Shown here one piece after another: positions 1 to 36,347 of a DNA stretch of 36,347 nucleotides. Each line of letters starts with the position of its first letter. The stretch's first letter is position 1. The DNA is from Bacteriovorax stolpii (GTDB lineage: Bacteria; Bdellovibrionota; Bacteriovoracia; Bacteriovoracales; Bacteriovoracaceae): assembly GCA_945860895.1 (NCBI GenBank), contig CAMASK010000023.1:1-36347 (forward strand), read 5' to 3'. Under the pieces are notes generated by a model. It made no database searches and was not told the DNA's origin. It worked only from the letters and a program-made list of their open reading frames with translations. Position numbers and translations under genes: made by a program.

Positions 1-416
1 GAAATAAGTTTTAAGTTTAGCAGGGGAATACCTCCCCCGATAATGGGTTTATTTGGCTTAAAAATGTAAGGAAATTTATTAAGCATAGAATCATGCGTGT
101 GCTTGTCAGCATAAATTAAAATCGGATCAGGTCTCAGCAATGAAAAAGGTCTAAGCTCATCCATACCATGTGTATGATCAGCATGATCGTGAGTAAGTAT
201 AACGGCATCAATTGAATTAGTTTGAGTGCGAAGTAACTGAGCGCGAAGATCAGGTGATGTATCAATTAAAATATTTTTTTTCTTAGCAGTTTCCAGCAAG
301 ATAGAAGTTCGTAAACGTTTATTCCTGGGATCGTTTGATTGGCAAACCCTGCACTTACAACCTAAAATAGGTACACCTGTACTTGTACCTGAACCTAATA
401 TCGTGATCTTGTTCAT
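1..416 (-). CDS. MBL-fold metallo-hydrolase, PhnP-like (partial, C-terminus off the left edge)
   Basis: The visible 138 residues are the N-terminal part of a metallo-beta-lactamase-fold phosphodiesterase-type hydrolase. The protein opens with ILGSGTSTGVP, followed by a Cys cluster (C20, C22, C25) typical of the PhnP/lipoate-associated branch, then LIDTSPDLR. The metal-binding signature is THDHADHTHGMDEL, near residues 80-93. In this family the His/Asp residues bind two divalent metals and cleave cyclic or linear phosphodiesters; the substrate here cannot be told. The chosen start is the ATG whose complement is at 414-416. No clear ribosome-binding site precedes it, and the divergent peptidase gene starts only 16 bases away, so the promoters of the two genes must overlap the coding sequences. 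Family assignment is firm; function is not. Confidence 0.87.
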   Translation of the reverse strand, partial: MNKITILGSGTSTGVPILGCKCRVCQSNDPRNKRLRTSILLETAKKKNILIDTSPDLRAQLLRTQTNSIDAVILTHDHADHTHGMDELRPFSLLRPDPILIYADKHTHDSMLNKFPYIFKPNKPIIGGGIPLLNLKLI

Positions 417-432
417 CAATGAGGATGTTACT

Positions 433-1779
433 ATGAAATTCTGGTTTGTGCTATTCGCTCTGCTCATGGGCTGTTCTTCAGTGAAGGAAAAGAAAACCCT
501 CTCTGACAATATCAACATTGATGTGAAAGAAATTAAGCTGAAAAACGGTCTGACTGCTTTGCTTGTTCATAATCCAAAACTTCCCATTTTTTCTGTTCAG
601 CTTTTTTATAAAGTTGGTGGCAAAAATGAAGTTCCTGGAATAACTGGTGCTAGTCACTTTTTAGAACATATGATGTTCAAGGGAGCGAAAAAATTTGGCA
701 AGAATACCATGGACTTCATTATTGAAGGAAGTGGCGGATCTACCAATGCTTATACCACGAATGATCAAACGGTTTATTATGAAAATCTTCCGACTGTAGA
801 GCTTGAGCGTATTTTAGATATCGAATCTGACCGCATGGAAAATCTTTTGTTAGACACAGATGATTTCAATAAAGAGCGCCAAGTCGTTTTGGAAGAGCGT
901 AAGATGCGTTACGAAAATTCTCCTAAAGGTCAACTTTACCTGGAGATGATGCAAACTCTTTATAAAGGAACTCCTTATGGCCGCTCTGTTATAGGAGATA
1001 TACCTGATCTGAAATCAGTTAGTCGTGAACAAATTTTTAATTACTTCAAACGTTTCTACGCTCCAAATAATGCCACTTTGGTTTTAGTTGGTGACGTTGA
1101 ACTTTCGAAAGCTGAACAGGTTATCAAAGATAAATTTGGTCGTATTCCTTCTTCGCCTTCTGTTGAAGAGGCCCATAAAGAACTTAAAGAAGCGGACTTC
1201 GTTCCTAAATGGACAACGGATCAGGTTATTGCCCGTAAAGGCGAATCGCCGAATCCAATGTTCATGATGGCATTTCCAACTTATAAAGCGGGTCATCCTA
1301 AAGGCTACGCCCTCGATGTTCTTTCCTCAATCATTGGTTCTGGCAAGTCTGCATCATTAATTAACCAGTACATTCTAATCAACAAGCCTGTGGCCACTTC
1401 TATGTACGCTGCCCACCAATCCCTCGAGAAATCAGGTTTCTTTTTTGTTGGTGGAGAGCTAGTCAGAGGAGTGAAGCTCAATGCATTTCGAAATGATTTA
1501 TTGAAGAACATGAAAAACTACTGCTCTACTGAAGTCACTGCAAGAAATATTCAGAAAATTAAAAACAACTATCTTTCTGATCTCTATAGCGGTCTTGATA
1601 CCAATGCCGGACTAGCTTCATATCTAGGTGAAAGACAACTAGTGTTTGGAGACTGGAGTTTCTATAAAACAGAACTTGATATGTATGAAAAAGTGACAGT
1701 GGATGATGTAAAAGCTGCTTGTCATGAAGTTTTTATGAAGCCAAGTGTTTTTGTATCTGTATGGAATATGCATAAGTAG
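433..1779 (+). CDS. M16 family zinc peptidase, catalytic subunit, predicted lipoprotein
   Basis: This 448-residue protein is an M16B (mitochondrial processing peptidase-like) metalloprotease. The inverted zinc motif HFLEH is at about residues 75-79 and the third ligand lies in LEERKM near residue 155, at the usual distance. The N-terminus MKFWFVLFALLMGC reads as a lipoprotein signal with the modified Cys at residue 14, so it is probably membrane-anchored and faces the periplasm. I chose ATG 433 rather than the in-frame alternative start at 403, because GAGG at 421-424 sits 8 bases before it and the signal peptide starts there. The next gene begins 8 bases after the stop and encodes a non-catalytic M16 partner, so the two probably form a heterodimer. 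Substrate is unknown; periplasmic peptide degradation is a guess from the family. Confidence 0.93.
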   Translation: MKFWFVLFALLMGCSSVKEKKTLSDNINIDVKEIKLKNGLTALLVHNPKLPIFSVQLFYKVGGKNEVPGITGASHFLEHMMFKGAKKFGKNTMDFIIEGSGGSTNAYTTNDQTVYYENLPTVELERILDIESDRMENLLLDTDDFNKERQVVLEERKMRYENSPKGQLYLEMMQTLYKGTPYGRSVIGDIPDLKSVSREQIFNYFKRFYAPNNATLVLVGDVELSKAEQVIKDKFGRIPSSPSVEEAHKELKEADFVPKWTTDQVIARKGESPNPMFMMAFPTYKAGHPKGYALDVLSSIIGSGKSASLINQYILINKPVATSMYAAHQSLEKSGFFFVGGELVRGVKLNAFRNDLLKNMKNYCSTEVTARNIQKIKNNYLSDLYSGLDTNAGLASYLGERQLVFGDWSFYKTELDMYEKVTVDDVKAACHEVFMKPSVFVSVWNMHK

Positions 1780-1787
1780 GAATGAAT

Positions 1788-3143
1788 ATGAAAAATAAAG
1801 TATTAATTGTTTTAATGATGTTAACTCTTTCGGCATTAGTTCGTGCTGAAGGCTTTCTGGATTCTGTCTCCAGAATGAAATGGGGCGAACTCGATGTGGT
1901 ATGGATAGAGGATGATAAATTTCCCCGTTTTACTGCTGCAATCTATTTTCAGGATGGGGCACTTAATGATTCATTCTCCGGATTAACTCAGGGAACTTTT
2001 GAACAGATCACCTCCGGGACATCAACCCAAACCCAAAGAGAAATAGCAGAATTCTTTGATTTCTATGGGGCCAGCATTAAAAGCAATGTGACTCATGAAT
2101 ACAGTGTATTCAGTCTGCAAGGACTTACTAAAGATATTGACCCATTAATGAATAAAGTTTGTAGTCTTTTTACAGATGCCCAGTATCCATCAAATGAACT
2201 TAATTCTTATATTAGCCGTTCAAAAAGCCGGCTTAAAAATCTTGTGACTTCTCATTCTTCACTTGCTGATCGTATTTATCGTCAACTTTCTTTATCGCAA
2301 ACTCCCTATACTGTTCCAGTAGAGGGAACACTTTCTTCTTTTGATAAATTAAAAACACAAAACTTGAAAGATCGTTTGAGTGAACTGAATAAAGTAAAAA
2401 AAGTTCTTTATCTGACAGGTCCAGCCGAAGTAAAAAACCTTAAAGAAATTATCAGCAAAAAATGTAACTGGTCTTCAGAAAATGGTCTTAAAAAACTGAG
2501 CTTGAATAAACCAGCTGCCCAATCTTCTATTTATCTCATCCCTGTTCCTGGTGCGAATCAAGCACAAATTAGAATTGGCCGATATGTTACGACTGATGAG
2601 GTTCAGGGTAAGTATGATAATTTTAATTTCTTAGCGGGCTTTTTAGGCGGCGGATTTACATCTAAACTGGTTCAGGAATTAAGAGTTAAACGTGGATTAA
2701 CTTATTCTGCAAGTGCCTACGTTTCAATGCAGAGAGATTATGGCCGTGCTGGAATCATGACTTTTTCAAAAAATGAATCAGCTTCTGAGGCGATTACAAT
2801 TATTCGGGATGTTTTCAATGAAGTTTCGGTTGGTAAATTCAGTCAGGAAGAATTCAAACACCAACAAGGCCATCAGATTGGAGGCTTCTTATTTGGGTTT
2901 GAACAGACTGAAGCCTTCCTGAATCAGATCATGTTGTACGATCATCAGGAACGTAAATTAGAAGAGCTGGCGAATTACCCTGAACATATTCGTTCGTTAA
3001 CTCAGGAGGCTCTCAAGCAAGCAAATCTTGAAGCATTTCCCTGGGAACTCTTAACGATTGTTGTGGTAGGGGATAAGAGCCTGGAGAAAAGTTTATCTCA
3101 AATTAGACCTGTGAAAATTTTGGACTATAGAGATTTTCTTTAA
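1788..3143 (+). CDS. M16 family peptidase-like protein, non-catalytic partner subunit
   Basis: A 451-residue M16-like protein with an N-terminal signal peptide (MKNKVLIVLMMLTLSALVRA) and no HxxEH zinc motif. It keeps the C-terminal half typical of the non-catalytic subunit: GGGFTSKLVQELRVKRGLTYSA, in which the Arg and Tyr of the 'R/Y pair' help place substrate in the partner's active site (family knowledge). Start 1788 is preferred over ATG 1782 because AGGA at 1778-1781 gives a normal 6-base spacing only for 1788. It follows the catalytic M16 gene directly and ends next to the convergent bactofilin gene, their stop codons abutting. The pair resembles two-gene M16B systems known in other bacteria. 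Confident in family and pairing, not in substrate. Confidence 0.92.
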   Translation: MKNKVLIVLMMLTLSALVRAEGFLDSVSRMKWGELDVVWIEDDKFPRFTAAIYFQDGALNDSFSGLTQGTFEQITSGTSTQTQREIAEFFDFYGASIKSNVTHEYSVFSLQGLTKDIDPLMNKVCSLFTDAQYPSNELNSYISRSKSRLKNLVTSHSSLADRIYRQLSLSQTPYTVPVEGTLSSFDKLKTQNLKDRLSELNKVKKVLYLTGPAEVKNLKEIISKKCNWSSENGLKKLSLNKPAAQSSIYLIPVPGANQAQIRIGRYVTTDEVQGKYDNFNFLAGFLGGGFTSKLVQELRVKRGLTYSASAYVSMQRDYGRAGIMTFSKNESASEAITIIRDVFNEVSVGKFSQEEFKHQQGHQIGGFLFGFEQTEAFLNQIMLYDHQERKLEELANYPEHIRSLTQEALKQANLEAFPWELLTIVVVGDKSLEKSLSQIRPVKILDYRDFL

Positions 3144-3494
3144 TTAATTTTCCTGGGAGTCAGCGGTCATTTCAACGATGGCCCCAGGATAAATAACCAG
3201 TCTGGCAGATTTAATAGTCCCTACCACATTGGCACTTGAACGAACCGAAACTAATCCACTACATTCAATTTCACCTTCTACTTGACCGAAAATTTCGAGA
3301 TCAATCGCTTTAATTTTACCTTTAATAAAACTTCCCCGCTCCAGTATGAGCTTTCCATGATCTCTTACTTCAATACTACCTTCAACAGAAGAAGTTATAA
3401 TGGCATCTCCACTTAGAATAAGATCCCCTATCACTTGAGATTTTACACCAAGGATATTGTAATGAAACTTACGGAAATCCTGATCGTCAATCAT
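3144..3494 (-). CDS. bactofilin (polymer-forming cytoskeletal protein)
   Basis: This 116-residue protein is almost entirely a bactofilin domain: a regular series of short beta-strand turns of the form 'G.I..S..V.I...G.I.G.I.A..LEI.GQVEGEIECSGLVSV', the right-handed beta-helix repeat of the CcmA/BacA family. Bactofilins polymerise without nucleotide at the membrane and commonly localise cell-wall enzymes that set cell curvature or stalks. The short tails fit the family. It is the last gene of a three-gene minus-strand unit; its ATG overlaps the stop of the upstream membrane protein by 4 bases, which indicates translational coupling. With the upstream L,D-transpeptidase-fold enzyme this suggests a role in localised peptidoglycan editing (inference). 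Confidence 0.93.
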   Translation of the reverse strand: MIDDQDFRKFHYNILGVKSQVIGDLILSGDAIITSSVEGSIEVRDHGKLILERGSFIKGKIKAIDLEIFGQVEGEIECSGLVSVRSSANVVGTIKSARLVIYPGAIVEMTADSQEN

Positions 3495-4243
3495 GATTTG
3501 TCTCCTGTCTTAAAGCTTTCTGTCTCTTTAATCAGGAGTAGATCCCCTTCACGCGTAAAGACATAAATAAGAAATTTAATTGATTCGCCAACTGCTCTTT
3601 GTACAAACTCAGCATTAGTTGGACGAAGTCTTGAAACTGAGAACGGTTCTCCCATAGAAAACTTAATCCCGTCATCCAGTGCCATGTTTGCCTCTGAAGG
3701 ATAGGCCATCAGCCCCATTTCAGAAATCATAAAAACCAAAACATGACCTGTGACTTTTGTTTCAGGAACCGTACTTATGATCACAAATTTAAAAGTCGTT
3801 TTATTTTTATTCTGAATTAACTCAAATTGATCGACAGAAATGCGGTTTGCACTCATTAGGTTTTGCATTCCATAGGGACGCTTAATAGCTGATAGGAAAG
3901 CCTCATCTTGGGTTCCACCCGCTGAGGGAGCTTCTTGAGAAGATAATTTATTTTGAAGAGCCACATTACTTTCATTGAGTGTTTTTATTTCTGACTGAAG
4001 AGAGAGAACTTTAGCTTCCTCATCTGTCATTACCTCAGGCAATGAAGGAGAGGGTGCATCTTTTACTTTGCTTCCAAAAGTGATCATTAAGAGCGTAATT
4101 GCAATTGCTCCTAAACAGACCGGCACTACGATAAAAATAGTCCGGATGAATTTTTTAGAAAATCTCAAATATTTTGGCGGCAGAGGAGAATCATAGATAA
4201 CAATTGAAACTTCGCTGCTGGTTTGTTGAATCGATTCTTTCAT
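3491..4243 (-). CDS. single-pass inner-membrane coiled-coil protein, bactofilin partner candidate
   Basis: A 250-residue bitopic protein. Residues 1-32 are cytoplasmic and end in a basic stretch (KYLRFSKKFIR). Residues about 33-56 form one strong transmembrane helix. Residues about 74-104 look like a short coiled coil (LQSEIKTLNESNVALQNKL). The C-terminal ~135 residues form a probable periplasmic beta-rich domain. The layout (TM, coiled coil, and a domain containing FKFVIIS...KVTGHVLVF) is reminiscent of the DUF6776-type proteins that I recall beside bactofilins in other proteobacteria, but I cannot confirm that. Its start is 2 bases after the stop of the L,D-transpeptidase gene, and its end overlaps bactofilin by 4 bases. 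A role linking the cytoplasmic bactofilin to the periplasmic enzyme is inferred from position and topology only. Confidence 0.85.
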   Translation of the reverse strand: MKESIQQTSSEVSIVIYDSPLPPKYLRFSKKFIRTIFIVVPVCLGAIAITLLMITFGSKVKDAPSPSLPEVMTDEEAKVLSLQSEIKTLNESNVALQNKLSSQEAPSAGGTQDEAFLSAIKRPYGMQNLMSANRISVDQFELIQNKNKTTFKFVIISTVPETKVTGHVLVFMISEMGLMAYPSEANMALDDGIKFSMGEPFSVSRLRPTNAEFVQRAVGESIKFLIYVFTREGDLLLIKETESFKTGDKS

Positions 4244-4245
4244 TT

Positions 4246-5220
4246 TTATTCTTTAAAAAATCGCTTAGAGGGTGTGAAGGCAAGATTAGCATGCTCTGCT
4301 TTACTCCACAATTCACCTACAATCTTCCAGTCATAATTAGCATCTTTTTTTAGATAAAGAGTTTTCTTACCAATATCGTTGATAACTGAAGAACGATAAT
4401 CCTGTTGCAGATGGACCACAGCATATTGTTCATTTGACAAGATCGAGATGAAGTCTAATTTTATACTTGGTGCATCCGGTCGTGAGAATATGGTTTTTTT
4501 GTAAGCTTTATACGCATGGTAATTACCTTTAGTGTGGTCATAAAAATTGAGAGGATCATAGGCAGAGATATAGCGTTCAAAATCTTTTGACTGCCAAGCC
4601 TTGGCCCATGCCGAAACAACTTCATTTAAATCTTTGCGATTATTTTCCCAGGTTTCTTTTGAAAGAAAGAAAATATCCTGAACCACAATGATGGGAGTTT
4701 TTTCAAGTTCAATGTATTGCGAAATATCTCTAAGGTCGGCATTTTGTAAAACTACGCAGCCTTTGGAGTCAAGGCCTTTATAAATTCTGTTATCATCATC
4801 AGTTGAGTGAAGCCAAATGCCTCCACCAGTTTTTCCAGAACGGGTATCAATGAAATTAGGGTAGTTCATCGGAAAGGCTCCACTACCATAAATTTCTCCA
4901 TAATTTCCATGACGCTTCAGGAGTTCTTCTTTTGAAAGAAACTCATACATGGAATAAATTCCTTCAGGAGTTTTATGATCCCCATTGATAAATTTGTCGC
5001 CTTTGAATTTTCCCGTTGCAGTGTTGTATGTCTTGACCAGACGAGGATTACTATCAGAGTTTTCGTAGAGGTGAACTTTATGCGTAGCTTTTTCCACCAG
5101 GATCACATGATGAGCAAACTTTTCGTCCATCATCAAAATATTTGATGGAAAAAAATCCTGAGCAAACACTTGTCCGACTAAAATAATCATCCACCAAGCA
5201 AGCATAATACCTTTTTTCAC
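4246..5220 (-). CDS. L,D-transpeptidase-fold (YkuD) enzyme with C-terminal NTF2-like domain; Csd6/Bd1075-type
   Basis: A 324-residue exported enzyme: signal peptide about 1-20 (cleavage after GQVFA), YkuD domain about 37-180, NTF2-like domain about 197-315. The catalytic motif is present, with H138 in IWLHST and S152-K-G-C155 in DSKGCVVL; C155 is the nucleophile. Enzymes with this two-domain layout include Helicobacter Csd6 and Bdellovibrio Bd1075, which act as L,D-carboxypeptidases that trim tetrapeptides and control cell curvature. Carboxypeptidase versus transpeptidase activity cannot be decided from sequence. The start is a GTG with GGGAGG four bases upstream; no better ATG precedes the signal peptide. 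It leads a tight unit with the membrane protein and bactofilin. Confidence 0.92.
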   Translation of the reverse strand: MKKGIMLAWWMIILVGQVFAQDFFPSNILMMDEKFAHHVILVEKATHKVHLYENSDSNPRLVKTYNTATGKFKGDKFINGDHKTPEGIYSMYEFLSKEELLKRHGNYGEIYGSGAFPMNYPNFIDTRSGKTGGGIWLHSTDDDNRIYKGLDSKGCVVLQNADLRDISQYIELEKTPIIVVQDIFFLSKETWENNRKDLNEVVSAWAKAWQSKDFERYISAYDPLNFYDHTKGNYHAYKAYKKTIFSRPDAPSIKLDFISILSNEQYAVVHLQQDYRSSVINDIGKKTLYLKKDANYDWKIVGELWSKAEHANLAFTPSKRFFKE

Positions 5221-5362
5221 AACGCCTCCCTCTCACAGTCTTCTAGATTGTATTATGCCGCAGAGAATGAAGCAAGATAGCTTTACGGATTCTCTTCAAG
5301 CAATCTTTGCCGAAGTGCCACAGCAATTGTTCCTAAGTTATCATTATCAATAAGGAACTTTA
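5221..5362. promoter_or_regulatory. divergent promoter region between shape module and AglZ-like gene
   Basis: This 142-base gap must hold promoters for the minus-strand L,D-transpeptidase unit and the plus-strand pseudo-receiver unit. On the minus strand the string CGGCATAATA (complement of 5253-5262 region) resembles the string CGGCATAATA upstream of pal (about 34950-34960) and could be a -10 region in both. On the plus strand AAGGA at about 5351-5355 is the ribosome-binding site for the gene at 5363. No convincing -35 box could be matched for either direction. Confidence 0.4.
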
Positions 5363-7177
5363 ATGGCTTACTACATTATTAGCTTTGAATCTGAGATCAT
5401 GATTGAATTTCAGCGAAAGATATCTTTCCTGAATGGTGCTGCATGGATCAAAGAAATAAATGATCTTGCGCCGATCAAAACAACTTCCGCTGTTGCGGCT
5501 CCCTATTTCTTTATCCATTTAACAAAAAAGCACGCTGAGCGAATTGATGAATTCGTCCTGGTTATTCGAGATACTTTCATCACTGCAAAAATAGTATATG
5601 TGACTGAAGAAAAAATGCAGGATATGAAAAACCATCAATCCACTCCCGTTGGGGGTGATGCCTATGTGAATATGCAGATCGAACCTTCCAATTTAAGTGC
5701 CTTGCTCGAAGGTTTAATGCAGCTGGAATTGAATCAGTATGGAAGTTCCGCCCAAAACGAATTAAGCGAATTAGGAGAATCTTATATGAGTGATAAAGAC
5801 CATGAACTTTCAATGGATAACCTCGGAGAATTAGAGGTAAATACTGATGCTCCAGCAGAAATTCTAATCGATGATGGTGGAATGGAATTATCCATCGACG
5901 ATGATATGGGATTGGATCTTTCAGGAGCTAATGATTTAGCTGGGAATCAAATCTTAGAAGAGAGCGGGGAGCTGGATCTCCATGAAAGTTTTTCTCTTGA
6001 TGGTGTTAATGCTGAAGCAGATTTAGGCGGCGATATTGACGAAAGTGATGTGACTTTAAGTCTAGATGCTCCGAATGAGGGAGTCCCTGATCTTGACTTT
6101 AGTGTTTACTCAAATGATGGCCAAGACGATGTTAGTCTGGACCTTAGTAGTGGCGATAGTGATGGCTTGAATTTATCTGATCTTTCAGACGAGGCTTTCT
6201 CCCTTGATTTAAGTGAAGATAGTGAGTCTCCAAGTGTTGATCTGTCTGATGAAGCATTGGAGAAATTAAAAGAAATTGATGCCATTATGGTTCATGATGC
6301 TTCTCAGGTAAGTATTAAAACGGATGAATCAGCATCTTTGGAACTTGATCCGGTCGAAAGCAATGTTGAAACTTCACTGGTTTCTGATGACCTAGATCTG
6401 GGAAGCATCAGCTTTAGTTCTGATGACGAAGAAAAGATAGAAAGGCCCAACAATGCTGCTGCTAGGATTAAAGAAGAGAGAGCGAAGAAAAAAAATAAAG
6501 AAGCTGCCAAAGAATCCTATGACGGAGAAATTGGGAGGGAGCTTAAAGAAATTTCCGGCGCCTATTCTGGTGAGATGGAGCGCATGCAGGCGACTATTTC
6601 TAACCTGAGATCAGACAGAGAAGAGCTTTTGTCAAAAATCCAAAAACAAGATGATGACAAAGTTCTTCAAAATCGACAAATTCTAACGATGCGAGCAGAA
6701 TTGGATGAAAAGAAAATTGAACTCTCAATCATACGAAAAAAATTAAATGATGAGATCTCCGAATTAAGAGACCGCCTTAAGCTTCATGATGAGCGAAAGA
6801 TGATTCTCGAAGAGAAAAACAAAATCTTAATGATAGAACTTGATAAAGCAGCTCAGAAAAATAAAATCGACGTAAAAAAAGTTCAAATGAGGGAAAGAGA
6901 ATTAGAACAAAAATTAGAACTCTTAAAATCAGACTCAGAATCTCAAGTCCGACACAGAGATTTGAAGATCCTCGAACTTAAGCGTAAACTCGATGCAATG
7001 GAGTTTGATGTTGAGTCTATTTCAATGCAAGAGAAACGCTCAGTAGAAAGTCGTTTTGAACTTGAAGATAAACTTGATAAGGCGATCAAGACATTGCGGA
7101 GTGCGATTACCGTTTTAGAGGATGAAAGTGACAAATCTGGCGCTCTTGATGCCCTTAAAAAAAATATTGATATGTAA
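5363..7177 (+). CDS. AglZ/FrzS-like protein: pseudo-receiver domain, acidic linker, long coiled coil
   Basis: A 604-residue cytoplasmic protein in three parts. Residues 1-125 fit a receiver fold (beta strands YYIISF, YFFIHLT, AKIVYVT, AYVNMQI) but lack the phospho-acceptor Asp and conserved Lys, so it is a pseudo-receiver. Residues about 135-345 are an acidic, Ser/Leu/Asp-rich linker with many short repeats (LDLS, SLDLS, VDLSDE). After a basic patch (about 352-372) residues about 378-590 form a long coiled coil. Myxococcus AglZ and FrzS, which organise gliding and pilus polarity, share the pseudo-receiver+coiled-coil plan (known); orthology is not shown. The stop codon overlaps the start of the diguanylate cyclase by one base. 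A clear AAGGA precedes the start. Likely a scaffold or polarity factor. Confidence 0.82.
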   Translation: MAYYIISFESEIMIEFQRKISFLNGAAWIKEINDLAPIKTTSAVAAPYFFIHLTKKHAERIDEFVLVIRDTFITAKIVYVTEEKMQDMKNHQSTPVGGDAYVNMQIEPSNLSALLEGLMQLELNQYGSSAQNELSELGESYMSDKDHELSMDNLGELEVNTDAPAEILIDDGGMELSIDDDMGLDLSGANDLAGNQILEESGELDLHESFSLDGVNAEADLGGDIDESDVTLSLDAPNEGVPDLDFSVYSNDGQDDVSLDLSSGDSDGLNLSDLSDEAFSLDLSEDSESPSVDLSDEALEKLKEIDAIMVHDASQVSIKTDESASLELDPVESNVETSLVSDDLDLGSISFSSDDEEKIERPNNAAARIKEERAKKKNKEAAKESYDGEIGRELKEISGAYSGEMERMQATISNLRSDREELLSKIQKQDDDKVLQNRQILTMRAELDEKKIELSIIRKKLNDEISELRDRLKLHDERKMILEEKNKILMIELDKAAQKNKIDVKKVQMRERELEQKLELLKSDSESQVRHRDLKILELKRKLDAMEFDVESISMQEKRSVESRFELEDKLDKAIKTLRSAITVLEDESDKSGALDALKKNIDM

Positions 7178-8511
7178 TGATTAACAAAAAAGATCATTTA
7201 GCCATTCTGGCCATTGCCATTGATTCCTTCTCGATTGAAGTGATAAAAAAAGCTTTGAAAGAGAATGGTTTAAATTTTCGCATCAGTTTTTTGCATGATA
7301 TAGAAGAAATTGAGAGCTATAAAAAGACAGTCGATGCGGTTTTCTTTTTCTCAAATCGTCAGGGCCAGAAAACCCTTAAGTATATTAGAAAGATAAATCT
7401 AAAATTTCCTGGTGCAGCTATTATTCTCTTATCCACCCGTATTGATTATCAGGGTATTGTTGGCGGATTCAGAGCAGGGCTATTTGATTTCCTTCCCCTT
7501 CCCATTGATCAGAATGAGATTCGAACAATTATCTATCGACTACAACTCCATGAAGTGATTCAAAGTGGAGGCTGGAATCCAGAACGTGCAGTATTGCACC
7601 TCTTTTCCAAACCTGAAAATTTTTCAGCCATTGAAGAGATCTCTTCTAATTTAAAGCAATATTTAAATCTCTTTTTTAAGATTGAATCTGTGATTTCATA
7701 TTCAACTGAAAAAGAAATGCTGGATGATGTAAAAGAAACATTTAAATTAAACGAACAGCAATTAGAGCGCATAAATATTTTCTTGAAAGATCCATCAGGC
7801 ATTGTTTTCGGATTACGATTTAGCAATGAAACTTTTCATTTTTTAATTAAAAATGATGAAAGTAAATATTCATATTTTGTGGCGAAGAATAATTCGGATT
7901 TTTTAATTCATGATATTTTAAGTGACTATCTTTCGAATGTATTAAAAACGTCACTTTCCATACTTGCAGAATCAAAGCGTAGGGATGAAATCCGAAATTT
8001 ATCTTTAACCGATGAAGTCACAGGACTTTATAATCAAAGAAAATTGGTGGAAGACCTGGCGTTTTATATTTCACGCTATCCTCTGGATAAACAGGTGTTC
8101 AGCCTTTTGTTTATTGATATTGATTATTTTAAAAATGTGAATGACCAGTTCGGTCACGTGGTAGGAAGCCAACTCTTGATTGATATAGCCGTTATTCTAA
8201 AAACTCAGCTAAGATCAAATGATCTGGTTTACCGATATGGAGGAGATGAGTTCATCATTCTTCTTCCCCATGCCAATCTAGCGGAATCAAAAAAAATAGC
8301 GCTACGAATTTCAGATTCCATTAAAGATGCTGAATTTAGCATCGGAATTAATCACAAATATAAATTGTCTCTTTCTATTGGTATTGCAGAGTTTCCGAAT
8401 GATGCTGATAGCGCGAAATCTATTATCGAGTTTGCCGATAAGATGATGTACATGTCAAAGAAATCAGGTCGAGGAAAAGTCTTTCATGTCACTGAAGTTG
8501 TTTTGTCCTGA
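7177..8511 (+). CDS. GGDEF diguanylate cyclase with N-terminal pseudo-receiver
   Basis: A 444-residue diguanylate cyclase. The C-terminal domain (about 275-440) has an intact active site RYGGDEF (GGDEF at 355-359), a preceding DIDYFKNVND metal/substrate segment, and a product-inhibition I-site RSND at 346-349, exactly five residues before GGDEF. It should therefore make c-di-GMP from two GTP and be feedback-inhibited. Residues 6-125 have a receiver-like pattern, but the phospho-acceptor position in DAVFFFSN is not Asp and the usual Lys-Pro is LP (DFLPLPID), so it is probably not phosphorylated. The middle (about 135-265) may be GAF-like. Start ATG overlaps the preceding TAA by one base (TAATG), so expression is coupled to the AglZ-like scaffold. 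Confidence 0.93.
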   Translation: MINKKDHLAILAIAIDSFSIEVIKKALKENGLNFRISFLHDIEEIESYKKTVDAVFFFSNRQGQKTLKYIRKINLKFPGAAIILLSTRIDYQGIVGGFRAGLFDFLPLPIDQNEIRTIIYRLQLHEVIQSGGWNPERAVLHLFSKPENFSAIEEISSNLKQYLNLFFKIESVISYSTEKEMLDDVKETFKLNEQQLERINIFLKDPSGIVFGLRFSNETFHFLIKNDESKYSYFVAKNNSDFLIHDILSDYLSNVLKTSLSILAESKRRDEIRNLSLTDEVTGLYNQRKLVEDLAFYISRYPLDKQVFSLLFIDIDYFKNVNDQFGHVVGSQLLIDIAVILKTQLRSNDLVYRYGGDEFIILLPHANLAESKKIALRISDSIKDAEFSIGINHKYKLSLSIGIAEFPNDADSAKSIIEFADKMMYMSKKSGRGKVFHVTEVVLS

Positions 8512-8524
8512 AAAATTAAAAGAC

Positions 8525-8640
8525 AAAAAAAGGCCCTTCATGATCTGCTCCGTTTTAAGGATTTTAACCCATTTTCTAGAAAAAGCGGTCTTTATTGCTT
8601 ATCTAGAAAACGGGGTACAGATCATACCGAGCCTTTTTTT
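8525..8640. terminator. large imperfect hairpin, bidirectional terminator candidate
   Basis: This convergent gap contains an unusually large inverted repeat. AAAAAAAGGC (8525-8534) pairs with GCCTTTTTTT (8631-8640), ATGATCTG (8540-8547) matches a complementary CAGATCAT (8618-8625), and CCGTTTT (8550-8556) pairs with AAAACGG (8607-8613). A competing inner stem TTTTCTAGA (8572-8580) / TCTAGAAAA (8602-8610) is perfect. The terminal A and T tracts allow it to end transcription from both the cyclase gene and the opposing histone-like gene. At about 116 bases it is much longer than an ordinary terminator. Confidence 0.7.
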
Positions 8641-8641
8641 A

Positions 8642-9076
8642 TTACTTCTTAGAAGATTTCTTAGTTACTTTTTTAACCACTTTTGCCAATTTCGGGGAAG
8701 CAGTTTTTTTCTTAGTCGCTTTTGGAGAAGAGGCTACTTTATTTGAAGTCTTAGAGATGGTGCCTTTCTTGCCAGCTGCCTTCAGCATTTCATCAAACTT
8801 CGCTTGAAGCGCCGATATTTCTTTCTGATGATTATCGAAAAATTTCTTAGCTTTCTTTTCAAGCAAAGATTTTTCTTTATGGAATTTCGTTTTTAAATTA
8901 CCAAGATCTTTATCAACCAATTTACCGAAGTCTTTTTGAGCATCTTTAACCATAGTATTCAGACTCTCTTTAAGATCATTCACATTTACATCTGCGATGA
9001 ATGTTTCAATGTTGTTTTTGATCTCGTTGAATTTTCCAATTACTTTTTCTTTTTTGTTTTGTGTAGTCTCGCTCAT
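8642..9076 (-). CDS. lysine-rich histone H1-like / phasin-like protein
   Basis: A 144-residue, strongly basic protein. Residues 1-104 are predicted helical with heptad-like spacing (KKEKVIGKFNEIKNNIETF, KEKSLLEKKAKKFFDNHQKE), resembling small coiled-coil or phasin-like proteins. Residues about 105-144 are a low-complexity Lys/Ala/Ser/Thr/Pro tail (KATKKKTASPKLAKVVKKV), the kind found in bacterial histone H1-like nucleoid proteins. It probably binds DNA or polyphosphate through this tail; that is inference from composition. The start has a strong GGGAGGA ribosome-binding site. It begins 14 bases after nadE ends, and a perfect FliA-type -10 string GCCGATAA lies in the end of nadE (complement of 9123-9130), though with a poor -35 match. 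Confidence 0.75.
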   Translation of the reverse strand: MSETTQNKKEKVIGKFNEIKNNIETFIADVNVNDLKESLNTMVKDAQKDFGKLVDKDLGNLKTKFHKEKSLLEKKAKKFFDNHQKEISALQAKFDEMLKAAGKKGTISKTSNKVASSPKATKKKTASPKLAKVVKKVTKKSSKK

Positions 9077-9090
9077 CCAAATCCTCCCGG

Positions 9091-10845
9091 CTAAGATTCA
9101 AGTTGATAAATGTGGCTTTTGCTTATCGGCATTCGATAACCAAAACCAAAGCTTTTTGCCTTCACTTTTAAGATTGGGCAAAACTGTGCTCTCTTATACT
9201 CTGATTTTGAATAGAGCTCTAGTGTTTTTTTAATTTCATTTTCCGGTAAACCTAATTCTAGCAACTGAGTTTTTCCTAAACGATAACTTAAGATTCCCTC
9301 TAGAATGGTATCGAGCCTCGAGTAAGGAGGAAGAGAGTCCTGGTCCAGTTGATTTCCACGCAGTTCTGCCGAGGGACCTCGGGTGATAATCCCTTCAGGG
9401 ATAGGAGAGTTAAAATGCTTGTTCACAAAGTTTGCGATCTGATAAACCTCTGTTTTATATAGGTCACCCAACATGGAAAGCGCACCTACCGAATCGCCGT
9501 ATTGAGTAGAATATCCCACCGCTAATTCAGATTTATTGGAAGTATTAATAACCATAGCACCAGTTTGATTGGAGCGGGTATAAAGGAGAGTTCCTCGCAA
9601 ACGGCTTTGCACATTCTCATCAATTAAGCCTTCAAAAGGGTCCGAAAATGTTTGGATGAAGGCGTTTTTTACCGTGGAATGTAGAAATTTAATGGGTAAA
9701 TAGGCTAATTTAATCCCCAACCGGCGGCACATTTCTTCAGATAACTCGGTACTTAGGCTCGCCGAATGGATGCTAGGCATGTAAATCGCCTCAACACTTT
9801 GACCAGGCTTTAATGAAAGTTTTGTGATCGCCAATACTAAAGCCGAATCCATTCCTCCCGAAAGAGCTACCAGAAATTTTTTAAATCCGGATTTTTGAGC
9901 ATATTCCTGAAGCCCAAATTGCAGAGCTTTAAGTACTTCCAAACACTCTTCATCTGACCAGCTTTTAAGTACTGCCGGTCGTACGTCCATATTTATTCTT
10001 GGAGAAAACAATCCTTCCCAAGTATTTTCCGGATGAAATTCCGGTTTCTTAGAATAGGGGCTCTGAACTGCATCGATTGAAATTTCTTGTGAGGCAGACT
10101 TAAATGACGGAAGTTCAGCTATCACTTCCGGGCCATTCATCACAAAACTTGAGCCATCAAAGAGAATCTCATCCTCCCCCCCCACGCGGTTTAAGTAGAT
10201 GAAGGGGCAGCCAAATAACAACGAAATATTGCGGGCACGCTCAAGACGCTTGGTTTTTTTAGTAGCTTCAAAAGGGGAGGCACTCAAATTGATCACGGCT
10301 TTAAGTTTAAGATTTTTTTCTTTTACTTCTTTCATCATTAATTCGCATGGATCAATTTCATGAAAGCTTGAAGCCCACATGTCTTCACAAATCTGCAAGC
10401 CAAAAGTTTCTTCTTTGAATTGATAAAAAGCATTAGAGCGACCGGCAGAAAAATATTTCTGTTCATCAAAGATGTCATAATTTGGAAGGAGTCTTTTAGC
10501 ATAAAGATTGATCAAACCTTTTCCAGGTACAATTTCATAAATTACATTTTGAATTTTTTGAGGGACTCTTTCATGATCTTTAAACTGATAGGATAGCCCA
10601 CCCAAAAGTCCTCGCCACGATCCGGTTTGTTTTCTGGCCCACTCAGAGATCTCTTCCTGGTGCTCAAGATATCTATCTATGAATGGCCGCTGCAAAACTA
10701 AATCCTGCAAAGGGTATCCGGTGAGATAAAGTTCCGGAAATAAATGGAGCCCATCACCCTTCAAAACCTCAGTGAGAGTTTTGAAAATGCCGTTAAAATC
10801 GGCCACGGTGTGATGAGTCTGATGGAGATGAATCATTGTTTTCAT
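9091..10845 (-). CDS. nadE: NAD+ synthase, glutamine-hydrolysing
   Basis: A 584-residue two-domain enzyme that converts nicotinate adenine dinucleotide, ATP and glutamine to NAD+. The N-terminal nitrilase/amidase domain (about 1-270) supplies ammonia; its catalytic triad is visible as E38 (LFPELYLTGY), K117 (LYAKRLLPNYD) and C153 (GLQICEDMWAS). The C-terminal synthetase domain carries the PP-loop SGGMDS at 329-334 and the downstream GDSVGALSMLGDLYKTEV segment for the adenylated intermediate. Length suits the fused glutamine-dependent type. The start ATG at 10845 follows GAGGTG. It is divergent from trmFO across a 95-base gap and is followed 14 bases later by the histone-like gene. Confidence 0.96.
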   Translation of the reverse strand: MKTMIHLHQTHHTVADFNGIFKTLTEVLKGDGLHLFPELYLTGYPLQDLVLQRPFIDRYLEHQEEISEWARKQTGSWRGLLGGLSYQFKDHERVPQKIQNVIYEIVPGKGLINLYAKRLLPNYDIFDEQKYFSAGRSNAFYQFKEETFGLQICEDMWASSFHEIDPCELMMKEVKEKNLKLKAVINLSASPFEATKKTKRLERARNISLLFGCPFIYLNRVGGEDEILFDGSSFVMNGPEVIAELPSFKSASQEISIDAVQSPYSKKPEFHPENTWEGLFSPRINMDVRPAVLKSWSDEECLEVLKALQFGLQEYAQKSGFKKFLVALSGGMDSALVLAITKLSLKPGQSVEAIYMPSIHSASLSTELSEEMCRRLGIKLAYLPIKFLHSTVKNAFIQTFSDPFEGLIDENVQSRLRGTLLYTRSNQTGAMVINTSNKSELAVGYSTQYGDSVGALSMLGDLYKTEVYQIANFVNKHFNSPIPEGIITRGPSAELRGNQLDQDSLPPYSRLDTILEGILSYRLGKTQLLELGLPENEIKKTLELYSKSEYKRAQFCPILKVKAKSFGFGYRMPISKSHIYQLES

Positions 10846-10863
10846 TTGTCACACCTCAACTGC

Positions 10864-10920
10864 TTGACACTACGCCTAAAAAAGGGGTAATAGGAACCCC
10901 TAAACTATAGCCTAAAATTT
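10864..10920 (+). promoter_or_regulatory. sigma-70-type promoter of trmFO with overlapping palindrome and CCTAAA repeats
   Basis: TTGACA at 10864-10869 is a perfect -35 box, followed by an 18-base spacer and TAATAG (10888-10893) as -10, upstream of trmFO. AGGGGT (10883-10888) and ACCCCT (10896-10901) form a perfect 6-bp inverted repeat with a 7-base loop directly over the -10 box. CCTAAA occurs three times (10875, 10899, 10911). The palindrome could be an operator or a weak hairpin in the leader of either gene; which is unknown. Confidence 0.6.
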
Positions 10921-10940
10921 ATCGTCTTAAGAGAGAGAAT

Positions 10941-12302
10941 ATGAATAATTCCAGCAAAGCTCGCGTTCTTGTTATTGGTGCCGGTTTAGCAGGTTCTGAG
11001 GCTGCTATGTTTTTGGCCAAAAATGGAATTTCCGTAGTCCTGATTGAAGGAAAATCGCTCAAACTCAACCCTGCACAAAAAATTCCAAGCTTTGCCGAAT
11101 TAGTTTGTACTAATTCACTCAAGTCTATGGATCCAAAATCTGCTCACGGTATTTTAAAAATGGAAATGAAATCCATGGGATCCTATGTTTTAGAATGTGC
11201 GGATAAAACCGCAGTTCCTGCCGGAGATGCACTGGCCGTTGACCGTGAACTGTTCTCTCAAGAAATCACAAAACATCTTAAAGCAAATCCTCTAGTTCAA
11301 ATTGTTGAACGTGAAGCGCAGGATCCTCTGAAGTTAAAAGAAGAATTTCATTGTGATTACGTCATTGTGGCCACGGGCCCACTTACTTCTAAGCCACTTG
11401 AAGATTGGATCACTAAAGAAATTTCGGGAGATGATTTTTACTTCTACGATGCCATCGCACCTGTAGTAGATGCAGATTCATTGGACCTGACCAAAATGTA
11501 TTTCAAAGACCGCCACAAGCCTCAAACTGAGGGTGGGGATTATCTGAATTCTGCTATGACTAAAGAGCAGTACACCGCTTTTATTGATGAGATGGTTAAG
11601 GCTGAAAAAGTTGCGCCGAAAGAATTTGAGGACTGGAAATTTTTTGAATCATGCCTTCCTATCGACATGATGGCCGAGCGTGGACCAGATACAGCTCGTT
11701 TTTCTTGTATGAAGCCTGTGGGACTTGTTCCCGATGCGGATGTTGAAGGAAAATGGCCTTATGCTGTAGTTCAGCTTCGTAAAGAAAATCTCTTAGGCTC
11801 GGCCTATAATCTGGTGGGTTTTCAAACCCGTCTGACTTATAAAGAGCAAGTTCGTGTATTCCGAATGATTCCGGGTTTCGAGGAAGCGACCTTTATTCAT
11901 TTGGGGTCTTGTCACCGTAACTCATTTCTTAACGCCAGAAAGCTTCTGGATTTCGATCTTAAAAGTAAGAAATTTCCTGAAGTTTACTTCGCAGGTCAGA
12001 TCACTGGTGTTGAAGGTTATACCGAGTCTGCCTCCATGGGACTTTATGTGGCTTTCCAGCTGCTTCGCCGTATTAACGGTCAGGAGCCGGTACGTTTTCC
12101 GGTGGAAACCGCTATCGGTGCCTTAGTGAATTACATCATGACCATTGAAAAGCCATGCCCATCCAACATCAATTTCGGTCTTTTGCCTGCAGTAGAGCTC
12201 ACAAAAGAGCAATATAAGGGTGACAGAAAGAAGGCGAAAAAAGATATGGTCTCTAAACGCTCACAAGATGTTTTCCAAAGCTTTTTTTCCGAGTTAGTAT
12301 AA
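10941..12302 (+). CDS. trmFO: methylenetetrahydrofolate-tRNA-(uracil-5-)-methyltransferase
   Basis: A 453-residue FAD-dependent enzyme that makes 5-methyluridine at position 54 of tRNA, using methylenetetrahydrofolate as carbon donor and NAD(P)H. The N-terminus has the Rossmann FAD motif VIGAGLAGSE (GxGxxG at 13-18). The family block FAELVCTNSLKS, with the conserved Cys at 56, and the C-terminal Y.AGQITGVEGYTESA block, seen here as VYFAGQITGVEGYTESAS, identify TrmFO rather than the related GidA/MnmG, which is longer. Length is normal for the family. It has its own promoter and is followed 27 bases later by the EamA transporter gene. Confidence 0.96.
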   Translation: MNNSSKARVLVIGAGLAGSEAAMFLAKNGISVVLIEGKSLKLNPAQKIPSFAELVCTNSLKSMDPKSAHGILKMEMKSMGSYVLECADKTAVPAGDALAVDRELFSQEITKHLKANPLVQIVEREAQDPLKLKEEFHCDYVIVATGPLTSKPLEDWITKEISGDDFYFYDAIAPVVDADSLDLTKMYFKDRHKPQTEGGDYLNSAMTKEQYTAFIDEMVKAEKVAPKEFEDWKFFESCLPIDMMAERGPDTARFSCMKPVGLVPDADVEGKWPYAVVQLRKENLLGSAYNLVGFQTRLTYKEQVRVFRMIPGFEEATFIHLGSCHRNSFLNARKLLDFDLKSKKFPEVYFAGQITGVEGYTESASMGLYVAFQLLRRINGQEPVRFPVETAIGALVNYIMTIEKPCPSNINFGLLPAVELTKEQYKGDRKKAKKDMVSKRSQDVFQSFFSELV

Positions 12303-12329
12303 TTCTATCGGAAACAAAGAAGGATTTGA

Positions 12330-13232
12330 GTGGCCGGCACATTTCTTGTCATTTTGGCTTGTTTATTTTGGGGAATGGACACTCTGATCCGCTATCCATT
12401 GGTCGAAAGAGGCATCAATCCCATCACTATCGTTTTCTATGAGCACTGTGTTTTAACCCTGTTATTTTCTCTGGGGTTGATTCCAGCCATTAAGCGTATC
12501 GGCGAACTAAAGCTCGCAGATATTTTCAGCTTTCTCATTATCGGTGGAGTCGGTTCGGCCATAGCCACTGTAGCCTTCACGCAAGCCTTCCATTACCTCA
12601 ATCCATCACTCGTCATACTTCTTCAAAAATTTCAACCCATCGTGGTGATCTTTTTATCGGCCATTATTTTAAAAGAACAAGTTCAAAAAGAGTTCATCTT
12701 CTGGGCCGTCATCTGCATGATTGGTGGCCTCATGATCAGCTCACCAGATATCGTGCGCTTTTATGATCTCCTGAGAAGTGACTTGAGTATAGTGACTTCA
12801 GATGGTGCCATTCGTGGATATGGTCTGGTAGGAGTTTCGGTTCTCGGATGGGGTGCTAGCACGGTTTTTGGAAAACGCTTGTCCATGGTGGGCTTTGATA
12901 CGAAATCTATTATGGCCGGAAGATTTTTAACAGGGCTTTTAGTTTTAATCCCATTCGTTCAGTGGAATCAGTCCTTGATTCTCCCACAAGGTGAAGATTA
13001 TCTGCGCATCTTGATTATGGTTTTAATCTCGGGAGCACTTGCTATGTGGCTTTACTACCAGGGACTTCAGCGTATATCGGCTAAATCAACTGCTATTGCT
13101 GAAATGTTTTTCCCATTCTTCGCCATTATCTTAAACTGGTTTTTCTTAGGTAAACAATTAAACGATTGGCAACTTTTGGGAGGCGGTATTTTAATCATCG
13201 GTTCTCTCATCATCCAAATCAAAAAATATTAA
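12330..13232 (+). CDS. EamA (DMT superfamily) membrane transporter
   Basis: A 300-residue protein with about ten hydrophobic helices in two repeated EamA halves; each half starts with the family pattern (CLFWGMDTLIRYPL near the N-terminus, LGWGASTVFGKRL near residue 170). Members export or import amino acids, nucleobases or other small metabolites across the inner membrane; the substrate cannot be inferred here. Start is a GTG with AAGAAGGA five bases upstream; no ATG gives a complete first helix. Its stop abuts the start of the glycosyltransferase gene with no gap, so trmFO, this gene and the two following probably share a transcript. Confidence 0.87.
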   Translation: MAGTFLVILACLFWGMDTLIRYPLVERGINPITIVFYEHCVLTLLFSLGLIPAIKRIGELKLADIFSFLIIGGVGSAIATVAFTQAFHYLNPSLVILLQKFQPIVVIFLSAIILKEQVQKEFIFWAVICMIGGLMISSPDIVRFYDLLRSDLSIVTSDGAIRGYGLVGVSVLGWGASTVFGKRLSMVGFDTKSIMAGRFLTGLLVLIPFVQWNQSLILPQGEDYLRILIMVLISGALAMWLYYQGLQRISAKSTAIAEMFFPFFAIILNWFFLGKQLNDWQLLGGGILIIGSLIIQIKKY

Positions 13233-14282
13233 ATGAAAACTGCTCTTTGCATTGATTCACTTCTCAGTCGGGATGATTCCACTTTCCTTTTGGAGATGGC
13301 ACTCAATCTCTTTCCTAATTCTGAGATCTATACGATAGCTCACAAACAGGGTGGAATTTTAGGCACCATTGAGACGCGTCCCATTGTTTCAAGTTTTCTC
13401 ACACATAAAGCAGCAAAAAATCCCAATGTCTTTAAAAGTAATTTCTGGATTCTGCCTTCAGCTGTAAAAAATATTCCGTTTCATCCATCTATTGAAAAAG
13501 TCATCGTCTTTAGCCGTGGCTTTATTCATGGTTTGAATTTCCCCGCTCACATTCAGAGTTATCTCTATGTGGTAGAGTGGGACATGGTAGATCAGAGTAA
13601 GCTTGGATTTCAGAAGCTATTCGCTCCTTACGTCAATGACTGGAGAGAAAAAGCCCTGACTCATTTTAAAAAAATCTCCGTGAGTTCTGAATATTTAAAA
13701 CAAGGTCTTTCGCTTCCTAATGCTGAAGTGATTCAACCCACTTTCAGAACAGAAGAGTATCCATTCGTTAAAGATGAAGATCATAATTTTTTATTCGAGC
13801 ATCATCTGATCTATACTCACGATCTATCGGCCGAGCATTTCCGCTCCATCGTTAAAGTTCTGATCTCCAAAGGCGAAATGGTTCGGGCCATGGGTCCAAA
13901 TGAGCACTTGAAGGCCGTGCGCGAGGAATTCCCACAAATTGATTTTGCTGGTGATCATTGCGAGGCCACTAGTGCCATGTACTCTCATCAGGCCAAGGCC
14001 GTATGGGATTTTTCCCGCACTTTTTTTCCAGTCAGGGCACTGGGTGGACTTTGTACCGGTCGTCCTGTTGTAGTGCCAGATATCGCCATCAATCGTGAGT
14101 ATCTTTCTCAAGGTGCATACTTTCTAAAATCTTTTAGTGAAAATGATATTAACCGTATTCATGCAGAAATCGAGAGATCTTTTCTTTCTCACGACCGACG
14201 CGCCCTGAGGCGTCTGGGACTTAAGTGGAATGAGCGTCTCTTCAAGTCTCGCATGGTAAAATTTCTGGATAAAAACGAATGA
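13233..14282 (+). CDS. glycosyltransferase-like protein (GT-B, GT4-type C-terminal half)
   Basis: A 349-residue cytoplasmic protein whose C-terminal half reads as the nucleotide-sugar binding half of a GT-B glycosyltransferase: a segment of ALGGLCTGRPVVVPD followed by EYLSQGAYFL, similar to the 'E..A.G.PVV........E...' region of GT4 enzymes. The N-terminal half (SRDDSTFLLEMALNLFPNSEIYTI) fits an acceptor domain of the same kind. Donor and acceptor are not identifiable. It starts immediately after the stop of the EamA gene and overlaps the next gene by 4 bases (ATGA). No membrane segment. Moderately confident of the fold, unsure of enzyme activity. Confidence 0.72.
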   Translation: MKTALCIDSLLSRDDSTFLLEMALNLFPNSEIYTIAHKQGGILGTIETRPIVSSFLTHKAAKNPNVFKSNFWILPSAVKNIPFHPSIEKVIVFSRGFIHGLNFPAHIQSYLYVVEWDMVDQSKLGFQKLFAPYVNDWREKALTHFKKISVSSEYLKQGLSLPNAEVIQPTFRTEEYPFVKDEDHNFLFEHHLIYTHDLSAEHFRSIVKVLISKGEMVRAMGPNEHLKAVREEFPQIDFAGDHCEATSAMYSHQAKAVWDFSRTFFPVRALGGLCTGRPVVVPDIAINREYLSQGAYFLKSFSENDINRIHAEIERSFLSHDRRALRRLGLKWNERLFKSRMVKFLDKNE

Positions 14283-14668
14283 TTACAATCGGCCTGTCCC
14301 AACACGAAATTAATCTAATTACTAAAATTCTCGACGAGCACAAAGTTGAGTACCACATTGGTACCGCAGGTGGGGCTCAGGAAGTAAAAGTCAAAGGTGG
14401 AAGAGGCGATACTTCATTTTATCAAATCGAAATCCATGACGGACAATTCAATGCTCTGCCGGCAAGTGCAAAATCAAAGCTTGAAGGCTTAGGCATTTAT
14501 CCTGAAATGGAAGCACCGGATTTTTCGCAAGAGTATGAGCCCTCTGCTAAGAAGGCCCTTGATCCAGTCAAGGCAAAGAAAACGATGAAAACTTTTGAAA
14601 TTGTTTTCATGATTGCCATGGTTGGGATGTTTACAGCTTTTATTGTGAAAGTGCTAAAAAATCAATAA
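14279..14668 (+). CDS. hypothetical tail-anchored membrane protein
   Basis: A 129-residue protein not recognised. Residues 1-75 form a small alpha/beta domain (MITIGLSQHEINLITKILDE..., with beta-like YHIGTAG and YQIEIHDGQF), residues about 80-105 are charged and flexible, and residues about 107-126 are a single C-terminal transmembrane helix (FEIVFMIAMVGMFTAFIVKV). The domain would therefore face the cytoplasm if tail-anchored. The start overlaps the glycosyltransferase stop by 4 bases, so it is co-translated and might work with that enzyme or in membrane attachment. No function is assigned. Confidence 0.78.
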   Translation: MITIGLSQHEINLITKILDEHKVEYHIGTAGGAQEVKVKGGRGDTSFYQIEIHDGQFNALPASAKSKLEGLGIYPEMEAPDFSQEYEPSAKKALDPVKAKKTMKTFEIVFMIAMVGMFTAFIVKVLKNQ

Positions 14669-14710
14669 ATCAGTTTTTGCTTGTAATGCGAAGTCAAGAT
14701 GGAAGGTGAT

Positions 14711-15721
14711 TTAAATACTTTCATTCTCGAGCTTCTTTACAATTTCTTCAACTTGCTGAGTTGTTCTCTTAATCACATTCTGGGTACTTTCATTCCCCTG
14801 ACGATTGATAATTGTCGCTGCTGAATGGGAATGTCCCCCTCCACCTAAACTTTGGGCAATCACTCCAACGTCCACATCGCCAGATGATCTGAGACTCATC
14901 TTGATTTGATCGCCATCGTCTCGGAACATTATCGCGACTTTAATGTTGTTGAGGATCAGCAAGTGATTGATGAAGGCGTGCGTGTCTTCGATATCAGACT
15001 TGAATTGGTCTATGTCTTCCTTTTTGAGAAGCATCCATGCAATAGTTTCGTCTTTGTTGGTTTCCGCCGAATTTAAAATTTTTGCGAGCAAATGCATATG
15101 GATAATGCGTTTGGTGCCGTAAATTCCGTTGTAAGCTTCCGGCGGATTAATTCCGGTATCCATCAGTTTGGAGACTAAGCGGTGAGTAGCGGCGGAAACT
15201 GTCGGGTAGCGAAATGAACTCGTATCGATAATGATCGCTGTATAAATTGGGAGCGCCATTTTTTTTGTGAATTTTACGCCTAAGTGCTCAATTATTTCAC
15301 CAATAATTTGTCCGGTTGCGGCAGCCTTAACATCGATGCAATGTGTGGATAAATCGCGACCACGACATGGGTGATGATCAATATAGAGAGTAGGGGTTTC
15401 GTCTCCAATGAATTTTGAAATATTGGCGCCAACGCGGGCCTTCGTGTTAGTGTCTACTACCACCACTAAATCGGGCTTAAAGTTTGGATATTTCGTCATG
15501 AATTGATTAAGCCCATAAACGACTTTATCCTGATCAAGGTATTGATACCGATCCAGCAGAGTTTCTTCATTGATACAGTAGGTATTTTTACCTAACTCCC
15601 GAAGAGCTAAGCAGAGCGAGATCTCGCTGCCAATTCCATCAGCATCAGGAAATTCGTGGGTCGTGATAAGAATCTTATCTGCGGCTTGTATTCTTGACTT
15701 AAAAGTATCTAAAATAGTCAT
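14711..15721 (-). CDS. nrnA: DHH/DHHA1 phosphoesterase, NrnA-like oligoribonuclease/pAp phosphatase
   Basis: A 336-residue DHH superfamily phosphoesterase. Visible motifs in order: I, HEFPDADGIGSE (D26, D28); II, VVVVDTN; III, YIDHHPCRGRD, the DHH signature; and a DHHA1 nucleic-acid binding end with GGGGHSHSAA. These Asp/His residues bind Mn2+. NrnA-type enzymes degrade 2-5-nt RNAs (including pGpG, the c-di-GMP breakdown product) and remove the 3' phosphate of pAp. The length and motif order fit NrnA better than RecJ or c-di-AMP phosphodiesterases. It is transcribed away from the gld operon and converges with the tail-anchored protein gene. Exact substrate preference is not certain. Confidence 0.86.
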   Translation of the reverse strand: MTILDTFKSRIQAADKILITTHEFPDADGIGSEISLCLALRELGKNTYCINEETLLDRYQYLDQDKVVYGLNQFMTKYPNFKPDLVVVVDTNTKARVGANISKFIGDETPTLYIDHHPCRGRDLSTHCIDVKAAATGQIIGEIIEHLGVKFTKKMALPIYTAIIIDTSSFRYPTVSAATHRLVSKLMDTGINPPEAYNGIYGTKRIIHMHLLAKILNSAETNKDETIAWMLLKKEDIDQFKSDIEDTHAFINHLLILNNIKVAIMFRDDGDQIKMSLRSSGDVDVGVIAQSLGGGGHSHSAATIINRQGNESTQNVIKRTTQQVEEIVKKLENESI

Positions 15722-15760
15722 AAAGTTAGTGAGCTTTTCGGAAGTAAACCTGAATTGGAG

Positions 15761-15787
15761 TAACTTCTTTAATTCTCAGGCCGTTAT
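15761..15787 (+). promoter_or_regulatory. FliA (sigma-28)-like promoter of the gld operon
   Basis: TAACTTCT (15761-15768) and GCCGTTAT (15780-15787) are separated by exactly 11 bases. This matches the sigma-28 layout TAAAGTTT-N11-GCCGATAA at 5 of 8 and 6 of 8 positions. Transcription would start near 15795, about 20 bases before the gldA start. No alternative sigma-70 pair was evident. It is a motif match only. Confidence 0.5.
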
Positions 15788-15816
15788 CAACTTCGGTCAA
15801 ATTGAATCGGAAAAAA

Positions 15817-16746
15817 ATGGATAAAATACTAGTAGTTGACAAAGTAACTAAAGAATATCCCGGTCGAGTGGCGGTTTCGAACATAAGTTTTCAAGTAAAC
15901 AAAGGTTCGATCCATGGATTTCTGGGACCTAATGGTGCCGGGAAATCTACCACCATGAAAATGATCGCCGGACTCCTTCCCTCCTCAATGGGTGAGATTT
16001 TCCTGTTTGATCAGAAAGTGAGTTCGCAAAATGTGGATATTAAAAATCAACTGGGGCTTTTACCTGAAAATGCTCCGTTATATGTAGATATGAAAGTCGA
16101 AAATTATTTGCAGTTCGTGGCAAAGCTTCACAAAGTGAAGAATGTGAATGATCAAGTGAATAAGGTTATGGAAGATTTGCATTTAACCGAAGTACGCAAC
16201 CGCTTGATTGGCAATCTTTCAAAAGGATATCGTCAGCGTGTGGGTCTTGCTCAGGCGATTGTGTATGATGCGCCTTTTTTGATTTTGGATGAGCCTACTA
16301 ATGGGCTTGACCCCCAGACGGTGGTTGAGCTGCGGGACTTCATAAAAAAATTATCCAGTACCAAAACCATTCTATTTTCTTCTCACGTCTTAAGTGAAGT
16401 GGAACAGCTTTGTGATCAGATTACTATTATTCATAAAGGAAAGATTCGCGCTTCGGGGGATTTGAAAGAGATTCATCGTAAATTCAGACAAGGTATCTCT
16501 ATTAAATTGGGTATTGGATGTGGTGAAGTCTTGCCTGATCTTTCGAACTTTGGAAAATATGAAATTCATCATCATTCAACTTTACCTCTGGAAGAGCAGT
16601 ATCAGTTGACCTTTGAAGCGGAGAAAGACATTCGTTCTGATCTTGGGAAATTCATTCTGGATCGTGGGCTTAAGCTGATGACCTTAACGGTTGAATCTCC
16701 GGAACTTGAAGATATCTTTTTACACATGACGGAGACAAAAAAATGA
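15817..16746 (+). CDS. gldA: ABC transporter ATPase, GldA-like
   Basis: A 309-residue ABC ATPase. Walker A is GPNGAGKS at 37-44, the signature LSKGYRQ at 134-140, Walker B LILDEP ending at 160, with the H-loop in FSSHVLSE. The C-terminal extension after about residue 215 is typical of ABC-2 exporters. The following genes encode an ABC-2 permease and a GldG-type auxiliary protein, so this is the ATPase of a GldAFG-like complex. In Flavobacterium GldA, GldF and GldG are needed for gliding; their transported substrate is not known. I prefer ATG 15817 to the TTG at 15802. The stop overlaps the permease start by 4 bases. Confidence 0.88.
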   Translation: MDKILVVDKVTKEYPGRVAVSNISFQVNKGSIHGFLGPNGAGKSTTMKMIAGLLPSSMGEIFLFDQKVSSQNVDIKNQLGLLPENAPLYVDMKVENYLQFVAKLHKVKNVNDQVNKVMEDLHLTEVRNRLIGNLSKGYRQRVGLAQAIVYDAPFLILDEPTNGLDPQTVVELRDFIKKLSSTKTILFSSHVLSEVEQLCDQITIIHKGKIRASGDLKEIHRKFRQGISIKLGIGCGEVLPDLSNFGKYEIHHHSTLPLEEQYQLTFEAEKDIRSDLGKFILDRGLKLMTLTVESPELEDIFLHMTETKK

Positions 16747-17498
16747 TCTGGACACTTTGGAAGAAGGAAATGGAATCTTATTTTTCTACTCCCCTGGCCT
16801 ATGTGCTGATTGGATTATTTTCTCTCATCAGCGGAATTATCTTTTTTAACTTATTGGTGAGCTATACAGATGGCATTCAAAGCATGCCACCTAATATGGC
16901 CGAACAGATTTCATTTGTGGAAGAAGTAGTATTAAAGTTTTTTGCGAACGTGAATTTTCTTTTTTTGATATTTATCCCACTTATCACCATGAAACTTTTT
17001 TCGGAAGAGAAGCGACTTGAGACAATTGATTTGTTCTGGCTCTCTCCCATTAAAGAATGGCAAGTGGTTTTAGCGAAAGGGCTTTCTGCACTAGGATTAG
17101 TGTTGGCCATGCTGTTTATCACCGGTGTTTTTCCTTTGGTGATTTGGGGAGTAGGTGTACGTGATTTTAGTTTGCTCGGAACTTCGTATTTAGCCGTGAG
17201 TTTAAATGCATGTGCGTATATTGCTCTGGGATTATTTTGCTCATCAATTTCCGGCAACCAAATCATTGCAGCCTTGTTGTCGGTTCTAGGAATTATGTTC
17301 TTGTGGATGATCACCTGGGGTGGTCATTTGAATTCTAATTATCTAGTTGCCGAAATTTTTACTTACATTGGGATTACTTCACACTTTGAGCGCGTTCTGC
17401 GTGGCATTTTGGGAACTCAAGATATTATTTATTTCGCGAGCTTTATCTTTATTTTTAGCTTTCTTGCGGTGAAGAGTCTTGGCCGGAGGAACTGGTAA
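16743..17498 (+). CDS. gldF: ABC-2 type permease, GldF-like
   Basis: A 251-residue integral membrane protein with about six helices, beginning with WTLWKKEMESYFSTPLAYVLIGLF. This is the characteristic start of GldF/NosY-type ABC-2 permeases, in which a cytoplasmic 'KE...YF.SP.AY' segment leads into helix 1. The conserved SEEKRLETIDLFWLSPI loop ('EE...gT.e.Ll..Pi.....v..K') follows helix 2. It should form the membrane pore for the preceding ATPase. It overlaps gldA by 4 bases and the next gene by one (TAATG). Assignment to GldF rests on sequence style plus the neighbours. Confidence 0.88.
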   Translation: MIWTLWKKEMESYFSTPLAYVLIGLFSLISGIIFFNLLVSYTDGIQSMPPNMAEQISFVEEVVLKFFANVNFLFLIFIPLITMKLFSEEKRLETIDLFWLSPIKEWQVVLAKGLSALGLVLAMLFITGVFPLVIWGVGVRDFSLLGTSYLAVSLNACAYIALGLFCSSISGNQIIAALLSVLGIMFLWMITWGGHLNSNYLVAEIFTYIGITSHFERVLRGILGTQDIIYFASFIFIFSFLAVKSLGRRNW

Positions 17499-19033
17499 TG
17501 AAAATGTGGCTGTACCCGCTATGGGTGATTATCAATATTTTGATTTACATGTGTGTGCTTGGTCTGTGGATTACTGCACCAGAGTATAAATCCCTCAATA
17601 TTGGATTAACGGTTTTTTCAGTGACCTTGACTATTCTCCTGAGCTTCATGCGCTGGAATGAGATTAAGATTTTTCTCAAGAGTCATTACTTTAAGCATGT
17701 GCTTTATCACGTGCTTAATATTTTCCTGGTTATCTCCATCGTTGGTGTTTTGAATTATCTCGGTAATAGAAATTATCAGGAATTTGACTTGTCATCTGAG
17801 AAGAGAAACAGTCTTTCTGAACAGACCGTAAAAGTACTAGAGATGATCAAATCTCCCTTAACGATGACTATTTATTCTAAGAGAGAAGACTGGAAGCCGA
17901 TGCTTGATCTCTTAAAGCTTTATCAGGCTAAAAATAAAAAAATTAAATTGAATGCCATTGATACAGATGCCAGACCCGATTTAGTGAAGGCAAAAAAGAT
18001 CACTCAAAATGGTATGGTATTTATTGATTATGCTGGTAAAGAGTCGAACTTTGCTTTGGGTGATGAACTTTCGGTGACAAATGCTCTTCTGAAAATTCTT
18101 CGTAATGAAAAGATCATGATCTACATGATTACGGGTCATGATGAATTATCATGTGCTGACAATAGTAATGAAGGTATTTCAGAGCTATGCCATCAGTTGG
18201 ATGGTCAAAATTATGAGATTAAAAATCTTGATCTCACGCAAACTAAAAAAATTCCAGCTGATGCATCAGCGGTCATGGTTCTTGGGCCAGTAACTGGATT
18301 TTTGGATGCTGAAGCCAAGCAACTTGAAGCTTACTTAGATCAGGGGGGAAGCATGTTTCTAGCTCTGGCACCTGCTTTTAAGTCGGAAGTTTATGATAAT
18401 CTCACTCGTCTGGCGAAACCATTTGGTCTTCAGCTTGGAAAAGATGTTGTGATTGACAGGCTTTCAACTGTGCAAGGATCGGAAGCCACAATTCCTATTA
18501 TTTCAAATTACGATCAAAGTCATGTGATCACGGCGCAATTTAATTTGCGAACAATTTTTCCGTTAAGCTCCTCTGTAAGTACCGTGGAAGGAAATGATTC
18601 TGCCGTTCTTTTAGCTTTAACCACACCTTTCCCGGGTAGCTGGGCAGAAACTGATTTGAAAGGGATTACCGCCGGAAGAGCCGAGTATAAAGAGGGCCAG
18701 GACCGCAAAGGTCCAATTGGTTTAATTGGTATTGGTGAAAAGGTTGGGGCGAATGCTCAGAAAGATTCTCGCTTCGTTCTTCTGGGTTCCAGCTCATTTT
18801 TAATTAATGCTTATCAAAATCAATCCGGTAACTCGACTCTGTTTTTAAATACGGTTTCATGGCTTATTAATGACGAGGGAATCATCTCTTTCAATCGTCC
18901 GGGACTTTCAGAGCATCCGGTTATTTTAAGTGCCCAGCACATCCAGATGATTTTTGTCATTGCCATTCTTTTAGTGCCAATTATCTTTTTTGGATGCGCC
19001 ATCTTCATCTACAGAAGACGTAGACTCCTATGA
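17498..19033 (+). CDS. gldG: GldG-like ABC transporter auxiliary protein
   Basis: A 511-residue protein with two N-terminal helices (about 5-50), a third near residues 70-90, then a large periplasmic domain and one C-terminal helix (about 485-505) ending in an Arg-rich cytoplasmic tail. After the third helix comes the family segment NYLGNRNYQEFDLSSEKRNSLSEQTVKVLE, typical of GldG / ABC-type auxiliary domains ('..R.DlT....ysLs..T'). The domain resembles a GATase/IFT52-like fold, but a catalytic role is not known. Start and stop overlap its neighbours by 1 and 4 bases, so the stoichiometry of the complex is probably set by coupling. Family confident, function by analogy. Confidence 0.85.
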   Translation: MKMWLYPLWVIINILIYMCVLGLWITAPEYKSLNIGLTVFSVTLTILLSFMRWNEIKIFLKSHYFKHVLYHVLNIFLVISIVGVLNYLGNRNYQEFDLSSEKRNSLSEQTVKVLEMIKSPLTMTIYSKREDWKPMLDLLKLYQAKNKKIKLNAIDTDARPDLVKAKKITQNGMVFIDYAGKESNFALGDELSVTNALLKILRNEKIMIYMITGHDELSCADNSNEGISELCHQLDGQNYEIKNLDLTQTKKIPADASAVMVLGPVTGFLDAEAKQLEAYLDQGGSMFLALAPAFKSEVYDNLTRLAKPFGLQLGKDVVIDRLSTVQGSEATIPIISNYDQSHVITAQFNLRTIFPLSSSVSTVEGNDSAVLLALTTPFPGSWAETDLKGITAGRAEYKEGQDRKGPIGLIGIGEKVGANAQKDSRFVLLGSSSFLINAYQNQSGNSTLFLNTVSWLINDEGIISFNRPGLSEHPVILSAQHIQMIFVIAILLVPIIFFGCAIFIYRRRRLL

Positions 19034-20352
19034 AAAAAAATCTTTATTTGCTAGGAATCCTTGCTGCTCTTTTATTTGGGACTTATGTATTTCAGGAAGT
19101 CCGTATGTCTAAGAATTTTGAAGAATCTTTAACCAAGGATCACTTGGTTAAAAGTTCTGATATTTTGAAATTAAAATTTAATGATGTAGAAGCGGTAAAA
19201 AAAGAAAACGGCCAGTGGTGGGCAGGGGATAAACTTCTTTCACACAATACCTTCAATCAGTTACAGAAAAAACTCAGCATGATTAAAAAGATAAAAGATA
19301 TTGAGGGTGATGAGAAAAACTTTTTCACCAATCCTTTTCCCGTTGAAGTCAATGGTGAATTGTGGGAAATTGGAGATTTGACTCTTGATCGCCAGGGATT
19401 CTATATCTACCGCAATGACAAAATAATGGTGGCTATAATGGAAGGTGATAGCCAGGAGATGACGGAAGATCCAAATGGGCTAGAAGAAAAAAAATTAAAT
19501 GATCTTAAAGGCACACTAGATGTAGGACTCGCGACCCTTGGGGAAACTCAGCTCTTTCGTTATTATCCAAAACTTCCTTTGGGAAGTGTGACTATTGAGA
19601 GTGATGGAAGACCTACTTATTCATTGGATTTTCTTAATAATAGAACCATTCCCCAACCAATAAAGGGAATCCAGGTTGTACCGCAAATACTTCAGAAATT
19701 TAATTCGCTGGTGACTCAGGTCACGATTAAGCAAGAAGTACCCTTTGATGAAAATTTAAAATTCTTCAAAGTTGCACAGATTATTTTTAAACGAGATCAA
19801 GAAGAAGTGCTGTGGGAGTTATGGCTTAAATCTGATAATTCAGCTGATTCCTATATTGTCGATGCAAAAATGAAGAAGGCGTGGCTTATGGTAGGGGGAA
19901 GCCTTCGTTTATTCTTTCTGGGCCCACAAGATTATTGGGATAAAAAAGTTATTCCCCATTCCGCTTTTCAACGCTTTAATCGATTGCCAGTTACTTTATC
20001 GCAAGGATCTAGGCAACTTCAGTTTGATGTGATCAATCGCGAGCCTCTGGATTTTGAAACTCCAAATGGTAAAATTGATCGCGAAAAAATGAATATTCTT
20101 TTTCAATATCTTTTTAATCTTTCAGAAAAAGATCAAGCTGATCGTGTTTCTCAGCTTTCCAGTTCTGAGCGAAAGGAAATTCTCACGGGAAATTTTTTAC
20201 ATGCCAATGTGATGGGGCAAGATATAGTGTTTTGGCGCAAGCTTCAAGAGTTGATAGTCGTCAATCTCACTCAGGGATTTAAAGCCCATTTCCTGGTGAA
20301 GGATGAAAGTTTTCGCGCGAACTTTGAAGATGTGATAAAATTATCCAAATGA
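19030..20352 (+). CDS. DUF4340-type periplasmic protein of the gld operon
   Basis: A 440-residue protein with one N-terminal membrane anchor (about 5-20, LYLLGILAALLFGTYVF) and a long periplasmic region. Segments such as ILKLKFNDVEAVKKENGQWW and ELWEIGDLTLDRQGFYIY, in which a short beta-rich unit reports on side-chain-like repeats, fit the DUF4340 family that frequently follows gldG-like genes. No catalytic residues are recognised. Its start overlaps gldG by 4 bases and its stop overlaps the YIP1-like gene by 4, which argues that it is part of the same complex. Role unknown; perhaps a periplasmic receptor or adaptor. Confidence 0.78.
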   Translation: MKKNLYLLGILAALLFGTYVFQEVRMSKNFEESLTKDHLVKSSDILKLKFNDVEAVKKENGQWWAGDKLLSHNTFNQLQKKLSMIKKIKDIEGDEKNFFTNPFPVEVNGELWEIGDLTLDRQGFYIYRNDKIMVAIMEGDSQEMTEDPNGLEEKKLNDLKGTLDVGLATLGETQLFRYYPKLPLGSVTIESDGRPTYSLDFLNNRTIPQPIKGIQVVPQILQKFNSLVTQVTIKQEVPFDENLKFFKVAQIIFKRDQEEVLWELWLKSDNSADSYIVDAKMKKAWLMVGGSLRLFFLGPQDYWDKKVIPHSAFQRFNRLPVTLSQGSRQLQFDVINREPLDFETPNGKIDREKMNILFQYLFNLSEKDQADRVSQLSSSERKEILTGNFLHANVMGQDIVFWRKLQELIVVNLTQGFKAHFLVKDESFRANFEDVIKLSK

Positions 20353-20999
20353 AGATGATTACTGATTTGTTAGAGACTTATTTTATGGTGCTGGTTCATC
20401 CCTTTCGGATTCATCAGCAGTTTCGTCACTCAGTAGCTTTGCCTGGTCATGAAGGTCATTTTTTTTCTCCCTTAAAATTGTCTGAAGCATTAGGTATTTC
20501 TTGGGTGTTTGCAATTATTCGTGGACTTTGCAAACTTGTGCTCATGAATTTTTTTCTTCAATCATTCATTACCATCCAGAGTGACAAGTTTCCATTGTTG
20601 CAGGGTCTTCTTTTAAGTTCAGGGATTTCGACTTATTACTTTTTACTATTTTCTGCCGCACTCGATATAATTTTTTTTCCAGTTGCTGCCTTGGTAATGA
20701 CAGAAGTATGGGCTTGGATGATCAGGCTTTATAGTAAATGGCTAAATCCAGAAATGAATCATGAAGAAATTGCTGATCAGATTACCACTCATGCTCTAAG
20801 TTCAAATCTCTTCACTATAATTCCATTTTTGGGAGATCTGGTTCAAAGCGGGCTCTATTATTTTCTTTTGTACGCTGGGCTTCGTTCAAATTTGGAGGCT
20901 TCTCGTTCACTGGCCTGGGTAATTTTATTGACGCCAACCTTGGTTGGAATGATGGTCATAAGTCTCTTGGTTTTCACAATATTTTGTTTAGTTTCATAG
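20349..20999 (+). CDS. YIP1-like multi-pass membrane protein
   Basis: A 216-residue membrane protein with about five hydrophobic helices, starting with VHPFRIHQQFR, a short amphipathic segment of the kind seen at the start of YIP1-domain proteins. Helices lie around residues 48-70, 78-100, 105-125, 150-170 and 185-215. YIP1-type proteins in bacteria have no settled function. It overlaps the DUF4340 gene by 4 bases and is the last gene of the gld operon. No clear hairpin terminator follows; the 128-base gap to tdk contains only a short GGCC inverted pair. Family assignment is tentative. Confidence 0.7.
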   Translation: MKMITDLLETYFMVLVHPFRIHQQFRHSVALPGHEGHFFSPLKLSEALGISWVFAIIRGLCKLVLMNFFLQSFITIQSDKFPLLQGLLLSSGISTYYFLLFSAALDIIFFPVAALVMTEVWAWMIRLYSKWLNPEMNHEEIADQITTHALSSNLFTIIPFLGDLVQSGLYYFLLYAGLRSNLEASRSLAWVILLTPTLVGMMVISLLVFTIFCLVS

Positions 21000-21127
21000 T
21001 CTTGGCCCTGATATTTTCTTACGGCCACCGAATTTCATGCCTTTAAAGATTCTCCATTCGTTGTCATCTTTCAGTTTGTTTGAAAATATATCTGATATCA
21101 ATAGTTAAGTATTAGGAGATCAAACGA

Positions 21128-21751
21128 GTGACGCACCAGTATTTTCATGGATCAATTGAAGTCGTTTGTGGACCTATGTTTTCTGGTAAGACAGAAGAAT
21201 TAATTCGCCGTGTAAAAAGAGCACAGATTGCTAAACAGCGTGTACAAATTTTTAAGCCTGCGGTTGATGTTCGCTATGATGTAGAAGATGTCGTTTCTCA
21301 TTCTTCACAAGTCATAAAATCTGAGCCTGTTGAGAATGCCGTTGATATTTTGATCCGCTTAAAAGATTCCACACGTGTTGTGGCGATCGATGAAGTTCAA
21401 TTTTTTGATGAAAATATTATTACAGTGGTAACTAAATTAGCTGCCCGCGGATACCGCGTAATTTGCGCTGGTTTGGATTTAGATTATAGAGCACAACCTT
21501 TTGGTCCAATGCCTACACTGCTTGCATTAGCTGATGAAGTAATGAAAATTCACGCCATCTGTACTGTGTGTGGCGCACCGGCCACTCGTTCACAGCGTTT
21601 GACTGCCCAGAAAGAGCGTTTTCTTTTAGGAGAAAGTGATTTTTACGAAGCTCGATGTCGTGGACATTATCAGCATGATGAAGTGGAAGAGCAGGCTCTA
21701 CTTCCTCTTGAAGAAGAAATAAAGCCCCTTGCTGGTCATTTAACAAACTAA
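21128..21751 (+). CDS. tdk: thymidine kinase
   Basis: A 207-residue type II (TK1-like) thymidine kinase that phosphorylates thymidine to dTMP with ATP. Walker A GPMFSGKT is at 15-22, the DEVQFF motif with catalytic E89 follows, and the lasso domain has zinc ligands C145 and C148 (CTVC), C177 and H180. Length is normal. The start is a GTG with AGGAG at 21114-21118, nine bases upstream. It has its own leader after the gld operon and converges with the ceramidase gene across only 6 bases. Together with upp and hpt nearby it forms a nucleoside/base salvage set. Confidence 0.95.
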   Translation: MTHQYFHGSIEVVCGPMFSGKTEELIRRVKRAQIAKQRVQIFKPAVDVRYDVEDVVSHSSQVIKSEPVENAVDILIRLKDSTRVVAIDEVQFFDENIITVVTKLAARGYRVICAGLDLDYRAQPFGPMPTLLALADEVMKIHAICTVCGAPATRSQRLTAQKERFLLGESDFYEARCRGHYQHDEVEEQALLPLEEEIKPLAGHLTN

Positions 21752-21757
21752 GAATAA

Positions 21758-23095
21758 TTATTTAGATTTCTTCAATAAAACTTTTGAAAGCTCTTTATGG
21801 GCCTCAATCACTTTCGTACCACCAGTAGCACCGAAAAAATTTACACAAGTCTCATAGCCACCTACGGCGAATTCTTCTTTCGTAGTGAAGTAGGCAAGAT
21901 GATCATTACTCAAACCTAATACCCAAGCGTCCTCAGCACCTGCTTCTTGAGCTGCTGAAATAAGTCTTGTGCCTAATTCTGTTGTCGCTTCTCCTGGCCA
22001 GGTCATGAACCATAAATTTCCAAAGTGAACCTGAGTGATGAATGTTTTTGAAGAAATATTTTTTTTAATTCCGATATTAAGATTCTTCGGTATCCATTTA
22101 TTATCCACACAGCGGGACACTTCAATTTTAGGTTTCCCCATATTGATTTCTTTTTGAACTGAGGTCCACTCAGGAGCAAGTGGCTTCATATTCTGCCAGT
22201 GATCATTAGTCTGTTTAGCGAATTCTTCACCTAATGCACGATATTCCATGGCAGGAGAAACATCTCCTTCGGCCCCATTGATGAAAATAAAATCACTAGT
22301 TTTAAGATTGCGAACGAATCCATTTTTTTCAGCTAATAAATCCGTTAAGCCTTTTTCTATGGCCCCTGGTACATCAGAGCTGAAAAGAAGATTTTCTGGC
22401 CCAAGTGAAGTTCCATGAACTGCATAATTCACGAGTCCCCCCATCCATTCACCAGACTTCGTCTCTGCCAGAAGTAAGTTCGCTCGACGGTAGAGAGGAC
22501 GATCATTGCCACGACGATTATTTTGCAAATGATTGGTCTCAAAAGAAAGAGTATGTAAATCAGCTGGTTGCATACTGGCGATAGCCGTTCTTACTGTTGT
22601 AACGACTTGAGAAAGAAAAAGGCTATAATATGCTTTTTGAAAACGATCCATAGCGACCCATTCCCAAAAGAGATTATTTGATAAGGCACCAGGTCCTGAG
22701 TGAGTGTGAGTTCCGGAAACAATCACTTCGCTCGAAGCAAAGCCCTCTTCAGAGAGTTTGGCGATCAAGTCTTTGTGCATGCCTTTAGTCACTCCAATTA
22801 CATCCAGACTCACAAACAATAACTTTTTCTCGCCACGTTTTACATACATCGCTTTAGCGCGAATTGGATCCAACACTCCTTGCGAAACGCGAAAACTTCT
22901 TAGATATGGTTTACGAGAAAAAAAGCGGAAAGGATAATTTCTCCGTTCCATACTTCCATAACCACCCAATGGAATCAGATCTTCCTCACCCGGTGTAATG
23001 TCTAATGTGGCAATTCCCACTTGTAATTCATCATTTGCAAGAAGAGTTGATGAGAAGGAAAAAAGAAAACATAAAGCTAAAATTAAATTCAACAT
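21758..23095 (-). CDS. secreted neutral ceramidase
   Basis: A 445-residue neutral/alkaline ceramidase N-terminal domain enzyme, which hydrolyses the amide of ceramide to sphingosine and fatty acid. A signal peptide (about 1-20, ending LLA) exports it. Active-site elements known from Pseudomonas CerN are visible: GTHTHSGPG (H130/H132), NYAVHGTSLG (H227), nucleophile S280 in GAEGDVSPA, E369 in WPGEATTE, and a Tyr in AYFTTKEEFAVGGYE. At 445 residues it lacks the C-terminal immunoglobulin-like domain of longer homologues (about 650-780). It may act on prey or self sphingolipids; related predators such as Bacteriovorax stolpii contain sphingophosphonolipids. A frameshifted pseudogene lies just upstream. 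Confidence 0.9.
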   Translation of the reverse strand: MLNLILALCFLFSFSSTLLANDELQVGIATLDITPGEEDLIPLGGYGSMERRNYPFRFFSRKPYLRSFRVSQGVLDPIRAKAMYVKRGEKKLLFVSLDVIGVTKGMHKDLIAKLSEEGFASSEVIVSGTHTHSGPGALSNNLFWEWVAMDRFQKAYYSLFLSQVVTTVRTAIASMQPADLHTLSFETNHLQNNRRGNDRPLYRRANLLLAETKSGEWMGGLVNYAVHGTSLGPENLLFSSDVPGAIEKGLTDLLAEKNGFVRNLKTSDFIFINGAEGDVSPAMEYRALGEEFAKQTNDHWQNMKPLAPEWTSVQKEINMGKPKIEVSRCVDNKWIPKNLNIGIKKNISSKTFITQVHFGNLWFMTWPGEATTELGTRLISAAQEAGAEDAWVLGLSNDHLAYFTTKEEFAVGGYETCVNFFGATGGTKVIEAHKELSKVLLKKSK

Positions 23096-23107
23096 AAGTT
23101 GCCTAGT

Positions 23108-23475
23108 TTATTTATTAGTTAAGCGCTCAATCAGTCGAGTGCCGTCATAGAGCTCTATGGTATCATCTTTAAGCAGGGTTATGCTAGTTGCAAGAACTTT
23201 CCTGATCTTTCTTTAAACCAGTTTTGAATGATCACCATGCCGTTCCTACCATCCTGCTGAAGGCAGATGTAATGAAAGGAATTTTTCCAGTTTATAAATA
23301 ATCGCCAGAGGGTATCGTTCAAGACCAACACTTATTGTGATATCAGTATTTCGCGACTGAAAAGTTTTTCCGTCTTGAGTGCATAGCCAGAAAGCAAATC
23401 TGACTGCTCTCCCTTCTTTTGAAAGATTGACGTTATTTTTTTAGTCCAGATTAGGTTTAATTTTTGTCAACAAAG
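23108..23475 (-). pseudogene. decayed gene, possibly a PilZ-type domain protein (frameshifted)
   Basis: The 494 bases between the ceramidase and upp genes hold no intact gene, but the minus strand has protein-like text in three frames. One frame is open from 23440 to 23249 and includes RFAFWLCTQDGKTFQ then NTDITISVGLERYPL. Another, ending at 23179, includes QDGRNGMVIIQNWFKERSGK. A third ends at a TAA (23108-23110) with DDTIELYDGTRLIERL. Joining these needs at least three frame changes, one perhaps in an A7 run near 23438. The 'R..R' plus 'N.DI..G' pattern is weakly PilZ-like (c-di-GMP binding). This is my reading of shifted frames and is not certain; the short segments could also reflect sequencing errors. 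Confidence 0.4.
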
Positions 23476-23539
23476 CTCATAAGAAGGTAAGTGCATATTA
23501 ATGCATGGCGAGACACGTTGATAATTGTTTAGAGTTTTA

Positions 23540-23565
23540 GAGCTTCTCTTCGTGACACCTATAAA
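23540..23565 (+). promoter_or_regulatory. possible sigma-70 promoter for upp-hpt
   Basis: TATAAA at 23560-23565 could be the -10 of the salvage operon, with a weak TTTAGA-like -35 about 18 bases upstream. Transcription would start about 18 bases before the chosen upp ATG. The -35 match is poor and the site lies upstream of the pseudogene end, so this is tentative. Confidence 0.3.
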
Positions 23566-23589
23566 ACCCTTTTGTTATCATTTCAGCCT

Positions 23590-24408
23590 ATGGCCAAAGA
23601 CATCCAACACCAAAATTTAAATTTTCATGCTAATGAAATGAGCCACCATTATGGAAAGAACGTCCATCTGGTTTCTTCGCCCTTAATGTTGTCCCTTTTA
23701 GCGAAGCTCGGTTCACCAGATACACATCAACCACAAATAAATGAACTGGTTAGCATGCTGTATGCCTATTTAATGGATAACGTCATTGATTCATTGTTTC
23801 CAAAAAAATCAACAAGTATTGAAACGCGTATGAAAGCAACTCATGCTGAAGCGGTATATGAGGGGCAAATTATTAATCCCGAAACGCCGGTGGTGAGTGT
23901 TGATTTAGCGCGTGCAGGAACTTTTCCTTCTCACCTTTGTTACAACAAATTAAATTATCTCATGAATCCTGAACTGGTGAGACAAGATCACTTCTATGTT
24001 GCTCGCGTGAGTGACGAGAAGGGCCAGGTGACTGGTGTGAATGTTTCTGGATCAAAAATTGGTGGCGCAGTAGAGAAGGCGATTGTGCTTTTCCCCGACC
24101 CCATGGGTGCAACCGGCGGAACAATTGTTCAGGCCCATGATCACTACTTGAATGAAGTTGGTGGAAAGCCTCTCATGATGATTGCCATGCATTTAATTAT
24201 CACTCCGGAGTATTTAGAAAAAGTGACGAAGGCTTGTCCTAATCTTCACATTTTTGCTCTGAGACTGGATCGCGGTCTTTCATCTCAGGATGTTTTAAAT
24301 TCTGAGCCTGGAAAAAATTGGAAACAAGAAAAGGGCTTAAGCCCGATTCAATATATCGTGCCTGGTGCCGGTGGTTTAGGTGAAATCCTAAACAACTCGT
24401 ACTGCTAG
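23590..24408 (+). CDS. upp: uracil phosphoribosyltransferase, extended form
   Basis: A 272-residue member of the UPRTase group of type I phosphoribosyltransferases, which makes UMP from uracil and PRPP. The PRPP loop FPDPMGATGGT and the C-terminal uracil-binding block YIVPGAGGLGEIL match Upp, as does DLARAGTFPS. It is about 60 residues longer than E. coli Upp (208); the extra length lies in the N-terminus and in an insertion before the uracil site. ATG 23590 (MAKDIQ) is chosen; a TTG at 23572 would be almost leaderless. No good ribosome-binding site is visible, which is unusual here. hpt follows 8 bases later. Confidence 0.85.
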   Translation: MAKDIQHQNLNFHANEMSHHYGKNVHLVSSPLMLSLLAKLGSPDTHQPQINELVSMLYAYLMDNVIDSLFPKKSTSIETRMKATHAEAVYEGQIINPETPVVSVDLARAGTFPSHLCYNKLNYLMNPELVRQDHFYVARVSDEKGQVTGVNVSGSKIGGAVEKAIVLFPDPMGATGGTIVQAHDHYLNEVGGKPLMMIAMHLIITPEYLEKVTKACPNLHIFALRLDRGLSSQDVLNSEPGKNWKQEKGLSPIQYIVPGAGGLGEILNNSYC

Positions 24409-24416
24409 GAGAATTA

Positions 24417-24953
24417 ATGACTATGGAAATGTATACACCTGAAGCTCTGATCAGCGAAGAAGAAATTATCACTCGCATAGATGCACTTGGGAGAGCGATC
24501 ACAAAAGATTTTGAAAATGAAGATCTAGTGGTTATTTGTGTTTTGAAAGGTGCTTTTATTTTTTGTAGTGATTTAATAAAAAAAATAAATCGTCCTGTGA
24601 CGCTTGAGTTTATTTCTCTTTCTTCATATGGAGATGCCACTAATAGTTCTGGTAACGTTCGGCTTGAAATGGATATTACCGCCAATATCGAAGGCAAAAA
24701 TGTATTGATCGTAGAAGACATTGTAGACACAGGTCTTACAATTAAAGTTTTAATGGATATGCTTTCAATTAGAAAACCAAAAACAGTGAAACTCGCATCG
24801 CTTCTATTTAAGCCAGTTAAATTGAAACACAAAATAAATATTGATTATCTTGGTTTTGAAATTGAAGACAAATTTGTGATTGGTTATGGTCTGGATTATG
24901 CTGGTCGCTATCGTGAACTCCCTTACATTGGAATTTTAAATGCAGGTAACTAG
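24417..24953 (+). CDS. hpt: hypoxanthine phosphoribosyltransferase
   Basis: A 178-residue purine salvage enzyme converting hypoxanthine (and usually guanine) with PRPP to IMP/GMP. Motifs in order: LKGAFIF (pyrophosphate loop), ISLSSYG flexible loop, VEDIVDTGLT (PRPP binding, acidic pair plus TGLT), and KFVIGYGLDYAGRYR near the C-terminus, which contacts the purine. Length and motif spacing are normal. AGGAG at 24407-24411 precedes ATG 24417 by five bases; a second ATG at 24423 is possible. It overlaps the GHMP kinase gene by 14 bases. Confidence 0.95.
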   Translation: MTMEMYTPEALISEEEIITRIDALGRAITKDFENEDLVVICVLKGAFIFCSDLIKKINRPVTLEFISLSSYGDATNSSGNVRLEMDITANIEGKNVLIVEDIVDTGLTIKVLMDMLSIRKPKTVKLASLLFKPVKLKHKINIDYLGFEIEDKFVIGYGLDYAGRYRELPYIGILNAGN

Positions 24954-25953
24954 TACTGGCAGTGTCCGGGTTGACCTCGTAGGTGGAACTCTGGATATCG
25001 AGCCAATTAATTTAATTTTAAAAAATGTTGTGACTTTGAATGTGGCAACAGGACTTAAGGCTTCTGTAGGTTTGTCAAAAATTGAATTTGATGGAATCGA
25101 GATTCATTCAAAAGATTATAATAAAACATATAAATACAATTCAAGTGATCTAACTGAGGATCGTGTTGTTTATTCACGTGAGTTCGCGGAAATGTCGTTT
25201 GTGCTTCAGATTCTTAGACTCTTCAATATTAAATCTCACCTGAGATTAGATCTTGCTTCAGGAGCTCCAGCGGGTTCTGGCCTTGGTGGATCTTCTGCCA
25301 TGGGAGTTACTCTTTACCGTGCTCTTTGTAATTTCACTGGTGATAACTACGATCGTCACACCGCTGTTCTTCGCGTGAAGGCTGTGGAGAGTCGTATTTT
25401 GAATCAAGGCATGGCCGGTTATCAGGACTATTTTCCTGCTTTAACTGGTGGAGTGTTGGCCGTTCGTGGGATAGAGGGTGAGATAAAAATTGAGCAGCTT
25501 TATTCAGATGAATTAAAAAAAGTTCTGGAGACTCACTTGACTCTTATTTCCTCTGGTCAGTCACGTCAATCGGGCATCAATAACTGGGAAGTTTATAAAG
25601 CCTTTTTCGATAAAAAGCCTGAGGTGGTGAATGGACTAAATGCCATCGCTGAAATTTCTCATGCTACATATCTCGCGATCAAAGAGCGCAAATGGGATGA
25701 GATGTTGAAGTACATCGCCCTTGAGGGACTTGAGCGCGAGAAACTTTTTCCGGGCATCACTACCGAGAAAATTCGTCAGTTTACAACAGACTTAAAAAAA
25801 GAAGGAAATGTGATAGGATTGAAGATGTGCGGCGCCGGTGGCGGTGGTTGCTTCATCCTGGTTCACAAAGGTCTAGATCCTAAGGTGATCGAAACCAAAG
25901 TCAGGGCCCATGGTATGGAGATCCTTCCGTTTGTGGTTGAGTCGCCTCTATAA
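24940..25953 (+). CDS. GHMP-family small-molecule kinase (HddA-like)
   Basis: A 337-residue GHMP kinase: substrate-binding start TGSVRVDLVGGTLDIEP, ATP-binding P-loop PAGSGLGGSSAMG near residues 110-122, and a C-terminal glycine-rich KMCGAGGGGCF motif. The family includes galactokinase, mevalonate kinase and D-glycero-alpha-D-manno-heptose-7-phosphate kinase; the 'RVDLVGG..D' opening and length favour the heptose-kinase-like branch, which would serve surface polysaccharide synthesis. No neighbour confirms that. Its start lies 14 bases inside hpt, with GGAA six bases before the ATG, so translation is probably coupled. Confidence 0.85.
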   Translation: MQVTSTGSVRVDLVGGTLDIEPINLILKNVVTLNVATGLKASVGLSKIEFDGIEIHSKDYNKTYKYNSSDLTEDRVVYSREFAEMSFVLQILRLFNIKSHLRLDLASGAPAGSGLGGSSAMGVTLYRALCNFTGDNYDRHTAVLRVKAVESRILNQGMAGYQDYFPALTGGVLAVRGIEGEIKIEQLYSDELKKVLETHLTLISSGQSRQSGINNWEVYKAFFDKKPEVVNGLNAIAEISHATYLAIKERKWDEMLKYIALEGLEREKLFPGITTEKIRQFTTDLKKEGNVIGLKMCGAGGGGCFILVHKGLDPKVIETKVRAHGMEILPFVVESPL

Positions 25954-25965
25954 TAGGAATATCCT

Positions 25966-26925
25966 TTGGGGACTAAAAATGTAGCTGGCATGAGTCTAGG
26001 TGGTGGACGTAGAGAAAATTTCTTTCTCTCGCTCTTGGAGTATTATCCAGATAAGAAACGCTGGTTCCTTAAATCGCTTCTTCAAGTTAAAGACGAAGAA
26101 ATAAACGATCGTGACGCCATCATCGCCTCATGGGTGGATCAGTATGGCTTGAAAGAGCTGATTGTGGATTTTCCTCTAAGTCGTCCTCCCTGTGAGGAAG
26201 CCTGTCTCAACAGCTGCACTGGTGCTCTTGCTTGCCCTAGAAGAGAAGTGCTGGAAGTACGAAGTGAGATGCAAAAGCTTCTTGATGAAGATGCCCAGTT
26301 TGAGCAGCAAAATCCTAAAAAATACGAGCAAGAGAGGGTTAGCTCCCTTGAAGTGGATTATTCAAAAAATCTCACTAATAAAAATCCCGATGAGCATATG
26401 CTTTCAAGATCTTTTAAGCGCAAACTCAGAAAAGGTTTTACCCCTTACTGGCACCGACCTATTGATTTCTGGGTTTGGAAAAATTACTACGACCAACTTT
26501 TAGAATTGTTTAAAATTTCTTACGATTCATTCGGAAATGTTTCCGTCATGTTACTTGCACGACTTAAATATCTTGTACGTCACTTGCCTCGCGATCTACG
26601 GATGTATGAATCCAGCATTGAAATTTGCCTGATTGAACTTTACCGCGCTCGAATTATCACAAAGTCCAACCTTTTAAATCTTTTCGACTTGGAGATGTCA
26701 TCATCGGCACGTGAAATGATCCTTCAACAGATCGAAAAAAACATGGATATATTTATCTATGAAAACGATCTTGAAACCATCATTAAAAATGAACAAGCTT
26801 TCGATTCATTTATCTTGTCGGTTGTAGGTCAGAGAATGCTCATGAATGGACTGCGAGAAATTCCAGAGTGGGGCACTAGTGATGGTGGTAACTTTATCGT
26901 CCCTTCTTTTCTGGCACATGGGTAG
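25966..26925 (+). CDS. hypothetical protein, possibly RNase H-like fold (DUF429-like)
   Basis: A 319-residue soluble protein I do not recognise with certainty. The first ~75 residues (GMSLGGGRRENFFLSLLEYY... then ASWVDQYGLKELIVDFPLSRPPC) look like the alternating beta strands of an RNase H-like domain, as in DUF429. A Cys cluster follows (CEEACLNSCTGALAC) that could bind metal. The remaining ~200 residues are mainly helical and charged. The start is a TTG at 25966 with AGGA eight to eleven bases upstream; no ATG fits better before the conserved beginning. Its end overlaps the convergent four-helix membrane gene by 32 bases. Confidence 0.65.
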   Translation: MGTKNVAGMSLGGGRRENFFLSLLEYYPDKKRWFLKSLLQVKDEEINDRDAIIASWVDQYGLKELIVDFPLSRPPCEEACLNSCTGALACPRREVLEVRSEMQKLLDEDAQFEQQNPKKYEQERVSSLEVDYSKNLTNKNPDEHMLSRSFKRKLRKGFTPYWHRPIDFWVWKNYYDQLLELFKISYDSFGNVSVMLLARLKYLVRHLPRDLRMYESSIEICLIELYRARIITKSNLLNLFDLEMSSSAREMILQQIEKNMDIFIYENDLETIIKNEQAFDSFILSVVGQRMLMNGLREIPEWGTSDGGNFIVPSFLAHG

Positions 26926-27394
26926 TTTCGTTTTTTAAATACTTAACTCCCAGACCTAGATACAGATAAACAAGGACAGTGAGGCCATTAAAGATTTTCC
27001 ATCCAAGTCCCATACCGGTGCCATCGAATAAAAAACCAAAAGACAAAATTGCTCCTGAGAAGGCATAAACCAGGACGTATCCCTGTGCCCACAATTTTTT
27101 GCGTAAATAGAAAAGATAGAAGAAAAGATTGTTAATCATTAAGATGAAAAAAAGAAAATGCATAGATTGAGTCGCAAGTCCTGTCATTTCAGTCACAGTC
27201 CCAGCAGATAGCTCTGCCAGGTCCTGAGGCGGAATTGTCCTGAGAATCAACTTCTCGGCCATACCATTCTGCTCCCAAGCCAGATGCAAATACAGGCCAC
27301 TCAGAATATCCAGAGTGATTAGCAATAAAACAGTGCCAATCACGAAGCGACGGGGCCCTAAATTGAGGTAGTGATTCATTAGCTTTTCTTTCAT
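26894..27394 (-). CDS. hypothetical four-helix membrane protein
   Basis: A 166-residue membrane protein with four predicted helices (about 18-38, 75-92, 100-120, 130-150) and a periplasmic loop between helices 1 and 2 (WEQNGMAEKLILRTIPPQDL). The C-terminus is charged (KNETTHVPEKKGR). No family is recognised. Two ATGs, at 27394 and 27379, are possible; no strong ribosome-binding site distinguishes them. The 3' end overlaps the convergent upstream gene by 32 bases, and the 5' end is only about 45 bases from the oppositely oriented DUF2252 gene. Confidence 0.65.
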   Translation of the reverse strand: MKEKLMNHYLNLGPRRFVIGTVLLLITLDILSGLYLHLAWEQNGMAEKLILRTIPPQDLAELSAGTVTEMTGLATQSMHFLFFILMINNLFFYLFYLRKKLWAQGYVLVYAFSGAILSFGFLFDGTGMGLGWKIFNGLTVLVYLYLGLGVKYLKNETTHVPEKKGR

Positions 27395-27438
27395 GGGCTT
27401 GATAATAACCGAAAAACAAAAAGAAGTGAATTCCCGTA

Positions 27439-28584
27439 TTGACCCAGATGCTTTTCGGCCTGATAGTTTATGTAATGGAAGAATATTTACGCCAAGGACA
27501 AATATTTCAAAAACGCTTAAGTATCTCCCCTTTGCCCCGCAAAGAGGCTCGATACTTATTCTTTCGCATGGCCGGCCCCATCATGCAGGCAAAGTTCCAT
27601 CGCTTTTGTGATCTTACAAAAGTTCCAACAACTTTCATTCATGGAAATCCTCATATTGATAATTATGTAAAAACTGTGCGCGGCTCGGCCATGATTGACT
27701 TCGATCGCTCGCGCATGGGTCCTTATGCCTGGGACATTATTCGATTCTTGAGCTCTCTGGCCTTAAGAAAAGAAGATAATGACGGATTTCTAGACCGAAA
27801 AATTATTGAACATTTCATTGATTCTTATTTCGCGCATTTTCTTCACCCTGATATTCCGCATAAACAGCTAAAAATGCTTAAAGATGTAAAAGCGCAAAAA
27901 TGGCAGTTAACTACGAAAGAATATATTAAGTCCAATAAACGTTGGGCAAAAAAAATGCATGACTTTAGGATTGATTCCCGCAGCTCTCAAGTGAATGAAC
28001 TTTTGATTAAATTTCTTCAATCACGAAACGAAACCGATTTATTAAACGAATTTTATATCGATGAAGTGGCTTTGACTCCAGGAAGCCTGGGTAAACATCA
28101 CTACATTTATTCATTGATGCCAAAAGATCATGATTCTCATAATGATGCAATCCTTCTGGACATCAAAGAAGTTTACATTGAAAAGAACACCAGATTTTTC
28201 TATTCACCTTACGAACATCACGGGCTGAGAATGATTGAGGCCAGTAAGATTTTCGCTAACGGTATGGAAGAAAGATTAGGTCATTGCACCTTTCACAACA
28301 AACAGTACTGGGGCCGACAAATTCCAAGTTTTGCCGTTAAAGTAAAAAAGTTTTTAGATAAAGCCGAATTGTGCGACTTCGCTTCTTCAGTTGGTTCTGA
28401 ATTAGGCAAAGGCCACCGTAAAGGATTAAAAGATCCAAAAAATGCCGAGTTAATTGAAAAAGATTTTCAGGCCAACTTCGATCGCTATTATAAAATTGCC
28501 AAATTATTTACTTTTGAAATTTCGCTGGCCTTCGAAGCCATGCGCAGAAAAAATCAACTCTACCAGGATTATAAAGGCTGGTGA
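27439..28584 (+). CDS. DUF2252 family protein (kinase-like fold), N-terminus uncertain
   Basis: A 381-residue protein with the DUF2252 pattern related to the APH/protein-kinase-like fold: FIHGNPHIDNY (catalytic-loop-like) and MIDFDRSRMGPYAWDIIRFL (metal-binding-loop-like), near residues 68-78 and 84-105. Members lack an assigned substrate. The start is doubtful: TTG 27439, ATG 27448 or ATG 27475 are all in frame with no clear ribosome-binding site. Just upstream another frame reads NSRIDPDAFRPDSL, which looks like coding text, so a frameshift near 27465 may have cut the original N-terminus. The stop overlaps the TSUP start by one base. Confidence 0.78.
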   Translation: MTQMLFGLIVYVMEEYLRQGQIFQKRLSISPLPRKEARYLFFRMAGPIMQAKFHRFCDLTKVPTTFIHGNPHIDNYVKTVRGSAMIDFDRSRMGPYAWDIIRFLSSLALRKEDNDGFLDRKIIEHFIDSYFAHFLHPDIPHKQLKMLKDVKAQKWQLTTKEYIKSNKRWAKKMHDFRIDSRSSQVNELLIKFLQSRNETDLLNEFYIDEVALTPGSLGKHHYIYSLMPKDHDSHNDAILLDIKEVYIEKNTRFFYSPYEHHGLRMIEASKIFANGMEERLGHCTFHNKQYWGRQIPSFAVKVKKFLDKAELCDFASSVGSELGKGHRKGLKDPKNAELIEKDFQANFDRYYKIAKLFTFEISLAFEAMRRKNQLYQDYKGW

Positions 28585-29312
28585 TGAGCTCGATCCTTCT
28601 TTTCCTCCTCGTTACTACTGGGGCCCTGATTTCTAGTCTCACGGGACTAGGTGGGGGAACTCTTATTTTAGCTGGAATGTTATTAGTATTCCCTCCAGAA
28701 CTTGCTATCCCTCTTCATTCTTTTACCCAACTTACCGCTAACTCACTTCGAGTTGGATTTTTTTTCAAATTGATTAATTGGAGAGTCGTTGGGGCTTACG
28801 CTATATTGATGATTCCAGCAGCATGGATTGGAGCCAAACTCTTTCACTTGATCGATCCGAATTGGTTAAAAATTATTGTAGGATTATTTATTTTATTTTC
28901 ACTTTTCCCTTTTTCATTCACGCCCAAAGATGAGCCGAAACTTCGTACGTTTGTTGGTCTTGGTGCATTCTCTGGTTTCTTAGGAGTGTTTGTTGGCGCC
29001 GTTGGGCCAATGGTGATGCCATTCTTTAATCGCTTAAAAATCGAACGTCAGGGAATGTTGTCTACTAAGAGTGCAGGGCAGGCCCTACTTCAGCTTTCAA
29101 AAATTTTTGCGTTTTGGGGAGCCGCCAATATTAATTTTATGGCGCTGAAAGAGCATGTCTTGATTCTGGTTCTCGCATCGCTTTTGGGTGTGGCGATTTC
29201 CATTCCTATTTCTAAGAAAATATCTGATGATAAGTTCAATCTCATAATTAATTTACTACTTGGAATAATTGCGGTGAAGATTCTTTATGAAGGGATTACT
29301 GTGTTGACGTAG
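28584..29312 (+). CDS. TSUP family (TauE/SafE) membrane exporter
   Basis: A 242-residue inner-membrane protein with about seven to eight helices and the TSUP signature: a glycine-rich first half (TGALISSLTGLGGGTLILAG) and the repeat GAFSGFLGVFVGAVGPMVMPFF in the second half. Family members move sulfite, sulfonates or other organosulfur anions; the substrate is unknown. The start is taken as ATG 28584 (TGATG, one base overlap with the DUF2252 stop) instead of GTG 28581. It ends next to the convergent DUF2203 gene (2 bases apart). Confidence 0.87.
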   Translation: MSSILLFLLVTTGALISSLTGLGGGTLILAGMLLVFPPELAIPLHSFTQLTANSLRVGFFFKLINWRVVGAYAILMIPAAWIGAKLFHLIDPNWLKIIVGLFILFSLFPFSFTPKDEPKLRTFVGLGAFSGFLGVFVGAVGPMVMPFFNRLKIERQGMLSTKSAGQALLQLSKIFAFWGAANINFMALKEHVLILVLASLLGVAISIPISKKISDDKFNLIINLLLGIIAVKILYEGITVLT

Positions 29313-29314
29313 TC

Positions 29315-29653
29315 TTAGTGCATATAAAGTTTGTTCTCAGGATATTCCCAAAGGTACTGGCCTTCTTCTCCCGGAATACGAACTTTACACAATGAAACTG
29401 GAATCGCACCTAAACGTCTGATCTTGTCTGACCAAGCTTGGAGAGAAATATTGATTTTCTCTTGAATGTTTTGTGCCTTATCGGAATTGGTTTTGAAGAA
29501 ACCTAATTGAGAATTGAGTACATTTAAATCACGCTTCGTTTTGGCAGAAATGTGCATAAGCAGAGGTACAAGCTCCAAAGCTTCTTCGTGAGAAAAAATT
29601 TTCGTCTTGTTAAGTGGATAAATTGTTCGAACGTTATCTGGAATTGTTTCCAT
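29315..29653 (-). CDS. DUF2203-like small protein
   Basis: A 112-residue soluble protein. It shows the DUF2203 pattern: an N-terminal FSHEEALELVPLLMHI helix ('F...eA...lp.l'), a long helical middle, and a C-terminal AIPVSLCKVRIPGEEGQYLWEYPE segment corresponding to the family's 'v.LCw..GE..i..wh' end. Function of the family is unknown. Its ATG overlaps the smpB stop by one base (TAATG). It is the last gene of the long pal-to-DUF2203 minus-strand run, and its stop is nearly adjacent to the TSUP stop; no hairpin terminator is visible between them. Confidence 0.75.
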   Translation of the reverse strand: METIPDNVRTIYPLNKTKIFSHEEALELVPLLMHISAKTKRDLNVLNSQLGFFKTNSDKAQNIQEKINISLQAWSDKIRRLGAIPVSLCKVRIPGEEGQYLWEYPENKLYMH

Positions 29654-30102
29654 TATTCGAAATGCCCTTGTCTAAGTTTACGCTCTACGTCCTTTTTAGC
29701 AGCAGTATCTCGCTTATCAAAGAGTTTTTTCCCTTTGGCCAAGGCGATTTCACATTTAACCAGTGAATCTTTAAAATAAAGCGCTAAGGGTATTAAAGTA
29801 TATCCTTTGGTGGCCATTTTCTTCTCGATCTGTTGAATCTGTTCACGTTTTAACAATAGCTTACGCTTTCTGGTTTCTGGATGATTATTGATATTTCCGA
29901 AATCGTAATGGGGAATTGTCGCATTTTGAAGCCATGCTTCACCTTGGGAATCGATAATTACATAAGCTTCGTTTACAGTGGCCTTGCCTAAACGAAGGGA
30001 TTTTACCTCGGTACCCTGAAGCACCATGCCACATTCGTACTTCTCTTCAAGGAAGTAGTCATATCCGGCACGCTGATTTTTGCAGATTATTTTCACACCC
30101 AT
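29653..30102 (-). CDS. smpB: SsrA-binding protein
   Basis: A 149-residue SmpB, the partner of tmRNA in rescuing stalled ribosomes. Conserved segments: a GTEVKSLRLGKATVNEAYV RNA-binding block, and the C-terminal LALYFKDSLVKCEIALAKGKKLFDKRD block with the basic tail that enters the empty mRNA channel (KKLFDKRDTAAKKDVERKLRQ). Length is typical (about 150-160). The gene follows the FadL-like gene with no gap. The tmRNA gene ssrA is not in the window. Very confident. Confidence 0.96.
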   Translation of the reverse strand: MGVKIICKNQRAGYDYFLEEKYECGMVLQGTEVKSLRLGKATVNEAYVIIDSQGEAWLQNATIPHYDFGNINNHPETRKRKLLLKREQIQQIEKKMATKGYTLIPLALYFKDSLVKCEIALAKGKKLFDKRDTAAKKDVERKLRQGHFE

Positions 30103-31431
30103 TTAATATTTCCAGCTCAGTCCTAAACTCACAACATGGATCTTACCACCGACAGAGTAACCTGGCGAACCGATCTTTACGTCTTCGTCCGATCCACTTG
30201 GAGCACTTGGTGGATTTCCCGTCTCAAGTCCCGGAGTTTTTGTAATATGCTGGGAGCGTAATAAATGAAGCTGGTAGGCGAGATCGAGGATGATGTCTTT
30301 TTGATAAAATTTGAAAAGATAGGCTGCACCTGCTGAAGCCACGTGTTTATCCACATCAATGGAGTTGCCGGAATGTTTTAAATTTTCTGTTTTAAGTGGT
30401 GACTGACGATAGAAGTAGCCCACCTTACCGGTCCATTTTTCGGAAAGCTTTCTTGAGTAACCAATTTTAGGAATAAAAAGATTTCTGAGCTTCAGGCGTT
30501 CGTAATCGTTTGAGCCGGTAATCGTTCCACCACGTTTTTTTAATTTCAGGCTCGAACCATCATAGCTATCCCATTGTTGAAACTCGGTGGTGAAAAAGAA
30601 ACTTGAGTGGTCTTCGAAATGAATCTGGTGACCGAGGCGAATAGTGAGTGGATCGTAGTAGAGAAGTGAGGATACATCAAAATCAAAAGGAATTGATGCG
30701 CTACCAGCGACTTCGGTTTCACCGGAAGCACGGTTTTGTAAATTCGATTTCATTTCTTGTTGGAAAGAAAGGAACGTTACGTGGTTGCTAGTAATTTTAG
30801 AAACTGAAGCTAGAGCTGCAATAGAAGGCTTAGCATTAAAACTCATTTTCCCAACTGAAGGAGTTCCAGCGGTAGTTTTTGTCACGAAATAAGTTTCACC
30901 ATTTGATTGAATACCTGTCTGCACACCTGCGGAGAATGCCCAGTCGCCGAAGCTTTGAGATCCACTGAAGATGAGATTGGGACGAATGAATCGGTTTTCA
31001 TACATCACGTATCTTGGTTGATAAGGATCACCGGTATCGGTTTCCATCAAGCGGTCAAAAGGAGCGATTACAGAAATGTTAAACTTCGGACCTTCAGGAG
31101 CGAAGAGTGGAGTGGAGAAGTGAATACCAAACATTGCAGTTGGTGTTGGGTTTACTTCAGCGTTGCCGCGTTTGAAAGTATCAACTGTAGTGGTTTCGTT
31201 TTTTACCACGACGTTTTTAATTTCTTTGAAATCAGTTGAGACGTAGAAAGTATTGAAACTGAATTGTGTGGTCTTTGAATAACCCAAAAGAGCGGCAGCA
31301 TGATAATTATTTGCAGCTGATTCTTTTTCTGCCTGACTTGCGATGGCTATACTTCCAGCTGAGGGCCCGAATAATTCACAGAGAGAAGCGTGAGCAGAGA
31401 GATTAAGGAGAATAAGCAGAAGAAATGTCAT
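30103..31431 (-). CDS. FadL/OMPP1/TodX-like outer-membrane protein
   Basis: A 442-residue predicted beta-barrel. A short signal peptide (MTFLLLILLNLSAHA) is followed by a region rich in alternating aromatic/polar strands, with 'GPSAGSIAIASQAEKESAANNYHAAALLGYSK' type text, close to the FadL/OMPP1 N-terminus ('G..a.a.Gga..A.a.d......NPA.l'). The C-terminus ends WKY, an aromatic end expected for BAM recognition. It could import hydrophobic molecules such as long-chain fatty acids. A stop codon in frame just upstream fixes the start at 31431, which lies 29 bases inside the end of rsmA. Family moderately sure; ligand unknown. Confidence 0.7.
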   Translation of the reverse strand: MTFLLLILLNLSAHASLCELFGPSAGSIAIASQAEKESAANNYHAAALLGYSKTTQFSFNTFYVSTDFKEIKNVVVKNETTTVDTFKRGNAEVNPTPTAMFGIHFSTPLFAPEGPKFNISVIAPFDRLMETDTGDPYQPRYVMYENRFIRPNLIFSGSQSFGDWAFSAGVQTGIQSNGETYFVTKTTAGTPSVGKMSFNAKPSIAALASVSKITSNHVTFLSFQQEMKSNLQNRASGETEVAGSASIPFDFDVSSLLYYDPLTIRLGHQIHFEDHSSFFFTTEFQQWDSYDGSSLKLKKRGGTITGSNDYERLKLRNLFIPKIGYSRKLSEKWTGKVGYFYRQSPLKTENLKHSGNSIDVDKHVASAGAAYLFKFYQKDIILDLAYQLHLLRSQHITKTPGLETGNPPSAPSGSDEDVKIGSPGYSVGGKIHVVSLGLSWKY

Positions 31432-32200
31432 ACAACTTTAGCACTTGATTAAGGGTTAGGGCCTCGGCCCGTATTTCCAGGGATAAACCTGTTTGCTCCA
31501 TGGAGTGAACAGTTTTATCAACTCCCCATTCCTTACGCAATATTCCGCCTAGTTGTTTTCGTCTTTGAGCGAAAATTAAGCGTAAAAAAACCTCAAAATC
31601 ATCAATTTTGGACAATGGAATCAAAGGTGTCGCCCGTCTTTTGAACTGAAGAACCTGTGAATCAACTTTCGGTGGGGGAAAGAAGGCTCCCGGGGGAGCA
31701 TAAACCACGTGAGAAAGTTCAAACTGGGACTGCAGTAATACATGCAGAGAACCCATGGCATTGCGAAGATCTTTCGGAAGAATCTTCTCGGCCACTTCTT
31801 TTTGATACATCAACGTCATTTGAGTGATCTCTGGAACCCGCATGAATGCAAGAGTCAGAGGTACACTGACGTTATAAGGAAGATTTGAAACAAGCCAAAT
31901 GGATTTGAAATTCTTTTCTTTAGTGAATTCTGGCCAGTTAAATTCCAGGGCATCCTGGCGGAAGACATGATCTGCACCAGTCACTGGGGCCAAGAGTTCT
32001 ACAAAACGTTCATCCATCTCAATGACGTATATAGGTTTTTTATAAGCTGCGAGAATTGGAGTGAGAACAGCGGGGCCTGGGCCCACTTCAACGATAGCGT
32101 CGCAATCCTCAGGAAGAGGACTCGTGATTTTTTTAATGACTGTTGGAGAGTTGAGAAAATGCTGACCAAATTTTTTGTCAGCGGTTGGAAATTTGGCCAT
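31403..32200 (-). CDS. rsmA: 16S rRNA (adenine-1518/1519-N6)-dimethyltransferase
   Basis: A 265-residue RsmA/KsgA, which dimethylates two adenines in the 3' end of 16S rRNA late in 30S assembly. Motifs: KKFGQHFLNSPTVIKKI at the N-terminus, the SAM-binding VEVGPGPAVLTPIL near 37-50, and the catalytic NLPYN at 106-110. ATG 32200 is chosen over an upstream in-frame start at 32245, because MAKFPTADKKFGQHFL matches the family start, GGAG precedes it, and it makes a TAATG overlap with the tsaD stop. Confident. Confidence 0.95.
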   Translation of the reverse strand: MAKFPTADKKFGQHFLNSPTVIKKITSPLPEDCDAIVEVGPGPAVLTPILAAYKKPIYVIEMDERFVELLAPVTGADHVFRQDALEFNWPEFTKEKNFKSIWLVSNLPYNVSVPLTLAFMRVPEITQMTLMYQKEVAEKILPKDLRNAMGSLHVLLQSQFELSHVVYAPPGAFFPPPKVDSQVLQFKRRATPLIPLSKIDDFEVFLRLIFAQRRKQLGGILRKEWGVDKTVHSMEQTGLSLEIRAEALTLNQVLKLYDISSAYSP

Positions 32201-33246
32201 TACTTTTTCTCCACGTAGCGATTCTGCGCATCGAGGGTAAGGCATTCCGGAAAAGAAACTGAATTCTGAGGAACACGTGCAGCCCAGTTGGCCACCATAC
32301 CGGCATTGTCAGTGCAATAGATGGGCTTTACTATGTGAACATTCTTGAAGCTATTTTGCATCACAACTTTTAGACGTGAATTACAAGCAACCCCACCACC
32401 AATAACAATTGGTGTGTCGAAATTTTTAAGTTTTAAATTGAGAACTTTTTCAATGATCTCTTCAGCTTTAATTCTTAGAGTTTGAACGATGGCTTCCTGA
32501 TAGCCGGCACATAAGTGGGGAAGTTCAGTTTTAATTTCTTCAGCAGTCATTTTTTCTAGTCTTACTCTCAGAGCAGTTTTGAGTCCTGAGTAACTCATTT
32601 TTCCCGGACGATCACGCATGTAACTGATAGGGAATGAATATTTTTTTTTATCACCGTTTTGAGAAAGCTCATCAATGGCCCTTCCAGCGGGATAACCTAC
32701 GCCTAAAAGTTTTCCACCTTTATCAAAAGCTTCACCCGCTGCATCGTCTAAGGTTGTGCCTAATACATCCATTTTATCCGGTCCTGTCACCCAGAAAAAA
32801 GCAGTGTGTCCGCCACTCACGAGTAATCCGAGATAAGGGTAAGGAATTTCTTCGGTAAGATGAATGGCTTCAAGATGTGCAAACAAATGGTTCACGGGAA
32901 TCACAGGAAGCTCATGTGCCAATGCAAAAGTTTTTGCGAGATTAATTCCAGTTAAAAGTGAGCCCACTAAACCCGGATGTGTTGTCACGGCCACTTCGTC
33001 TACATCATTTGGATTAATATTGGCTTCTTTAAATGAGACTTCTAAGAGCGGAGGAAGTGCCTTCACATGACTTCGGGCCGCTAGCTCCGGAACAACTCCT
33101 CCCCATTTGGCGAGGAGGAAATCTTGATTGTAACTATTGAGGGAAAGAATCATCGGACCAGTAGGCGTAACTTCCATAAGACAAATCGAGGTGTCGTCAC
33201 AGCTAGTTTCAATTCCTAAGATAATTTTATGGTTGCTCTTATTCAA
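32200..33246 (-). CDS. tsaD: tRNA threonylcarbamoyladenosine modification protein TsaD
   Basis: A 348-residue Kae1/TsaD ATPase that, with TsaB, TsaE and threonylcarbamoyl-AMP made by TsaC, forms t6A37 on ANN-decoding tRNAs. The N-terminal GIETSCDDTS motif, metal-binding His pair H120 and H124 (NHLFAH), and GGGVACNSRLK are diagnostic. Length is normal. The gene lies 5 bases after cpoB and its stop overlaps rsmA by one base, so it sits inside the envelope operon although its job is tRNA modification. TsaB and TsaE are not in the window. Confidence 0.96.
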   Translation of the reverse strand: MNKSNHKIILGIETSCDDTSICLMEVTPTGPMILSLNSYNQDFLLAKWGGVVPELAARSHVKALPPLLEVSFKEANINPNDVDEVAVTTHPGLVGSLLTGINLAKTFALAHELPVIPVNHLFAHLEAIHLTEEIPYPYLGLLVSGGHTAFFWVTGPDKMDVLGTTLDDAAGEAFDKGGKLLGVGYPAGRAIDELSQNGDKKKYSFPISYMRDRPGKMSYSGLKTALRVRLEKMTAEEIKTELPHLCAGYQEAIVQTLRIKAEEIIEKVLNLKLKNFDTPIVIGGGVACNSRLKVVMQNSFKNVHIVKPIYCTDNAGMVANWAARVPQNSVSFPECLTLDAQNRYVEKK

Positions 33247-33251
33247 AATTC

Positions 33252-34019
33252 CTACAGTTCTTTTTTCGCTTCTAAAGCTTCTTTTGATTCCGGGTAGTCT
33301 TCAACTACTTTCGCAAAAGCTTCTTTGGCCTCACCTTTTTTATCCATTCTCGCAAAGCTTCTACCAATAAAGAGAAGACAAGTCGGGGCAAGACTTGCTT
33401 TTGGGTATTTAGAATAAATTTTTGAAAAATACACTAAGCCTTTATCGTAATTTTTGGTGAAGTATTCAACTTTTCCTAAACCAAAGAAAACTTTATTTTT
33501 ATCACCCATAGTAAGATCTGGATCATCAATCAATCCTTCAAGAACTCCACGAGCTTCAGCATAGGCATCTTGCTTAATAAGTTCCAGCGCATGGGCTAGA
33601 TCACTTTTTGCGCTTTTTTTTTGAACCTTAGAGTGGCTCGTTTCTTTACCCACGTGAGACAAAGAAGTCGTTACTTTTTCAATGAAAGCGCGCTGCTCTT
33701 TAAGTTCGTTTTGAATGGCAAGTAGCTGAGTATTCTCAGACTCTTGTTGAGTTTTTAGAAGGTTGATACTTTCCTGCATTTTCACAGTCTCTGGATTACC
33801 TTGTTGATTGCGATGCTCCATCTCTTCAATCTTTCCATTCATGCGATCAAGCTGGCTTTGCAGATCTTTGATTTGGGAAACCAGATCGGCCACTAACCCT
33901 CGAGAGTCATTCATTTGCTCTGACATGCTCTCAATGCGTTTTTCACGCTGAACTTGTTCAGCAGTTTTAATACAGGCAACACTTAAAAATAATACGAAGA
34001 AGAAACTCAAGAATTTCAT
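33252..34019 (-). CDS. cpoB: CpoB/YbgF-like tol-pal periplasmic coordinator, predicted lipoprotein
   Basis: A 255-residue exported protein. The signal ends LSVACIK with a plausible lipobox Cys at residue 16, so it is probably a lipoprotein. Residues about 30-115 are a coiled coil (LVSQIKDLQSQLDRMNGKIEEME) and residues about 135-255 are TPR-type repeats (YAEARGVLEGLI, YDKGLVYFSKIYSKYPKAS, GEAKEAFAKVVEDYPES). This is the YbgF/CpoB layout; in E. coli CpoB couples Tol-Pal with peptidoglycan synthesis during division. Placement in the same run as pal supports the call. A ribosome-binding AAAGGA precedes it after a 69-base gap containing a small AATCTT/AAGATT stem-loop (34050-34067). Confidence 0.88.
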   Translation of the reverse strand: MKFLSFFFVLFLSVACIKTAEQVQREKRIESMSEQMNDSRGLVADLVSQIKDLQSQLDRMNGKIEEMEHRNQQGNPETVKMQESINLLKTQQESENTQLLAIQNELKEQRAFIEKVTTSLSHVGKETSHSKVQKKSAKSDLAHALELIKQDAYAEARGVLEGLIDDPDLTMGDKNKVFFGLGKVEYFTKNYDKGLVYFSKIYSKYPKASLAPTCLLFIGRSFARMDKKGEAKEAFAKVVEDYPESKEALEAKKEL

Positions 34020-34088
34020 ATTCTCTAATCCTTTTGAATTGATTGAAATAATCTTAACCTAAAGATTTTAACTTGGCAGGGATTTTAG

Positions 34089-34394
34089 TTATTCAGGACT
34101 GCCTTCGAGGGCTTTTTTTCTAACGGAAGCATATTCAGCTTGTTCGGAATATTTTTTAGAGAGAATGGCATACTCTTTTGCCTTATTAAAATACTTTCGG
34201 CGATAAGAGGATTTGGCCTTGAGATAGAAGTCTTCTGCTTTACGGAAGAGGCCCGAAGCATGGATGTCAGCGCCAGATTCTTTGGCGGCCATGAAGGCAG
34301 CTTGGGCGTAACTCATTTCGATTTTCGGGCGTGTGGTCGATAAACCACACGCGCTTAATATAAAACAAAGAAGAAGAGTTAACTTTATAGTCAT
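34089..34394 (-). CDS. DUF4398-like small lipoprotein
   Basis: A 101-residue lipoprotein (LLCFILSACGLST, lipobox Cys at residue 16) with two helices rich in Ala, Lys and Tyr (YAQAAFMAAKESGADIHAS, KAEDFYLKAKSSYRRKYFNKAKEYA). The repeated 'A..A...a..a.a......A...y..A...' spacing fits the DUF4398 family, whose members often sit with OmpA-domain genes. Function is not known. It lies 6 bases after pal and is co-directional with cpoB, so it may take part in outer-membrane/peptidoglycan tethering. Confidence 0.78.
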   Translation of the reverse strand: MTIKLTLLLCFILSACGLSTTRPKIEMSYAQAAFMAAKESGADIHASGLFRKAEDFYLKAKSSYRRKYFNKAKEYAILSKKYSEQAEYASVRKKALEGSPE

Positions 34395-34400
34395 CTAACC

Positions 34401-34901
34401 TTATTTAGCAGTAACTACGAAATTAGCACGACGGTTTTTACTCCATGCAGATTCATCGTGACCTTCAGAAACTGGACGCTCATTACCGTAAGAGATAGTT
34501 GAAATTCTTTTTGATTCAACACCCATAGCAACTAGGTACTCACGTACTGATTTAGCACGACGCTCACCTAGAGCAAGGTTATATTGACGACCACCGCGCT
34601 CATCGCAGTGACCTTCAACTTGGATATCAACTTTTGAGTTTGCTTTAAGGAATTCAGCGTTTGAATTCATAGCTTCTTTAGCTGAAGAATCAAGTACTGA
34701 AGAATCGAAGGCGAAGAATACAGTTTTTAATCCACCAGCTTTATTTGAATCAGAATCACCATTCAATTCAAGACTAAGACCATTGTTTAAACCGTTTGCA
34801 TCAGCACCAGCTCCGTCTTGACCGTTTTTAGGTTTGTTTGATGAACATCCCACTGCAAGAAGGGCAACCATAAGTGTAGTAAAAATAGCGCGTGTGAACA
34901 T
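34401..34901 (-). CDS. pal: peptidoglycan-associated lipoprotein Pal
   Basis: A 166-residue lipoprotein: signal peptide with lipobox ending AVGC (Cys19), a flexible Asn/Gly/Ser/Asp-rich linker (about 20-60), and an OmpA-type peptidoglycan-binding domain (about 63-166) with FAFDSSVLDSSAKEAM, VEGHCDERGGRQYNLALGERRA and SYGNERPV. The Asp/Arg pair that binds diaminopimelate is present in these blocks. Pal links the outer membrane to the wall in the Tol-Pal system. An AGGAG site precedes the ATG. It leads the eight-gene run to 29315; TolA/B/Q/R genes are not in the window. Confidence 0.95.
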   Translation of the reverse strand: MFTRAIFTTLMVALLAVGCSSNKPKNGQDGAGADANGLNNGLSLELNGDSDSNKAGGLKTVFFAFDSSVLDSSAKEAMNSNAEFLKANSKVDIQVEGHCDERGGRQYNLALGERRAKSVREYLVAMGVESKRISTISYGNERPVSEGHDESAWSKNRRANFVVTAK

Positions 34902-35024
34902 TAGAACTTCTCCTGTTGAAGTAGAATAAATTTGGAATTGAAATTAACTTGCTTATTATGCCGAAACCACATTGTTTTTAGAAGTAAAAACTGATCATGA
35001 CGCTAAGTCTTTTGCTAAAAGTGC

Positions 35025-35040
35025 CGTCAGTGGATTGACG
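35025..35040. promoter_or_regulatory. palindrome CGTCA-N6-TGACG, candidate activator site
   Basis: A perfect 5-bp inverted repeat with a 6-base spacer lies about 130 bases upstream of the start predicted from the sigma-54 box. That distance fits the enhancer site of a bacterial enhancer-binding protein. The arms are short, so chance cannot be excluded. Confidence 0.35.
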
Positions 35041-35145
35041 TTTTAATTTGATCTATGTTGAGTTTTTGACATTTAGGTTTTTGGTTGTGCCGCATCAAGT
35101 GATTGAAATAAAATGGAACTCTTTCATTTTTAGCAAAAATTTAAG

Positions 35146-35162
35146 TTGGCATAAAGATTGCT
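35146..35162 (+). promoter_or_regulatory. sigma-54 (RpoN) promoter
   Basis: TTGGCA (35146-35151) and TTGCT (35158-35162) place GG (35148-35149) exactly ten bases from GC (35160-35161), the strict -24/-12 layout, with flanking bases also matching the consensus TTGGCA-N6-TTGCT. A transcript would start near 35173 and run to the terminator at 35233. A sigma-70 pair does not fit in this stretch. It has no coding gene on its strand until 36231, beyond the terminator. Confidence 0.7.
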
Positions 35163-35172
35163 AGTATAAGTT

Positions 35173-35263
35173 TGTGTGTGTGTTGGAGTTAATTAAAGGA
35201 TTTTTTTAACTTCTTCTTATGTCTCTCGTTTTAAAAAAGCCCATCTTCTCGATGGGCTTTTTT
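35173..35263 (+). ncRNA. candidate sigma-54-driven small RNA (~90 nt)
   Basis: Transcript predicted from the sigma-54 promoter to the rho-independent hairpin. It begins with a GT repeat (TGTGTGTGTGTTGGAG), has an AAAGGA purine run, a U-rich middle and a C/U-rich stretch (ACTTCTTCTT). Apart from a 22-codon ORF that runs through the hairpin (ATG at 35219) no convincing peptide is present. Both ends are inferred from motifs, not seen. It could instead be a leader for an unrecognised gene read through the terminator. Confidence 0.4.
35233..35263. terminator. rho-independent terminator, bidirectional
   Basis: AAAAAAGCCCATC (35233-35245) and GATGGGCTTTTTT (35251-35263) form a perfect stem with loop TTCTC, with A and T tracts on both sides. 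It can end the sigma-54 transcript on the plus strand and the ureohydrolase gene on the minus strand. Confidence 0.9.
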
Positions 35264-35283
35264 ATTTGTGCCAATCTTAAAAC

Positions 35284-36198
35284 TTAAAAACATTCGTAAA
35301 CAAATGTTCCAAGAGTCCTCATGCTGGTCATTGAGAGAGTGTCGTAGACTGGATTTAATTCATAAATGCCCATAATGGGTTTATGAACGAGAGGAAGTTC
35401 TCGATACATTAGCCACAATTGATTTAATTCTTCTCGCGTCAATCCGTGGCCATTCACCGCACTAACTCCGGGCATGTCGGCTGCATTTAACGCATCAGCA
35501 TCTAAACTAAAAATGACAGCTGTATTCTGATCAATTCTGTTTTCTACTTCTGAAATGATAGTTTTAATCTTATCTGTATTAATGAGTTCATGGCGCCAAA
35601 TAACATGACTCTCACCTTTTGTTAAAGGGGACATGGTTGATGCTGAATTGGCAAATTCCAGCAAGCCCAGTTGAATGAGCATAAAATCACCCAGATATTC
35701 TTCGGAAAATTGTCTGAAAGGTGTACCAGAGTGAAAGTGTTCATCGGTCCTAGTATCTGCATGGGCATCTACATTGAGGACAATGATTTTTTTATAAGTT
35801 AGAGAAAGGGCCTTGAGCAAGGGATAAATATGATCATGTCCTCCACCTAAATGCACCAGATTTGACTTTGGGTGAGCCTCGATTACAACTCCAATTCTGT
35901 GGGCCTCTTTTTGTTGAGCTACATGAAAATCCTCAAGCTCTTCTTCTGGAATGGAAACTTCAAATTCAGAGAAATATTTATTTTGAAGGCTTGGCTTAAT
36001 GTTCAACTTTTTAAGATAAGAGATAAATGATTGAGGAGCTAGTCTGGCGCCGTTTCTTCCGCCGTTTCTTTGAACTCCTACATCGCTTGAGCTTTTTAGG
36101 AATACAAAATCGCATGGTTTAAGATCATTCGGTCTGAAAAGTGAGCCGAGTGAGTCCTGAAATCGTTTTTGTGATTGAGTGATGGGTTGCTTCGTCAT
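35284..36198 (-). CDS. ureohydrolase family enzyme, formimidoylglutamase-like
   Basis: A 304-residue arginase/agmatinase/formimidoylglutamase superfamily enzyme. Two-manganese ligands are visible: H121 (GGGHDH), D144, H146 and D148 (DAHADTR), D233 and D235 (SLDADAL). The HSGTPFRQ string after DAHADTR and the N-terminal DVGVQRNGGRNGARLAP resemble HutG, which converts N-formimidoyl-L-glutamate to glutamate and formamide in histidine breakdown. No other hut gene is visible, so arginase or agmatinase remain possible. Start ATG 36198 (MTKQPITQSQ) is chosen over a TTG at 36243. The gene is terminated by the hairpin at 35233. Confidence 0.83.
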   Translation of the reverse strand: MTKQPITQSQKRFQDSLGSLFRPNDLKPCDFVFLKSSSDVGVQRNGGRNGARLAPQSFISYLKKLNIKPSLQNKYFSEFEVSIPEEELEDFHVAQQKEAHRIGVVIEAHPKSNLVHLGGGHDHIYPLLKALSLTYKKIIVLNVDAHADTRTDEHFHSGTPFRQFSEEYLGDFMLIQLGLLEFANSASTMSPLTKGESHVIWRHELINTDKIKTIISEVENRIDQNTAVIFSLDADALNAADMPGVSAVNGHGLTREELNQLWLMYRELPLVHKPIMGIYELNPVYDTLSMTSMRTLGTFVYECF

Positions 36199-36230
36199 AA
36201 AATAATTAAAATTTCCATTGGTTAACTTAA

Positions 36231-36347
36231 ATGACGTTGTCAAATTTTGATTGGACTGACAAGACTTCAGTGAAGTGGTTTATCTTGCTCCCTACCGGAC
36301 ATGAGGGTCCCTATTCCCTGGAAGTCCTGATTGGAAAGAAAACATCC
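36231..36347 (+). CDS. partial GYF_2-like domain protein (runs off the right edge)
   Basis: Thirty-nine codons from ATG 36231 to the edge, with an in-frame stop immediately upstream. The text VKWFILLPTGHEGPYSLEVLIGKK fits the small GYF_2/DUF4339 pattern ('W......G..GP.s...l'), a domain often N-terminal in Bdellovibrionota proteins that also carry PilZ or membrane domains (general impression). Divergent from the ureohydrolase with 32 bases between. No ribosome-binding site is visible, and later starts are possible. Confidence 0.55.
   Translation, partial: MTLSNFDWTDKTSVKWFILLPTGHEGPYSLEVLIGKKTS

Follow-up and report, generated by a model that had tools for sequence, protein, structure and literature searches.

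A conserved gene unit of a YkuD+NTF2 enzyme, a membrane protein and a bactofilin in the Bacteriovoracaceae that may form a split LmdC-like module

Bactofilins take part in morphogenesis, chromosome organization and motility, according to excerpts of the literature on these proteins (PMC12448750). A described link between a bactofilin and a cell wall enzyme is LmdC, which, in the excerpts of the report cited here (PMC10945521), comprises a conserved cytoplasmic beta-hairpin, a transmembrane segment, a coiled coil and an M23 domain. The hairpin binds bactofilin and this binding governs the localisation of LmdC; the exchange of three hairpin residues abolished its enrichment at the inner curve. 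For Bd1075, excerpts of the corresponding report (PMC8938487) describe LD-carboxypeptidase activity and targeting to the convex face by the NTF2 end, and state that the protein makes curvature and needs correct targeting to do so, the targeting mechanism itself being given as not known in these excerpts. In Helicobacter, Csd5 is reported not to bind Csd6, as far as the excerpted text goes (PMC9507126).

We analysed a stretch of 36,347 nucleotides from Bacteriovorax stolpii, hereafter the window, which contains three genes on the minus strand in the order LDT, MID, BAC (ORFs 5220-4246, 4243-3491 and 3494-3144). LDT (4246..5220) starts with GTG and encodes a Csd6/Bd1075-type YkuD+NTF2 enzyme of 324 aa; MID (3491..4243) encodes a bitopic linker of 250 aa; BAC (3144..3494) encodes a bactofilin of 116 aa with PF04519 at residues 14-108 (E 2.2e-17). 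The ORF coordinates bear out the spacing given in the original prediction, a gap of 2 bases between LDT and MID followed by an overlap of 4 bases between MID and BAC, and domain searches together with the one hydrophobic stretch in MID agree with the three parts it had named. The unit has syntenic flanks, a convergent M16 peptidase pair (403..3143, plus strand) and a divergent pair encoding a coiled-coil-like protein of 604 aa and a GGDEF protein (5363..8511, plus strand). A scan for promoters and terminators returned sites no more numerous than in shuffled sequences.

LDT carries a YkuD catalytic domain (PF03734, E 3.9e-16; residues 38-179, 4684..5109, minus strand) followed by an NTF2-like Cds6_C domain (PF24125, E 5.4e-19; residues 199-303, 4312..4626, minus strand), both above the Pfam cut-off and in the order typical of the Csd6/Bd1075 LD-carboxypeptidases. 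The NTF2 domain, on which the original prediction had made itself dependent, is therefore present. Among the PDB relatives 7o21, 4xzz, 6xj6 and 6xj7, the best is Bd1075 (7o21, E 3e-48), followed by Csd6 and Pgp2. Residues H138-S139, C155 and V157 of LDT correspond to H141-A142, C156 and V158 of Bd1075, and H138, C155 and V157 are invariant in all 21 rows of alignment A2, which provides the catalytic His and Cys together with a pocket residue other than Arg. Directly after the NTF2 domain, W305 aligns with W303 of Bd1075, the Trp used in targeting, which is nearly invariant among the LDT relatives aligned. Judged by eye, the hydrophobic N-terminus, which ends in GQVFAQ, resembles a signal peptide. 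From these sequence features we infer that LDT converts tetrapeptides to tripeptides.

In addition, LDT ends in the tail AFTPSKRFF (residues 314-322, 4255..4281, minus strand; motif comparison). An AFxPSxRFF-like tail is present in 58 of 60 distinct LDT ends of the own family (the exceptions are G204 and G200) and in 2 of 36 distinct ends of other families, L102 and L148, both of family f8 (family and genus labels such as f1 or g36 are those of the analysis tool). The tail may be a candidate docking peptide or merely mark a lineage. The LDTs of L102 and L148 nest within the own-family clade in a tree of 137 YkuD columns, and their presence in f8 possibly reflects horizontal transfer. As a separate observation, the two f8 genomes concerned (G124 with L102 and L167, G130 with L148) hold this tailed, own-family-type LDT plus a second Cds6_C gene elsewhere, and in G124 the own-family-type LDT has no MID or bactofilin adjoining it.

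No Pfam family matches MID at an E value below 0.22, and the protein belongs to no NCBIfam family. The single-pass linker proposed earlier is supported by its one hydrophobic stretch and by a predicted transmembrane helix. An AlphaFold2 model (mean pLDDT 84) contains strands at residues 11-16 and 24-29, helices at 30-61 and 74-101, and eight strands between residues 135 and 240. The model thus predicts an N-terminal beta-hairpin (residues 11-29, 4157..4213, minus strand), which by analogy to LmdC would be the part that binds bactofilin, a transmembrane helix region also backed by the hydrophobic stretch (residues 30-61, 4061..4156, minus strand), a coiled-coil-like helix (residues 74-101, 3941..4024, minus strand) and a putative periplasmic Ig/FN3-like beta-sandwich (about residues 133-240, 3524..3847, minus strand; model and Foldseek). 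The same order of elements was predicted for a diverged MID of family f16 that is 14% identical to the window protein, from an alignment that contained other MIDs. Among the Foldseek matches listed, none for the model of the window MID reaches E 0.001, and 31 for the f16 model do, with low whole-chain TM-scores; the 50 matches listed are mostly beta-sandwich domains, FNIII-like domains of glycosidases among them. A Pfam scan of MID found neither an M23 peptidase nor an SH3 family, and no M23 family is among the 25 of 61 families listed for 31 A1 members. The idea that MID is itself an enzyme was dropped, as it has no family match and Foldseek points to beta-sandwiches, and so was a relationship to DUF6776, which is absent from the Pfam matches listed (25 of 61 families for A1). 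MID constitutes a protein family without a Pfam entry that the gene unit has brought to light.

The PDB bactofilins 6ria and 2n3d are matched by a BAC profile, and none is matched by the single BAC sequence. BAC is one of two bactofilins in the genome. The second lies after a gene with a ParB-like start and before a gene resembling that of an ATP synthase subunit (names assigned by eye). In B. bacteriovorus, bd3904, which encodes a bactofilin, shares a transcript with parB, according to excerpts of the report (PMC7186360).

To what extent the unit is conserved was followed in 191 genomes of the phylum, 58 of them from the own family, in which MID was hit in 99 genomes (98 without G207, excluded because its match at 7.6e-4 covers the coiled coil only), Cds6_C in 149 and bactofilin in 182; gene places and bactofilin counts for the linkage tally were transcribed by hand from the search outputs, and LDT places are known for 148 of the 149 genomes, G188 having a Cds6_C match without a listed place. 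MID and LDT are both present in 54 of the 58 own-family genomes and linked in 53; G115 makes up the difference, its MID lying at a contig start and its LDT close to the beginning of a different contig. The four own-family genomes without either gene are G198 (88% complete) and three genomes of genus g36. In a set of 58 genomes that included the own genome, a search with the single MID sequence matched 34. All ten genomes listed from other genera of the family were hit; no match came from two genomes of the same genus, 76% and 81% complete. A contig scan with one sequence as query returned one relative. Wherever the contig is long enough, the own-family loci read keep the order LDT-MID-BAC, usually between the convergent M16 pair and the divergent coiled-coil/GGDEF pair. 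The three-gene unit is thus real and conserved, and the neighbourhood on which the original prediction had staked its case is found, with linkage in 53 of 58 own-family genomes. However, because the flanking genes are syntenic as well, this linkage is partly inherited gene order. Two side observations may be added: the acidic coiled-coil-like protein and the GGDEF protein (5363-8511) stand beside the unit in most of the own-family loci read, and one MID match (G121:C183:2177-2887) contains one in-frame TAG.

In all three g36 genomes (G092, G118 and G162; 99, 98 and 94% complete), LDT, MID and BAC are absent between flanks that remain: the M16 pair on one side and, matched at E about 1e-12 to 1e-13, the coiled-coil gene on the other. 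The flanking genes stand about 120 bases apart in G092 and about 90 in G118, and an unrelated ORF takes the place of the triad in G162; none of these stretches gave a hit for the GGDEF gene. Genome-wide, the g36 genomes have no MID, Cds6_C or bactofilin match. A general loss of shape genes is disfavoured, as g36 keeps MreB, and we count the joint absence as one event. Independently of g36, MreB is present and a bactofilin match absent in six other sampled genomes (G038, G046, G067, G039, G112 and G143).

Across the phylum, the picture differs from that in the own family. We compared 68 distinct MID loci, 51 of the own family and 17 of others. A bactofilin gene lies directly downstream of MID in 67 of them (-98 to +15 bases), the sole exception, L026, ending at the contig end. 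LDT lies directly upstream in 50 (-4 to +85 bases), which is 50 of the 51 own-family loci. Since bactofilin follows MID in 67 of 68 loci and LDT precedes it in 50, the arrangement is not due to chance. The 18 MID loci without LDT are the own-family L021, at a contig start, and the 17 of other families, in every one of which MID is followed by bactofilin and LDT is not adjacent. An absence of LDT from these other families proved wrong for most, because the gene lies elsewhere in the genome: 44 sampled genomes outside the own family have MID, and 40 of them also have a Cds6_C match, with no match in G091, G123, G127 and G144. Hence the enzyme-linker-bactofilin neighbourhood originally proposed stands in the own family, whereas the phylum-wide pair is MID and bactofilin.

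The pairing extends to diverged sequences. At least two bactofilins occur in 95 of the 98 MID genomes. Conversely, 20 genomes have at least two bactofilins and no A1 match. Eight of these were read (G041, G055, G037, G052, G085, G044, G051 and G161), the other twelve being ten f3 genomes, G153 and G179, and in each of the eight the second bactofilin is immediately preceded by an ORF with a single hydrophobic stretch. A wider MID profile, searched against 4979 ORFs, matched at E 1e-8 to 6e-4 in f7, f16, f2 and one f3 genome and at 0.28 in the other f3 genome, the best unrelated ORF scoring 0.0076; in f2, f3, f7 and f16 the diverged MIDs occupy the same position before bactofilin. Of the MID matches better than 0.0076, 139 of 140 lie beside a bactofilin, the remaining one being L026 at its contig end, in a set that includes duplicates and is not a random sample, because its loci had been chosen for a match to MID, LDT or bactofilin or for adjoining one. 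A single bactofilin is found in 31 of 33 f6 and 19 of 19 f11 genomes, and LDT without MID in 31 of 33 and 14 of 19, respectively.

LDT adjoins MID in the own family only and, in reduced form, in f2, represented by G044 and G051 (genomes of 1.6 and 1.3 Mb, each 88% complete). Here the order is enzyme, a MID of 76 aa, and bactofilin. The short MID matches the hairpin and transmembrane part of the profile only, without the periplasmic domain, and the G044 enzyme (209 aa) has YkuD and no Cds6_C match. In G051 (L222 2837-4062) the enzyme frame is broken in the assembly, through either assembly error or decay, and the MID and bactofilin frames are open. The f2 enzyme falls outside the own-family LDT group (137-column YkuD tree, long branches). 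The joint absence of both periplasmic parts would fit a contact between the NTF2 domain and the MID sandwich, in one case.

Near-universal linkage in the own family and joint absence from one genus suggest that the set probably directs wall trimming to a single place in order to shape the cell, and a functional tie among LDT, MID and BAC is likely. We lean, with some confidence, towards a split, LmdC-like morphogenetic module: MID would tether a separate LD-carboxypeptidase to bactofilin. Beneath the inner membrane, bactofilin filaments would bind the cytoplasmic beta-hairpin of MID; MID would span the membrane and, with its coiled coil and Ig/FN3-like domain, dock the separately secreted LDT, probably by the NTF2 domain and/or the AFxPSxRFF tail; the docked enzyme would trim tetrapeptides to tripeptides locally and thereby generate curvature. 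This reading draws on the own-family linkage, the g36 absence, the MID-bactofilin pairing, the LmdC hairpin data, the f2 order and the conserved residues. It is weakened by the unlinked LDT outside the family and the many LDT genomes without MID, Bdellovibrio included; moreover, the joint absence in g36 and the reduced form in f2 each amount to a single case, and all bactofilins, as well as a hit to the GGDEF neighbour, are missing from g36. That MID is the founding member of a widespread family of non-catalytic adaptors by which bactofilin positions a wall enzyme in trans, the own family (and perhaps separately f2) having taken an LD-carboxypeptidase as cargo via NTF2 domain and tail, has in our estimate an even chance; if true, it would supply a physical mechanism for one-sided wall trimming.

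Alternatively, MID and bactofilin could be the working unit, a membrane scaffold, with LDT a co-regulated neighbour that acts in a parallel wall-trimming pathway, like Csd6 or Pgp2. The wide distribution of the pair speaks for this, as do the separate locations of MID and Cds6_C in each of the 39 genomes of other families that have both at listed places (G188 being without one) and the excerpted reports that set Csd6 and Pgp2 apart from bactofilin (PMC9507126, PMC10151779); moreover, since an M16 pair is found near LDT in Bdellovibrio as well, the enzyme gene may be a neighbour of long standing. However, all three genes are jointly missing in g36, LDT and MID stand close together in 50 of 51 own-family loci, and the f2 enzyme also adjoins MID although it falls outside the own-family group, and we regard this alternative as rather unlikely. 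Less probable still is a role in division, outgrowth or invasion instead of curvature, which could coexist with the split module, so that the likelihoods given here do not sum to one: bactofilins have several roles (PMC12448750, in excerpts) and the sampled organisms are known here from genomes and not from cell shape, but Bd1075, the nearest enzyme to have been studied, generates curvature (PMC8938487, in excerpts). Finally, it is improbable that MID regulates LDT activity, as activator or inhibitor, and not its place, with bactofilin merely stabilising MID: a catalysis-free bitopic partner could do either and no sequence feature separates the two, but in the excerpted reports bactofilin binding governs LmdC localisation (PMC10945521) and Bd1075 curvature requires correct targeting (PMC8938487).

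Returning to the split module and the known systems, the closest enzyme is Bd1075 of Bdellovibrio bacteriovorus (7O21), which shares with LDT the YkuD+NTF2 architecture, the pocket Val, the Trp at the NTF2 end and a short N-terminus with no apparent dimerisation domain. It differs in that bd1075 is described as monocistronic in the excerpted report (PMC8938487) and in having no AFxPSxRFF tail. In one Bdellovibrio genome of the sample (G094), LDT departs from the sequence of the Bd1075 structure at 4 of 324 positions (counted from the alignment) and adjoins a FliL-family gene and an M16 pair; this genome has no MID match and one bactofilin. The Bdellovibrio parallel thus holds for the enzyme and not for the linker, and localisation in G094 would be independent of MID. 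In one genome each of f6, f11, f21 and f22 (L224-L227), LDT is divergent from a FliL-like gene followed by an M16 pair, the FliL-like identity having been Pfam-tested in f6; in other families FliL-like, M16, AlaDH-like (name by eye) and MID-BAC genes recur nearby in varying orders. An old LDT-M16 neighbourhood may be behind part of the linkage.

Csd6 and Pgp2 of Helicobacter and Campylobacter share YkuD+NTF2 with LDT and are LD-carboxypeptidases needed for helical shape. In contrast to the coupling proposed here, Csd6 is reported not to interact with bactofilin and its partners (PMC9507126), and C. jejuni pgp2 acts in a different pathway from bactofilin (PMC10151779), both according to excerpts. 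The Helicobacter CcmA-Csd6 analogy of the original prediction is therefore loose, and LmdC-bactofilin (PMC10945521, in excerpts) is the nearer model. Because enzyme and bactofilin are reported apart in these organisms, an LDT-MID-BAC coupling looks new; among the open-licence papers listed in searches on bactofilins, LD-carboxypeptidases, Bd1075 and Bacteriovoracaceae, no title or abstract opening described the three-gene unit. Csd5 resembles MID as a non-enzymatic transmembrane protein and binds the bactofilin CcmA through its cytoplasmic end; unlike MID, it contacts peptidoglycan through a periplasmic SH3 domain, and MurF is a further binding partner (PMC9507126, in excerpts).

Among the known systems, LmdC-BacA of Hyphomonas neptunium and Rhodospirillum rubrum (PMC10945521, in excerpts) ties a wall enzyme to a bactofilin, as the unit would, and its lmdC gene overlaps the bactofilin gene, as MID does. 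Predicted structure and gene order place in MID the hairpin, transmembrane helix, coiled coil and bactofilin adjacency of an LmdC-type partner, and no M23 domain; the likeness in bitopic layout comes from the predicted structure and not from sequence alignment. Plasmid records, which yielded one bactofilin-M23 pair (Leptospira), an unannotated Halomonas stretch and a Hydrogenophaga plasmid, were dropped as a yardstick for LmdC, offering too little for a hairpin comparison. LmdC has its own M23 endopeptidase. In the unit, an Ig/FN3-like domain is predicted for MID, and the enzymatic part is encoded separately as a YkuD protein; having the same predicted layout minus the peptidase, MID looks like an LmdC whose peptidase has been replaced. 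With the genes for a cytoplasmic filament, a membrane adaptor and a periplasmic enzyme side by side, and jointly missing from one genus, the unit offers a concrete, testable answer in a related family, and would join the bactofilin and LD-carboxypeptidase shape pathways that are reported apart in model organisms.
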